Positions 1-38,143 of a stretch of DNA of 38,143 nucleotides are shown here, one piece after another. The first letter of the stretch is position 1, and the number at the start of each line of letters is the position of its first letter. The notes below the pieces were generated by a model. The model ran no database searches, was not told where the DNA came from, and worked only from the letters and a program-made list of their open reading frames with translations. The position numbers and the translations under genes were made by a program. The stretch lies in the NCBI GenBank assembly GCA_009840595.1, contig VXNK01000120.1, positions 1-38,143 of the forward strand. Direction: 5' to 3'. The stretch is from Rhodospirillaceae bacterium. GTDB lineage: Bacteria > Pseudomonadota > Alphaproteobacteria > Bin65.

Positions 1-80
1 GTTTTTTGCCCCCCCTGGCCCCAATTGAGTCTGGCTAACCCCGCGGCCAGGCCTCCACCCCCCCCGCCGCCGCCTAAGGC
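1..80. other. low-quality C-rich contig end
   Basis: The first 80 or so bases are rich in C runs (seven to eight in a row). In the minus-strand reading frame they encode a glycine-rich tail with no counterpart in the paralogous protein next door, where the matching part is a conserved YGKD...SVGGYDG segment. This is best read as read-error or assembly noise rather than genome sequence. The opposite contig end is a poly-G tail, which supports that view. Confidence 0.75.
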
Positions 81-989
81 GGGCGTCGACTTGGCGCCGT
101 AGGCCGCCTTCCAGGCCTTGACGAACGCCTGGTTCTCCGGCGTCGCCAGATCGGCATGGTAGTGGTGCGCCGTGATCACGCCGACCGCCGCCTTGCCCAT
201 GCCCTGGAGCTGGGTGTCCTGGGTAATGTCGCCGGGGCCGACCAGCTTGACGCCGGCCTTGCGCATGCCGAGCGCCTGGTAGGTCTTGGCAACGCCCGCG
301 GCATGGTTGCCGGCCGGCACGAAGACATAGAAGCAGCCCGGCTTCTTGTCCTTGACCCGCTGGAAGAAGGGCGTGAAGTCCGGCGCCTCGCGCGGGCCGC
401 CCATCGGGATCGAATCGATCACCTTGCCGCCGGCGCCCTCGAAGCCGCGCGCGAAGGCGGCGACGCTATCCTTGCCCGGCGGATAGTTGGTGTAGCCGGA
501 GATCGCCGTCTTGCAGCCCATTTCCTTCGCGGCGTGTTCGCCCATGATGTAGCCGGCCTGCCACATGGTGAAGGACACGCGCGCGATGTTGGGCGACATG
601 TTGGTGATAAACGCCGTGCCCGCGTTCATGATGACGAACGGCATCTTGGCCGCGGTCACCAGCGGCGCGATCGACATGGCGTTGGGCGAGAAGATGACGC
701 CGGTCAAAATCTCGACCTTTTCGCGCGTGATCAGCTCCTGCGCCGCCGCCTTGGCGATCGGCCCGCCCGGGCGTTTCGAATCGCGCACGATCAGCTTGAT
801 CGTGTCGCCGCCCAGCTCCTTGGCGTGCAGCTTCAGATAGAGCCGCGCGCCTTTTTCCATCTGGTCGCCGAGCTGCGCCGCGCCGCCGGATTTCGGTGCG
901 ATGAATCCGACCTTGATCTCCCGCGCCTCGGCCGCCGCCGCGAAAGCGACGGCGCCGGCCAGCGCGAGTCCGGTGGTAAGTTTCAACAT
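1..989 (-). CDS. ABC transporter substrate-binding protein, copy 1 (3' truncated by contig end)
   Basis: Periplasmic solute-binding protein of the type I (LivK/Peripla_BP_6) family, which delivers a ligand to an ABC importer. The ATG at 989 follows a clear Shine-Dalgarno sequence (AAGGGAGGAT). The first 22 or so residues form a Sec signal peptide ending in an alanine-rich stretch (AFAAAAEAREI). The mature part follows the full-length neighbour at 1039-2241 almost residue for residue, including SGYTNYPPGKDSVAAF and the GGPREAPDFTPFFQRV block. The match fails after about residue 300 (near position 85), and the remaining frame is glycine-rich artefact, so the true C-terminus is missing. No permease or ATPase gene is in the window. 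The ligand is unknown; the divergent gal operon suggests an aromatic or dicarboxylic acid, which is inference. Confidence 0.88.
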   Translation of the reverse strand, partial: MLKLTTGLALAGAVAFAAAAEAREIKVGFIAPKSGGAAQLGDQMEKGARLYLKLHAKELGGDTIKLIVRDSKRPGGPIAKAAAQELITREKVEILTGVIFSPNAMSIAPLVTAAKMPFVIMNAGTAFITNMSPNIARVSFTMWQAGYIMGEHAAKEMGCKTAISGYTNYPPGKDSVAAFARGFEGAGGKVIDSIPMGGPREAPDFTPFFQRVKDKKPGCFYVFVPAGNHAAGVAKTYQALGMRKAGVKLVGPGDITQDTQLQGMGKAAVGVITAHHYHADLATPENQAFVKAWKAAYGAKSTPALGGGGGGGGLAAGLARLNWGQGGQK

Positions 990-1038
990 GGCTATCCTCC
1001 CTTCGGAACCTGTTGAACGGACAGACTAGCGGATTCCG

Positions 1039-2241
1039 CTACTTTCCGCACCGGCCGATCTTCAACTCCTTGCACTTGTCCTTGACCGCCTCGATGGTCT
1101 TCAGCGTCTTGTGGCGCAGGGTGCCGTTGTCGTTGACGACCTCGGCGACGTAGATGTTCTGGACGATGTCGCGCGTCACCGGGTCGATCGAGATCTTTCC
1201 GCGCGGGCTGTTGTGGGTCCAGCCTCTCAGCGCCTTGATCGCGCCGTCGGCGGTGATCTTGCCGCCCTTGGCCGACTTGATGATGTGGAACACCGCGGCC
1301 ATGCCGTCATAGCCGCCGACGCTGACGAAATCGTTCACGGCATCCTTGCCGTATTCCGCCTTGAACGCCTTGCGGTAGGCCGCGTTGGCCGCGTTCTCGA
1401 GATCGGCGTGATAGTGGATGGCGATGGTCGTGCCGGCGATGGCCGGGCCGATGCTCTGCAATTGCAGATCGTGGGTCAGGTCGCCGGGGCCGATGAACTT
1501 GATGCCGGCCTCCTTCATGCGCAGGGCGAGATAGGTCTTGGACGCGCCCGCCGCATGGTTGCCGCCCGGCACGAAGACGTAGAAGCAGCCCGGCTTCTTG
1601 TCCTTGACCCGCTGGAAGAAGGGCGTGAAGTCCGGCGCCTCGCGCGGGCCGCCCATCGGGATCGAATCGATGACCTTGCCGCCAGCGCCCTCGAAGCCGC
1701 GCGCGAAGGCGGCCACGCTGTCCTTGCCGGGCGGGTAGTTGGTGTAGCCGGAGATCGCCGTCTTGCAGCCGAGCGCCGTCGCGGCGTGCTCGCCCATGAT
1801 GAAGCCGGCCTGCCACATGGTGAAGGAAACCCGGGCGATGTTCGGCGACAGGGTGGTGATCCAGGACGTGCCGGCATTCATCACCACGAAGGGCACCTTG
1901 GCGGCGGTCGCCAGCGGCGCGATCGACATGGCGTTGGGCGAGAAGATGACCCCGCCGAGGATTTCGACCTTTTCGCGCGCGATCAGTTCCTGCGCGGCGG
2001 CCTTGGCGATCGGCCCGCCGGGGCGCTTGGAATCGCGCACGATCAGCTTGATCGTGTCGCCGCCCAGCTCTTTCTCGTGCAGCTTGATGTAGAGGCGCGC
2101 ACCCTTTTCGAGCTGCTCGCCCAGCTGGGCCGCACCGCCGGATTTCGGCGCGATGAAGCCGACCTTGATTTCCCGCGCCTCGGCGGCAGCCGCCAGCGCA
2201 ATGCAGCCGGCCAGGATCGTTCCTGTCGTGAGCCTGAACAT
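1039..2241 (-). CDS. ABC transporter substrate-binding protein, copy 2 (full length)
   Basis: A 400-residue periplasmic binding protein of the type I branched-chain-amino-acid/amide family. The ATG at 2241 is chosen over longer frames because it follows AAGGGAGGAATCC and opens a classic signal peptide (MFRLTTGTILAGCIALAAAAEA, cleavage likely near residue 22-23). The mature protein begins REIKVGFIAPKSGG and is an ordinary length for the family. It is a tandem paralogue of the gene downstream (1-989), with a 92-base identical block between them (328-419 and 1580-1671). Both lie divergent from the gal operon. The cognate permease and ATPase are absent, so these are orphan binding proteins or belong to a system beyond the contig. 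The ligand is not determinable from sequence. Confidence 0.93.
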   Translation of the reverse strand: MFRLTTGTILAGCIALAAAAEAREIKVGFIAPKSGGAAQLGEQLEKGARLYIKLHEKELGGDTIKLIVRDSKRPGGPIAKAAAQELIAREKVEILGGVIFSPNAMSIAPLATAAKVPFVVMNAGTSWITTLSPNIARVSFTMWQAGFIMGEHAATALGCKTAISGYTNYPPGKDSVAAFARGFEGAGGKVIDSIPMGGPREAPDFTPFFQRVKDKKPGCFYVFVPGGNHAAGASKTYLALRMKEAGIKFIGPGDLTHDLQLQSIGPAIAGTTIAIHYHADLENAANAAYRKAFKAEYGKDAVNDFVSVGGYDGMAAVFHIIKSAKGGKITADGAIKALRGWTHNSPRGKISIDPVTRDIVQNIYVAEVVNDNGTLRHKTLKTIEAVKDKCKELKIGRCGK

Positions 2242-2487
2242 GGATTCCTCCCTTCGGTTTCCGGCGGCCGGATCGGCACTGTCGTCCGCACCGCCACGTC
2301 GCCGACCATTTCTAAGGGCCGAACCGCCCGCTCGGCAAGACGCTATCCGGGCGGGGCTCTTGCCGGGCCGCGCTGCGGTGTTACAAATCCGGTATCGCAG
2401 CATTCGTGCCGCTCCGTCCGCATTGCGCGACACCTGAGCGGTCGGGCTGCCGTTCGCGGCGACCGCCCGAACGCAGAAGAGGCGCCG

Positions 2488-2652
2488 ATGACTACCGCAT
2501 TCGACAGTATCGAACGTGGCCTCAGGGAAGCCCTGGCCTATGCCCGCGGAGAAAGCCCGGCTACGATCCATGAGATCGAGGTGCCCCGCCCCGAGGTCGA
2601 AGCGACCCGGAGCGCAAACGCGCGTCCGGCATTTGCCGGGAAAACGCCATGA
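2488..2652 (+). pseudogene. truncated HTH antitoxin-like remnant upstream of galB
   Basis: A 54-codon frame with an ATG at 2488 preceded by AGAAGAGG. Its N-terminus (MTTAFDSIERGLREALAYA) and the segment EIEVPRPEVEATR resemble the start of HigA/NadS-type helix-turn-helix antitoxins, where this pattern leads directly into the HTH. Here the HTH is almost entirely lost: the frame ends [13 protein letters not shown] and stops. The stop overlaps the galB start (ATGA at 2649-2652), so the remnant would couple translation to galB. No toxin remnant is visible in the preceding 246 bases. It could be a decayed antitoxin or a short leader cistron. Family resemblance is from memory of the antitoxin pattern, not from an alignment. 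Confidence 0.6.
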
Positions 2653-3383
2653 GCGACCGGAGGACCGCGCTTGTCGTCAGCGCCCACGCGGCGGATTTCG
2701 TCTGGCGCTGCGGCGGCGCAATCGCCCTGCACCAGGAAAAGGGCGTCGAGGTCACGATCGTCTGCCTGTCCTTCGGCGAGCGCGGCGAGAGCGCCCGGCT
2801 ATGGAAGCAGGACGGCGCGACGCTCGACGGGGTGAAGGCCGTGCGGCGCAGCGAGGCGGAGAAGGCGGCGGCGGCGCTGGGCGCCCACGACCTGGTCTGC
2901 TTCGACCTCGGCGACTATCCGCTCACTCTGGACGAGGCGGCGAAAGACCGGCTGGTCGACGTGCTGCGCGCCGTGCAGCCGTCCTTCATCCTGACCCATT
3001 CGAAATACGATCCCTACAACACCGACCATATGGCGACCATGGCCTTCACCATGGAGACGCGGATGATCGCCCAGGCCTGGGGCCACAATCCGGGCGAGAA
3101 GGTGCTCGGCGCGCCGCAGATGTACCTGTTCGAGCCACACCAGACCGAGCAGATGGGCTGGGTGCCGAACGTGTTCCTCGACATCACGAGCGTCTGGGAG
3201 AAGAAGCGCGCCGCCATCGAGTGCATGGAGGGCCAGCACCATCTCTGGGCCTACTACACCAACGTCGCGGAGAACCGGGGCAACCATTTCCGGCGTAATT
3301 CCGGCGGCATGGCCGGCGGACGGGACTGCAAATACGCCGAGGGCTTCCAGGCCGTGTTCCCGCGCTGCGTGGACGAACTGTGA
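2649..3383 (+). CDS. galB: 4-oxalomesaconate hydratase, PIG-L family (GalB-type)
   Basis: A 244-residue PIG-L/LmbE-fold protein. Most family members are zinc-dependent N-acetyl-sugar deacetylases with a PHPDD motif. Here the site reads SAHAADF (residues 11-17), followed by [14 protein letters not shown], which is the pattern of Pseudomonas GalB. GalB hydrates 4-oxalomesaconate to 4-carboxy-4-hydroxy-2-oxoadipate in gallate degradation. The retained His13 and Asp16 could hold the metal. The next two genes encode exactly the aldolase and tautomerase expected in this pathway, which makes a deacetylase role unlikely. The ATG at 2649 overlaps the stop of the upstream remnant, and the stop overlaps the galC start by one base, so the genes form a tightly coupled operon. 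It is cytoplasmic, with no signal peptide. Confidence 0.87.
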
Positions 3384-4054
3384 TGGGCGTCGTCGTCCGG
3401 AACATCGAGCGGGCCGATCCGGCGGTGATCGCGGCGCTGGGGGACTGCGGCGTCGCGACGGTCCACGAGGCCCAGGGGCGCACCGGGCTGCTCGCCTCCG
3501 CCATCCGGCCGATCTATGCCGGCGCCGCAGCGGCGGGTTCCGCCGTCACCATCCTTGCGCCGCCGGGCGACAACTGGATGGTCCATGTCGCCATCGAGCA
3601 ACTGCAGCCCGGCGACATGCTGGTGCTCGCGGTGACCTCGCCGTCCGACGCCGGCTATTTCGGCGACCTGCTGGCGACCTCCGCCCGCGCCCGCGGCGCG
3701 GCCGGGCTGGTGGCCGATACCGGCGTGCGCGACGTCAAGGATTTGACCGCCATGTGCTTTCCGGTCTGGTCCAAGGCGGTGTGCGCCCAGGGCACGGTAA
3801 AGAAGATACCCGGATCGGTGAACGTGCCGGTGGTCTGCGCCGGCGCCCCGGTCAATCCCGGCGATGTCGTGGTCGGCGACGACGACGGCGTCTGCATCGT
3901 CCGGCGCGAGGAGGCCGCCGACGTGCTGGCGAAGGCGCAGGCCCGCATCGCCAACGAAGAGGAGAAGCGTCGGAGACTCGCCGCTGGCGAACTGGGGCTC
4001 GACATGTACGACATGCGCGGCGACCTCGAAGCCGCCGGGCTGAAGTATGTCTGA
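3383..4054 (+). CDS. galC: 4-carboxy-4-hydroxy-2-oxoadipate aldolase (GalC/LigK, RraA-like)
   Basis: A 223-residue RraA-fold, metal-dependent class II aldolase. It cleaves 4-carboxy-4-hydroxy-2-oxoadipate to pyruvate and oxaloacetate and often also decarboxylates oxaloacetate. The family hallmarks are ADTGVRD (a catalytic Arg-Asp pair near residue 120) and the C-terminal [20 protein letters not shown] block. RraA itself is shorter and lacks the helical C-terminal extension present here. The ATG at 3383 overlaps the galB stop (TGATG); a GTG three bases earlier is less likely. The stop overlaps galD by 8 bases. Placement between a GalB-type hydratase and a PrpF-type tautomerase fixes the pathway assignment more firmly than the sequence alone. 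Confidence 0.9.
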
Positions 4055-5117
4055 CGAGGTTCCGGGCGGCGTCCGCTGCCTGTGGATGCGCGGCGGCACC
4101 TCCAAGGGCGGCTATTTCCTAGCCGACGACCTGCCGGCGGATCCGGCGGCGCGCGACGCCTTCCTGCGCCGCGTCATGGGCTCGCCCGACCCGCGCCAGA
4201 TCGACGGTATGGGCGGCGCCGACCCGCTGACCTCGAAGGTCGCGGTGGTCTCGCCATCCGATCGCAACGGCGTCGATGTCGATTACCTGTTCCTTCAGGT
4301 CAGCGTCGACGCGCCGCTGGTTTCCGATGCCCAGACCTGCGGCAACATCCTGGCCGGCGTCGGCCCTTTCGCCATCGAGCGCGGCCTGGTGCCGGCGCAT
4401 GACGGCGAAACGCCGGTGACGATCCATCTGGTGAATACCGGGCAAACCGCGATTGCGACCGTGCAGACGCCGGGCGGGACGGTCCGCTACGCCGGGGACA
4501 CGCGGATCGACGGCGTGCCGGGCGCCGCCGCGCCGGTGGCGCTGCAGTTCCGGGACACCGCCGGCGCGACCTGCGGCGCACTGCTGCCGACCGGCCGGCC
4601 GCTCGACCGGATCGACGGGATCGAGGTGACGCTGATCGACAACGGCATGCCCTGCGTCGTGCTGCGGGCAGCGGACGCGGGCATCGCCGGCACCGAGAGC
4701 CGCGACGCGCTGGATGCCGATGCTGGCCTGAAAATCAGACTGGAACGCCTGCGCCTGGCCTGCGGCCCACTGATGAACTTGGGCAACGTCGTGGCGAAGA
4801 CGGTGCCCAAGATGACCATGGTGAGCGCGCCGCAACAGGGCGGGGCGATAAACACCCGGACCTTCATCCCGCACCGCTGCCACGCGACCATCGGCGTGCT
4901 CGGCGCGGTCAGCGTCGCGACGGCCTGCCTGCTGCCCGGATCGCCCGCCGCCGCCCTCGCCGCCCTGCCGCCGGGCAACCCGAAGACGCTGGAAATCGAG
5001 CATCCCTCCGGGCAAACCTCGGTGATCGCCGCCCTGGCCGACGACGGCAGCGTCGCCTCGGCGGCCATCCTGCGCACCGCCAACAAGTTGATGGACGGCA
5101 CGGTCTTTGCGGGCTAG
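4047..5117 (+). CDS. galD: 4-oxalomesaconate tautomerase (GalD, PrpF family)
   Basis: A 356-residue PrpF-family isomerase with a two-lobed diaminopimelate-epimerase-like fold. GalD converts the enol product of gallate ring cleavage to 4-oxalomesaconate for GalB. Visible marks are [11 protein letters not shown] at residues 14-24, the [16 protein letters not shown] segment, and [15 protein letters not shown], where Cys and Asn are the usual active-site neighbours. The length is normal for the family. The ATG overlaps the end of galC by 8 bases. A methylaconitate isomerase role (PrpF proper) is the alternative, but there are no methylcitrate-cycle genes nearby. The ring-cleavage dioxygenase (galA or ligAB) is not in the window and must be elsewhere. 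Confidence 0.88.
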
Positions 5118-5154
5118 CACGGGCGCGCCCGACCCTGCTGAAGGACAGCTGCCG

Positions 5155-6042
5155 ATGACCCGCATCCATATCCAGTTCTCCCTGTTCTCGGCCTTCTACT
5201 CGCCGCTGATCGCGACCATGGCCGGCGGATTCCTGGCCGAGGAGGGGCTGGAGGCGGACTGGTCGGTTTCGCCGCCGGGCGTTTCCGCCATCGCGGCGCT
5301 CAAGGACGGCTCGGCCCATGTCGTCCAGTCGGCGCTCAGCCAGGCCTTCGGGCCGCTGTCGAAGGGCGAGGCGCCCGACGTCGTCCACTTCGCCCAGATC
5401 AACGAGATGGACGGCTTCTTCCTGACCGGGCGGGACCCGGATCCGGACTTCGACTGGCGCAGGCTGGAGGGCGCGGAGGTCGTGCTGTTCGGCGGCGGCC
5501 AGCCGCTCGCCATGTTCAAATATGCCTGCCACAAGGCCGGCATCGACTACGGCAAGCTGAAGGTCATCAACCCCGGCGGCGCCGCCGACATCGACCGGGC
5601 CTTCCGCGACGGGCAGGGCGCGTATGTCCAGCAGCAGGGACCGTTCCCCCAGCAGCTCGAGGCCGACGGCATCGGCCATGTCGTCGCGCAGGTCGGGCTC
5701 CGGGTCGGCCGCTGCGGCTTCTCCAGCCTGTGCGCCCGGCCGGACTGGCTGGAGACGGATATGGCAAAGGCCTTCACCCGTGCCTACCGCAGGGCGCGGC
5801 GCTGGCTCAACGAAACGCCGGCGGCCGACGTCGCGCGCGCCGAGGAATCGTATTTTCCGCAGATCGACCTGCCGGTGCTCGAACGCTGCATCGCGACCTA
5901 CCAGCAACTCGGCTGCTGGGCGCCCCATATCGAGATCACCCGCGAGGCCTTCGAGGCGACGCTGGATATCTACGAATACAACGGCCTGATCGGCGAGCGC
6001 TTCGCCTACGACCGGGTCTGCGCCCAGCCCCCGCAGGGCTAG
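5155..6042 (+). CDS. NMT1/THI5-like substrate-binding protein, apparently without signal peptide
   Basis: A 295-residue protein with the type II periplasmic-binding fold of the NMT1/THI5/SsuA family. The N-terminal strand (RIHIQFSLFSAFYSPLIATM) is followed by a GGFLAEEGLEADW helix-strand, and later come FGGGQPLAMFKYACHKAGID and a PGGAADIDRAFRDGQ loop, as in taurine, nitrate or pyrimidine-precursor binding proteins. It starts directly with the first beta strand: no hydrophobic leader is encoded at the ATG at 5155 (preceded by GAAGGACAG). The upstream alternative at 5107 does not add one. It may therefore be cytoplasmic, as yeast THI5 and some enzymes of this fold are. It lies 37 bases after galD, so it is probably co-transcribed. 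A sensor or carrier role for a pathway intermediate is possible but speculative. Confidence 0.82.
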   Translation: MTRIHIQFSLFSAFYSPLIATMAGGFLAEEGLEADWSVSPPGVSAIAALKDGSAHVVQSALSQAFGPLSKGEAPDVVHFAQINEMDGFFLTGRDPDPDFDWRRLEGAEVVLFGGGQPLAMFKYACHKAGIDYGKLKVINPGGAADIDRAFRDGQGAYVQQQGPFPQQLEADGIGHVVAQVGLRVGRCGFSSLCARPDWLETDMAKAFTRAYRRARRWLNETPAADVARAEESYFPQIDLPVLERCIATYQQLGCWAPHIEITREAFEATLDIYEYNGLIGERFAYDRVCAQPPQG

Positions 6043-6067
6043 AGAAATCGCCGGAAGGCCAGGGCCC

Positions 6068-6631
6068 ATGTCCCGCTACGACGAGATCGACCTCGACAAT
6101 CTCGACCCGGAACAGCAGGCGGTCGCCGACGCCATCGCCGGCGGCCCGCGCGGCTCATTGCGCGGGCCGTTCGTGCCCTGGCTGCTCAGCCCGGGGATGG
6201 CCGATCCGGCGCAGCGGCTCGGCGCCTTCCTGCGCTTCCGCACCGTCATGCCGCAGCGGCTCAAGGAACTGGCGATCCTGTTCACCGCCCGCCGGTGGGA
6301 CGCCGGCTTCGAATGGAGCGTGCATGCGAAGCTGGCGCTGGAAGCCGGCCTGCCGCGCCCGGCCGTCGAGGCGATCGGCCGGGGCGAGGCGCCGGACTTC
6401 GCCGATCACGACGACGCGCTGATCTGGCGGGCCTGCCGCGAGATGTACGAGACGCGCCGCTTTTCCGATGAAACCTTCGCCGCGCTGAAGGCGCTGCTCG
6501 GGCCGCAGGGCGTCGCCGAACTGGCCGGCCTGCTCGGCTACTACGCCCTGGTCTCGATCACCCTCAACGCTTTCGAGGTGCCGGCGCCGGACGACGAAGC
6601 GGTTCCGGAACTCGCCGAGATCGCCCGGTAG
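6068..6631 (+). CDS. carboxymuconolactone decarboxylase (CMD/AhpD-like) family protein
   Basis: A 187-residue helical protein of the CMD superfamily. The core region (residues about 55-100: PQRLKELAILFTARRWDAGFEW followed by SVHAKLALEAGL) matches the family signature around the active helix. The CxxC pair of AhpD peroxidase partners is absent, and the site reads EWSVH, so a thiol-disulfide role is unlikely. The gene starts 25 bases after the binding-protein gene and ends the gal operon. In aromatic catabolism the family includes gamma-carboxymuconolactone decarboxylase, but that enzyme belongs to the ortho route, whereas the surrounding genes are meta-route. The substrate is therefore unassigned. 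Confidence 0.85.
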   Translation: MSRYDEIDLDNLDPEQQAVADAIAGGPRGSLRGPFVPWLLSPGMADPAQRLGAFLRFRTVMPQRLKELAILFTARRWDAGFEWSVHAKLALEAGLPRPAVEAIGRGEAPDFADHDDALIWRACREMYETRRFSDETFAALKALLGPQGVAELAGLLGYYALVSITLNAFEVPAPDDEAVPELAEIAR

Positions 6632-6653
6632 CCCTGCGCCGTTCCCGGCCCGC

Positions 6654-7004
6654 TCAGAACAGCCGGCCGCCGTCGGGCACGTCGCGGTCGACGCCGATCA
6701 GGACGACCTCGCCTTGGGCGTCCGGGAAGCCGAGCACCAGGATCTCCGACATGATGTTAGCAATCTGCTTGGGCGGGAAATTGAGCACCGCCGCGACCTT
6801 GCGGCCGACCAGTTCCTCCGGCCTGTAGTGCGCGGTGATCTGCGCCGAGGATTTGCGCGTCCCGATGACGTCGCCGAAATCGACCGTCAGGATATAGGCC
6901 GGCTTGCGCGCCTTCTCGAAGGGCTCGGCGGTCAGAACGGTGCCGACCCGGATATCGACCTTCTCGAAATCCGCCCAGGAAATGGTCTCTCCAACCGCGC
7001 TCAT
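6654..7004 (-). CDS. csaA: tRNA-binding protein CsaA-like
   Basis: A 116-residue OB-fold protein of the CsaA/EMAP-II tRNA-binding family. It opens ISWADFEKVDIRVGTVLTAEPF and continues with the conserved KPAYILTVDFG strand, SSAQIT, and NFPPKQIANIMSEILVLG, which is the dimer-forming RNA-binding face. In Bacillus CsaA has a chaperone-like role in protein export; in most bacteria its function is poorly known. The ATG at 7004 gives the normal length; the longer in-frame start would add a basic tail not seen in the family. It is convergent with the CMD gene, 22 bases apart, and downstream of the tetR gene on the same strand with a 75-base gap. Confidence 0.93.
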   Translation of the reverse strand: MSAVGETISWADFEKVDIRVGTVLTAEPFEKARKPAYILTVDFGDVIGTRKSSAQITAHYRPEELVGRKVAAVLNFPPKQIANIMSEILVLGFPDAQGEVVLIGVDRDVPDGGRLF

Positions 7005-7079
7005 GGGCGCGTTATAGCAGCCCCGCGGGCCGGGCCGGCGCTGCCTTCGCCGCACCCCTTCGAGAAATCCGGGACGGGA

Positions 7080-7724
7080 TCAGGCGGCCGGTGCCGGTTC
7101 GGCGTCGAGATCCGGCGCATCCTCGTCACGGCGCCGGCGGTCGAACGGCGAGCGCATCGTGGCGAACCGCTCGGCCCGCTTGAGATTGCGGTCGAGCGCC
7201 GCCATGGTCTTCGCCATGTCCTCGCTGTCGTCGCGCAGCCAGACCTGAACGGTCGCCGCGAAGACGACCGCCAGGCCCTTGACGCGCAGGCCGCCGAGCC
7301 AGCCCGCCGTGCCGATGCCCGCCGCCTCCAGCATCCAGCGCATGGAGCGCAGGAGGCGGCAGCCGCCGCACAGGATTTCGGCGATACCGCCGCTGCCGGC
7401 GTCGCGCACCACGGCGCGGATGCCATCCTTGTAGGGATTGAGCGCATCGAAGCGCTGCATCAGGATATCGAAGAGCCGGTCGCGGTAGGACGTTTCCTCG
7501 TCGTCCTTCGTTCGCTGCGCCCCCGTCAGCACGGTCCGGTCGATATGGCGGAAGAAGCCGTCGAGCAGCGCTTCCTTCGAGGTGTAGCGCGCGTGCAGTT
7601 CGGCCAGCGAGAGGCCGGCCTCTTCGGCGATGTCGGCCAGCCGCGTCCGGCGCCAGCCGATCCCGGCGGCCGCCCGCATCGCGGCGGCATAGAGGTCGCT
7701 GTCGGCAATGTTTGCGTTCGCCAT
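7080..7724 (-). CDS. TetR family transcriptional regulator
   Basis: A 214-residue protein with a TetR-type N-terminal HTH at residues about 12-55 (WRRTRLADIAEEAGLSLAEL, then HARYTSKEALLDGFF), followed by an all-helical ligand and dimer domain. The last 20 residues are charged and probably disordered. The ATG at 7724 is used because it places the HTH at the usual distance from the N-terminus; longer frames run into the intergenic region. It is divergent from the rpoH-type sigma gene with a 178-base spacer. The target is unknown, but autoregulation and control of a neighbour across that spacer are usual for the family. Confidence 0.92.
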   Translation of the reverse strand: MANANIADSDLYAAAMRAAAGIGWRRTRLADIAEEAGLSLAELHARYTSKEALLDGFFRHIDRTVLTGAQRTKDDEETSYRDRLFDILMQRFDALNPYKDGIRAVVRDAGSGGIAEILCGGCRLLRSMRWMLEAAGIGTAGWLGGLRVKGLAVVFAATVQVWLRDDSEDMAKTMAALDRNLKRAERFATMRSPFDRRRRDEDAPDLDAEPAPAA

Positions 7725-7780
7725 CGTTCGCTCCCCGGTAAGGTCGGAGAATATCCCGCGCGTCGCGTCGCGGATGCCGC

Positions 7781-7807
7781 AGTATACACAATTGCCCGCC
7801 GCGGCGG
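7781..7807. promoter_or_regulatory. candidate tetR promoter/operator in divergent spacer
   Basis: Between tetR and the sigma factor gene there is a TATACT hexamer on the minus strand (7786-7781) next to a perfect 12-base palindrome CCGCCGCGGCGG (7796-7807). Outer CACAAT/ATTGTG arms flank it. No -35 hexamer at standard spacing is visible. The palindrome is GC-only in a GC-rich genome, so chance is a real possibility. Confidence 0.3.
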
Positions 7808-7902
7808 TTTCAATTCTTCGGCGATTGTGCGACCTTGGCCGCCGCCTTTCACACTGCGGCTCCCGCCTGACCGGGCGCAGGCGGGCAACACGGACCATCG
7901 CC

Positions 7903-8742
7903 ATGTACCGGTCCCGGCCCGGACGTTTCCTGCGACAGCGCGAACCGGCGCTTTGCGTGTCGGTCGAGGAGGAGCGCGACCTCGCCCGGCGCAGCCAGGC
8001 CGGCGACCGCGAGGCGTCGGACCGGCTGCTGCGCGCGCATCTGGCCTTCATCGTCAGCATCGCCCGGAAATACCGGCGCTACGGCGTACCGATGAACGAT
8101 CTGGTGCAGGAAGGTTCCATCGGCCTGCTGCACGCGATCCGCAAATTCGATCCGTCGGCCGGCGCCCGGCTCTCGACCTACGCGCGCTGGTGGGTGCGCG
8201 CGGCGATCCAGGATCATGTCGTGCGCTCCTGGTCCCTGGTGCGCATCGGCACGACGGCGGCGCAAAAGGCGATGTTCTTTCATCTGCGCCGCAAGATGGC
8301 GGAGTTCCGGGGCGGGCCCGACGCCATGACCGAGGACCGGTTGCGCCCGGTGGCGCGGAAATTCGGCGTGCCGCTGAAAGAAGCAGTGGCGCTGGCCCGG
8401 CGCGCGGCGGAGAAGGACCGTTCGCTCAACCAGCGCGTCCGCGCCGGCGAGCCGGCGGAGTGGGGCGACCGGCTGGCTGACGAGCGGGAAAGCCCGGAGG
8501 AGGCTGCGGCCGGCGCGAGCGCGGACCGGTTCCGCCGCGGCCTGGTCGCCAAAGCGCTCAAGTCGCTGAGCGGCCGGGAGCGCGCCATCATCGCCGGGCG
8601 CTTCATGGCCGAGACTCGCAGGACCCGCGGCGCCATCGCCGCCGATCTCGGCATCTCGCGCGAACGGGTCCGGCAACTCGAGATTTCCGCCCTCGACAAG
8701 CTGCGCCGCCTGCTCGGCCGCAAGGGCCTGGAGGCGATTTAG
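7903..8742 (+). CDS. rpoH: RNA polymerase sigma factor, RpoH (sigma-32) family
   Basis: A 279-residue group 3 sigma factor. Region 2 is complete: LLRAHLAFIVSIARKYRRYG, then MNDLVQEGSIGLLHAIRKFD and STYARWWVRAAIQDHVVRSW. The RpoH box at residues 121-131 reads QKAMFFHLRRK, the heat-shock sigma signature that contacts core polymerase. Region 4 ends with RGAIAADLGISRERVRQLE. Alphaproteobacteria often carry two or more RpoH paralogues with heat-shock and oxidative-stress roles; the substitutions in the box suggest this may be a secondary copy, which is inference. The ATG at 7903 gives the expected short N-terminus. It is convergent with tadA. Confidence 0.92.
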   Translation: MYRSRPGRFLRQREPALCVSVEEERDLARRSQAGDREASDRLLRAHLAFIVSIARKYRRYGVPMNDLVQEGSIGLLHAIRKFDPSAGARLSTYARWWVRAAIQDHVVRSWSLVRIGTTAAQKAMFFHLRRKMAEFRGGPDAMTEDRLRPVARKFGVPLKEAVALARRAAEKDRSLNQRVRAGEPAEWGDRLADERESPEEAAAGASADRFRRGLVAKALKSLSGRERAIIAGRFMAETRRTRGAIAADLGISRERVRQLEISALDKLRRLLGRKGLEAI

Positions 8743-8745
8743 GTT

Positions 8746-8758
8746 CGGCGTTCCGCCG
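8746..8758. terminator. short hairpin between convergent rpoH and tadA
   Basis: CGGCG-TTC-CGCCG, a five-base stem and three-base loop in the 21-base gap between two convergent genes. There is no U tract. It is plausible as a weak bidirectional terminator, but stems this short are common at this GC content. Confidence 0.3.
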
Positions 8759-8763
8759 CCGGT

Positions 8764-9243
8764 TCACCGCCGTTCGGCGAAGAATTGCCTGAGCAGCGCG
8801 GCAGCCTCGCTCTCGCCCAGCCCGTCGTAAATGTCCGGCCGGTGGTGGCAGGTCGGCTGCTCGAAGATCCGGCCGCCGTGCAGCACAGCGCCGCCCTTCG
8901 GATCGGCCGTGCCGAAATAGAGCCGGTCCAGCCGCGCGAGCGCTATCGCGCCGGCGCACATGGCGCAGGGCTCCAGCGTGACATAGAGGTCGCAGCCGGT
9001 CAGCCGGCTCCGGCCGAGCGCGTCGGCGGCGCGCCGGATCGCCAGCATCTCGGCATGGGCGGTCGGGTCGCGCCGCGCCTCGGTCTCGTTGCCGGCCCGG
9101 GCGACGATCCGGCGCTCCTCGCGCAGCACGATCACCGCGCCCACCGGCACCTCGCCGCGCCGCGCCGCCGCCCGCGCTTCGTCGAGCGCCAGCGACATCG
9201 GGCTGGCGCCGGGCCGCAGGGTTTCGTCCGGGTTCGCGCTCAT
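8764..9243 (-). CDS. tadA: tRNA-specific adenosine deaminase TadA-like
   Basis: A 159-residue zinc-dependent cytidine/deoxycytidylate-deaminase-fold protein. The zinc and catalytic residues are in place: HAE at 63-65 (TAHAEM) and PCAMC at 92-96. The following ALARLDRLYFGTADPKGG segment is typical of TadA, which converts A34 to inosine in tRNA-Arg(ACG). The ATG at 9243 is preferred over one 12 codons upstream, which would add a basic extension. It is divergent from gatC. The similar guanine deaminases are less likely because of the TadA-like spacing and the GAVLHGGRIFEQPTCHHRP tail. Confidence 0.9.
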   Translation of the reverse strand: MSANPDETLRPGASPMSLALDEARAAARRGEVPVGAVIVLREERRIVARAGNETEARRDPTAHAEMLAIRRAADALGRSRLTGCDLYVTLEPCAMCAGAIALARLDRLYFGTADPKGGAVLHGGRIFEQPTCHHRPDIYDGLGESEAAALLRQFFAERR

Positions 9244-9387
9244 GCCCCGTTGGTGGCGTCGCCGACTGTTGCCGGTCAAGCCCTATCGTGCGGCGCCGGC
9301 GGCGGCGATGCGCCAATTCATCTGTGGTTCGCCCCGTCGGCCGGGTGCTAGGGACCGCACGAACTGTCGGGCAAGCGGAGTGCCGCA

Positions 9388-9675
9388 ATGGCGCTGGATA
9401 GCGAAACGGTGCGCCGGATTGCGCACCTGGCGCGGGTGCGAGTCCCCGAAGAGGAGCTGGAGCTTCTGGCCGGGGAACTGTCCAACATCCTCGGCTGGGT
9501 CGAGCAGCTCGGCGAGGTCGACACGGAGACCGTGCCGCCGATGACCAGCGTCGTCGCCGTCCGCCTGCCGATGCGCGACGACAGGGTGGACGACGGCGAC
9601 GCGCCGGACGCGATCCTCGCCAACGCACCGGACGGCGCGCCCGGCTTCTTCGCCGTGCCGAAGGTCGTCGAGTGA
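9388..9675 (+). CDS. gatC: Asp-tRNA(Asn)/Glu-tRNA(Gln) amidotransferase subunit C
   Basis: A 95-residue GatC, the small subunit that wraps around GatA and stabilises the GatCAB amidotransferase. It has the standard opening [20 protein letters not shown], a central [20 protein letters not shown] and the C-terminal [25 protein letters not shown] Shine-Dalgarno precedes the ATG. The stop codon overlaps the gatA ATG by one base (TGATG), the usual gatCA coupling. Confidence 0.96.
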
Positions 9676-11153
9676 TGGCGGGCCTGACCGACCTCACTCT
9701 GGCTGACTGCCGGGCCGGGCTGGCGGCCGGCGACTTCACCGCGGAGGAGCTGACCCGGGCGCATCTGGATGCTCTGGAGGAAACCCGGCCGCTCAACGCC
9801 TTTGTCACCGAGACGCCGGAGCGCGCGCTGGAGATGGCGCGTGCCTCGGACGCCCGCCGGGCGAACGGGCAGGCCGGGCTGCTCGAAGGCCTGCCGGTTG
9901 CAGTCAAAGACCTGTTCTGCACCGAAGGCGTGCAGACCACCGCCGGCTCGCGCATCCTCGGCGGCTTTGCGCCGCCCTACGAATCGACGGTGACCGCGAA
10001 GCTGTGGGCCGAAGGCGCGGTCATGCTGGGCAAGACCAACATGGACGAGTTCGCCATGGGCTCGTCCAACATCACCTCCCATTACGGCCGGGTCGAGAAT
10101 CCGTGGCGTGCGGCCGGCAGCAACCGGGCGCTGGCGCCGGGCGGCTCGTCCGGCGGGTCCGCCGCGGCTGTGGCCGCGCGCGCCGCGCCGGCGGCGACTG
10201 GCACCGACACCGGTGGCTCTATCCGCCAGCCCGCGGCCTTCTGCGGCATCGTCGGCATGAAGCCGACCTACGGCCGCTGCTCGCGCTGGGGTATCGTCGC
10301 CTTTGCCTCGTCCCTCGACCAGGCCGGGCCGATCACCCGCACGGTACGCGATTCGGCCATCCTGCTGCGCGCCATGGCGGGGCACGACCCGAAGGATTCG
10401 ACGTCCGTGCCGCGCGATGTGCCGGATTACGAAGCCGCGCTCACCGGCGATATCCGCGGCCTGCGAATCGGCATTCCGGCGGAATACACGATGGACGGCA
10501 TGCCGGAGGCCATCGTCGGGCTCTGGGAACGGGGCAAAGACTGGCTGAAGGCGGCCGGCGCCGAGATCGTCGACCTCAGCCTGCCGCACACGAAATACGC
10601 CCTGCCGGCCTACTATATCGTGGCGCCGGCAGAGGCCTCGTCCAACCTGGCGCGCTACGACGGCGTGCGCTTCGGCCTGCGCGAAGCCGGCGACGGCACG
10701 GACCTGACCGAGATGTACGAAGCGACGCGCGGCGCCGGCTTCGGCGCGGAGGTCCGCCGGCGCATCCTGATCGGCACCTACGTCCTCTCCGCCGGCTATT
10801 ACGACGCCTACTACATCAAGGCGCAGCGCGTGCGCAGCCTGATCGCGCGCGATTTCCGCGAAGCCTTCGAAACGGTCGACGCCATCCTGACGCCGACCAC
10901 GCCGACCGCGGCCTTCCCGCTCGGCGAGAAGATGGACGACCCGATCGCCATGTATCTCAACGACGTGTTCACGGTGCCGGCGAGCATGGCCGGCCTGCCG
11001 GCGATCTCGGTGCCGGCCGGGCTGGACGGCGACGGACTGCCGCTCGGCCTGCACCTGATCGCCGACGCCTTCGAGGAAGAAACCCTGTTCCGCGTCGCCG
11101 GGGTGCTGGAGGAGGCCGCCGGCTTTACCGCGCGCCCGGGCATGGCGGGCTGA
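9675..11153 (+). CDS. gatA: Asp-tRNA(Asn)/Glu-tRNA(Gln) amidotransferase subunit A
   Basis: A 492-residue amidase-signature enzyme. It hydrolyses glutamine and passes ammonia to GatB for transamidation of mischarged tRNA. The Ser-cisSer-Lys triad regions are visible: [10 protein letters not shown] with Lys78, [15 protein letters not shown], and [17 protein letters not shown]. Length and C-terminal [19 protein letters not shown] match GatA. The ATG at 9675 overlaps the gatC stop; the in-frame GTG at 9672 is the less likely alternative. gatB is expected immediately downstream in many alphaproteobacteria, but here the next features are a repeat element and an oppositely oriented DUF3253 gene, so gatB must lie elsewhere. 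Confidence 0.96.
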
Positions 11154-11183
11154 GCGTAACCGGCCGTTGCTCCCGACCGCAGT

Positions 11184-11280
11184 GTCACCCCGGATGGAGC
11201 GAAGCGGAAATCCGGGGACCAGAGCCAACCCCAAAGAACGGCGCTTGCGGCTCTGGCCCCCGGATCAGGTTCGGGGGAAC
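11184..11280. repeat. extragenic palindromic repeat, copy A
   Basis: A roughly 97-base element downstream of gatA. It starts with CCCCGGATGGAGCGAAGCGG and AATCCGGGGACCAG, and ends with CTGGCCCCCGGATCAGGTTC plus GGGG. The two halves are imperfect inverted copies that could fold into a long hairpin. The same family appears at 13510-13607 and 37695-37840. It could act as a transcription terminator for gatCA. Confidence 0.75.
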
Positions 11281-11331
11281 ACTATGGATTCATTGGAGTA
11301 GCGGAAGTGCTTCAGTGCGGCGTTCCCGTGT

Positions 11332-11646
11332 TTACCGCACCAGCCTTATCCGGATCACGCCCTTGACCGGGGCGTGGGGGTCGACCGGCTTGCCCTTGCG
11401 CAGGATCTGCACCCTGCCGGCGCGCGCCAGGCCGATCGCCTCCTCGCGCACGATGCGCGACCAGCGGTGCGCCGATTGCACGGGTGCGCCGGGCCTGCGC
11501 CGCTCCTCGGCAAAGACCTTGGCGACGTCGCCCGGCCCGATCGAGGCCTCGCCGGCCGCTTCGGCGAGGTCCAGGATGATGTCGCGAATGGTCCGTTTCT
11601 TCGGCCGGCCGCTGGAAGGCGGAGATCCGTCGGGACGGTCGGTCAT
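11332..11646 (-). CDS. DUF3253 domain protein
   Basis: A 104-residue small protein. After a disordered, proline-rich start it reads [20 protein letters not shown], then a winged-helix-like segment ([20 protein letters not shown]) and [20 protein letters not shown], ending in KGVIRIRL. This is the pattern of DUF3253, a small predicted winged-helix family common in proteobacteria and of unknown function. The ATG at 11646 is used; a longer frame to 11760 would overlap the promoter of the GMC oxidoreductase gene. Divergent from that gene by 128 bases. Confidence 0.78.
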
Positions 11647-11774
11647 GGCGCGTTCCTTCCCGGCGAACCCCGGCAGCGGTCTTGTTGAACGGGCGGCTTT
11701 GGGCCTACGGTGGCGCTGCACCGGACCGGCGCCGCGGGATAGCGCAGCCCGGCCGGACACCGCCGGAGCATAGC

Positions 11775-13391
11775 ATGACGGAACCCGCCTCCCTGGGCAG
11801 CTTCGATTATGTCGTCGTCGGCGCCGGATCGGCCGGCTGCGTGCTGGCCAACCGGCTGTCGGAGGACCGGCGCAACCGGGTGCTGCTGCTCGAGGCCGGC
11901 GGCAGGGACAGCTATTTCTGGATCAAGGTGCCGGTCGGCTATCTCTACACCCAGGGCAATCCGCGCACCGACTGGTGCCTGAAGACGGAAGCCGAGGCCG
12001 GCCTGAACGGCCGGGTGCTCAACTATCCGCGCGGCAAGGTGCTGGGCGGCTGCTCCTCGATCAACGGCATGATCTACATGCGCGGCCAGGCGCGCGATTA
12101 CGACGGCTGGGCCCAGATGGGCAACCGCGGCTGGAGCTGGGACGACGTGCTGCCCCTGTTCAAGAAGTCCGAGCATCATTTCGGCCCGGCCGACGACTTC
12201 CACGGCACCGGCGGCGAATGGCGGGTCGAGCCGCCGCGGGTCGGCTGGGAGATCCTCGACGCCTTCGAGCGCGCCTGCAACGAGGCCGGCATCGCGAAGA
12301 CGCCGGACTTCAACGACGGCGACAACGAAGGCACCGGCAAATTCATGGTCAACCAGCGCCGGGGCGCGCGCTGGAACACCGTACAGGCCTTTCTGAAGCC
12401 GGCGCGCAACCGGCCCAACCTGACGATCCAGACCCACGCCCAGGCAAAGCGCATCCGCTTCGACGGCAGGCGAGCGCGGAGCCTCGACTTCTGGCTGAAG
12501 GGGGCGGAGACGCGGGCCGAGGTCGCTGGCGAACTGATCCTGGCCGCCGGCTCCATCGGCTCGCCCCATCTGCTCCAGGTTTCCGGCATCGGGCCGGGCG
12601 CGCTGTTGCGGGACCGGGGCGTCGAGGTGCTGCACGAACTGCTCGGCGTCGGCGGCAATCTCCAGGACCATCTGCAATTGCGCCTCGTCTACCGGGTCGC
12701 GAACGTCGTGACCCTTAACCAGAAGGCCAACAGCCTGTGGGGCCGGGCGGCGATGGGGCTGGAATATCTGCTGTTCCGGCGCGGGCCGCTCACGATGGCG
12801 CCGAGCCAGCTCGGCGTGTTCGCGAAATCCGACCCGTCGCGCGCGACCGCGAACCTGCAATACCACGTCCAGCCGCTGTCGCTCGACAGGTTCGGCGAAC
12901 CGTTGCACCGCTTCCCGGGCCTCACCGCCTCGGTCTGCAACCTGCGGCCGGAGAGCAGGGGCAGCGTGACCCTGAAATCGCCCGACCCGAAGGAGCCGCC
13001 GGCGATTGCGCCCGACTATCTCTCGACGCCGGCCGACCGGCAGGTCGCGGCCGATGCGATCCGGCTGACCCGGCGGATCGTCGGGGCGCCGGCGATGCAG
13101 CCTTACGAACCCGAGGAGATGCTGCCCGGCGCGGAGATGCAGTCGGAGGACGAGCTTGTCCGGGGCGCCGGCGACATCGGCACGACGATCTTCCACCCGG
13201 TCGGCACCTGCAAGATGGGCAGCGACCCGCACGCGGTCGTCTCCGACCGGCTCAAGGTTCACGGGCTGGACAATCTGCGCGTGATCGACGCCTCGATCAT
13301 GCCCACGATCACCTCCGGCAACACCAACAGCCCGACCATCATGATCGCCGAGAAGGGCGCAGAGATGATGCTGGAGGACGCGCGGGGGTGA
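11775..13391 (+). CDS. GMC family FAD-dependent oxidoreductase (choline/alcohol dehydrogenase-like)
   Basis: A 538-residue glucose-methanol-choline oxidoreductase. The dinucleotide-binding fold is at the N-terminus ([20 protein letters not shown]), GMC signature 1 around [20 protein letters not shown], and signature 2 around [19 protein letters not shown]. The C-terminal active-site region is HPVGTCKMG, with the second catalytic residue in the [16 protein letters not shown] segment. Enzymes of this clade oxidise choline, aliphatic or polyethylene-glycol alcohols; the substrate cannot be chosen from sequence. There is no betaine-aldehyde dehydrogenase or BetI regulator next to it, which argues against BetA proper. 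No signal peptide. ATG at 11775. Confidence 0.92.
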
Positions 13392-13749
13392 GCGGCGCGG
13401 GCCGGGCTGTTTCCACACCGCCCCGGCTACCCGCAGGAAGTTGCCGCCCACGATGCCGGCGATACCTGCAAACGTCGCTCGTTCGCCGATGCCTAAAATA
13501 AACGATAATGCCGCCCCGGACCTCGATCCGGGGCCCAGTGGCGACCCGAAAGGCCTATCCTGTGCCCCCTGGTCCCCGGATCTCCGCTGCGCTCCGTCCG
13601 GGGCGGCAAAGATGGGGTTATTTGGGGCTTTGGCTGTCGGAACCGCAGCAGGCCGCGAACGCGTAGTTGCAGATACGATCCCCAAAGCACTTTCCGCTAC
13701 GCGGCTGCGCCGCTTCGGTCGAAATGACGAAAAGAGGAAACGCCCCGCC
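13392..13749. other. 358-base gene-free spacer carrying repeat copy B
   Basis: The space between the GMC oxidoreductase (plus strand) and the nitronate-monooxygenase-like gene (minus strand), which converge. It holds one palindromic repeat at 13510-13607. The rest contains no credible gene: frames crossing it are shadows with no recognisable domain. Slightly AT-richer sequence at 13490-13510 and 13612-13690 flanks the repeat. Confidence 0.7.
13510..13607. repeat. extragenic palindromic repeat, copy B
   Basis: A 98-base element bounded by a perfect 11-base inverted repeat, GCCGCCCCGGA at 13510-13520 and TCCGGGGCGGC at 13597-13607. Internal segments CGATCCGGGGCCCAG and CTGGTCCCCGGATCTCCGCT are shared with copies A and C. 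It sits between convergent genes and may serve as a bidirectional terminator or a REP-like protein target. No open frame of its own. Confidence 0.82.
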
Positions 13750-14757
13750 TCACGCCGCGTCGGCGGGGGCCTCGCCGGCGTCGTAGGGCGCGCTCCAGGC
13801 GGCGAGGCGGGCCTTCGCGGCGTCGTATTCCTCGCGCAGCCGGGCGACGATCTCGGCGGTCGGGCGGATGTCCTTGACCATGCCGGCGCTTTGGCCGGCG
13901 CTCCAGATGTCGCGCCAGACCTTGCGGCTGGATCCGCCGCCGGAGCCGAAATCCATCTTCGACTTGTCGGCCTCCGGCAGGTCGGACGGATCGAGGCCGG
14001 CGGCCGCCACGCTCTTGGCGAGGTAGTTGCCTTTCACGCCGGAAAAGAGGTTGGTGTAGACGATGTCCTCGGCCGTGCTGTCGACGATCATCGCCTTCTG
14101 GCGCTCCTGGGCGTTGGCCTCGGTGGACGCGATGAAGCGGGTGCCGAGATAGGCGAGGTCGGCGCCCATGGCCTGGGCGGCGAGGATCTGGCCGCCGGTC
14201 GCCATGCTGCCGGACAGGATCACCGGCCCGTCGAAGAATTCGCGCACCTCGGCGACCAGGGCGAAGGGGCTGAGCGCCCCGGCATGGCCGCCCGCCCCGG
14301 CGCACACCAGGATCAGCCCGTCGGCGCCCTCGGCGAGCGCCTTCTTCGCGTGCCGGATGTTGGTGATGTCGTGGAACACCAGCCCGCCATAGCTGTGCGC
14401 CGCCGGCGCGACATGGGTCGGCGCCTGCAGGCTGGTGATCATGATCGGCGCCTCGTATTTCACGCAGAGCTCGACATCGTGCTCCAGCCGGTCGTTCGAC
14501 TTGTGGACGATCTGGTTGACCGCGAAGGGCGCGACCGGCCGGCCCGGATGCTTCGCGGCGTACTCGCCCAGTTCGGTCGTTATCCGGTCGAGCCATTCGT
14601 CGAGCACTTCCTTGGGGCGTGCGTTGAGCGCCGGGAAGGAGCCGACGATGCCGGCCTTGCACTGCTCGATCACCAGGTCCGGGTTGGAGACGATGAACAG
14701 CGGCGCGCCGATCAGCGGCAGCGAGAGCCGCCCCTTGAGGGATTCCGGAATGGCCAT
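13750..14757 (-). CDS. nitronate monooxygenase family flavoprotein
   Basis: A 335-residue FMN-dependent TIM-barrel protein of the 2-nitropropane dioxygenase/nitronate monooxygenase family. Seen are PLIGAPLFIVSNPDLVIEQC at the N-terminus, the LILVCAGAGGHAGALSPFAL phosphate-binding loop with the family GxGGH, and the SGSMATGGQILAAQAMGADL strand followed by YLGTRFIASTEA. These enzymes oxidise nitronates such as propionate-3-nitronate; a number of relatives act on other substrates. The ATG at 14757 is preferred over the longer frame. It lies 23 bases downstream of the acyl-CoA synthetase gene on the same strand, so the two probably form an operon. Confidence 0.9.
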   Translation of the reverse strand: MAIPESLKGRLSLPLIGAPLFIVSNPDLVIEQCKAGIVGSFPALNARPKEVLDEWLDRITTELGEYAAKHPGRPVAPFAVNQIVHKSNDRLEHDVELCVKYEAPIMITSLQAPTHVAPAAHSYGGLVFHDITNIRHAKKALAEGADGLILVCAGAGGHAGALSPFALVAEVREFFDGPVILSGSMATGGQILAAQAMGADLAYLGTRFIASTEANAQERQKAMIVDSTAEDIVYTNLFSGVKGNYLAKSVAAAGLDPSDLPEADKSKMDFGSGGGSSRKVWRDIWSAGQSAGMVKDIRPTAEIVARLREEYDAAKARLAAWSAPYDAGEAPADAA

Positions 14758-14780
14758 GGTTTCGGGGTCTCCGTCTCCGG

Positions 14781-16316
14781 TCAGATCCTGCGGTCCGCGC
14801 CCGCCCAATACGGGTCGCGCAGCCGGCGCTTGAAAATCTTGCCCGAGTCTTCCCGGGGCAGCGCGTCGTGGAATGTGACGATGCGCGGCACCTTGTATCG
14901 GGCCAGCCGGCCGGCGACATGGGTGCGGATCTCGTCCTCGCTCACCGCATCGCCGGCTTCGACCGCGGCGGCGACCGCCTCGCCGAACTCGTCGTCCGGC
15001 ACGCCGAAAACCGCGCAGTCGCGCACCGCCGGATGATCGCAGACTACGCCCTCGATCTCCGCCGGGTAGATGTTCACGCCGCCGGAGATGATCATGTCCT
15101 TGCGCCGGTCGCACAGATAGAGATAGCCGTCCTCGTCCTGCCAGCCGATGTCCCCGTTGGTGAACCAGGCGCCTTCGGCCGTGCCTTCATCCATATCCGG
15201 CCGGTTGCGGTAGACAAAACCGGTCGAGGCGTTGAGGCGCATGTGGAGTTCGCCCTCCTGTCCCGGCGGCAGGACGGCGCCCGCTTCGTCGCGGATTTCC
15301 ACCGCGGTGGCCGCGCGCGGCCGGCCGACCGTACCCGGCCGGGCGAGCCACTCCTCGCTCGACGCGACGGAGACAATGCCGGCCTCGGTCGAGCCGTAAT
15401 ATTCGTGGATCGCCGGCCCCCACCAGTCGATCATCGCGCGCTTGACCGACGGCGGGCAGGGCGCCGCGCCGTGGACGACATATTTGAGCGAGGAGACGTC
15501 GTAGCGCCTGCGCACCGCCTCCGGCAGGCGCAGCAGGCGACCGAACATGGTCGGCACCATGTGCAGGGTGTCGGCCCGCTGCCGCTCGATCAGGCGCAGC
15601 AGCTCCTCGGCGTCGAAGCGCGGCATCAGGAAAAGGTCGCTGTCGAAGGCCAGGCTGCCGAAGCTGAAGGCGAAGGTCGCGCTGTGATACATCGGGCCGG
15701 TCATCAGCGCCGACATGCCGTCGCGCACGCCGAACGCGTCGGCCACCGTCGCCATGGCGCGCCTGACGGCCTCCGGGTCGGTCACCGCGCGGGTCACGCC
15801 CTTGGGCCGCGCCGTGGTACCGGAGGTGTAGATCATGGTGAAGCGGCCCATCGGCGGCCCGGCGACCGGCTCGAAGCCGCTCGTCCAGTCCTCCCAGCGG
15901 TCGAGATCGCCGGGCGCGCGGGCATCGGCGCCGGCGATGCGGTAGGCCGCGACCAGCGACGGCGACGGCTCGACGGCGAGGATGCGGACGCCGTCGGGCA
16001 CGAAGGGGCGGATTTCGGCCAGCAGGTCGGTGTGGACCGCCAGGACGGTTGCGCCGCTGTCAGCGAGGATCGCGCGCACCTCCGCGCCGCGCAGATGCCA
16101 GTTGACCGGCGCGACGAAGGCGCCGATCCAGTTCGCCGCCAGCGCGGCCTCCAGGAACGGAATGTCGTTGCGCAGCAGGGTGGCAACCGCCCCGCCGGGT
16201 CCGAGCCCGAGCGCGCGGAACCCCGCCGCCGCCCGGCGCGCGTTGGCGTAGAGCGCCGCCTTGTCGAGCGCCCGGTCGGGCGTCGCGACGGTGCCGTTGG
16301 GCGGGACGAAGGTCAC
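14781..16316 (-). CDS. acyl-CoA synthetase (AMP-binding family)
   Basis: A 511-residue ANL-superfamily adenylating enzyme. It activates a carboxylic acid as the acyl-AMP and then transfers it to CoA. Motifs in order: A3 phosphate loop MIYTSGTTARPKGVTRAV, A5 HEYYGSTEAGIV, A8 hinge YLCDRRKDMIISGGVNIYPA, and the A10 lysine in REDSGKIFKRRL. The substrate (fatty or aromatic acid) is not readable from sequence. The start is taken as GTG at 16316 (VTFVPPNGTVATPDRAL), because the only upstream ATG (16379) lies inside a repeat element. It appears to be the first gene of an operon with the nitronate-monooxygenase-like gene. Confidence 0.9.
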   Translation of the reverse strand: MTFVPPNGTVATPDRALDKAALYANARRAAAGFRALGLGPGGAVATLLRNDIPFLEAALAANWIGAFVAPVNWHLRGAEVRAILADSGATVLAVHTDLLAEIRPFVPDGVRILAVEPSPSLVAAYRIAGADARAPGDLDRWEDWTSGFEPVAGPPMGRFTMIYTSGTTARPKGVTRAVTDPEAVRRAMATVADAFGVRDGMSALMTGPMYHSATFAFSFGSLAFDSDLFLMPRFDAEELLRLIERQRADTLHMVPTMFGRLLRLPEAVRRRYDVSSLKYVVHGAAPCPPSVKRAMIDWWGPAIHEYYGSTEAGIVSVASSEEWLARPGTVGRPRAATAVEIRDEAGAVLPPGQEGELHMRLNASTGFVYRNRPDMDEGTAEGAWFTNGDIGWQDEDGYLYLCDRRKDMIISGGVNIYPAEIEGVVCDHPAVRDCAVFGVPDDEFGEAVAAAVEAGDAVSEDEIRTHVAGRLARYKVPRIVTFHDALPREDSGKIFKRRLRDPYWAGADRRI

Positions 16317-16337
16317 GGCGTTCGTTACGGGCCCGGC

Positions 16338-16524
16338 CGTCCTTCGAGACGAGGTTTCGAGACGCGATCCCTTCGACAAGCTCAGAGCAAGCTCTGCGGA
16401 TCGCTCCTCAACCTCTCCTCAAGATGAAGCTGAAGCTGTGGAGCCGGCAAAACTCTTCATCCTGAGGAGGTCATTGAGGAGCGGTGCGAAGCGCCGCGTC
16501 TCGAAATGGCCGTCTCGAAGGACG
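16338..16524. repeat. 187-base element with 13-base terminal inverted repeats (copy D)
   Basis: Ends are perfect inverted repeats: CGTCCTTCGAGAC at 16338-16350 and GTCTCGAAGGACG at 16512-16524. Between them are CCCTTCGACAAGCTCAG and CTTCATCCTGAGGAGG-type blocks, short motifs that recur between genes of many alphaproteobacteria. There is no transposase frame. It separates the acyl-CoA synthetase start from the YdhR-like gene end, and the upstream frame of the synthetase runs into it. Confidence 0.8.
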
Positions 16525-16541
16525 CTGCGGCCCGTCGGGGC

Positions 16542-16859
16542 CTACTCCGCGGCGATGGCGATGTCGCCGATGCTGTTGTCGACGACCACCGGCGTTTCGA
16601 AGAACCGCACGTCCGGGTCGGCGCCGTAGCAGTCGGCGATGAAGGCGCGCCATTCGTCGCCGAAAGTCGCCTCGGCCGAGGCCCGGTCCTCAAACAGGTA
16701 GCAGCCGCCGCCGACGCCGGTGTCCGGGTTGAACAGATAGTATTTGCGCACCAGCCCCTCGATCGCCTGGTAGCGCGGCGCGGATCCGGAGAACAGCTCC
16801 CGGGCCTTGTCCAGGGTGGTGCCTTCGGGCAGCGGGAAATTGACGACGGCGGTGATCAT
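16542..16859 (-). CDS. YdhR-like small monooxygenase-fold protein (ABM superfamily)
   Basis: A 105-residue alpha/beta-barrel (ferredoxin-like) protein. It opens MITAVVNFPLPEGTTLDKAR, continues LVRKYYLFNPDTGVGGGCYL with FEDRASAEA, and ends with a short acidic tail. This is the layout of the YdhR/antibiotic-biosynthesis-monooxygenase superfamily, small dimeric proteins of mostly unknown substrate. The ATG at 16859 follows an excellent AGGAGGAAAG Shine-Dalgarno. It lies 68 bases downstream of sdhB on the same strand, so it may be read through from the sdh operon. No functional link to succinate dehydrogenase is known. Confidence 0.85.
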   Translation of the reverse strand: MITAVVNFPLPEGTTLDKARELFSGSAPRYQAIEGLVRKYYLFNPDTGVGGGCYLFEDRASAEATFGDEWRAFIADCYGADPDVRFFETPVVVDNSIGDIAIAAE

Positions 16860-16927
16860 GGGTCTTTCCTCCTGAATATCGGGGTCGCCGGGCGAAAACG
16901 GTCCCGCCCGGCCGGGTTCGGATCGGT

Positions 16928-17704
16928 CTACTGCCGCGCCACCATCAGCTTCTTGGTCTCGGCGATCGCCTTGGCCGGGTTCAGGTGTTTCGGGCAGGTG
17001 TTGGTGCAGTTCATGATGGTGTGGCAGCGGTAGAGCCGGAACGGGTCTTCCAGATCGTCGAGCCGCTCGCCGGTATATTCGTCCCGGCTGTCGGCGATCC
17101 AGCGATAGGCCTGGAGCAGCACAGCCGGCCCCAGATAGCGCTCGCCGTTCCACCAGTAGGACGGGCAGCTCGTGCTGCACGAGAAGCAGAGGACGCATTC
17201 CCACAGCCCGTCCAGCTTCTCGCGGTCTTCCGGCGATTGCAGGCGCTCGCGCTCCGGCGCCGGCGTCCGGGTCTTGAGCCAGGGCTCGACCGAGGCGAGC
17301 TGGGCGTAGGCCTGGGTCAGATCCGGCACCAGGTCCTTGACCACGGGCAGATGGGGCAATGGATAGATCGCGATGTCGCCCCGGTAGTCGGCGATGAAGC
17401 TGGTGCAGGCCAGCGTGTTGGTGCCGCCGATGTTGAAGGCGCAGGAGCCGCACACCCCCTCGCGGCAGGAGCGGCGGAAGGCGAGGGTCGAATCGACCTC
17501 GTTCTTGATCTTGATGATCGCGTCGAGAACCATCGGCCCGCAATCGTCCAGATCGACGGTGTAGGTGTCGAGCCGCGGGTTGTCCGCGCCGTCAGGGTCG
17601 TAGCGGTAGATTTTGAACCGCCTGGGCCGCTTCGCCCCTTCGGGCGCCGGCCAGGCCTTGCCCTTCGCGATCCGGGAGTTCGGCGGCAGTCTGAATTGGG
17701 CCAT
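16928..17704 (-). CDS. sdhB: succinate dehydrogenase iron-sulfur subunit
   Basis: A 258-residue SdhB, which carries electrons from FAD to ubiquinone. The [2Fe-2S] cysteines are in CREGVCGSC plus the following TLAC; the [4Fe-4S] set in [12 protein letters not shown]; and the [3Fe-4S] set in [20 protein letters not shown]. All ligands are present and the length is standard for alphaproteobacteria. ATG at 17704, 50 bases after sdhA. Last gene of the sdhCDAB operon. Confidence 0.97.
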
Positions 17705-17754
17705 AGGTTCCGTTTCTTTCCTGCGGGCGGTTCCGCGCCTTCGGCTTTCAGGCG

Positions 17755-19542
17755 CTAATAAACCCGTTCCTTCGGCGGGATCGGCGCCACGTCGTTGGTG
17801 AGCGTGTTCATGTGGACGGGGCGGTAGTCGATCGCCACGTCGCCGGCCTCGTCGCACCACGAGATGGTGTGCTTCATCCAGTTCTCGTCGTCGCGCTCCG
17901 GGAAATCCTCCCTTGCGTGCGCGCCGCGGCTCTCCTCGCGGTTGGCGGCCGAGACGATGGTGACCAGCGCCTGGTAGATCAGATTGTCGAACTCCAGGGT
18001 CTCGACCAGGTCGGTGTTCCAGATCATCGAGCGGTCGGCGACCTTGAGATCGTCGCGCAGGGCCCAGATATCCTTCATCCGCGCGACGCCTTCGCCGAGA
18101 ATGTCGCCGTCACGGAAGACGGCGCAGTTGGACTGCATGACCCTCTGCATTTCCAGCCGGGCGGCGGCCGTCGGCGTGCCGCCGTCGGCATGGCGCATCC
18201 GGTCGAGCCGGTCGAGCGCCAAGTCGTCGGCGCCGTTCCTTAATGGCCGGTGGCGCGCGCCGGGGGCGATGGTTTCCGCGCAATGGTCGGCGGCGGCGCG
18301 GCCGAACACGACCAGATCGAGCAGCGAGTTCGAGCCCAGCCGGTTGGCGCCGTGGACCGAGACGCAGGCCGCCTCGCCGATCGCCATCAGGCCGGGCACC
18401 GTGGCGTCGGCGTCTCCGTTCCGCTTCGTGACCGCCTCGCCCCGGTAGTTGGTCGGCACGCCGCCCATATTGTAATGGCAAGTCGGCAGGACGGGCATCG
18501 GATTCTTGGTGATGTCGACGCCGGCGAAGATGCGCGCGGTCTCCGAAATGCCCGGCAGCCGCCGGGCGATGGCGTCCGGGTCCAGATGCTCGATATGCAG
18601 GAAGATGTGGTCGGCGTCCGGGCCGACGCCGCGGCCTTCGCGGATCTCCAGGGTCATCGAGCGGCTGACGACATCGCGCGAGGCGAGGTCCTTGGCCGAG
18701 GGCGCATAGCGCTCCATGAAGCGCTCGCCCTCCGAGTTGGTGAGATAGCCGCCCTCGCCGCGCACCCCCTCGGTGATCAGGCAGCCGGCGCCGTAGATGC
18801 CGGTCGGGTGGAACTGCACGAACTCCATGTCCTGGCAGGGTACGCCGGCGCGTAGGGCCATGGCGTTGCCGTCGCCGGTCTGGGTGTGGGCGCCGGTGCA
18901 GGAGAAATAGATGCGGCCGTAGCCGCCGGTCGCCAGCACGGTCTGGTGGGCGCGGAAGCGGTGGATGGTGCCGTCGTCCAGGTTCCAGGCGACGACGCCG
19001 AGCACCTCGCCGTCCTCGACCAGCAGGTCGATGGCGAAATATTCGACGAAGAATTCCGCGTTGTGGCGCAGGCTCTGCTGGTAGAGCGTGTGCAGGATGG
19101 CGTGGCCGGTCCGGTCGGCGGCGGCGCAGGTGCGCTGCGCGATGCCCTCGCCGAAATTGGTCGTCATGCCGCCGAAGGCGCGCTGGTAGATCTTGCCCTC
19201 CGGCGTCCGGCTGAAGGGCACACCGTGATGCTCCAGCTCGATGATCGCCGGGATCGCCTCCTTGCACATATATTCGATGGCGTCCTGGTCGCCGAGCCAG
19301 TCGGCGCCCTTGACCGTGTCGTACATGTGCCAGCGCCAGTCGTCCTCGCCCATGTTGCCGAGCGCGGCGGAGATGCCGCCCTGGGCCGCAACGGTGTGGG
19401 AGCGGGTCGGGAAGACCTTGGTGATGCAGGCGGTGCGCAGGCCCTTCTCGGCCATGCCGAAGGTGGCGCGCAGCCCCGCGCCGCCGGCGCCGACGACGAC
19501 GACATCGTATTGGTGTTCGACGATCTCGTAGGCCTTGCCCAT
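17755..19542 (-). CDS. sdhA: succinate dehydrogenase flavoprotein subunit
   Basis: A 595-residue SdhA, the succinate-oxidising subunit. The FAD-binding fold is at [20 protein letters not shown], and covalent flavin attachment is expected at His49 in [15 protein letters not shown]. Substrate and catalytic regions include [21 protein letters not shown] and the [20 protein letters not shown] block; the C-terminal HTISWCDE region is also typical. Full length, with no sign of damage. It starts 7 bases after the sdhD stop. Confidence 0.98.
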
Positions 19543-19549
19543 GCCTGCC

Positions 19550-19930
19550 CTATCCCCCGAACGCCAGCTTGAGCACGGAAACGATCCCGATGCCGCCGAA
19601 CAGCAGCGCGGCGAGCTTGACGAACACGATCAGGCCGATCTTCCAGCCCTCGTTATGGACATAGTCCTCGATCACGACCTGGAGGCCGAGCTGGCCGTGG
19701 TGGAAGGCGGCCAGGATCGTCATGACCAGGAGCCCGGCCGTGACCGGATTGCCGAGCCAGTCGAGGATGGCGCCGCGGTCGGCGCCGGCCAGCATCAGGA
19801 TGCTGACCACGAACCAGACCGTGAGCGGCACCAGCGCGATGGCGGTCACCCGCTGCGCCCACCAGTGATGCGTCCCTTCCTTCGCGCTGCCGAGGCCGCG
19901 GACCCGGCCGAGCGGGGTCCGGAAGCTCAT
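19550..19930 (-). CDS. sdhD: succinate dehydrogenase membrane anchor subunit D
   Basis: A 126-residue membrane anchor with three transmembrane helices (residues about 27-49, 62-82 and 98-120). The conserved opening [20 protein letters not shown] leads into the first helix, and the second contains [19 protein letters not shown], with the histidine and DY residues of the haem and quinone region. The ATG overlaps the end of sdhC by 4 bases (ATGA). Inner membrane. Confidence 0.95.
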
Positions 19931-20340
19931 GCCGGCGCTCCCGCGGGCGTCAGCGCGATAACGGCGGACAGCACGGTGAGCGCCGTGGCAGCGGCCAAGA
20001 CGACCATCCCGCTCGCTCGCGCCGGACCGAGTTCGAGGCCGATGCCGGCGTCCCAGAACAGGTGCCGGATGCCGTTGCACAGGTGATAGTAGAGCGCGAA
20101 GGCCCAGGCGATCAGCAGGACGATGCCGGGCCAGCTCGCCACGATGCCCTGGATCCAGGCGAAATAGGCCGCGCTCGAGGCCGCGGCGGCGAGCCACCAG
20201 ACCAGCAGCAGCGTGCCGAGGGCCAGCGCCACCCCGGTGATCCGGTGGAGGATGGACAGCACCGATGTCCATTGCGGCTTGTAGACCTGGAGGTGGGGCG
20301 AGAGCGGCCGGTCGCGCCGGGCCGGGGGGTCGGAAGCCAT
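19927..20340 (-). CDS. sdhC: succinate dehydrogenase cytochrome b556 subunit
   Basis: A 137-residue SdhC with three predicted transmembrane helices. The family signature RPLSPHLQVYKPQWTSVLSI is at residues 11-30, with LHRITG following. The haem-ligand motif HLCNGIRHLFWD begins at His86. First gene of the sdhCDAB operon; the ATG at 20340 is consistent with the usual length. The promoter must lie in the 147 bases up to the fitB gene, where no clear hexamers stand out. Confidence 0.95.
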   Translation of the reverse strand: MASDPPARRDRPLSPHLQVYKPQWTSVLSILHRITGVALALGTLLLVWWLAAAASSAAYFAWIQGIVASWPGIVLLIAWAFALYYHLCNGIRHLFWDAGIGLELGPARASGMVVLAAATALTVLSAVIALTPAGAPA

Positions 20341-20436
20341 GTGCCATCCGTCGGGGCGGGAACTGTGACGGGTGTTTATTGCGCCACCGCGGATGAGAGG
20401 CAAGATGCATGGCCGCAGCTTGCGGCGATATTGCGT

Positions 20437-20466
20437 CCCCTTCGGCAGGCTCGGGGCGGGCTCCCG
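20437..20466. repeat. short repeat fragment upstream of sdhC
   Basis: CCCCTTCGGCAGGCTCGGGG followed by CGGGCTCCCG is a near copy, in the opposite orientation, of part of the composite repeat at 37720-37780. A shorter relative occurs at 16369-16396. It lies in the sdh upstream region. Confidence 0.55.
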
Positions 20467-20487
20467 ATACGGTACACCGGCCGTATC

Positions 20488-20907
20488 CTACGCTATCCAC
20501 GGATCGACGGTCTTCAATCCCGCCGCCTCGAACGGCGCGGTGTCTCGCGTCGCCACCATCATGCCATTGGCTGCGGCGGTCGCCGCAATGTAACCGTCAG
20601 ACACTGGGATCGTCCGTCCCTCGGACCGCGCTTTCGCCATCAGCGCCGCATAAGCCTGCGAAGCCGGCAGATCGAATGCCAATACCCGCCCTGCGAACAT
20701 CGGCAGGATCTGTCGCTCCAAATCCTCGTGCAGCCGGTCCCGGCGGCGGCCGGCCGGCAGCGACTGCACCCCGAAGCGGAGCTCAGCGACAGTAATCGCG
20801 GACAGGTACAGCGTTTCCAGCGCCTGGGCGTCGAGCCATGCGGAGACGCGGGGCTCCGGAGCCCCGCGCAGCGGCTCCGACACCACGTTGGTGTCTACCA
20901 GAATCAT
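20488..20907 (-). CDS. PIN-domain ribonuclease toxin (FitB/VapC family)
   Basis: A 139-residue PIN-domain protein. The acidic metal-binding residues are all present: Asp5 (ILVDTNVVSE), Glu42 (SAITVAELRFG), Asp104 (PVSDGYIAATA) and Asp122 (ATRDTAPFEAAG). The order and the LPAGRRRDRL loop match the FitB branch of VapC-type toxins, which cleave RNA. The ATG overlaps the stop of the upstream antitoxin gene by 4 bases, the usual antitoxin-first arrangement. It looks intact and probably functional. Its specific RNA target cannot be inferred. Confidence 0.93.
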   Translation of the reverse strand: MILVDTNVVSEPLRGAPEPRVSAWLDAQALETLYLSAITVAELRFGVQSLPAGRRRDRLHEDLERQILPMFAGRVLAFDLPASQAYAALMAKARSEGRTIPVSDGYIAATAAANGMMVATRDTAPFEAAGLKTVDPWIA

Positions 20908-21155
20908 TCCAGATTGATCGGCCGGGCCGGAGCGGTCTCGCGCTGGGAGAAGCCCGCGAACTCCTCGTCCGTCAGCCCGGCGCGCCGGCCGACAGCGGTC
21001 AGCAGCGTCCCCAGCGCGGCCCGCCCTTCCGGCAGGACCGTTTCCGCCAGGATGGCGCGCACCTCCGCCTCGGTGCTGCGGCCCCTCAAGGCCGCACGCA
21101 CGCGCAAAGCGCGGTGCACCTCGTCGGACAGGTTGCGCACGGTCAGCATGGCCAT
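20904..21155 (-). CDS. ribbon-helix-helix antitoxin (FitA/VapB-like)
   Basis: An 83-residue FitA-type antitoxin. The RHH DNA-binding domain is N-terminal (MLTVRNLSDEVHRALRVRAA, then LRGRSTEAEVRAIL), and the C-terminal tail would wrap the toxin. The start is taken as the ATG at 21155, giving MAMLTVRNL; the ATG two codons later would also fit, while the ATG at 21197 lies within the operator and is unlikely. It is co-transcribed with the PIN toxin. The inverted repeats just upstream are likely its own operator. Confidence 0.9.
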   Translation of the reverse strand: MAMLTVRNLSDEVHRALRVRAALRGRSTEAEVRAILAETVLPEGRAALGTLLTAVGRRAGLTDEEFAGFSQRETAPARPINLE

Positions 21156-21183
21156 TGTCGATGATCCAATGTGCCTTCGATGC

Positions 21184-21216
21184 ATGCAATCTATCAATAT
21201 GATTGCATCAATGCAA
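21184..21216. promoter_or_regulatory. compound inverted-repeat operator of the fitAB-like pair
   Basis: ATGCAATC at 21184-21191 and GATTGCAT at 21201-21208 form a perfect eight-base inverted repeat with nine bases between. A second inverted repeat, TTGCAT-CA-ATGCAA, overlaps at 21203-21216, and TGCATGCA at 21181-21188 is itself palindromic. Nested half-sites of TGCAAT type are what an RHH antitoxin dimer or toxin-antitoxin hetero-octamer would bind for autoregulation. AT-rich against a GC-rich background, so chance is less likely. Confidence 0.65.
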
Positions 21217-21294
21217 GCGCCCCGAAACGGCCCGGCTTCACGCCGGCCCGGGTTCTTCGGCGCCCGGCAGCCGTCGATCGCCCTTCGAGAGCAG

Positions 21295-22344
21295 CTATCG
21301 CGGGATCAGGACGGTGTAGTCGAGGTCGAGCACGACGCTTTCCGGGTAGCGGCCGTCGCCGTCCCTGTCCGGGAAGCCGGCGCAGGGCGTGTCCTTTGCC
21401 GCCACCGTGCGCAGCCGCAGCGCGCCGAGCGCGGCGTTGCCCGGCAGCTCCAGCCGCTCGACGACCTCCGACCAGGCATAGATCGTATCGCCGGCGAACA
21501 CCGGGCTCACATGCCGGCCGCCGTTGATCGCGGCGATCCGGAAGCCGTTGGCGAGGCCGTTGAAGCTGAGCGCACGCGCCACGCTCATGACATGGCCGCC
21601 ATAGACCAGCCGCCGGCCGAACCGGCCCCCGCCCTCGGTGTGCTGGTTGAAATGCACCTTCGCGGTGTTCTGGTAGAGCCGGGTCGCGGTCGCATGCACG
21701 GCCTCCTCGATCGTCATGCCGTCGACATGGTCGATCTTCTCGCCCGGCGCATAATCGCCCCAGCGCCACGCCTCGCCGGACAGTTCGTCGTTCCAGCCGT
21801 CCGGGTCGAACGCGGCCGGCGCCGCGAGCCTGCCCGCCGCAACCGCCCCGGGCAGGTCCGGCACGGCCGGCTCGGGCGCCGGCGCGCTGGAACCCCGCTT
21901 GCGCACCATCACCCAGCGGACATAGCCGAGCACCCTTGCGCCGCGCTGGTTCTCCCCGGTCGTGCGGACCCAGACGATGCCGGTTTTGCCGTTGGCGTTC
22001 TCGCGCAGGCCGATCACCTCGGTGCGGGCGGCGAGGCTGTCGCCGGGAAACACCGGCGCGCCGAACGTACAATCGGCATAGCCCAGGTTGGCGACGGCGT
22101 TCAGCGAGATATCCGGCACCGTCTTGCCGAACACCGTGTGGAACACCAGCAGGTCGTCCAGCGGCGCGCGTTCGTAGCCGACGGCCTGCGCGAACGCATC
22201 CGACGACTGTACGGCGAAGCGGCTACCGGTGAGCGCCGTGTAGAGCGCAGCGTCGCCCGCCGTCAGCGTGCGCGGCGTGGCGTGGCGGATGCGCTGGCCG
22301 ACGCGGAAGTCCTCGAAGAAGTTGCCGGGGTTGGTCTTGGTCAT
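21295..22344 (-). CDS. mcd: mesaconyl-CoA hydratase (beta-methylmalyl-CoA dehydratase), MaoC-like
   Basis: A 349-residue double hot-dog MaoC-family hydratase. The opening TNPGNFFEDFRVGQRIRHAT, the internal KTVPDISLNAVANLGYADCT, and RLYQNTAKVHFNQHTEGGGR with YGGHVMSVARALSFNGLANG follow the pattern I recall for Rhodobacter mesaconyl-CoA hydratase. That enzyme interconverts mesaconyl-C1-CoA and beta-methylmalyl-CoA in the ethylmalonyl-CoA pathway for acetyl-CoA assimilation. Its usual partner genes (ccr, ecm, mcd dehydrogenase, mcl) are not in the window. The gene symbol varies between papers (mch, meh, mcd). Its ATG at 22344 is the boundary of the AT-rich island. Confidence 0.87.
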   Translation of the reverse strand: MTKTNPGNFFEDFRVGQRIRHATPRTLTAGDAALYTALTGSRFAVQSSDAFAQAVGYERAPLDDLLVFHTVFGKTVPDISLNAVANLGYADCTFGAPVFPGDSLAARTEVIGLRENANGKTGIVWVRTTGENQRGARVLGYVRWVMVRKRGSSAPAPEPAVPDLPGAVAAGRLAAPAAFDPDGWNDELSGEAWRWGDYAPGEKIDHVDGMTIEEAVHATATRLYQNTAKVHFNQHTEGGGRFGRRLVYGGHVMSVARALSFNGLANGFRIAAINGGRHVSPVFAGDTIYAWSEVVERLELPGNAALGALRLRTVAAKDTPCAGFPDRDGDGRYPESVVLDLDYTVLIPR

Positions 22345-22394
22345 AAAGCGTCAAACATTAACTCATTTCAGCAATACAAACTAAAAAGTGAAAT

Positions 22395-22410
22395 ACGAAA
22401 GATTTTTCGT
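22395..22410 (-). terminator. possible hairpin at the end of the toxin-antitoxin operon
   Basis: ACGAAA-GATT-TTTCGT gives a six-base stem and four-base loop overlapping the stop codon of the 152-residue gene. A T-rich stretch (CACTTTTTAG on the minus strand) follows about ten bases later. Weak, since the stem is short and overlaps coding sequence. Confidence 0.3.
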
Positions 22411-22868
22411 CAAGCCGCTGCCTCAATTTCCGCTAAATCCTTGGTGAAGTCAAACACCATTTGTAGCGGTTCAATACTGGGGTGGCGTTCATTGTAGCTG
22501 TCTACATCCATCTTTAGCTGTTTGCAATCGCCCACAATTTGCTGCCTGCGCTGCTGAAATGACAGTTTCATGTGCGCACGAGACGCCGTACGCAAATCGT
22601 CCCATAGCACCAATTGTTTTCCGTTTCTTTGCACAGTCGCAGAATGCTTCACTCGGACTCGCCTGCCTCGCGAATCAGTCATATACTCTTCACGCATAGC
22701 GCGAGAAATATCTTCGGCGCATTTGGATATTGCGGCTGAAGGGTGCAATTCCCAAAGATTGTTCCGTATTGCCCAAGCCGCAATATCTTTTGATCGCGCC
22801 GGCCATTCCTCGCCAGAGAGACGATACTGATTGACGATCTTCTGCATTTGTTTAGTGTAAGCCGTCAC
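22410..22868 (-). CDS. uncharacterised 152-residue third gene of the HigB/HigA-ImmA operon
   Basis: Not recognised as a named domain. The GTG start at 22868 is supported by a strong TTAGGAGG Shine-Dalgarno that overlaps the stop codon of the preceding gene, so the two are translationally coupled. The N-terminal half (SKDIAAWAIRNNLW) could be a small helical DNA- or protein-binding region. A basic stretch, TDSRGRRVRVKHS, follows at residues 64-76, then LVLWDDLRTASRAHMKLSFQ and QQRRQQIVGDCKQLKMDVDS. The acidic end reads MVFDFTKDLAEIEAAA. No membrane segment, no signal peptide. I recall similar proteins next to HTH-ImmA antitoxins in other bacteria, but cannot confirm this here. It may be an accessory regulator or third partner of the toxin system. 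Confidence 0.82.
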   Translation of the reverse strand: MTAYTKQMQKIVNQYRLSGEEWPARSKDIAAWAIRNNLWELHPSAAISKCAEDISRAMREEYMTDSRGRRVRVKHSATVQRNGKQLVLWDDLRTASRAHMKLSFQQRRQQIVGDCKQLKMDVDSYNERHPSIEPLQMVFDFTKDLAEIEAAA

Positions 22869-22877
22869 TGTTGCCTC

Positions 22878-23999
22878 CTAAACCTCAATAGGTGTTGAGT
22901 AACCATACCCGTCTGTTAATGCAGTCGCGGTTACTGCGTGTCGAATTTTGACCTGGAACTTCTTGAATAAATCCCATCGGCCCGTCTTTTTTTGCAATTG
23001 CCCTGCTACGATACCCGGATGGCGTTCCACTATCCGAGAAAATCCAATCAGGCGTTCCGTAGAAAATATGGGATCCAGACGGTCAATAAAGTCATCAATC
23101 TCGGCCTGTGGGACACAAAATTCCGCAGCAGCTTCATTCGCTAACTGCTCAGAAAGCGGTAGTTCGTGCGATTCCGATAAATCGTCTGGTTCGTCGATAA
23201 TAATTCCAGCTTTCCCATCTTCATTCAAAACGTGCTCCAACTCATGGCGCAAATTGAACCAGAAATTATCAATACGATCAAAACGCATAGTTAAACCAAT
23301 CACTGGATTCTGATCGTCAATCCAAAAGCAAACCCCTTCAATCTTCGAACCTGGGACCGGTTCGACAACCAAGAACCTTACTCCAGCATTTGCTAAAATT
23401 TTGGAAACATGCCGCGCTTCCTCGGGATCGGTCAATCGAGCTTCAAGTTCCGTTAACGCCAAACGTAGATTCTTTTTTGAGAAATTCTGTACACTCAGGG
23501 CATTAGCCAGTTGTCGAACACGGAAAACCCATGCCCACTGTATTTGAGACATTCGGTTTGCTTCGCTGCGACGAGCTGCGTGAGAAAACACTATTTCATC
23601 TTCAATCGAACTCAATTGAAAAAATCGTAGTATGCGAGTTTCCAAAACTTCTACGTTTTCTGACGCTTCAATCCAGCCTCTCTTTATCATTTCGCGAACG
23701 GGAAACTTGTCTCTGAGTGCCGCAGCCCTCGCAATCACTTCGGAAGCAGGCATCGTCTTGGATAACTGATAGGAACTTTCCAAGTTTAGCCAATAATGAG
23801 GGCTCGTACCGAGGGCAGCAGAAAATTCCTTTGCTGTTTCAGGGGTAATACCACGTTTGCCAGCGATTATTTCATTTACGAGCCGCGCAGGTCGCCCGAT
23901 AATTTCGGCAAACTCAAGTTGAGTCCATTCCCGCGCCTGCAATTCGTCGCGCAAAAAATCGCCGGGAGGGAATACCTCTGCGGGAATTCTGTCAGTCAT
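22878..23999 (-). CDS. higA: HigA-type HTH antitoxin fused to ImmA/IrrE metallopeptidase domain
   Basis: A 373-residue two-domain protein. Residues about 8-75 form an XRE/HigA helix-turn-helix (FPPGDFLRDELQAREWTQLE, then IIGRPARLVNEIIAGKRGIT). Residues about 195-300 are an ImmA/IrrE-type zinc peptidase with HELEH at 252-256 and a likely third ligand, Glu289, in ANEAAAEFCVP. Single-domain HigA is about 100 residues, so the peptidase fusion is the extended form. It follows higB by 16 bases and has a GGGAGGA Shine-Dalgarno before the ATG at 23999. By analogy with ImmA, the peptidase could cleave the repressor part or another regulator on a stress signal; in this protein that is inference. Intact frame. 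Confidence 0.9.
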   Translation of the reverse strand: MTDRIPAEVFPPGDFLRDELQAREWTQLEFAEIIGRPARLVNEIIAGKRGITPETAKEFSAALGTSPHYWLNLESSYQLSKTMPASEVIARAAALRDKFPVREMIKRGWIEASENVEVLETRILRFFQLSSIEDEIVFSHAARRSEANRMSQIQWAWVFRVRQLANALSVQNFSKKNLRLALTELEARLTDPEEARHVSKILANAGVRFLVVEPVPGSKIEGVCFWIDDQNPVIGLTMRFDRIDNFWFNLRHELEHVLNEDGKAGIIIDEPDDLSESHELPLSEQLANEAAAEFCVPQAEIDDFIDRLDPIFSTERLIGFSRIVERHPGIVAGQLQKKTGRWDLFKKFQVKIRHAVTATALTDGYGYSTPIEV

Positions 24000-24015
24000 G
24001 TTTTCCTCCCTTCAT

Positions 24016-24312
24016 TTAGTGGTAGTCTACTATCTCAATGACATGTACCTTTTTATTGTTACCCTTTCCTTCGAATCTCACGATCAAGCGGTACTTGTCA
24101 TTGCAACGGAGTGAATGTTGGCCCTGTCGATTCCCAACTAATTTTTCCAACCGTAGTCCACGAGAGGCGTAGATATCCCTTTCATCCACGGCAGCCCGGA
24201 TTGCCTGCATAGCCTTTCGGAAGCCCTTCACGACGCCGGGTTGAAAGCCAGCGTCGAATCGAGGGTCGACTTCCAGGCGGTCGAGATCGTCATCTTCAAA
24301 CTCGACATCCAT
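24016..24312 (-). CDS. higB: HigB-like RelE-family toxin
   Basis: A 98-residue HigB/RelE-fold protein, a ribosome-dependent mRNA endonuclease family. Its C-terminal half is the family core: LRLEKLVGNRQGQHSLRCND, KYRLIVRF and VHVIEIVDYH, where the LKG-R-G-W-S-R-N-YR-F pattern and the final DYH are typical. The N-terminal 20 residues are unusually acidic (EFEDDDLDRLEVD). It is the first gene of the operon (toxin first, as in other higBA loci). No good Shine-Dalgarno precedes the ATG at 24312, and the likely promoter is very close, so translation may be leaderless. Intact. Confidence 0.9.
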   Translation of the reverse strand: MDVEFEDDDLDRLEVDPRFDAGFQPGVVKGFRKAMQAIRAAVDERDIYASRGLRLEKLVGNRQGQHSLRCNDKYRLIVRFEGKGNNKKVHVIEIVDYH

Positions 24313-24323
24313 CGTGAGCCTAG

Positions 24324-24376
24324 CATATATTGCTTATTTTGAATTGTGTCAATTACATTTTTACACTTGTTGTAAA
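24324..24376 (-). promoter_or_regulatory. higB promoter with overlapping inverted repeats
   Basis: On the minus strand TTGACA (24352-24347) and TATATG (24329-24324) are separated by 17 bases, a near-consensus housekeeping promoter. The start of transcription would fall about 5 bases before the higB ATG. AATTG-TGT-CAATT (24342-24354) overlaps the -35 hexamer, and TTTACA-N5-TGTAAA (24360-24376) lies just upstream. These are candidate HigA operators placed to block polymerase. Confidence 0.65.
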
Positions 24377-24441
24377 TTTAGGAATATAGACAAATCGCCG
24401 CATTGGGGGTTGAACACCGTGAGACAGCCGTCTCGAAGGCC

Positions 24442-25071
24442 TCAGCTGCCGGGCCGGGCAATATAGAAGCGCAGGAAGGCCTTCGCCTGCGGCGAATCCC
24501 ACGCGGCGGGACCGAGCAGGTAGCCGACGATCCTGTGCTTGCGGTCGAGCAGGAAGGTCGCCGGCAGGCCGCTGACGCCGAGGCGCCGGGCCGTCTTCCA
24601 GCGCGAATCGAGCAGGATCGGCAGGTGCCTGTAGCCCTGCTCCTCCCAGAACGGCCCGACCGCCGCCATGCCCTTGCGGTCGAGCGAGACGGTGAGCACG
24701 GCGAAGCCCGCCCCGCCCAGCGCCGCCTGCAGCCGGTCGAGCGTCGGCATTTCGTGGATGCAGGGCGCGCACCAGGTCGCCCAGAAATTGACCAGCAGAA
24801 CCTTGCCCCTGTAGCGCTCCATGGTGACCGGCCGGCCCTCCGCGTCGGCGAACGGGCCGAACTGTACGGCGCGCGGCTTCTTCATAAAGACGAAGGGCCG
24901 CGCCGTGCCGTTGAAGGGCGGCGGTTCGGCAGACGCCTTGGCGGCGCGCTTCGGCCCCGGCGCCGCGTCGGCGGCCGATAGCGGAACGGCGGCGGCGAGG
25001 GCCAGCAGGGCGGCGGCCAGAAGCCCGATCATCCGCGCTCCGAAAATCCGTTCCGTTGTCCGTTTCCGCAT
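24442..25071 (-). CDS. TlpA/ResA-like thiol-disulfide oxidoreductase
   Basis: A 209-residue exported thioredoxin-like protein. An N-terminal signal or anchor segment (MIGLLAAALLALAAAVPLSA, residues 14-33) is followed by the thioredoxin fold with active site WCAPC at 100-104 (VNFWATWCAPCIHEMPTLDR) and the cis-proline region VSGLPATFLLDR. This is the TlpA/ResA type, which reduces disulfides in the periplasm, often for cytochrome c or oxidase maturation. The ATG at 25071 or the one at 25032 could be the start; the latter begins right at the signal peptide. Divergent from argH with an 18-base spacer if 25071 is used. Confidence 0.92.
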   Translation of the reverse strand: MRKRTTERIFGARMIGLLAAALLALAAAVPLSAADAAPGPKRAAKASAEPPPFNGTARPFVFMKKPRAVQFGPFADAEGRPVTMERYRGKVLLVNFWATWCAPCIHEMPTLDRLQAALGGAGFAVLTVSLDRKGMAAVGPFWEEQGYRHLPILLDSRWKTARRLGVSGLPATFLLDRKHRIVGYLLGPAAWDSPQAKAFLRFYIARPGS

Positions 25072-25089
25072 CGCGCCTAACTCCCGCCC

Positions 25090-26496
25090 ATGTCCGAACC
25101 GAAGACCAACATCCTGTGGGGCGGCCGCTTCGCCGCCGGGCCCGACGCCCTGATGGAGGCAATCAACGCCTCGATCGGCTTCGACCGGCGCCTCTACGCC
25201 TGCGACATCGCCGGGTCGAAGGCCCATGCGGCGATGCTGGCCGATTGCGGCATCATATCGGAAGAAGATGCGGCGGCAATCGGGCAGGGGCTCGACACGA
25301 TCCTTCAAGAGATCGAGAGCGGCGGCTTCGAATTCAGCGCGGCGCTGGAAGACATCCACATGAATGTCGAGGCGCGGCTCGCCGAACTGATCGGCCCGGC
25401 GGCCGGCCGGCTGCACACCGCGCGCTCGCGCAACGACCAGGTGGCGACGGACCTGCGCCTCTGGGTGCGCGCCGCCATCGACGGCCTCGACGGCGACCTT
25501 GCCGACCTGCAATCGGCGCTGATCGACCGGGCAGAGGCCCATGCCGGCGCGGTGATGCCGGGTTTCACCCATCTGCAATCGGCCCAGCCGGTCACCTTCG
25601 GGCACCACATGCTGGCCTATGCCGCGATGTTCGAGCGCGACCGGGCGCGGATGCAGGACGCGCGGCGGCGGGTCAACGAATCGCCGCTCGGCGCCGCCGC
25701 GCTGGCCGGAACCTCCTTTCCGATCGACCGGGCGCAGACCGCCGCCGCGCTCGGCTTCGACCGGCCGATGGCCAATTCGCTCGACGCGGTCTCGGCGCGG
25801 GATTTCGCGCTCGAATTCCTCGCCGCCTGCGCGATCTGCGCCACCCACCTGTCGCGCCTCGCCGAGGAGACCGTCCTCTGGTCGAGCGCGCAGTTCGGCT
25901 TCGTCGCCCTGTCGGACAGCTTTTCGACCGGCAGTTCGATCATGCCGCAGAAGCGCAACCCGGACGCCGCCGAACTGGTGCGCGCCAAGGCCGGCCGGAT
26001 TGTCGGCGCGCTGACCGGCCTCGCGGTCGTCATGAAGGGGTTGCCGCTCGCCTATTCCAAGGACATGCAAGAGGACAAGGAGCCGGTGTTCGACGCCGCC
26101 GACAGCCTCGCGCTATGCGTCCGGGCGATGAGCGGAATGATCCGGGAGATGACGGTGAACGGGGACAGGCTGCGCGCCGCCGCCGGCGCGGGCTTTGCAA
26201 CCGCGACCGATCTCGCGGACTGGCTGGTGCGCGAACTCGGCCTGCCCTTCCGCGAGGCGCACCGAGTCACCGGCGCGCTGGTGAAGCTGGCCGAAGCGCA
26301 CGATGTCGACCTGGCCGGCCTGAGCCTGGAGCAGATGCAGGGCGTCGAGCCGCGGCTGACCGGGGCCGTTTTCGACGTGCTGAGCGTGCACAGTTCCGTC
26401 GCCAGCCGCACCTCGCTCGGCGGCACTGCGCCCGACAATGTCCGGGCGGCGGCGGCGGCCGCGCGCGCCGCCCTGGCGGTGGGACGCGCGCCATGA
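25090..26496 (+). CDS. argH: argininosuccinate lyase
   Basis: A 468-residue ArgH, last step of arginine synthesis (argininosuccinate to arginine and fumarate). Seen are the [18 protein letters not shown] region near residues 110-128, the [11 protein letters not shown] segment with catalytic His161, and the mobile signature loop [12 protein letters not shown] at 281-292, whose serine is the proposed acid-base catalyst. Full length. There is no evident Shine-Dalgarno before the ATG at 25090. The stop overlaps the lipoprotein gene start by 4 bases. Confidence 0.98.
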
Positions 26497-26696
26497 AGGG
26501 AGACGGCGGCATGGCCCGCACGGCCCGTATGGCGGGGATATTGCTGGCGGCCGGCGTGCTCGGGCTCGGGTTGGCGGCGTGCGGCAAGAAGGACGATCCG
26601 CGGGTCGCCGGCGGGGACGACCGCTATCCGGCCGGCTACCCCGCCGGCGCGCCGGCCGGCACGGTGACGATCTTCCGCAATCCGGGCCCCGAATAG
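26493..26696 (+). CDS. small lipoprotein (LptM/YifL-like)
   Basis: A 67-residue predicted lipoprotein. A basic start (MARTARM) leads to the hydrophobic segment [14 protein letters not shown] and a lipobox LAAC followed by GKKDDP, with a short proline- and glycine-rich tail. The position between argH and lysA is the same as that of LptM/YifL-type lipoproteins in many proteobacteria; in E. coli LptM helps LptD assembly. The ATG at 26493 overlaps the argH stop; an internal ATG at 26511 is an alternative. Often missed because of its size. The LptM role here is inference. Confidence 0.8.
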
Positions 26697-26799
26697 GGCA
26701 GCGTGGAGCCGCCGCGTAGCGCCGCCCTCGCCCCGCCCCATCCCGTCCCGCCTTGGCGCGCCCGCTGCGCCGCCGGGCGCCAACTGCGGACTTCGCCGA

Positions 26800-28086
26800 A
26801 TGACCGACCGAGTGCCGTCGCCCGATTTTTCCTACGCCGGCGAAACCCTGTGCGCCGAGCGCCTGCCGCTGCCCGACGTCGCGGCGGAGGTCGGCACGCC
26901 CTTCTACTGTTATTCGCTGGCCGGACTCACCCGCAGCTACCGGGCGCTGGAGGCCGCGCTGACCGGGCTGCCCGCCACCGTCTGCTACGCCCTGAAGGCC
27001 AATTCCAACCAGGCGGTCATCGCCGCGTTCGCGCAACTGGGTGCGGGCGCGGACGTGGTGTCGGGCGGCGAACTGCGCCGGGCCCTCGCCGCGGGCATTC
27101 CGGCCGGACGGATCGTGTTCTCCGGCGTCGGCAAGACGCGGGACGAGATTGCGCTCGCGCTGCGCTCGGGCATCCGCCAGATCAACGTCGAATCGGAAGC
27201 GGAGCTCGACCTGGTCTCCGCCGCGGCAGCCGGGGCCGGCGTCACCGCGCGCGTGTCGCTGCGCATCAACCCGGATGTCGACGCCCGGACCCACGACAAG
27301 ATTTCGACCGGCCGCAAGCAGGACAAGTTCGGCATCGCCATCGGCCGGACGCTGCCGGCCTACGCCCGGGCCGCGGATCTGCCGAACCTGGCGCCGGCCG
27401 GCCTCGCCATGCATATCGGGTCCCAATTGCTGGATGTGGCGCCCTACCGGGCGGCGTTCGGGCGGCTGGCCGAACAGGTCCGCGTCCTGCGCGCGGCCGG
27501 GCATGAGGTCAAAAGCCTCGATCTCGGCGGCGGCGTCGGCATCACCTACCGGGACGAGACGCCGCCGCGCTTCGAGGACTATGCCGCCGTGGTGCGCGAG
27601 ACGGTCGGCGGGCTGGGCTGCGAACTGGTGTTCGAGCCGGGCCGGTCGCTGGTCGGCAACGCCGGCATCCTCGTGGCGCGCGTCCTCTACGTGAAGGACG
27701 GCGGCATCCGGCCGATCGCGGTGGTCGACGCCGCGATGAACGATCTGGCCCGCCCGGCCATGTACGACGCCTATCATGCGATCGTGCCGGCGATCCGGCC
27801 GCAAAAAAGCCAAGATTGGGTGGAAATGGATGTCGTCGGGCCGATCTGCGAAAGCGGCGACACGTTCGCCGTTGCGCGCCGCCTGCCGCCCCTGGCGCCC
27901 GGAGATCTTGTGGCGTTCGGATCGGCAGGGGCGTATGGTTCGGTCATGTCGTCGGCCTACAACAGCCGCCCGCCGGCGCCGGAGGTGATGGTGAGCGGCG
28001 AGCGGTTCGCCGTCGTGCGGGCCCGGCAGACGGCGGACGACCTGATCCGGCAGGAATCGGTGCCGGACTGGCTGGGGTCCGCCTGA
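26800..28086 (+). CDS. lysA: diaminopimelate decarboxylase
   Basis: A 428-residue PLP-dependent decarboxylase of the alanine-racemase fold (group IV). It makes lysine from meso-diaminopimelate. The PLP lysine is Lys67 in VCYALKANSNQ. The phosphate-binding region LDLGGGVGITY follows, and the dimer-active-site residues are in GPICESGDTFA, where the cysteine and acid bind substrate. The C-terminal tyrosine region is AGAYGSVMSSAYNSRP. Standard length. It lies 103 bases after the lipoprotein gene, and its stop is 10 bases before the TIGR02302 gene. Confidence 0.98.
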   Translation: MTDRVPSPDFSYAGETLCAERLPLPDVAAEVGTPFYCYSLAGLTRSYRALEAALTGLPATVCYALKANSNQAVIAAFAQLGAGADVVSGGELRRALAAGIPAGRIVFSGVGKTRDEIALALRSGIRQINVESEAELDLVSAAAAGAGVTARVSLRINPDVDARTHDKISTGRKQDKFGIAIGRTLPAYARAADLPNLAPAGLAMHIGSQLLDVAPYRAAFGRLAEQVRVLRAAGHEVKSLDLGGGVGITYRDETPPRFEDYAAVVRETVGGLGCELVFEPGRSLVGNAGILVARVLYVKDGGIRPIAVVDAAMNDLARPAMYDAYHAIVPAIRPQKSQDWVEMDVVGPICESGDTFAVARRLPPLAPGDLVAFGSAGAYGSVMSSAYNSRPPAPEVMVSGERFAVVRARQTADDLIRQESVPDWLGSA

Positions 28087-28096
28087 AGGAGAGCCT

Positions 28097-30580
28097 ATGG
28101 GCGCTTCGGACGAAGGCTGGAAGAGATCCGCCGAAGGCGCGGCGCACGGCCCCGGCTACGGTGTGCCGACGGCGCTGTCCTGGCTGGCGCTGGCCTGGGA
28201 GCGGCTGTGGCCGCGCCTCTGGCCGGTCGCCGCCGTCGTCTTCCTGTTCGCCGCGATCGTCCTGCTCGATATCCTGCCGCTGCTGCCCGGCTGGCTCCAT
28301 GTCGCCGTGCTGGCGGCGCTCGCGCTGGCCTTCTGCTTCGCCCTGTTCCGCGGCTTCCGCCGCCTGCGCCTGCCCGGCGCCATGGCCGCCCGACGGCGGC
28401 TGGAGCGGACCAGCGGCCTGGCGCACCGGCCGCTCACGGCGGCGCGGGACCGGATTACCGTCGGCGCCGGCGACGCCTTTGCCGAGGCGCTCTGGCGGCG
28501 TCATCGCGCGCGCGCGCTCAAAGCGCTCGAGCGGCTGCGCGTCGGGCCGCCGCGGCCGCGGGTCGCCCGGCGCGATCCCTTCGCCCTGCGGGGCCTCGCC
28601 GTCATCCTGCTGGCGCTCGGCGTGACGGTCGGCTGGCAGGATGCGCCCGACCGCCTCGCCCGGGCCTTTCTGCCGGATTTCGAGAGCGGCGTCGCCGAAC
28701 CGGTCGCGGTCGAGGCCTGGTTCACGCCGCCGGACTATACCGGCGGGCAACCGCGCATGATCACGCTGGCGCACGACGGCAAACCCATCGTCGTGCCCGC
28801 ACAATCGAAACTCCTGCTCCAGTACCGCGGCGGCAAGGGCCGGCCGGTCCTGACGCTGGGCCGCCAGCGTTTCGGCCTGCAGGCGCTCGACCGGTCGGGC
28901 TGGCAGGGCGAGATGCTGCTGGCGGAGAGCGGCGACCTGGTCGTCCGCCAGCGCGCGCGCAACGCGGTGCAGTGGAAAATCTCCGTGACGCCGGACCTGC
29001 CGCCGACGGTCGCCTGGGCGGAGGATCCCACGGTGACGCGGCGCCAGAACGTCCGCCTGGACTACAAGGCGGAAGACGATCACGGCGTGCGCAAGGTCCG
29101 GGTCCATATCGCCCGGGCCGGCGAGACCGACACCATCGCGATCGAGGCGCCGGTTGCCGGCGGCAAGACGGCCGCCGGGCGCGTTTACCGGGACATGACG
29201 CCCCACCGCTGGGCCGGCCTCGACGTATCCATGATGTTCGAGACCGAGGACGATCTCGGCCAGAGCGGGCGCAGCGGGTTCCGGGACATGACGCTGCCGG
29301 AGCGTATCTTCCGCCATCCGGTCGCCCGCGCGATCATCGCCCAGCGCAAGATCCTGACGGTCGAGCCCGAAAAGCTCGACCGGGTCGTCAGGGTGCTCGG
29401 CCACATCGCCGACAACCGCGGCGCGTTCGACAGCGATCCCGTGGTCTACCTGGCGCTGCGCGTCGCACAGGGCCGGCTGATCCTCGGCGCCCGGCACAAC
29501 GGGCGCGACGACACGTCGATCCGCCGCAACCGCGCCGCCGCCATCCGCGCGGTCCAGCCGATCCTGTGGGAGACCGCCCTGCGCGTCGACAAGGGCGAGA
29601 CCGCCGTGTCCGAGCGGGAACTGGCGCGCATCCAGGACAAGCTGATGGAGCTGCTGTCCCGCCGGGACATCAAGGACGAGGAGTTGCGGCGGCTGCTCGA
29701 GGAGCTGCGCCGCTCGATGCAGGAATACATGGACGCCCTGCGCCGGGAGATGGAGCGCGATCCCGGGCGGTTCGACAGACGATTCGACAGGCGGTTCTCC
29801 CGCGACCCGGACCGCCGGCTAACCGAGCGGGACATTCGGCGGATGCTCGAAAGAATGCGGGACATGCTGCGCAACGGCGACAAGGACGCCCTGCGCCGGA
29901 TGCTCTCGCAGCTGCGCGAGATGATGCAGAACCTGCGCCAGGGGCGCCAGCAGGCCGATCGCAACAATCCGGCCCGCCGGATGATGCGGGAGCTCGACGG
30001 CCTGATCCGCCGGCAGCAGCAGCTCATGGACGAGAGCTTCCGCCGCGGCCAGCAACGGCGGGACGGCGGCGAGCGCGAACGCGAGGCGGACCGCGACGCC
30101 GCCCGCCGCCAGGGCGAACTGCGCAAGCGGCTGGGCGACCTGATGCGCCGGCTCGGCGAGATGGCCGGCCGGGTGCCGGAGAATTTCGGCCGGGCGGAGC
30201 GCGAGATGCGCCGGGCGCAGCGCGAACTGGGCCAGGGCCAGCCCGGCCGCTCGGTCGGGCCCCAGGGCCGGGCCCTGCGCGAACTCTCGCGCGGCATGAA
30301 CCGGGCGATGCGGCAGATGGCCCGGCGCTTCGGCATGGGGCCGGCCGAGGGCAACCGCTATCGCGGGGACCGGAACCGGCGCTTCGGCCCCGACCGCGAC
30401 CCGCTCGGCCGGCGCCAGGACGGGATGGGCCCGCTCGACCGGAACGACGTCAAGGTGCCGACCGAAGCCGAACGCAAGCAGGCCCGCGATATCCTGCGCG
30501 AACTGCGCCGGCGGTCGGGCGAGACCGGGCGGCCGAAGCTGGAACGCGACTATATCGAGCGTCTGCTCAAGCGGTTTTGA
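28097..30580 (+). CDS. TIGR02302/DUF4175 family membrane protein
   Basis: An 827-residue protein of the alphaproteobacterial TIGR02302 (DUF4175) family, function unknown. Two transmembrane helices lie at residues about 42-62 and 66-86, a third near 175-190 (GLAVILLALGVTVGW), followed by a beta-rich region. A very long charged C-terminal half rich in Arg, Met and Gln starts at about residue 505 and is probably coiled-coil. Within it the short repeat RFDRRFDRRFSRD (about 555-567) reflects 12-base DNA duplications near 29769-29800. The AAGGAGAGCC Shine-Dalgarno precedes the ATG. Position after lysA is typical of the family. A cell-envelope role is plausible but unproven. Confidence 0.92.
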   Translation: MGASDEGWKRSAEGAAHGPGYGVPTALSWLALAWERLWPRLWPVAAVVFLFAAIVLLDILPLLPGWLHVAVLAALALAFCFALFRGFRRLRLPGAMAARRRLERTSGLAHRPLTAARDRITVGAGDAFAEALWRRHRARALKALERLRVGPPRPRVARRDPFALRGLAVILLALGVTVGWQDAPDRLARAFLPDFESGVAEPVAVEAWFTPPDYTGGQPRMITLAHDGKPIVVPAQSKLLLQYRGGKGRPVLTLGRQRFGLQALDRSGWQGEMLLAESGDLVVRQRARNAVQWKISVTPDLPPTVAWAEDPTVTRRQNVRLDYKAEDDHGVRKVRVHIARAGETDTIAIEAPVAGGKTAAGRVYRDMTPHRWAGLDVSMMFETEDDLGQSGRSGFRDMTLPERIFRHPVARAIIAQRKILTVEPEKLDRVVRVLGHIADNRGAFDSDPVVYLALRVAQGRLILGARHNGRDDTSIRRNRAAAIRAVQPILWETALRVDKGETAVSERELARIQDKLMELLSRRDIKDEELRRLLEELRRSMQEYMDALRREMERDPGRFDRRFDRRFSRDPDRRLTERDIRRMLERMRDMLRNGDKDALRRMLSQLREMMQNLRQGRQQADRNNPARRMMRELDGLIRRQQQLMDESFRRGQQRRDGGEREREADRDAARRQGELRKRLGDLMRRLGEMAGRVPENFGRAEREMRRAQRELGQGQPGRSVGPQGRALRELSRGMNRAMRQMARRFGMGPAEGNRYRGDRNRRFGPDRDPLGRRQDGMGPLDRNDVKVPTEAERKQARDILRELRRRSGETGRPKLERDYIERLLKRF

Positions 30581-30584
30581 AGCG

Positions 30585-30601
30585 GGCGGTTCTGAACCGC
30601 C
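30585..30601. terminator. hairpin between convergent TIGR02302 and zinc-ribbon genes
   Basis: GGCGGTTC-T-GAACCGCC, a 17-base near-perfect palindrome starting 5 bases after the upstream stop, in the 45-base gap between convergent genes. A GGGCGGGCTTTCC stretch follows, with no true U tract. Likely a bidirectional terminator. Confidence 0.5.
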
Positions 30602-30625
30602 GGGCGGGCTTTCCGATCTGCCGGA

Positions 30626-31078
30626 TTATCGGTTCGCCGTTGAGGGGCGGATGGCCGGATGCGGTTTCGCCTCGATGCCGAGCACGTCGTAGAACGGCGC
30701 CGTATCGGGCCAGTAGGCGACGATGATGCTGCGGAACTGGTAGCAGCCGAGCAGAACGACGGCGATCGCCGCGAGCAGGGCCAGCGAAAAGAGCGCGCGC
30801 GGCTGCCGGGGCCGGCGCCGCGCCGCGTGCACCCGCCGCGCGGGCGACAACTCGCTCGGCAAGCCGCCGGCGCCCTCCGCGCTTTCCGGGGCTTCTTCCG
30901 GCGTTTCCTCTGGCGTTTCCGGGGCCGAAGGCGCCGCAAAGCTGCGCTCGGCCGGCCGCTCCGGCTCCTGCCGCCATTCGCGGCCGCACGCGCCGCACCG
31001 CACCGTGCGCCCGGCAGGCCCCAGCGCGGCCGGATCGACCAGAAACCGCGTCGCGCAATTCGGGCACCTGAGTATCAT
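30626..31078 (-). CDS. zinc-ribbon (MJ0042-type) single-pass membrane protein
   Basis: A 150-residue protein with an N-terminal zinc ribbon: Cys5 and Cys8 (RCPNCATRF), Cys28 and Cys31 (RCGACGREW). A disordered acidic linker (about 38-72) follows, then a single transmembrane helix LFSLALLAAIAVVLLGCYQF (about 96-115) and a short periplasmic end. This is the MJ0042 zinc-finger family seen next to ftsE in many alphaproteobacteria; its function is unknown. It is divergent from ftsE with about 300 bases between them. Confidence 0.88.
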   Translation of the reverse strand: MILRCPNCATRFLVDPAALGPAGRTVRCGACGREWRQEPERPAERSFAAPSAPETPEETPEEAPESAEGAGGLPSELSPARRVHAARRRPRQPRALFSLALLAAIAVVLLGCYQFRSIIVAYWPDTAPFYDVLGIEAKPHPAIRPSTANR

Positions 31079-31119
31079 CGCCGTGTCATCGCCGGGGTTT
31101 CGGTTCGACGATCCTGTTC

Positions 31120-31164
31120 ATCCCGGTTGATCCGATCCAGGTTGACCCCATCCCGGTTGACCGG
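31120..31164. repeat. three 15-base tandem repeats
   Basis: ATCCCGGTTGATCCG, ATCCAGGTTGACCCC and ATCCCGGTTGACCGG in direct succession between the zinc-ribbon gene and ftsE. A degenerate ATCCTGTTC precedes them. No gene is supported in this stretch. Confidence 0.8.
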
Positions 31165-31327
31165 GCCGTACCGCCGCTGATAGGCGTCAAGGCTATGTGG
31201 CTAACATGGGATGCTGGCGGCGGCATGGAAGGCGGGCTTTGCCGTAGCGGGACCGGCGGGTCAAGCGCCAAGCCTCCGGCGGCGGCGGGCCGGACGGCCG
31301 GCCGCTTCGGCAGGCGTTCCGGAAAGC

Positions 31328-31363
31328 GGCCCGATCGCCGGCCCGGTCGCCGGCCCGACCACC
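31328..31363. repeat. three 12-base tandem repeats just before ftsE
   Basis: GGCCCGATCGCC, GGCCCGGTCGCC and GGCCCGACCACC, ending 13 bases before the likely ftsE TTG start. They fill the ftsE leader region. Confidence 0.75.
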
Positions 31364-31376
31364 GGTGGGGAAATCG

Positions 31377-32087
31377 TTGAGAACCGATCTCTTCGATGGC
31401 GAGAAACCGGTCGTGAGGTTCGACCAGGTGGGCGTGCGCTACGGCGCCGGGCCCGAGGTGCTCCGGGACATCGCCTTCAGCCTCGAGCCGGGCAGCTTCC
31501 ATTTCCTGACCGGCGAAAGCGGCGCCGGCAAATCCACCCTCCTGCGCCTCATCCACCTGTCGCTGCGGCCGACCCGGGGGCTGGTGCACCTGTTCGGCCG
31601 CGATACCGCGACCCTGCCGCGCGACGGGATCCCGGGCCTGCGCCGGCGCATCGGCGTGGTCTACCAGGATTTCCGGCTGCTCGACCATCTGACGGCGGTC
31701 GACAATGTTGCGCTGCCGTTGCGCGTCGCCGGGGCGCGCGGCCCCGACGTCAGGAACCATGTCTCCGAACTGCTGCGCTGGGTCGGCCTGGGCGAACGGC
31801 TGGCCGCAAAGCCGCCGACGCTTTCCGGCGGCGAGCAACAGCGCGTCGCCATCGCCCGGGCGGTCATCAACCGGCCCGACCTGCTGCTCGCCGACGAGCC
31901 GACCGGCAATGTCGACGACAATATCGGCGTCCGCCTGATCCACCTGTTCGAGGAGCTGAACCGGATGGGCACCACGGTCGTCATCGCCACCCATAATTTC
32001 GGCCTTGTCGACCGGTTCCGCTATCCCAGGCTGGACCTGGAGGACGGCGCCCTGAAGCTGATCCGGACCCCGTCGCCGCCGTGCTGA
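31377..32087 (+). CDS. ftsE: cell division ATP-binding protein FtsE
   Basis: A 236-residue ABC ATPase. Walker A GESGAGKST, Q-loop VVYQDFRLLDHLTAVDN, signature LSGGEQQRVAIARA, Walker B LLLADEPTGNVD and the H-loop histidine in IATHNFG are all present. With FtsX it forms the divisome complex that activates peptidoglycan hydrolases. The start is uncertain: TTG at 31377 has a purine-rich GGTGGGG upstream; GTG at 31365 and GTG at 31413 (giving VRFDQVGVRYG, closest to typical FtsE starts) are the alternatives. The end overlaps ftsX by 7 bases. Confidence 0.95.
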   Translation: MRTDLFDGEKPVVRFDQVGVRYGAGPEVLRDIAFSLEPGSFHFLTGESGAGKSTLLRLIHLSLRPTRGLVHLFGRDTATLPRDGIPGLRRRIGVVYQDFRLLDHLTAVDNVALPLRVAGARGPDVRNHVSELLRWVGLGERLAAKPPTLSGGEQQRVAIARAVINRPDLLLADEPTGNVDDNIGVRLIHLFEELNRMGTTVVIATHNFGLVDRFRYPRLDLEDGALKLIRTPSPPC

Positions 32088-33010
32088 TCCGCCGCCAGAC
32101 CGATATTCCCTTCGAGCAGGATCCGGCCGGCCGCCTGCTGCCCTGGATCGTGGCGATCATGATCTACCTGTCCGGGGTCGCCATCGCCGGCGCGATTGCC
32201 CTGAACGGCGCCGCCTCGACCTGGTCGTCCGGCCTGGCCGGCACGCTGACCGTCCAGATTCCGGCCGGAACGGCCTTCCCGAAGGCGCCGCAGCACGCCG
32301 ACGCCGTGCTCGCGCTGCTCCGGAAGACCCCCGGTGTCGCCGAGGCCCGGCGGCTGCCGCGGGCGGAGGTGCTCCGCCTGGTGCGCCCGTGGCTGGGCGA
32401 CGAGGGCAAGGGCGACGGGGAAAAGAGTGACGGGAAAGACGGCGACGCTGGGAACGCCGGAGGCCTGCCGCTGCCGATCCTGATCGACGTGCGCGCCGTA
32501 GCGGGCGCGGACATCGATTCGGCAGCGCTTGCCGCCAGAATTGCAAAGGCGGCGCCGGGCGCCGTCACGGAAAACCACGCCCGCTGGGCCGGGCGGCTGA
32601 TCGGGCTGGCGCGGTCGATCTGGCTGGTCGCGTTGATCGTCGTCGCGCTGATCGGGCTGGCGACGGTCATCACCGTCGTCTTCGCGACGCGGACCGGTCT
32701 GCGCATCCACCGCCGGGTGATCCGCCTGCTTCACCTGATCGGGGCGCACGACCGCTATATCGCGCGCCAGTTCGAGCGCCAGGCGCTGTGGCTCAGCCTG
32801 CAGGGCGCGGTCGTCGGCATCGCCCTCGCCGTCGGCACCGTCTTCGGGGTCGTCCATCTCGCCGGCGAGGCCGAGCTCCAACCGGCCGACGCCGCCATCT
32901 TCACCCCGGCGCAATGGGCGATCTTCGCCTGCCTGCCGGTCGCGGCGGCGCTGGTCGCGCTGCTGACCGCCCGGATCACCGTGCTCCGGACCCTCCGGCG
33001 CATGACCTGA
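32081..33010 (+). CDS. ftsX: cell division protein FtsX
   Basis: A 309-residue permease-like FtsX. It has a first transmembrane helix (about 21-41, PWIVAIMIYLSGVAIAGAIA), a large extracytoplasmic domain, then three helices near 205-225, 247-270 and 283-302. The extracytoplasmic domain carries a low-complexity Asp/Gly/Lys-rich insert at residues 107-128 (32399-32464). The FtsX core, including RRVIRLLHLIGAHDRYIARQ, is normal. GTG start at 32081, overlapping the ftsE end. Inner membrane. Confidence 0.93.
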   Translation: MLIRRQTDIPFEQDPAGRLLPWIVAIMIYLSGVAIAGAIALNGAASTWSSGLAGTLTVQIPAGTAFPKAPQHADAVLALLRKTPGVAEARRLPRAEVLRLVRPWLGDEGKGDGEKSDGKDGDAGNAGGLPLPILIDVRAVAGADIDSAALAARIAKAAPGAVTENHARWAGRLIGLARSIWLVALIVVALIGLATVITVVFATRTGLRIHRRVIRLLHLIGAHDRYIARQFERQALWLSLQGAVVGIALAVGTVFGVVHLAGEAELQPADAAIFTPAQWAIFACLPVAAALVALLTARITVLRTLRRMT

Positions 33011-33014
33011 GCCG

Positions 33015-33686
33015 ATGAACCGGCACGCCATGACGCCGGTGGACCGGCGCCGGTCGTTGCCCGGCCATCGGCGCCGACGGCCGCGCCTCCTGCGTCGGCT
33101 GCTCGCGCTGTGCGCGCTGCCCGCGCTCCTCTGGCTGGCCGGGCTGGCATGGTTCGGTTTCACCATGCCGCAGACGCCGGCCGACGGGCGGACGAAGACG
33201 GACGCCATCGTCGTCCTGACCGGGGGTGCGGGGCGGCTGGCCGAAGGCATCCGGCTGCTCGCGGCCGGCGTCGCGCCGGTCCTGTTCGTCTCCGGCGTCG
33301 ATCCGCGGGTCGACAGGCAGTCGGTGCTGCGCAGCGCCAGCGGCGTGCCGGAAGCGCTGGCGCCGCGGATCGTCCTCGGCTACCGGGCCGAACACACACA
33401 GGGCAACGCGGACGAAACCGCCCTGTGGGCGCGGGCGCGAAGGCTCGACTCGCTGCGCCTGGTGACGGCCAACTACCATATGCGGCGCAGCCTGCTCGAA
33501 CTGCGCAGCGCCCTGCCGGACGCGCGCCTGATCGCGCACCCGGTTTTCCCACCGGCGGTGTCGCGCGGGCAATGGTGGCGCAGCCTGCGCGGCATCGCCA
33601 TCGTCAACGGCGAGTTCTACAAGTTTGCCGCCGCCCTGATCCGCCTGACCCTGGCGCCGGCCGGGCCGGGCAGGCCGGCTTCATGA
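33015..33686 (+). CDS. YdcF-like DUF218 membrane protein
   Basis: A 223-residue protein with an N-terminal basic stretch and one transmembrane helix (about 27-48, LLALCALPALLWLAGLAW). The DUF218 domain follows: TDAIVVLTGGAGRLAEGIRL, LFVSGVD, then GYRAEHTQGNADETALWARA and LRLVTANYHMRRSLLELR. This is the YdcF/SanA/ElyC fold, with envelope-related roles in E. coli (ElyC in undecaprenyl-phosphate metabolism). It is 4 bases after ftsX and overlaps plsC by 4 bases. Confidence 0.92.
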   Translation: MNRHAMTPVDRRRSLPGHRRRRPRLLRRLLALCALPALLWLAGLAWFGFTMPQTPADGRTKTDAIVVLTGGAGRLAEGIRLLAAGVAPVLFVSGVDPRVDRQSVLRSASGVPEALAPRIVLGYRAEHTQGNADETALWARARRLDSLRLVTANYHMRRSLLELRSALPDARLIAHPVFPPAVSRGQWWRSLRGIAIVNGEFYKFAAALIRLTLAPAGPGRPAS

Positions 33687-34444
33687 TCGCGGTCCGGTCC
33701 GCGGCGTTCACGGCCGGCCTGTGGCTCGTCACCCTGGCCGCCGGCCTGGCCGGCCTGCCGCTGCTGGCGGCGCCGCGGCGGGCGGCCTTCGCGCTGGCGG
33801 TCGTCTGGGCCCGTACCGTGCTGTGGCTGCTGCGCGTCGCCGTGGGCATCCGGCACCGGACCGTCGGATGCGTGCAGCCGGATCCGGACGGCCGGTACAT
33901 CTACGCCGTCAAGCACCAGTCCGCGTGGGAGACCATCGCCTTCCCGGTGATCGCGCCGGCCTTCGCCGCGGTGCTCAAGGAGGAGCTGACGCGCCTGCCG
34001 TTCTACGGCTGGTACCTGAACCGCGCCGGCATGGTGCCGATCCGCCGTTCGGCGCGCGGCGCGGCGCTCAAACGGATGCTGCGCAGCGCCCGCGCCATGG
34101 TCGACATCGGCCGGCACATCCTCATCATGCCCGAGGGCACGCGGATGCCGCCGGGCCGGACCGGCCGCTACCATCCGGGCGTCTACGCGCTGTACAAGTA
34201 TCTCGGCCTGCCGGTCGTCCCGGTCGCCCACAATGCCGGGCTGTTCTGGCCGCGCAACGGGTTCCTGAAACGGCCGGGGACCATCGCGATCGAATTCCTC
34301 GAACCGATCCCGCCCGGCCTGGACCGGGCCGCCTTCATGGCGACCCTGCAGGAGCGCATCGAGACCGCGGCCCGGCGGCTCTGCGAGGCGGAGCTCGCCC
34401 GCCGCCGGGACAGGACGGCACGGCCCGCCGGCGATCGGACGTGA
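33683..34444 (+). CDS. plsC: 1-acyl-sn-glycerol-3-phosphate acyltransferase
   Basis: A 253-residue LPLAT/PlsC acyltransferase. It makes phosphatidic acid from lysophosphatidic acid at the inner membrane. A hydrophobic N-terminus (two helices in the first 52 residues) precedes the acyltransferase motifs: KHQSAWETIAF (HX4E in place of the textbook HX4D), AGMVPIRRSARG, and PEGTRMPPG. VVPVAHNAGLFW completes the set. The HX4E form is known in a PlsC subgroup. The ATG overlaps the YdcF stop. Confidence 0.92.
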   Translation: MIAVRSAAFTAGLWLVTLAAGLAGLPLLAAPRRAAFALAVVWARTVLWLLRVAVGIRHRTVGCVQPDPDGRYIYAVKHQSAWETIAFPVIAPAFAAVLKEELTRLPFYGWYLNRAGMVPIRRSARGAALKRMLRSARAMVDIGRHILIMPEGTRMPPGRTGRYHPGVYALYKYLGLPVVPVAHNAGLFWPRNGFLKRPGTIAIEFLEPIPPGLDRAAFMATLQERIETAARRLCEAELARRRDRTARPAGDRT

Positions 34445-34450
34445 CGCTTC

Positions 34451-35971
34451 ATGGCGGTTGACGGCGGATCCGGCCCTCAGGCGGAAAACGGGCCGACGGA
34501 GAACGGGCCGGCGAGAGACGGACTGGCGGGAGACGGGCTGGCGGGCGGGGCGCTGCACCGGCTGTTGTGCGCCGGGATGCTGCTGCTGTGCGCCGGCGTC
34601 CTGGTCCATCTGTATGCCGGGCTGGACGCGGCGGCGCTGGCCGCATCGGCGTGCCTCGTGCTGTGCTTCGCGCTCGGCCTGGGCCGGGTCGGCTGGCGGG
34701 AACGCAGCCTGCTTGCCGCCGCGCTGGCCGTGACGGCGGCGGCGGCGCTGAGCCATGCCGCGCCGGCGGCGCTGGCCGGGCAGTCGCTGGAGCGGGCCGC
34801 CTTTCTGGCCACCTTCATGATCCTGATCGGGCTGCTCCGGGTCGGGGCCGGCACCTCGTCGTCGGTGCTGGCGCTTGGCGATTATCTGACCCGCCAGCCA
34901 CCCGGCCGGCGCTATCTGGCGATCCACACCGGCAGCCATATCCTCGGCGTCCTGCTGAATTTCGGCACGCTCAGCCTGTTCGGGCCGCTGATCGTGCGCG
35001 GCGTCGACGCCACCCGCCGGGACGAGCTCGGCGCGGCGGCGGTCCGCGAGCAGCGGCAGCTGTCAGCGCTGATGCGGGGCTTTTCCTGGGTCATCGCCTG
35101 GTCGCCGACGGCGATCACCCAGGCGCTGATCCCGGTCGCCGTGATCGGCGCGGAGCCGCTCGCCGTCGCCGGCATGGGCGCGGCGGTCGCCGCGGCGATG
35201 CTGCCGCTCGGCTGGCTGAACGACCGGATCGTCGGCCGCCGTGCGCGCCGGCGGCTGGCGCGCGAGGGCCTGCTGCCCGCCGGGCTCCGGCGGGACTTTC
35301 CGCGCGCGGCGGCGGCCCGGTTCTCGGTCGTCTGCCTGGCGCTGACCGGCGGATGCGCGCTGGTCGTGCTGGCGTCGGGCGTCACCGTGATCGTCGCGCT
35401 GATGCCGGTGGCGGCGCTCGCCACCCTGGCCTGGCTCCTGGTTCAGGCCCGCGCCGCGCGGCGCGCCGGCAGGGGCCCGGGCGAGGGCGGCTCTTTCGCG
35501 GCGCGCGTGCGCGGCCTCGCGACGGTCTCGGTGCCGCGCAGCCTGCCCGAGGCGCTGACCCTGGCGACCGGCGGCTATTGCGGCCTGATGCTGGCCGGCC
35601 TGCTGGAGCCGGCGCGCGTCGGCGCCTGGCTGCAGCTCGACCGGCTACCGGCAGAGGCGATCTACCTGCTCGCCGCCGCCATCGTGCCGCTGCTGTCCCA
35701 GCTCGCAGCGCCGCCGATCCTCGTCGTCACCTTCTTCGGCAGCGTGCTGATCGGCAATCCGGCGCTCGGCCTGGATCCGTCGCTGCTCGGCTTCGCCTTC
35801 GTCATGGGCTGGTGCCTGAATCTGACCGGCTCGCCGTTCGGCACGACCGTGCTGATGCTGGGCCGCGCGACCGGCGTCCGGGGCACGACGCTGTCCTGGC
35901 GCTGGAACGGCCTCTTCACCCTCGCCGCCTTCGCCATCGTGACGGGCGCCCTGTTCGCGTTCGGCGCGTGA
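34451..35971 (+). CDS. unrecognised polytopic membrane protein (possible ion-transporter superfamily permease)
   Basis: A 506-residue protein with about 12 predicted transmembrane helices. The layout is two hydrophobic halves (residues about 38-250 and 290-505) joined by a basic cytoplasmic loop (about 255-285). Repeated patterns such as HILGVLLNFGTLSLFGPLIV with SWVIAWSPTAITQALIPVAV in the first half, and GFAFVMGWCLNLTGSPFGTT in the second, hint at a two-repeat transporter of the SLC13/CitM ion-transporter type, but I cannot name a family. The N-terminal 35 residues are low complexity (ENGPTENGP, DGLAGDGLAGG) and come from about 15-base DNA tandem repeats at roughly 34486-34545. It begins 6 bases after plsC and ends the operon. 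Confidence 0.78.
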   Translation: MAVDGGSGPQAENGPTENGPARDGLAGDGLAGGALHRLLCAGMLLLCAGVLVHLYAGLDAAALAASACLVLCFALGLGRVGWRERSLLAAALAVTAAAALSHAAPAALAGQSLERAAFLATFMILIGLLRVGAGTSSSVLALGDYLTRQPPGRRYLAIHTGSHILGVLLNFGTLSLFGPLIVRGVDATRRDELGAAAVREQRQLSALMRGFSWVIAWSPTAITQALIPVAVIGAEPLAVAGMGAAVAAAMLPLGWLNDRIVGRRARRRLAREGLLPAGLRRDFPRAAAARFSVVCLALTGGCALVVLASGVTVIVALMPVAALATLAWLLVQARAARRAGRGPGEGGSFAARVRGLATVSVPRSLPEALTLATGGYCGLMLAGLLEPARVGAWLQLDRLPAEAIYLLAAAIVPLLSQLAAPPILVVTFFGSVLIGNPALGLDPSLLGFAFVMGWCLNLTGSPFGTTVLMLGRATGVRGTTLSWRWNGLFTLAAFAIVTGALFAFGA

Positions 35972-36183
35972 GCGCCATGCGCCCGGCGCTCCCTTCGTTC
36001 GCCCCCTCGGTTCGCCCCCTGGTTCGCAGTGCGACCGCTGCGACACCGGATTGCGCCAAAAGTCGATGCCGAACCGCTAGAAAAGGGGGAAGCGGCCCGG
36101 CGAAATCTGCTATGCCCGGCTGACGGGCCGCGCAGGCGGCGCGCGCCGGCCGCCGAGTTCCCGCCGCGAAGCACAGGGTTTGC

Positions 36184-36849
36184 ATGATCGACAAAATCGC
36201 CCGTTCCGTCGCGGAAGCCCTCGCAGGCATCGAGGACGGTTCTACCGTGCTGGTCAGCGGCTTCGGCGAGGCCGGCGTGCCGAACGTCCTGGTCGAGGGC
36301 CTGATCGAGCAGGGCGCGCGCGATCTCGTGCTGGTCAACAACAATGCCGGCGTCGGCCGCCACGGCATCGCGGCGCTCATGGCGGCGGGCCGGGTGCGCA
36401 AGATGATCTGCTCCTTCCCGCGCAGCGTCGGCAGCGTGGTGTTTCCGGAGCTGTACGCCGCCGGCAAGATCGAGCTGGAGGTCGTGCCCCAGGGCACGCT
36501 CAGCGAGCGCATCCGGGCCGGCGGCGCCGGCCTGGGCGGCTTCTACACGCCGACCGGCGTCGGCACGCAGGTCGCCGACGGCAAGGACGTCCGGCGCATC
36601 GACGGCAAGGACTATCTGCTCGAAATGCCGATCCGGGGCGATGTCGCGCTGGTCAAGGCGCATGTCGCCGACCGCTTCGGCAACCTGACCTACCGCAAGG
36701 CGGCGCGCAATTACGGCCCGTCGATGGCCATGGCCGGCCGGCGGACCGTCGCCGAGATCGACGAAATCCACGACGGCGGCGGGCTGGACCCCGAACGGAT
36801 CGTCACCCCCGGCATATTCGTCGACGCGGTCGTCAAGGTGGACCGATGA
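36184..36849 (+). CDS. pcaI: 3-oxoadipate/3-oxoacid CoA-transferase subunit A (PcaI-like)
   Basis: A 221-residue family I CoA-transferase alpha subunit. Seen are the VLVSGFGEAGVPNVLVEGLI start of the Rossmann-like core, LVNNNAGVGRHG, CSFPRSVGSVVFPELYAAGK and IELEVVPQGTLSERI. The end is LTYRKAARNYGPSMAMAG, then IVTPGIFVDAVV. The pattern follows PcaI, which with PcaJ transfers CoA from succinyl-CoA to 3-oxoadipate in the beta-ketoadipate pathway. Acetoacetate or 3-oxoacid transferase (ScoA) is the alternative. The ATG at 36184 follows GCACAGGGTTTGC. The stop overlaps the ATG of subunit B by 4 bases. Confidence 0.9.
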   Translation: MIDKIARSVAEALAGIEDGSTVLVSGFGEAGVPNVLVEGLIEQGARDLVLVNNNAGVGRHGIAALMAAGRVRKMICSFPRSVGSVVFPELYAAGKIELEVVPQGTLSERIRAGGAGLGGFYTPTGVGTQVADGKDVRRIDGKDYLLEMPIRGDVALVKAHVADRFGNLTYRKAARNYGPSMAMAGRRTVAEIDEIHDGGGLDPERIVTPGIFVDAVVKVDR

Positions 36850-37526
36850 ACATGGCACAACCGCTGAGCCGCCCCCAGATTGCCTGGCGCATCGCCCAGG
36901 ACATTCCGGACGGGGCCTATGTCAACCTGGGCATCGGCATGCCCGAAATGGTCGCGAACTACCTGCCCGACGACCGCGAGGTGATGCTGCACAGCGAGAA
37001 CGGCATTCTCGGTCTCGGCCCGTCCCCGGCGGAGGGCGAAGAGGACTGGGACCTGATCAACGCCGGCAAGAAGCCGGTGACGCTGGTGGAGGGCGGTTCC
37101 TACTTCCACCATACCGACAGCTTCGCCATGGTCCGCGGCGGCCATCTCGACCTCTGCGTGCTCGGCGCCTACCAGGTTTCGGCCGCGGGCGACCTGGCGA
37201 ACTGGTCGACCGGCGACGAAAGCCGGCTGCCGGCGATCGGCGGCGCGATGGATCTCGCGATGGGCTCCCGCGGCATCTATGTGATGATGGAGCTGTGCAC
37301 CCGGCAGGGCGCGCCCAAGATCCTGGACCGCTGCACCTATCCGCTCACCGGGCAGCGCTGCGTGAACCGGATCTATTCCGACTATGCCGTGATCGACATC
37401 GCCGAAGACGGCCCGGCGGTGCGCGAGATGATCGAGGGCATCGATCTCGCCGGCCTGCAGGCCAAGGCCGAAGCGCCGCTCCGGCTTGCCGAAGACTGGC
37501 GGACCCTGACGGCGCCCGATCTCTAA
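36846..37526 (+). CDS. pcaJ: 3-oxoadipate/3-oxoacid CoA-transferase subunit B (PcaJ-like)
   Basis: A 226-residue beta subunit. It contains the catalytic glutamate in HSENGILGLGP (the glutamate forms the glutamyl-CoA thioester), the VNLGIGMPEMVANYLP opening, and GAYQVSAAGDLANWSTGDES with YPLTGQRCVNRIYSDYAVID, as in PcaJ/ScoB. The family pattern favours PcaJ over ScoB but does not settle it, and no other pca genes are nearby. Its ATG at 36846 overlaps the end of subunit A. Last gene of the window; the following 600 bases contain none. Confidence 0.9.
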   Translation: MNMAQPLSRPQIAWRIAQDIPDGAYVNLGIGMPEMVANYLPDDREVMLHSENGILGLGPSPAEGEEDWDLINAGKKPVTLVEGGSYFHHTDSFAMVRGGHLDLCVLGAYQVSAAGDLANWSTGDESRLPAIGGAMDLAMGSRGIYVMMELCTRQGAPKILDRCTYPLTGQRCVNRIYSDYAVIDIAEDGPAVREMIEGIDLAGLQAKAEAPLRLAEDWRTLTAPDL

Positions 37527-37617
37527 AAGAAATTTTTCCTGCTATTTTTTAGCGACCATTCAATTTCAGATGCCCCGTTTATCGCAGAATTCCGCCATTT
37601 TCCGGCCGAAAGCAAAT

Positions 37618-37637
37618 TAGACCGACCGGTCTGTCTA
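37618..37637. promoter_or_regulatory. TetR-family operator-like palindrome
   Basis: TAGACCGACCGGTCTGTCTA is palindromic over 20 bases apart from one mismatched pair, with a central ACCGGT. Sites of the TAGACCGNCCGGTCTGTCTA kind are typical for TetR/AcrR-family repressors. It lies in an AT-rich stretch about 90 bases downstream of the CoA-transferase pair. No TetR gene is adjacent; the one at 7080-7724 is 30 kb away and need not be related. The regulated gene may be off the contig. Confidence 0.55.
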
Positions 37638-37694
37638 CAGTGTTTTTTTGCACCGGCGCCCCGACAGCCGATGCCGTAACTTGCCCCTCCATTG

Positions 37695-37840
37695 CCTCCC
37701 CGGACGGAGCGCAGCGGAGATCCGGGAGCCCGCCCTGAGCGAAGCCGAAGGGACCAGGAGCCTGCCCTGAGCCTGTCGAAGGGGCCACAAGCAAAGATCT
37801 TTCGGGTCGCTCCTGGGCCCCGGATCAAGTCCGGGGCGGC
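37695..37840. repeat. composite extragenic palindromic repeat, copy C
   Basis: Outer arms CCTCCCCGGACGGAGCGCAG and CCCCGGATCAAGTCCGGGGC resemble copies A and B. Inside are two blocks of a second repeat type, CCCTGAGCGAAGCCGAAGGG and GCCCTGAGCCTGTCGAAGGG, related to 20437-20466 and to part of the element at 16338-16524. It looks like one repeat inserted into another. Confidence 0.8.
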
Positions 37841-37983
37841 AAATCTGGTATTTTGAATTCCCCCAGCCGGCGGCTTTCCGAATGTCACCTGCCTCCTCTT
37901 GCCGTTGGACGGAAATCCGGCGCCGTATTTTCAACGGCATCGATCTTCGTTTACCGCCGCGCAGGCTGGCGCTCCGCTCATTT

Positions 37984-38004
37984 GTTCATTTAATGTTCTA
38001 TAAC
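37984..38004 (+). promoter_or_regulatory. LexA (SOS) box overlapping a -10 hexamer
   Basis: GTTCATTTAATGTTC at 37984-37998 is an exact GTTC-N7-GTTC, the direct-repeat LexA box of alphaproteobacteria. It is followed at once by TATAAC (37999-38004), a good -10 hexamer, so LexA would block this promoter. The box sits in AT-rich sequence within a GC-rich genome. The controlled gene would begin beyond the contig end if transcription runs rightward; imuAB-dnaE2, recA or another SOS gene are possibilities, not evidence-based choices. Confidence 0.65.
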
Positions 38005-38080
38005 GCTGGAGTCAAGCCCTTTTGGCGCAGAACCGCACAGGCGTGCAGCAACGGCGGCCTCCCGGCGCGATAACGCAACC

Positions 38081-38143
38081 GGGGGGGCCGGGGGGGCGGG
38101 GGGGGGGGGGGGGGGGGGGGGGTGGGGGGGGGGGGGGGGGGGG
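38081..38143. other. poly-G sequencing artefact tail
   Basis: The last 63 bases are almost pure G, with a few C and one T. This is the look of no-signal calls in two-colour sequencing carried into an assembly. It should not be read as genome sequence. Confidence 0.9.

Follow-up and report, generated by a model that had tools for sequence, protein, structure and literature searches.

The window analyzed here (the whole 38,143-nucleotide stretch, contig VXNK01000120.1 of the Rhodospirillaceae bacterium assembly GCA_009840595.1) contains a toxin-antitoxin operon in which the antitoxin is fused to a peptidase domain and is followed by a third gene. Two questions arise from this locus: what does the third protein do for the toxin and its peptidase-bearing antitoxin, and has a system of this kind been described before?

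Gene content and setting of the operon

An earlier note, made from the sequence alone, described a minus-strand operon of HigB, a HigA-peptidase fusion (HigA-M78), and a 152-residue protein in an AT-rich island. The three open reading frames are present with gaps of 16 and 9 bp, and 22345-24442 has a GC content of 46.6% versus 70.0% in the remaining window. The features are as follows.

22345..24441, no strand: acquired AT-rich island flanked by maoC-like and tlpA-like genes
22410..22868, minus: third protein (gene 3), 152 aa, GTG start, no assigned family (open reading frame and locus comparison)
22874..22879, minus: Shine-Dalgarno sequence AGGAGG of gene 3 (sequence inspection)
22878..23999, minus: HigA HTH domain fused to an M78 (ImmA/IrrE) peptidase domain (gene 2), 373 aa (TIGR02607, PF06114, PADLOC)
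22902..22913, minus: DGYG tail motif, gene 2 residues 363-366, specific to HigA-M78 proteins accompanied by the third gene
23148..23150, minus: E284 of gene 2, likely third zinc ligand
23232..23246, minus: HELEH zinc motif, gene 2 residues 252-256
24016..24312, minus: HigB/GraT-type toxin (gene 1), 98 aa (PF05015, PDB sequence match 6f8s_B)
24324..24352, minus: promoter-like TTGACA, 17 nt, TATATG (sequence inspection)
24361..24375, no strand: operator-like palindrome TTACA-N5-TGTAA (recurrence at the equal place in relatives)

HigB scored 39.3 bits against PF05015 in a Pfam search (E = 9e-10, cut-off 27) and matched 6f8s_B at 2e-08; residues K57, R69, R75, D96, and H98 are kept in 75 to 83 of 85 relatives. 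Gene 2 scored 47.7 bits against TIGR02607 (HigA), exactly at the cut-off, and 24.2 bits against PF06114 (Peptidase_M78; cut-off 22), and it matched PADLOC PD-Lambda-2_B at 9.1e-45 over profile positions 62-393 of 402. Its predicted structure has a pLDDT of 91.4. The intact HELEH motif and likely third ligand read by the note hold across the family, as H252, E253, H256, and E284 are each present in 99/99 distinct relatives. An HExxH motif with a downstream Glu ligand and a PF06114 score above cut-off place gene 2 among the M78/ImmA-IrrE proteins; in line with the M78 peptidases in general, E284 is the likely third zinc ligand.

As the note pointed out, the Shine-Dalgarno sequence of gene 3 overlaps the gene 2 stop codon (TAG, 22878-22880). 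The promoter-like element is missing from the output of the sigma-70 scan, whose rule demands T in the last position, and sigma-70 and terminator scans gave yields at or below chance. The palindrome was found at the matching position in 44/57 non-transposon loci (∼0.2 expected in 85). Its significance lies in this recurrence at an equal place across loci and not in the window copy, which by itself does not differ significantly from shuffles (P = 0.175). Best-palindrome scores reached P ≤ 0.05 against shuffles in 34/58 loci that are not transposon borne and in 5/33 that are, and in the latter group they hardly exceed shuffles.

The operon lies on an acquired island. At the maoC/tlpA site, the module is missing from five genomes of the same genus (L170-L173 and L175), where the maoC-tlpA gap is ∼55-940 bp; in a sixth, L174, maoC was seen and tlpA was not. 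A target duplication was looked for at the empty site of the same-genus genomes, and none was found. The trio of HigB, HigA-M78, and third gene occurs in several phyla.

Pairing of the third protein with HigA-M78

The three-component module proposed in the note depended on the relatives of the 152-residue protein not lying mostly away from HTH-ImmA genes. They do not, which upholds the locus as a genuine module of three components: the third protein is encoded immediately downstream of HigA-M78 in 102/104 loci, both exceptions being contig ends, a count whose entries are not all independent because L022 and L136 are one place and three other pairs (L051/L119, L117/L235, and L102/L221) appear likewise. 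Among 398 Pseudomonadota genomes, the four with a HigA-M78 match under 1e-100 are the same four that have the third protein, the window's genome included. Pairwise distances of the two proteins are correlated across 28 loci (r = 0.871, 0/1,000 permutations).

Relatives of the third protein came from a search of genome contigs (best 80 of 98 used). Conservation counts use distinct sequences, and L005 (degraded third gene), the copies of the window's genome, truncated genes, and identical sequences were excluded beforehand. Residues R59, G68, R72, W89, D114, L118, and D144 are invariant (96/96), and the AlphaFold model has a pLDDT of 95.4. The note could name no function for this protein, and profile searches gave no convincing family or PDB match. 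Sub-threshold matches to zf-SAP30, KaiC, CARF-HEPN, release factor 2, GCN5L1, SEA, and PHROG 21574 were weak, partial, and dependent on the member used, and we attribute them to chance. The best listed PDB fold match of the model (Z = 3.3 over 56 residues) is too weak for use, and its BFVD match to A0A220NS53 (E = 0.012, probability 0.98) has a TM of only 0.42 and an rmsd of 11.8. No printed description of the protein was found in the literature searched, the scope of which excludes bioRxiv and most subscription journals.

HigA-M78 proteins paired with the third gene share a C-terminal motif, DG[WYF]G (DG[W/Y]G for short), that is present in 99/99 paired and 0/27 unpaired proteins. In a second set, made up of 14 genomes of the class in which HigA-M78 was matched, the tail was found in 7/7 having the third gene, the window's genome included, and in 0/7 lacking it. 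Tail and third gene are both restricted to one HigA-M78 clade, and for that reason finding them together does not independently argue for contact.

HigB adjoins HigA-M78 in 92/102 loci that have HigA-M78 and the third protein, and it was not detected in L002, L003, L089, L109, L138, L134, L230, and L240, though genes 2 and 3 are kept; the toxin is therefore not obligatory. The HigB profile used across loci was built from only four sequences, so divergent HigB genes may be missed in these counts.

Relation to described systems

The note had taken higBA loci to consist of two genes and regarded this operon as the best candidate for an undescribed system. Neither view is supported in that form: PD-lambda-2 and a three-component prediction (Makarova 2009) had already been described. 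As described in Vassallo 2022 (PMC9519451), PD-lambda-2 consists of a HigB-like gene, a HigA-peptidase gene, and a third gene needed for defense against lambda-vir; the third component is required for defense, not for neutralization. The toxic part there is the peptidase fusion, whose toxicity was rescued by the HigB-like protein, so the roles in the window module could be reversed. The present module is not wholly undescribed: PD-lambda-2 of E. coli, an experimentally tested phage-defense system, follows the same logic with three genes, and its middle gene is related.

Gene order is the same in the PD-lambda-2 relative L008 (HigB-like toxin, HigA-HTH-peptidase, third gene), and gene 2 is homologous. 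The window's gene 2 is a related but distant match to PD-Lambda-2_B, since L008 matches the same profile at 6.9e-185; it lacks the first ∼60 model positions and bears the DG[W/Y]G tail. Gene 1 of the PD-lambda-2 relatives is of PF09907 type (L014, 5.1e-30; L008, under cut-off), whereas that of the window is PF05015 and had no match among the PADLOC families at E ≤ 1; gene 1 of L008, the positive control, matched PD-Lambda-2_A at 4.4e-27. Their gene 3 encodes a Beta protein (PF14350; 361-386 aa), whereas the window's encodes an unrelated protein of 152 aa. A relationship of the two was rejected on the lack of a PADLOC match at E ≤ 1 and an hhalign probability of 0.2; the positive control, L008 gene 3, matched PD-Lambda-2_C at 9.7e-156 and PF14350 at 2.8e-67. 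The lack of sequence similarity between the two third components was counted against a PD-lambda-2-like explanation of the module. A genome search with PDLC03983 gave no match, and its controls likewise gave none.

With higBA/graTA, the locus shares the HigB family, the HigA DNA-binding domain, the toxin-first order, and an operator-like palindrome. It adds a C-terminal M78 peptidase domain and a conserved third gene, and its 373-aa fusion sets it apart from two-gene loci with a small antitoxin. The three-component system predicted around Xre-COG2856 fusions and RelE or PIN toxins (Makarova 2009, PMC2701414) likewise has an HTH-Zn-peptidase fusion in an operon with its toxin; the components named in the passages on that system are toxin, repressor, and protease, with no third protein of the window's kind. 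RosmerTA, an anti-phage toxin-antitoxin system, also has an HTH-M78 antitoxin, but the window's gene 2 matches RmrA weakly (0.0012, ∼60 residues, profile positions 163-220), and the window has a third gene and no RmrT match (positive control, L243).

Transposon carriage and candidate mechanisms

A divergent IS1-family transposase adjoins the module in 33/91 classifiable distinct loci; the other 58, the window among them, have none. In 32/33, the transposase start is 99-144 bp away from the neighboring module gene, and in five loci the transposase takes the position expected for HigB. Both terminal inverted repeats were found in 26/106 loci, with an exact 8-bp target duplication in 22 (control hits, 0 in 1,690,874 positions), and paired ends were found in 25/37 transposase loci fetched. 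PF03400 scored above cut-off in 3/3 transposases scanned. With an IS1-type transposase, paired inverted repeats, and target duplications, these relatives are IS1-family cargo transposons. A sister element of the same IS1-like group, L243, carries RosmerTA (RmrA, 2e-180; RmrT, 2.2e-88), and others carry SocA_Panacea genes. Toxin-antitoxin cargo is also known from Tn3-family transposons (PMC7157771) and Tn7-like transposons (PMC8649781), with ImmA listed among Tn7 cargo, but the present vehicle is an IS1-family element with a single transposase of ∼295 aa, GGTAGTG... ends, and duplications of 8 bp. No IS1-family elements with such cargo were found in the literature searched, which excludes ISfinder, TnCentral, bioRxiv, and most subscription journals. 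New here is that some relatives of the module are carried by IS1-family transposons with sister elements bearing anti-phage toxin-antitoxin-peptidase genes. The window copy itself is not claimed to be a transposon, because its sequence has no match to the terminal repeats within 3 mismatches, its genome has no match to the transposase (the same query matched 31/385 class genomes in a separate scan), and the empty site shows no target duplication.

We tentatively favor, with slightly less than even confidence, a PD-lambda-2-like three-component toxin switch that has its own third subunit for triggering or licensing. The HigA part would repress the operon via the palindrome upstream of higB and would neutralize the HigB mRNA interferase. 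Once triggered, the M78 peptidase would act on the HigA part, either in cis or on that of a partner molecule, to cleave or inactivate it. The 152-residue protein may dock on the DG[W/Y]G tail and license the peptidase step or sense its trigger, for example, phage entry; HigB would then be freed, translation stopped, and infection aborted. Annotated neighbors counted for a defense role are, among others, Shedu in L002 and genes for type I restriction and Abi in L001; counted against it, most loci lie outside the annotated defense islands examined, a comparison that took in the neighbors of a few loci.

If the module were an ordinary addiction module, only HigB and the HigA domain would be active, and the peptidase domain and third gene would be dispensable passengers that stabilize the locus. 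Both domains are of the typical kind, and higBA function is established in relatives. The invariance of the peptidase ligands and of several third-protein residues and the persistence of genes 2 and 3 in loci without HigB make this unlikely. Retention of the tail and the third gene in HigB-less L230 and L240 would suit a circuit controlling a mobile element, in which HigA-M78 and the third protein form a repressor/anti-repressor pair governing element genes, as in ImmR/ImmA of ICEBs1, where ImmA is described as acting on an Xre repressor (PMC2701414). The toxin would be an optional add-on, the shared intergenic operator of the transposon copies would control the transposase along with the toxin operon, and the window copy would be a freed relic. 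The close divergent transposase, in HigB's place in five loci, agrees with this. Most of the loci without a transposase nevertheless have all three genes, 16/28 transposon loci have neither palindrome, and the window's genome lacks the transposase, and we consider such a circuit rather unlikely.

Two further readings concern the third protein. It could be a dedicated chaperone, folding or protecting the gene 2 product via the C-terminal tail, so that its titration would lead to degradation of gene 2 and release of HigB. Gene order, a small third gene, and a third-gene-linked antitoxin extension are reminiscent of TAC antitoxins and their chaperone-addiction tail (PMC9519451). SecB identity was rejected by sequence (hhalign probability 0.1 against five SecB), and SecB is absent among 25 of 29 Pfam families listed for the best 80 members; the listed PDB fold matches were too weak to bear on a SecB-like fold. 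We consider this reading improbable. The third protein's many charged residues that never vary, together with a compact fold predicted with confidence, could also suit an effector enzyme, with HigA-M78 as its antitoxin or activating protease; profile and fold searches matched it to no enzyme, and we give this the least credence.

A bolder form of the three-component switch, which we put forward with some doubt, is that the 152-residue protein is the founding member of a new family and perhaps of a new fold. It would recognize the DG[W/Y]G tail of HigA-M78 and gate an antitoxin peptidase that acts on itself. The invariant core would be HigA-M78 with the 152-residue protein, and HigB, or the divergent transposase in transposons, the attached output. 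IS1-family cargo transposons would then be a general, so far unrecognized vehicle spreading toxin-antitoxin-peptidase defense modules (of the window, RosmerTA, and Panacea types), with the antitoxin operator governing transposition too.

The family described here bears on how HTH-peptidase antitoxins, such as those of PD-lambda-2 and RosmerTA, are triggered in phage infection. Its third component is compact, and the DG[W/Y]G tail is a specific, conserved candidate for docking, so that peptidase activation becomes testable by deleting four residues or one gene. Transposon carriage gives such modules a concrete means of passing from one phylum to another, and it suggests that a common operator may serve toxin control as well as transposition.

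The operon, its island and a candidate operator

ORF calls on the window bear out the earlier note's three tightly coupled genes, hereafter the module: gene 1 (98 residues, 24016-24312), gene 2 (373 residues, 22878-23999) and gene 3 (152 residues, 22410-22868), all on the minus strand. Gene 1 encodes a HigB/GraT-type toxin of the RelE superfamily (PF05015, 9e-10); its sole PDB sequence match at an E value of ≤0.01 is 6f8s_B of the GraTA complex, with which it shares the C-terminal EIVDYH. Gene 2 is, as had been proposed, a fusion of a HigA domain (TIGR02607, exactly at the cut-off) and an ImmA/IrrE-type M78 peptidase (PF06114), hereafter HigA-M78. Its structure was predicted with a pLDDT of 91.4, and model residues 4 to 100 superpose on P. 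vulgaris HigA (Z 15.0, rmsd 2.4, 94 aligned). The AT-rich island likewise stood (2.1 kb, GC 46.6% versus 70.0%). At this site it is missing from the five same-genus genomes showing both flanks, with maoC and tlpA as close neighbours. A PIN-like ORF (MILVDTNVVSEP...) preceded by a small ORF occupies window 20488-21197 (minus strand), at a distance of about 1.2 kb and with host-like GC; we take this pair to be probably of the VapBC/FitAB type.

A palindrome, TTACA-N5-TGTAA with at most one mismatch, was sought at 85 loci, among which about 0.2 would be expected by chance. Of 57 non-transposon loci, 44 have it no more than about 60 bp ahead of higB, and the window is one of the 44:

24361-24375: TTACA-N5-TGTAA palindrome upstream of higB, candidate operator

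Of 28 transposon-borne loci, 11 carry AACGC-N3-GCGTT, 1 carries TTACA-N5-TGTAA, and 16 carry neither. By analogy with the HigA family, HigA would repress the operon.

The third protein and its pairing with HigA-M78

The third protein, the product of gene 3, has no family at useful significance in Pfam, NCBIfam, PADLOC or PHROGs, and a profile of 80 relatives retrieved no PDB chain at an E value of ≤10. Its structure, predicted with high confidence (pLDDT 95.4, pTM 0.78), begins with helices 2-17, 26-35 and 43-59; residues 62-91 hold four strands, 97-128 form a long helix, and a last helix follows. The best Foldseek match of this model in the PDB had an E value of 1.1, the best VIA-align match a Z of 3.3 over 56 residues, and BFVD gave one weak match; such weak matches of a model are not proof of a new fold.

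With the third protein and its relatives as the only queries, loci were collected from 3 plasmid records, 1 phage, 17 viral contigs, the best 80 of 98 genome-contig loci and 3 more genomes among 398. The coupling claimed for the window holds throughout this set: HigA-M78 lies directly upstream of the third gene on the same strand in 102/104 loci (79/80 genome contigs, from the best 80 of 98; 16/17 viral contigs; 3/3 plasmids; 1/1 phage; 3/3 further genomes), mostly with a gap of 9 to 20 bp. Both exceptions, L078 and L122, start at a contig end. The third protein and HigA-M78 thus form a linked pair. HigB adjoins HigA-M78 in 92 of the 102 (73/79 genome contigs, from the best 80 of 98; 15/16 viral contigs; 1/3 plasmids; 1/1 phage; 2/3 further genomes). 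Four of the ten HigB-less loci (L038, L049, L058, L113) are truncated where their contig ends, a divergent transposase gene stands in the place of HigB in five (L002, L003, L089, L109, L138), and L134 is the tenth. Hosts of the best 80 of 98 genome-contig loci are Pseudomonadota (55), Planctomycetota (6), Nitrospirota (6), Chloroflexota (4) and others (9).

The peptidase site seen in gene 2 is conserved, with H252, E253, H256 and E284 invariant in 99 distinct HigA-M78 proteins. Also invariant are D269 and the C-terminal residues D363, G364 and G366; DG[WYF]G occurs within the last 40 residues in 99/99 and is absent from 27/27 distinct HigA-M78 proteins lacking the third gene. In the converse direction, HigA-M78 matches (E ≤ 1e-20) occur in 31 of 398 phylum genomes, and the third protein occurs in exactly those four that match under 1e-100 (own genome included). 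A match (E ≤ 1e-30) was found in 14 of 357 class genomes: all 7 tail-bearing ones (own included) possess the third gene, and none of the 7 tail-less ones does. Among the 30 plasmid matches listed, alignment reaches residue 366 only in H1-H4, all four with the third gene, degraded in one. Across the 28 transposon-borne loci, pairwise distances correlate between third protein and HigA-M78 (r = 0.871, 0/1000 permutations), transposase and HigA-M78 (r = 0.485, 0/1000) and transposase and third protein (r = 0.388, 4/1000). Since the tail and the third gene define a single clade, their joint occurrence demonstrates shared history; by inference, the third protein may contact the tail.

Some loci depart from this arrangement. 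On Thauera plasmid NZ_CP023440.1 the third gene survives as fragments (L005:5121-5467) beside apparently intact HigB and tail-bearing HigA-M78, so that here the third component has been lost naturally. A second HigA-M78 group (L143-L156, L274-L277), mostly HEAGH/HEAAH and without the DG[W/Y]G tail, has no third gene within about 1.5 kb and may be a two-gene form. HigB of Achromobacter phage CF418P1 (L004:2559-2846) ends in DTVH versus DYH in the window, and its catalytic end may be altered.

Transposon-borne relatives and their cargo

Of 91 classifiable distinct loci, 33 have an IS1-type transposase gene divergent to the module and 58, the window among them, have none; 5 further loci were left unclassified, outside the 91. 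PF03400 scored above cut-off in 3/3 transposases scanned. Both ends GGTAGTGKSTCAGTTTGAA (≤3 mismatches) were found at 26/106 loci, with an exact 8-bp target duplication in 22 of the 26; the right end alone was found at 12, the left alone at 2 and neither at 66. Reversed control sequences gave 0 end matches in 1,690,874 positions. Transposase state requires 12 changes on the tree (27 on average after shuffling, with 6 forced by starred branches); the transposase has therefore been gained or lost repeatedly.

Transposon loci also share a small gene, which in third-gene loci follows the third gene; two examples are:

L243:7817-8056 and L003:4477-4686, minus strand: small basic protein (MPKGPKGEKRPADVI...KGGKARA...), about 71-113 residues as called

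By profile it occurs in 33/33 transposon loci and 4/58 others, 3 of these 4 keeping the right end; by strict motif, in 16/25 paired-end elements. The one scanned matched no Pfam family, and in L003 the ORF in this place is annotated "histone H1." The window has no GGTAGTGKSTCAGTTTGAA-type ends, and its own genome gave no transposase match. Its nearest relative among those listed, L038 (75% identity), still has the small basic gene as well as a right end (3 mismatches), its left side being cut by the contig.

The transposase was found in 31/385 class genomes, three from the window's genus, and 37 of 39 transposase places were fetched. Paired ends were present in 25/37, with exact 8-bp duplications in 21/25. 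HigA-M78 and the third gene are cargo in 5/37, two apparently counted already among the third-gene loci; HigB was not found in two such loci, L230 and L240. When ten cargo proteins were searched with Pfam and ten with PADLOC models, RosmerTA was found in L243 (RmrA 2e-180, RmrT 2.2e-88), RmrA-like proteins in L222 and L250, SocA_Panacea in L237 and L246 and P63C in L225, while several proteins had no match (e.g., L220, L244, L247). Hoeflea plasmid NZ_CP011481.1 carries an element (L188:1555-5778) with perfect ends, duplication GATGATTG and an RmrA-type HTH-M78 protein (RmrA 3.2e-191); beside its transposase is a gene with weak similarity to PD-T4-9_A (7.7e-06). As a group, these elements span about 2.2 to 4.1 kb, with GGTAGTG...TCAGTTTGAA ends, mostly 8-bp duplications, one transposase of about 295 residues and exchangeable toxin-antitoxin-like cargo (HigA-M78 plus third protein, RosmerTA, Panacea, P63C or unmatched proteins):

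L003:1596-4965, L055, L092 and L109 (examples among the third-gene loci), and L220-L250: IS1-family cargo transposons

Our literature search turned up no published description of IS1-family elements carrying HigA-M78/third-protein cargo. The nearest transposon precedents are toxin-antitoxin pairs in Tn3 (PMC7157771) and ImmA as cargo of Tn7-like transposons (PMC8649781); transporter ISs are defined in PMC9330008.

Known systems and possible function

PMC9519451 describes PD-lambda-2 as a HigB-like protein, a HigA-peptidase and a third gene "related to a P4 phage antitoxin," in which B is toxic alone and rescued by A, and C is required for defence and dispensable for neutralisation. Window gene 2 matches PD-Lambda-2_B (9.1e-45, PADLOC), whereas genes 1 and 3 match no PD-lambda-2 model in PADLOC. 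The module therefore has a PD-lambda-2-like outline, and in outline would work like that system, yet by PADLOC models it is not a member. The A, B and C models all find matches in L008, a close PD-lambda-2 relative, which encodes a Beta protein (PF14350). Makarova in 2009 (PMC2701414) predicted a three-component system with Xre-COG2856 fusions at its centre, and ImmA domains are given as the antitoxins of RosmerTA in PMC10440598.

We tentatively favour, at somewhat below even odds, a peptidase-gated toxin switch in which the M78 peptidase would gate the toxin and the third protein would be a licensing or sensing subunit. The strongest rival, which we consider unlikely, would be a circuit controlling the mobile element itself; it holds this rank because genes 2 and 3 are retained beside a transposase where HigB is missing. 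Since sister elements carry RosmerTA and Panacea genes, the vehicle of the window-type module also transports relatives of tested anti-phage systems, a hint, by association and short of proof, that it may have a role in defence.

What the first reader, a model, noticed from the sequence alone, without database searches (positions are those of the whole stretch)
22410..22868. Uncharacterised conserved-looking protein with a GTG start coupled to the antitoxin-peptidase
Seen: GTG start with strong TTAGGAGG overlapping the upstream stop, a basic TDSRGRRVRVKHS stretch, a QQRRQQIVGDCKQL segment and an acidic tail. The alternation of basic middle and acidic end is reminiscent of a nucleic-acid-binding regulator with a partner-binding tail. 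I recognise no named domain.
Basis: inference. Interest (0 to 1): 0.6.

Follow-up and report, generated by a model that had tools for sequence, protein, structure and literature searches.

The report
Degron-tailed third gene of toxin-antitoxin operon
The unnamed 152-residue protein is the third gene of a mobile HigB toxin / HigA-protease antitoxin operon; its family has not been named, and nearly all members end in the two alanines that mark proteins for destruction, which suggests a built-in unstable trigger for a bacterial self-shutdown (probably anti-phage) switch.

Summary
The ORF is real: its homologues are under strong purifying selection, and no Pfam, NCBIfam or PADLOC model matches it. 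It is the third gene (C) of an operon higB (A) - higA::ImmA peptidase (B) - C. In 38 of 38 distinct loci where B lies in the stretch held, C starts -14 to +26 bp from the end of B. The closest named system is PD-lambda-2 (same A-B plan, PADLOC B model E=9e-45), but its third protein is an unrelated 374-aa 'beta' protein.

Two features point to a mechanism. (1) C proteins end in Ala-Ala in 30 of 39 distinct members (background ORFs 10/266; B 0/38), after linkers of 6-23 residues and with all four Ala codons: a ClpXP-type degron signature. (2) Every B with a C carries a C-terminal extension with DG[WY]G/D (38/38); none of 17 C-less B relatives does.

I propose a TAC-like switch: labile C docks on the B tail, and loss or displacement of C releases toxicity. 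Binding, degradation and phage defence are untested. The predicted fold is confident but matches no solved structure; a winged helix was not shown. B-C also rides IS1-family-like transposons, often without HigB. The window copy is an AT-rich insertion absent from five relatives tested.

The parts
24347..24352 (-). TTGACA, -35-like hexamer of the operon, 17 bp from the TATATG at 24324-24329; the higB ATG (24312) lies 12 bp on, so the transcript would have almost no leader
   Evidence: read directly; a consensus match only, not listed by the scan because the second hexamer ends in G
24016..24312 (-). A: HigB-family (RelE-like) toxin, 98 aa
   Evidence: PF05015 E=9e-10, phrog_3066 E=5e-14
22878..23999 (-). 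B: HigA-type HTH antitoxin fused to an ImmA/IrrE (M78) metallopeptidase, 373 aa, HExxH (HELEH) intact
   Evidence: PF01381 3e-7, PF06114 3e-5, TIGR02607 1e-12, PADLOC PD-Lambda-2_B 9e-45
22881..22922 (-). C-terminal extension of B, ALTDGYGYSTPIEV; DGYG at 22902-22913
   Evidence: DG[WY]G/D in the last 30 aa of 38/38 B proteins with a C neighbour and 0/17 without
22874..22880 (-). Shine-Dalgarno TAGGAGG for C, overlapping the TAG stop of B
   Evidence: read directly; B and C are in the same frame
22410..22868 (-). C: 152-aa protein of an unnamed family, third gene of the operon (GTG start)
22413..22418 (-). codons of the terminal Ala-Ala of C (putative ClpXP-type C-degron)
   Evidence: AA in 30/39 distinct members; Ala at -1 in 82%, at -2 in 92%, against about 10% at -3 to -15
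22345..24440 (.). acquired AT-rich island that carries the operon (about 44-49% GC in its interior against about 70% outside)
   Evidence: GC profile; synteny with five genomes of the genus breaks at 22326-22344 and 24438-24455

Best explanation
C is the labile third component of a tripartite HigB / HigA-ImmA / C toxin-antitoxin module. Proposed working: A, B and C are co-translated; C folds into a compact alpha/beta domain that docks on the C-terminal DG[WY]G extension of B, and so holds the B-A pair in a neutral, promoter-repressing state. The exposed acidic linker ending in Ala-Ala makes free C a substrate of ClpXP (or a related AAA+ protease). When infection stops host synthesis, or a phage product displaces C from B, C is lost or released, B changes state (its M78 peptidase or HTH part), and toxic activity (HigB and/or B) arrests the cell: abortive infection, with the logic of toxin-antitoxin-chaperone systems but with a different third protein and with the degron on that protein. 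Shown: gene, operon, strict B-C linkage, co-occurrence of the B tail with C, conserved -AA end, horizontal mobility. Inferred: C-B binding, degradation of C, anti-phage function, direction of the switch.
For: C follows B by -14 to +26 bp in 38 of 38 distinct loci with B in the stretch held; in 385 Alphaproteobacteria genomes the 8 with C are exactly the 8 with the strongest B matches. B tail DG[WY]G/D: 38/38 with C, 0/17 without. AA end: 30/39, background 10/266, B 0/38, all four Ala codons, linkers of 6-23 residues. Terminal Ala-Ala is the main ClpX recognition element (PMC7652416), stabilising changes of the C-terminal alanines are known for alphaproteobacterial CtrA (PMC4433202), and TAC antitoxins end in LAA, with ClpP-dependent loss of CmdA needed for defence (PMC11618068). 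ChAD, a C-terminal antitoxin extension with a key Trp, is the docking site of SecB-like chaperones in TAC (PMC6377645). PD-lambda-2, with the same A-B plan, is an abortive-infection defence in which B alone is toxic, A rescues and C is needed for defence (PMC9519451). Phage and plasmid locations.
Against: No direct evidence of C-B contact: an AlphaFold2 model of the in-frame B-C read-through (pTM 0.63, no PAE given) leaves residues 366-383, which include the end of the B tail, below pLDDT 50. C is not SecB by sequence. Nine of 39 members do not end in AA (7 of these in AS, VA or AV; two in AR and GD), so a -AA degron is not universal. Co-occurrence of tail and C could be simple shared descent of one B clade: the tree needs only 1-2 changes. 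13 of 37 B-C loci have no HigB match upstream, so toxin control cannot be the only role. No infection data.
Confidence: 0.5

Rival explanations
1. C works as PD-lambda-2C is said to: an accessory factor dispensable for neutralisation but required for defence, i.e. a phage sensor that activates the B peptidase directly; the -AA end only keeps its level low.
For: Same operon slot and the same A-B plan as PD-lambda-2, whose C is not needed to neutralise but is needed against lambda-vir.
Against: C has no sequence relation to the beta-type C: PADLOC C model no hit, hhalign probability 0.1% against a beta protein. The B tail found with C is absent from the two beta-type B proteins examined.
Confidence: 0.25
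2. B-C is a general proteolysis-controlled repressor switch of mobile elements (as ImmR/ImmA controls ICEBs1), with C as labile antirepressor or corepressor; HigB control is one use and control of an IS1-like transposase another.
For: At least ten B-C loci sit beside a divergent IS1-like transposase gene, and in nine sequenced elements between matching TIRs, most without HigB; the two genes share a 75-145 bp intergenic region in most HigB-less elements. ImmA cleaves an HTH repressor in the ICE of Bacillus subtilis (quoted in PMC10440598).
Against: Most HigB-bearing copies, the window's included, have no transposase; no operator or cleavage site was shown; palindromes upstream of higB are no more than chance.
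Confidence: 0.3
3. C is a nucleic-acid-binding regulator.
For: Basic middle, net charge +5; N-terminal three helices followed by a beta hairpin recall a winged helix; very weak Foldseek rows to PadR and ORC2 winged helices (E 2.4-3.8).
Against: No significant fold or family match; the operon already has a DNA-binding HTH in B.
Confidence: 0.12

Closest known systems
PD-lambda-2 anti-phage system (Vassallo et al. 2022, PMC9519451)
   Same: HigB-like A, HigA-HTH plus ImmA-type peptidase fusion B (PADLOC PD-Lambda-2_B E=9e-45), third gene directly downstream; abortive-infection TA-like defence.
   Different: Third protein unrelated (374-aa P4-beta-like in PD-lambda-2, 152 aa here). Here B has a C-linked DG[WY]G tail and matches the B model only from profile position 62 on.
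Toxin-antitoxin-chaperone (TAC) systems: M. tuberculosis HigB1-HigA1-SecB, E. coli HigBAC, CmdTAC
   Same: HigB/HigA pair plus a third gene; antitoxin with a C-terminal extension found only with the third gene; an -AA degron in the module (antitoxin LAA in CmdTAC; PMC11618068, PMC6377645).
   Different: Third protein not SecB by sequence; antitoxin carries a metallopeptidase domain; degron-like end is on the third protein, none on B.
RosmerTA (ImmA-domain antitoxin RmrA with diverse toxins)
   Same: ImmA/M78 domain protein used as antitoxin, often with an N-terminal HTH (PMC10440598).
   Different: P0002 matches the RmrA model only weakly (E=0.0012); no C-type protein is described there.
Two-gene HigB / HigA-ImmA modules (Arthrobacter, Rhodococcus, Sinorhizobium and others)
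   Same: Same A and B genes and order.
   Different: No C gene and no DG[WY]G tail on B.
TA modules as cargo of Tn3-family transposons (PMC7157771)
   Same: Toxin-antitoxin genes placed beside transposition genes.
   Different: Here an IS1-family-like element carries B-C, often without a toxin gene.

Membership tests
PD-lambda-2 | HigB-like first gene | tested here: met
   PF05015 E=9e-10; no PADLOC PD-Lambda-2_A hit
PD-lambda-2 | HigA HTH fused to ImmA-type peptidase | tested here: met
   PF01381, PF06114, PADLOC PD-Lambda-2_B 9e-45
PD-lambda-2 | third protein = P4-beta-like PD-Lambda-2_C (374 aa) | tested here: not met
   no hit for C or 26 family members; C model absent from the genome (model rang nowhere); hhalign probability 0.1%
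PD-lambda-2 | abortive-infection defence | not testable with these tools
   needs phage plating
TAC (toxin-antitoxin-chaperone) | HigB/HigA pair | tested here: met
TAC (toxin-antitoxin-chaperone) | SecB-like third protein | tested here: not met
   by sequence: no SecB family among Pfam matches of 26 members; by fold inconclusive
TAC (toxin-antitoxin-chaperone) | antitoxin C-terminal extension found only when the third gene is present | tested here: met
   DG[WY]G/D tail 38/38 with C, 0/17 without; binding untested
TAC (toxin-antitoxin-chaperone) | ClpXP-type -AA end on the antitoxin | tested here: not met
   B 0/38; the -AA end is on C, 30/39
ClpXP C-degron substrate | terminal Ala-Ala on an exposed tail | tested here: met
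   sequence; AF2 puts the last residues at the end of a C-terminal helix with lower pLDDT; degradation itself not tested
winged-helix or RNA-binding regulator | fold match | tested here: inconclusive
   no significant PDB match
RosmerTA | RmrA-type ImmA antitoxin | tested here: inconclusive
   PADLOC RmrA E=0.0012 over 59 residues

The most novel reading that the evidence does not exclude
B-C is a portable protease switch: a peptidase-repressor (B) whose state is set by a dedicated, ClpXP-labile small protein (C) docked on its DG[WY]G tail. Nature plugs different outputs into it: HigB for cell arrest in phages, plasmids and chromosomes, or an IS1-family transposase. This would be a third class of tripartite TA logic (neither SecB-TAC nor beta-type PD-lambda-2), with the degron moved from the antitoxin to the sensor.
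Probability: 0.3. Interest if true: 0.8.

Novelty: new variant of a known kind. Interest (0 to 1): 0.6.

Why it matters
PD-lambda-2-type loci are experimentally proven defences whose sensing step is unknown. This family supplies a small, foldable third component with two sharply conserved handles (the terminal Ala-Ala of C and the DG[WY]G tail of B), which makes the sensing and release mechanism of HigA-ImmA modules directly testable. It also shows that the third slot after HigB/HigA-ImmA is filled by unrelated proteins (152-aa C, beta, or nothing) and that the B-C pair can travel on IS1-family-like transposons without the toxin, so defence-system callers built on the beta protein will miss these systems.

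Tried and rejected
Named families for C: Pfam (only zf-SAP30 at E=0.08), NCBIfam (KaiC E=0.03), PADLOC, PHROGs (one member to an unnamed family at 6e-4), PDB sequences (best 0.61; profile none): rejected as noise. Homology of C with the PD-lambda-2 beta protein: rejected. Fold relatives: Foldseek PDB best E 2.3, BFVD best A0A220NS53 E 0.011 (probability 0.99 but TM-score only 0.44/0.31, unnamed, could not be followed), VIA-align 2 best Z 4.0 (XLF, long helix only): nothing usable, and SecB did not appear. AlphaFold2 of the in-frame B-C read-through to look for an interface: inconclusive, no PAE, linker only 4 residues. Operator palindromes upstream of higB (TTTACA-N5-TGTAAA, AATTG-ACA-CAATT): not above shuffles. 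TIRs or transposase around the window copy: none. L006 match (Dehalococcoidia): an 18-residue remnant of the C tail next to an IS1-like element, left out of the family. Papers naming this third protein: none found in five searches on the system; one further search failed on its wording.

Full report
WHAT IS THERE. The ORF at 22868..22410 (-) is exactly as described. It follows, in the same frame and 9 bp downstream, a 373-aa gene (23999..22878) that joins a HigA-type helix-turn-helix to an ImmA/IrrE M78 peptidase with an intact HExxH; that gene in turn follows a 98-aa HigB toxin gene (24312..24016). I call them A (HigB), B (HigA-ImmA) and C. The Shine-Dalgarno of C overlaps the stop of B. C evolves under strong purifying selection: pN 0.20-0.31 against saturated pS 0.84-0.88 towards relatives, with only this frame open in all.

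AN ACQUIRED ISLAND. Inside the operon GC is about 44-49%, against about 70% on both sides. In five other genomes of the genus the flanking genes (a MaoC-like hydratase and a TlpA-like gene before argH) lie on one contig 55-940 bp apart, and homology to the window breaks at 22326-22344 and 24438-24455. The module is therefore an insertion specific to this lineage among those tested; in the sixth genome only the hydratase side could be aligned.

THE C FAMILY. Relatives were found in other Alphaproteobacteria, in plasmids of Paraburkholderia, Methylocapsa and Mesorhizobium, in Achromobacter phage CF418P1 and in dozens of IMG/VR viral contigs. In an even sample of 385 genomes of the class 8 carry it, in 398 of the phylum 4. 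Reduced to 39 members below 80% identity, C starts between -14 and +26 bp of the end of B in all 38 loci where B lies in the stretch held. In the class sample the eight genomes with C are exactly the eight with the strongest B matches (37-100% identity); eight weaker B matches (27-33%) in those genomes have no C. No Pfam, NCBIfam or PADLOC model matches any of 26 members; one PHROG of unknown function touches one member.

TWO MECHANISTIC SIGNATURES. First, the C-terminus. 30 of 39 members end in Ala-Ala, and seven more in Ala-Ser, Val-Ala or Ala-Val. Ala occupies position -1 in 82% and -2 in 92%, against about 10% at -3 to -15; the linker after the last conserved motif varies from 6 to 23 residues; all four Ala codons are used, so the constraint is on the protein. 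Background ORFs of the same loci end in AA in 10 of 266 cases, and the B proteins in 0 of 38. Terminal Ala-Ala is the main recognition element of ClpXP degrons (PMC7652416); changing the C-terminal alanines stabilises CtrA in Caulobacter (cited in PMC4433202); antitoxins of TAC systems end in LAA, and CmdTAC defence needs ClpP-dependent loss of its antitoxin (PMC11618068). I infer that C is a protease-labile protein; this was not tested.

Second, the tail of B. All 38 B proteins with a C neighbour carry a C-terminal extension with DG[WY]G (once DGWD); none of 17 B relatives without C does, whether two-gene HigB/HigA-ImmA or beta-type. In TAC systems a C-terminal antitoxin extension with a key Trp (ChAD) is the docking site of the third protein and makes the antitoxin dependent on it (PMC6377645). 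By analogy I propose that the B tail is the docking site of C. The caveat is descent: the B tree explains C presence with one or two changes, so tail and C could simply be inherited together.

STRUCTURE. AlphaFold2 on 26 members gives a confident C model (pLDDT 93.7, pTM 0.75): helices 3-17, 26-35, 43-59, two beta hairpins (62-72, 74-91), a long helix 97-128 and a last helix 142-151. No PDB match is significant; VIA-align 2 gives no Z above 4.0; one unnamed viral model reaches E 0.011 with low TM-score. So the fold has no usable relative at these tools' sensitivity, and neither a winged helix nor SecB is shown. A model of the natural in-frame B-C read-through (TAG read as Gln) has pTM 0.63, with residues 366-383 below pLDDT 50; without PAE it neither supports nor excludes contact.

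MOBILITY. Many B-C loci lie in IS1-family-like transposons: terminal repeats GGTAGTGGGTCAGTTTGAA, direct repeats of 8-9 bp (CACCAGCG in L009, GTACCATC in L054, GTAGTTTG in L065, GAAAAATCC in L069, AGTCTCTA in L073, CGAAAAGA in L078), and a divergent transposase of about 290 aa with IS1 DDE matches (NF033558 E about 1e-14, below its curated cut-off; PF03400). Some carry HigB (L013, from a genome of the window's own genus; L054; L065); others carry only B-C, the transposase starting about 75-145 bp from B. Of 37 B-C loci, 24 have a HigB match directly upstream and 13 do not (some of the 13 have little upstream sequence). The window copy has neither repeats nor transposase.

HOW IT MOST LIKELY WORKS. 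PD-lambda-2 has the same A-B plan and is an abortive-infection defence: B alone is toxic, A rescues, C is dispensable for neutralisation but required against lambda-vir (PMC9519451). In TAC systems phage capsid or tail proteins pull the third protein off the antitoxin (PMC11618068; HigBAC as summarised in PMC11980606). My best model combines both: C docks on the B tail; free C is destroyed by ClpXP; a phage event that lowers or displaces C flips B and releases toxicity. Shown: gene, operon, linkage, both conserved signatures, mobility. Inferred: binding, degradation, defence, direction of the switch.

MEMBERSHIP AND NOVELTY. It works like a TAC or PD-lambda-2 module but is a member of neither as defined: it lacks the beta-type C and a SecB match by sequence, and the -AA end is on the third protein. 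I file it as a new variant of a known kind (tripartite TA/defence module). I did not find this third protein described in the papers searched; preprints and most subscription journals were not covered.

Noticed in passing
L008, L009, L069, L073, L075, L078 (HigB-less) and L013, L054, L065 (with HigB): IS1-family-like transposons with conserved TIRs and mostly 8-9 bp target duplications carry HigA-ImmA plus C as cargo, often without a toxin gene.
   Followed up: partly
L107 and L113 (G004 C25, C26), same genus as the window: The same transposase type sits beside other genes there (an HTH protein in L107; a serine-protease-like protein in L113), as if this IS1-like group carries varied cargo; element ends were not established.
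   Followed up: no
L046:1500-3850 and L074:1500-3836: B-C beside a different divergent gene, a protein of about 440 aa with a zinc-finger-like CxC...CxHxxAV motif that looks like a transposase: possibly a second element type that took up the pair.
   Followed up: no
L006:4306-5416: In a Dehalococcoidia MAG an IS1-like element carries only a remnant of the C-terminal end of C.
   Followed up: no
window 20488-21197 (-): A second TA pair close by: FitA-like ribbon-helix-helix antitoxin and PIN-domain (VapC-type) toxin, at the GC content of the genome.
   Followed up: no
L082:2132-4876 and L101: Beta-type loci in which the gene before XRE-ImmA is not HigB-like but contains a GSYVTGKPRPGDFDACWDP motif recalling nucleotidyltransferases, so the first slot varies too.
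   Followed up: no
window 24312-24352 (-): A TTGACA-17-TATATG promoter-like pair ends 12 bp before the higB ATG, so the operon may be transcribed almost leaderless.
   Followed up: no
BFVD A0A220NS53: Unnamed 238-aa viral protein is the only structural lead for the C fold (Foldseek E 0.011, probability 0.99).
   Followed up: no
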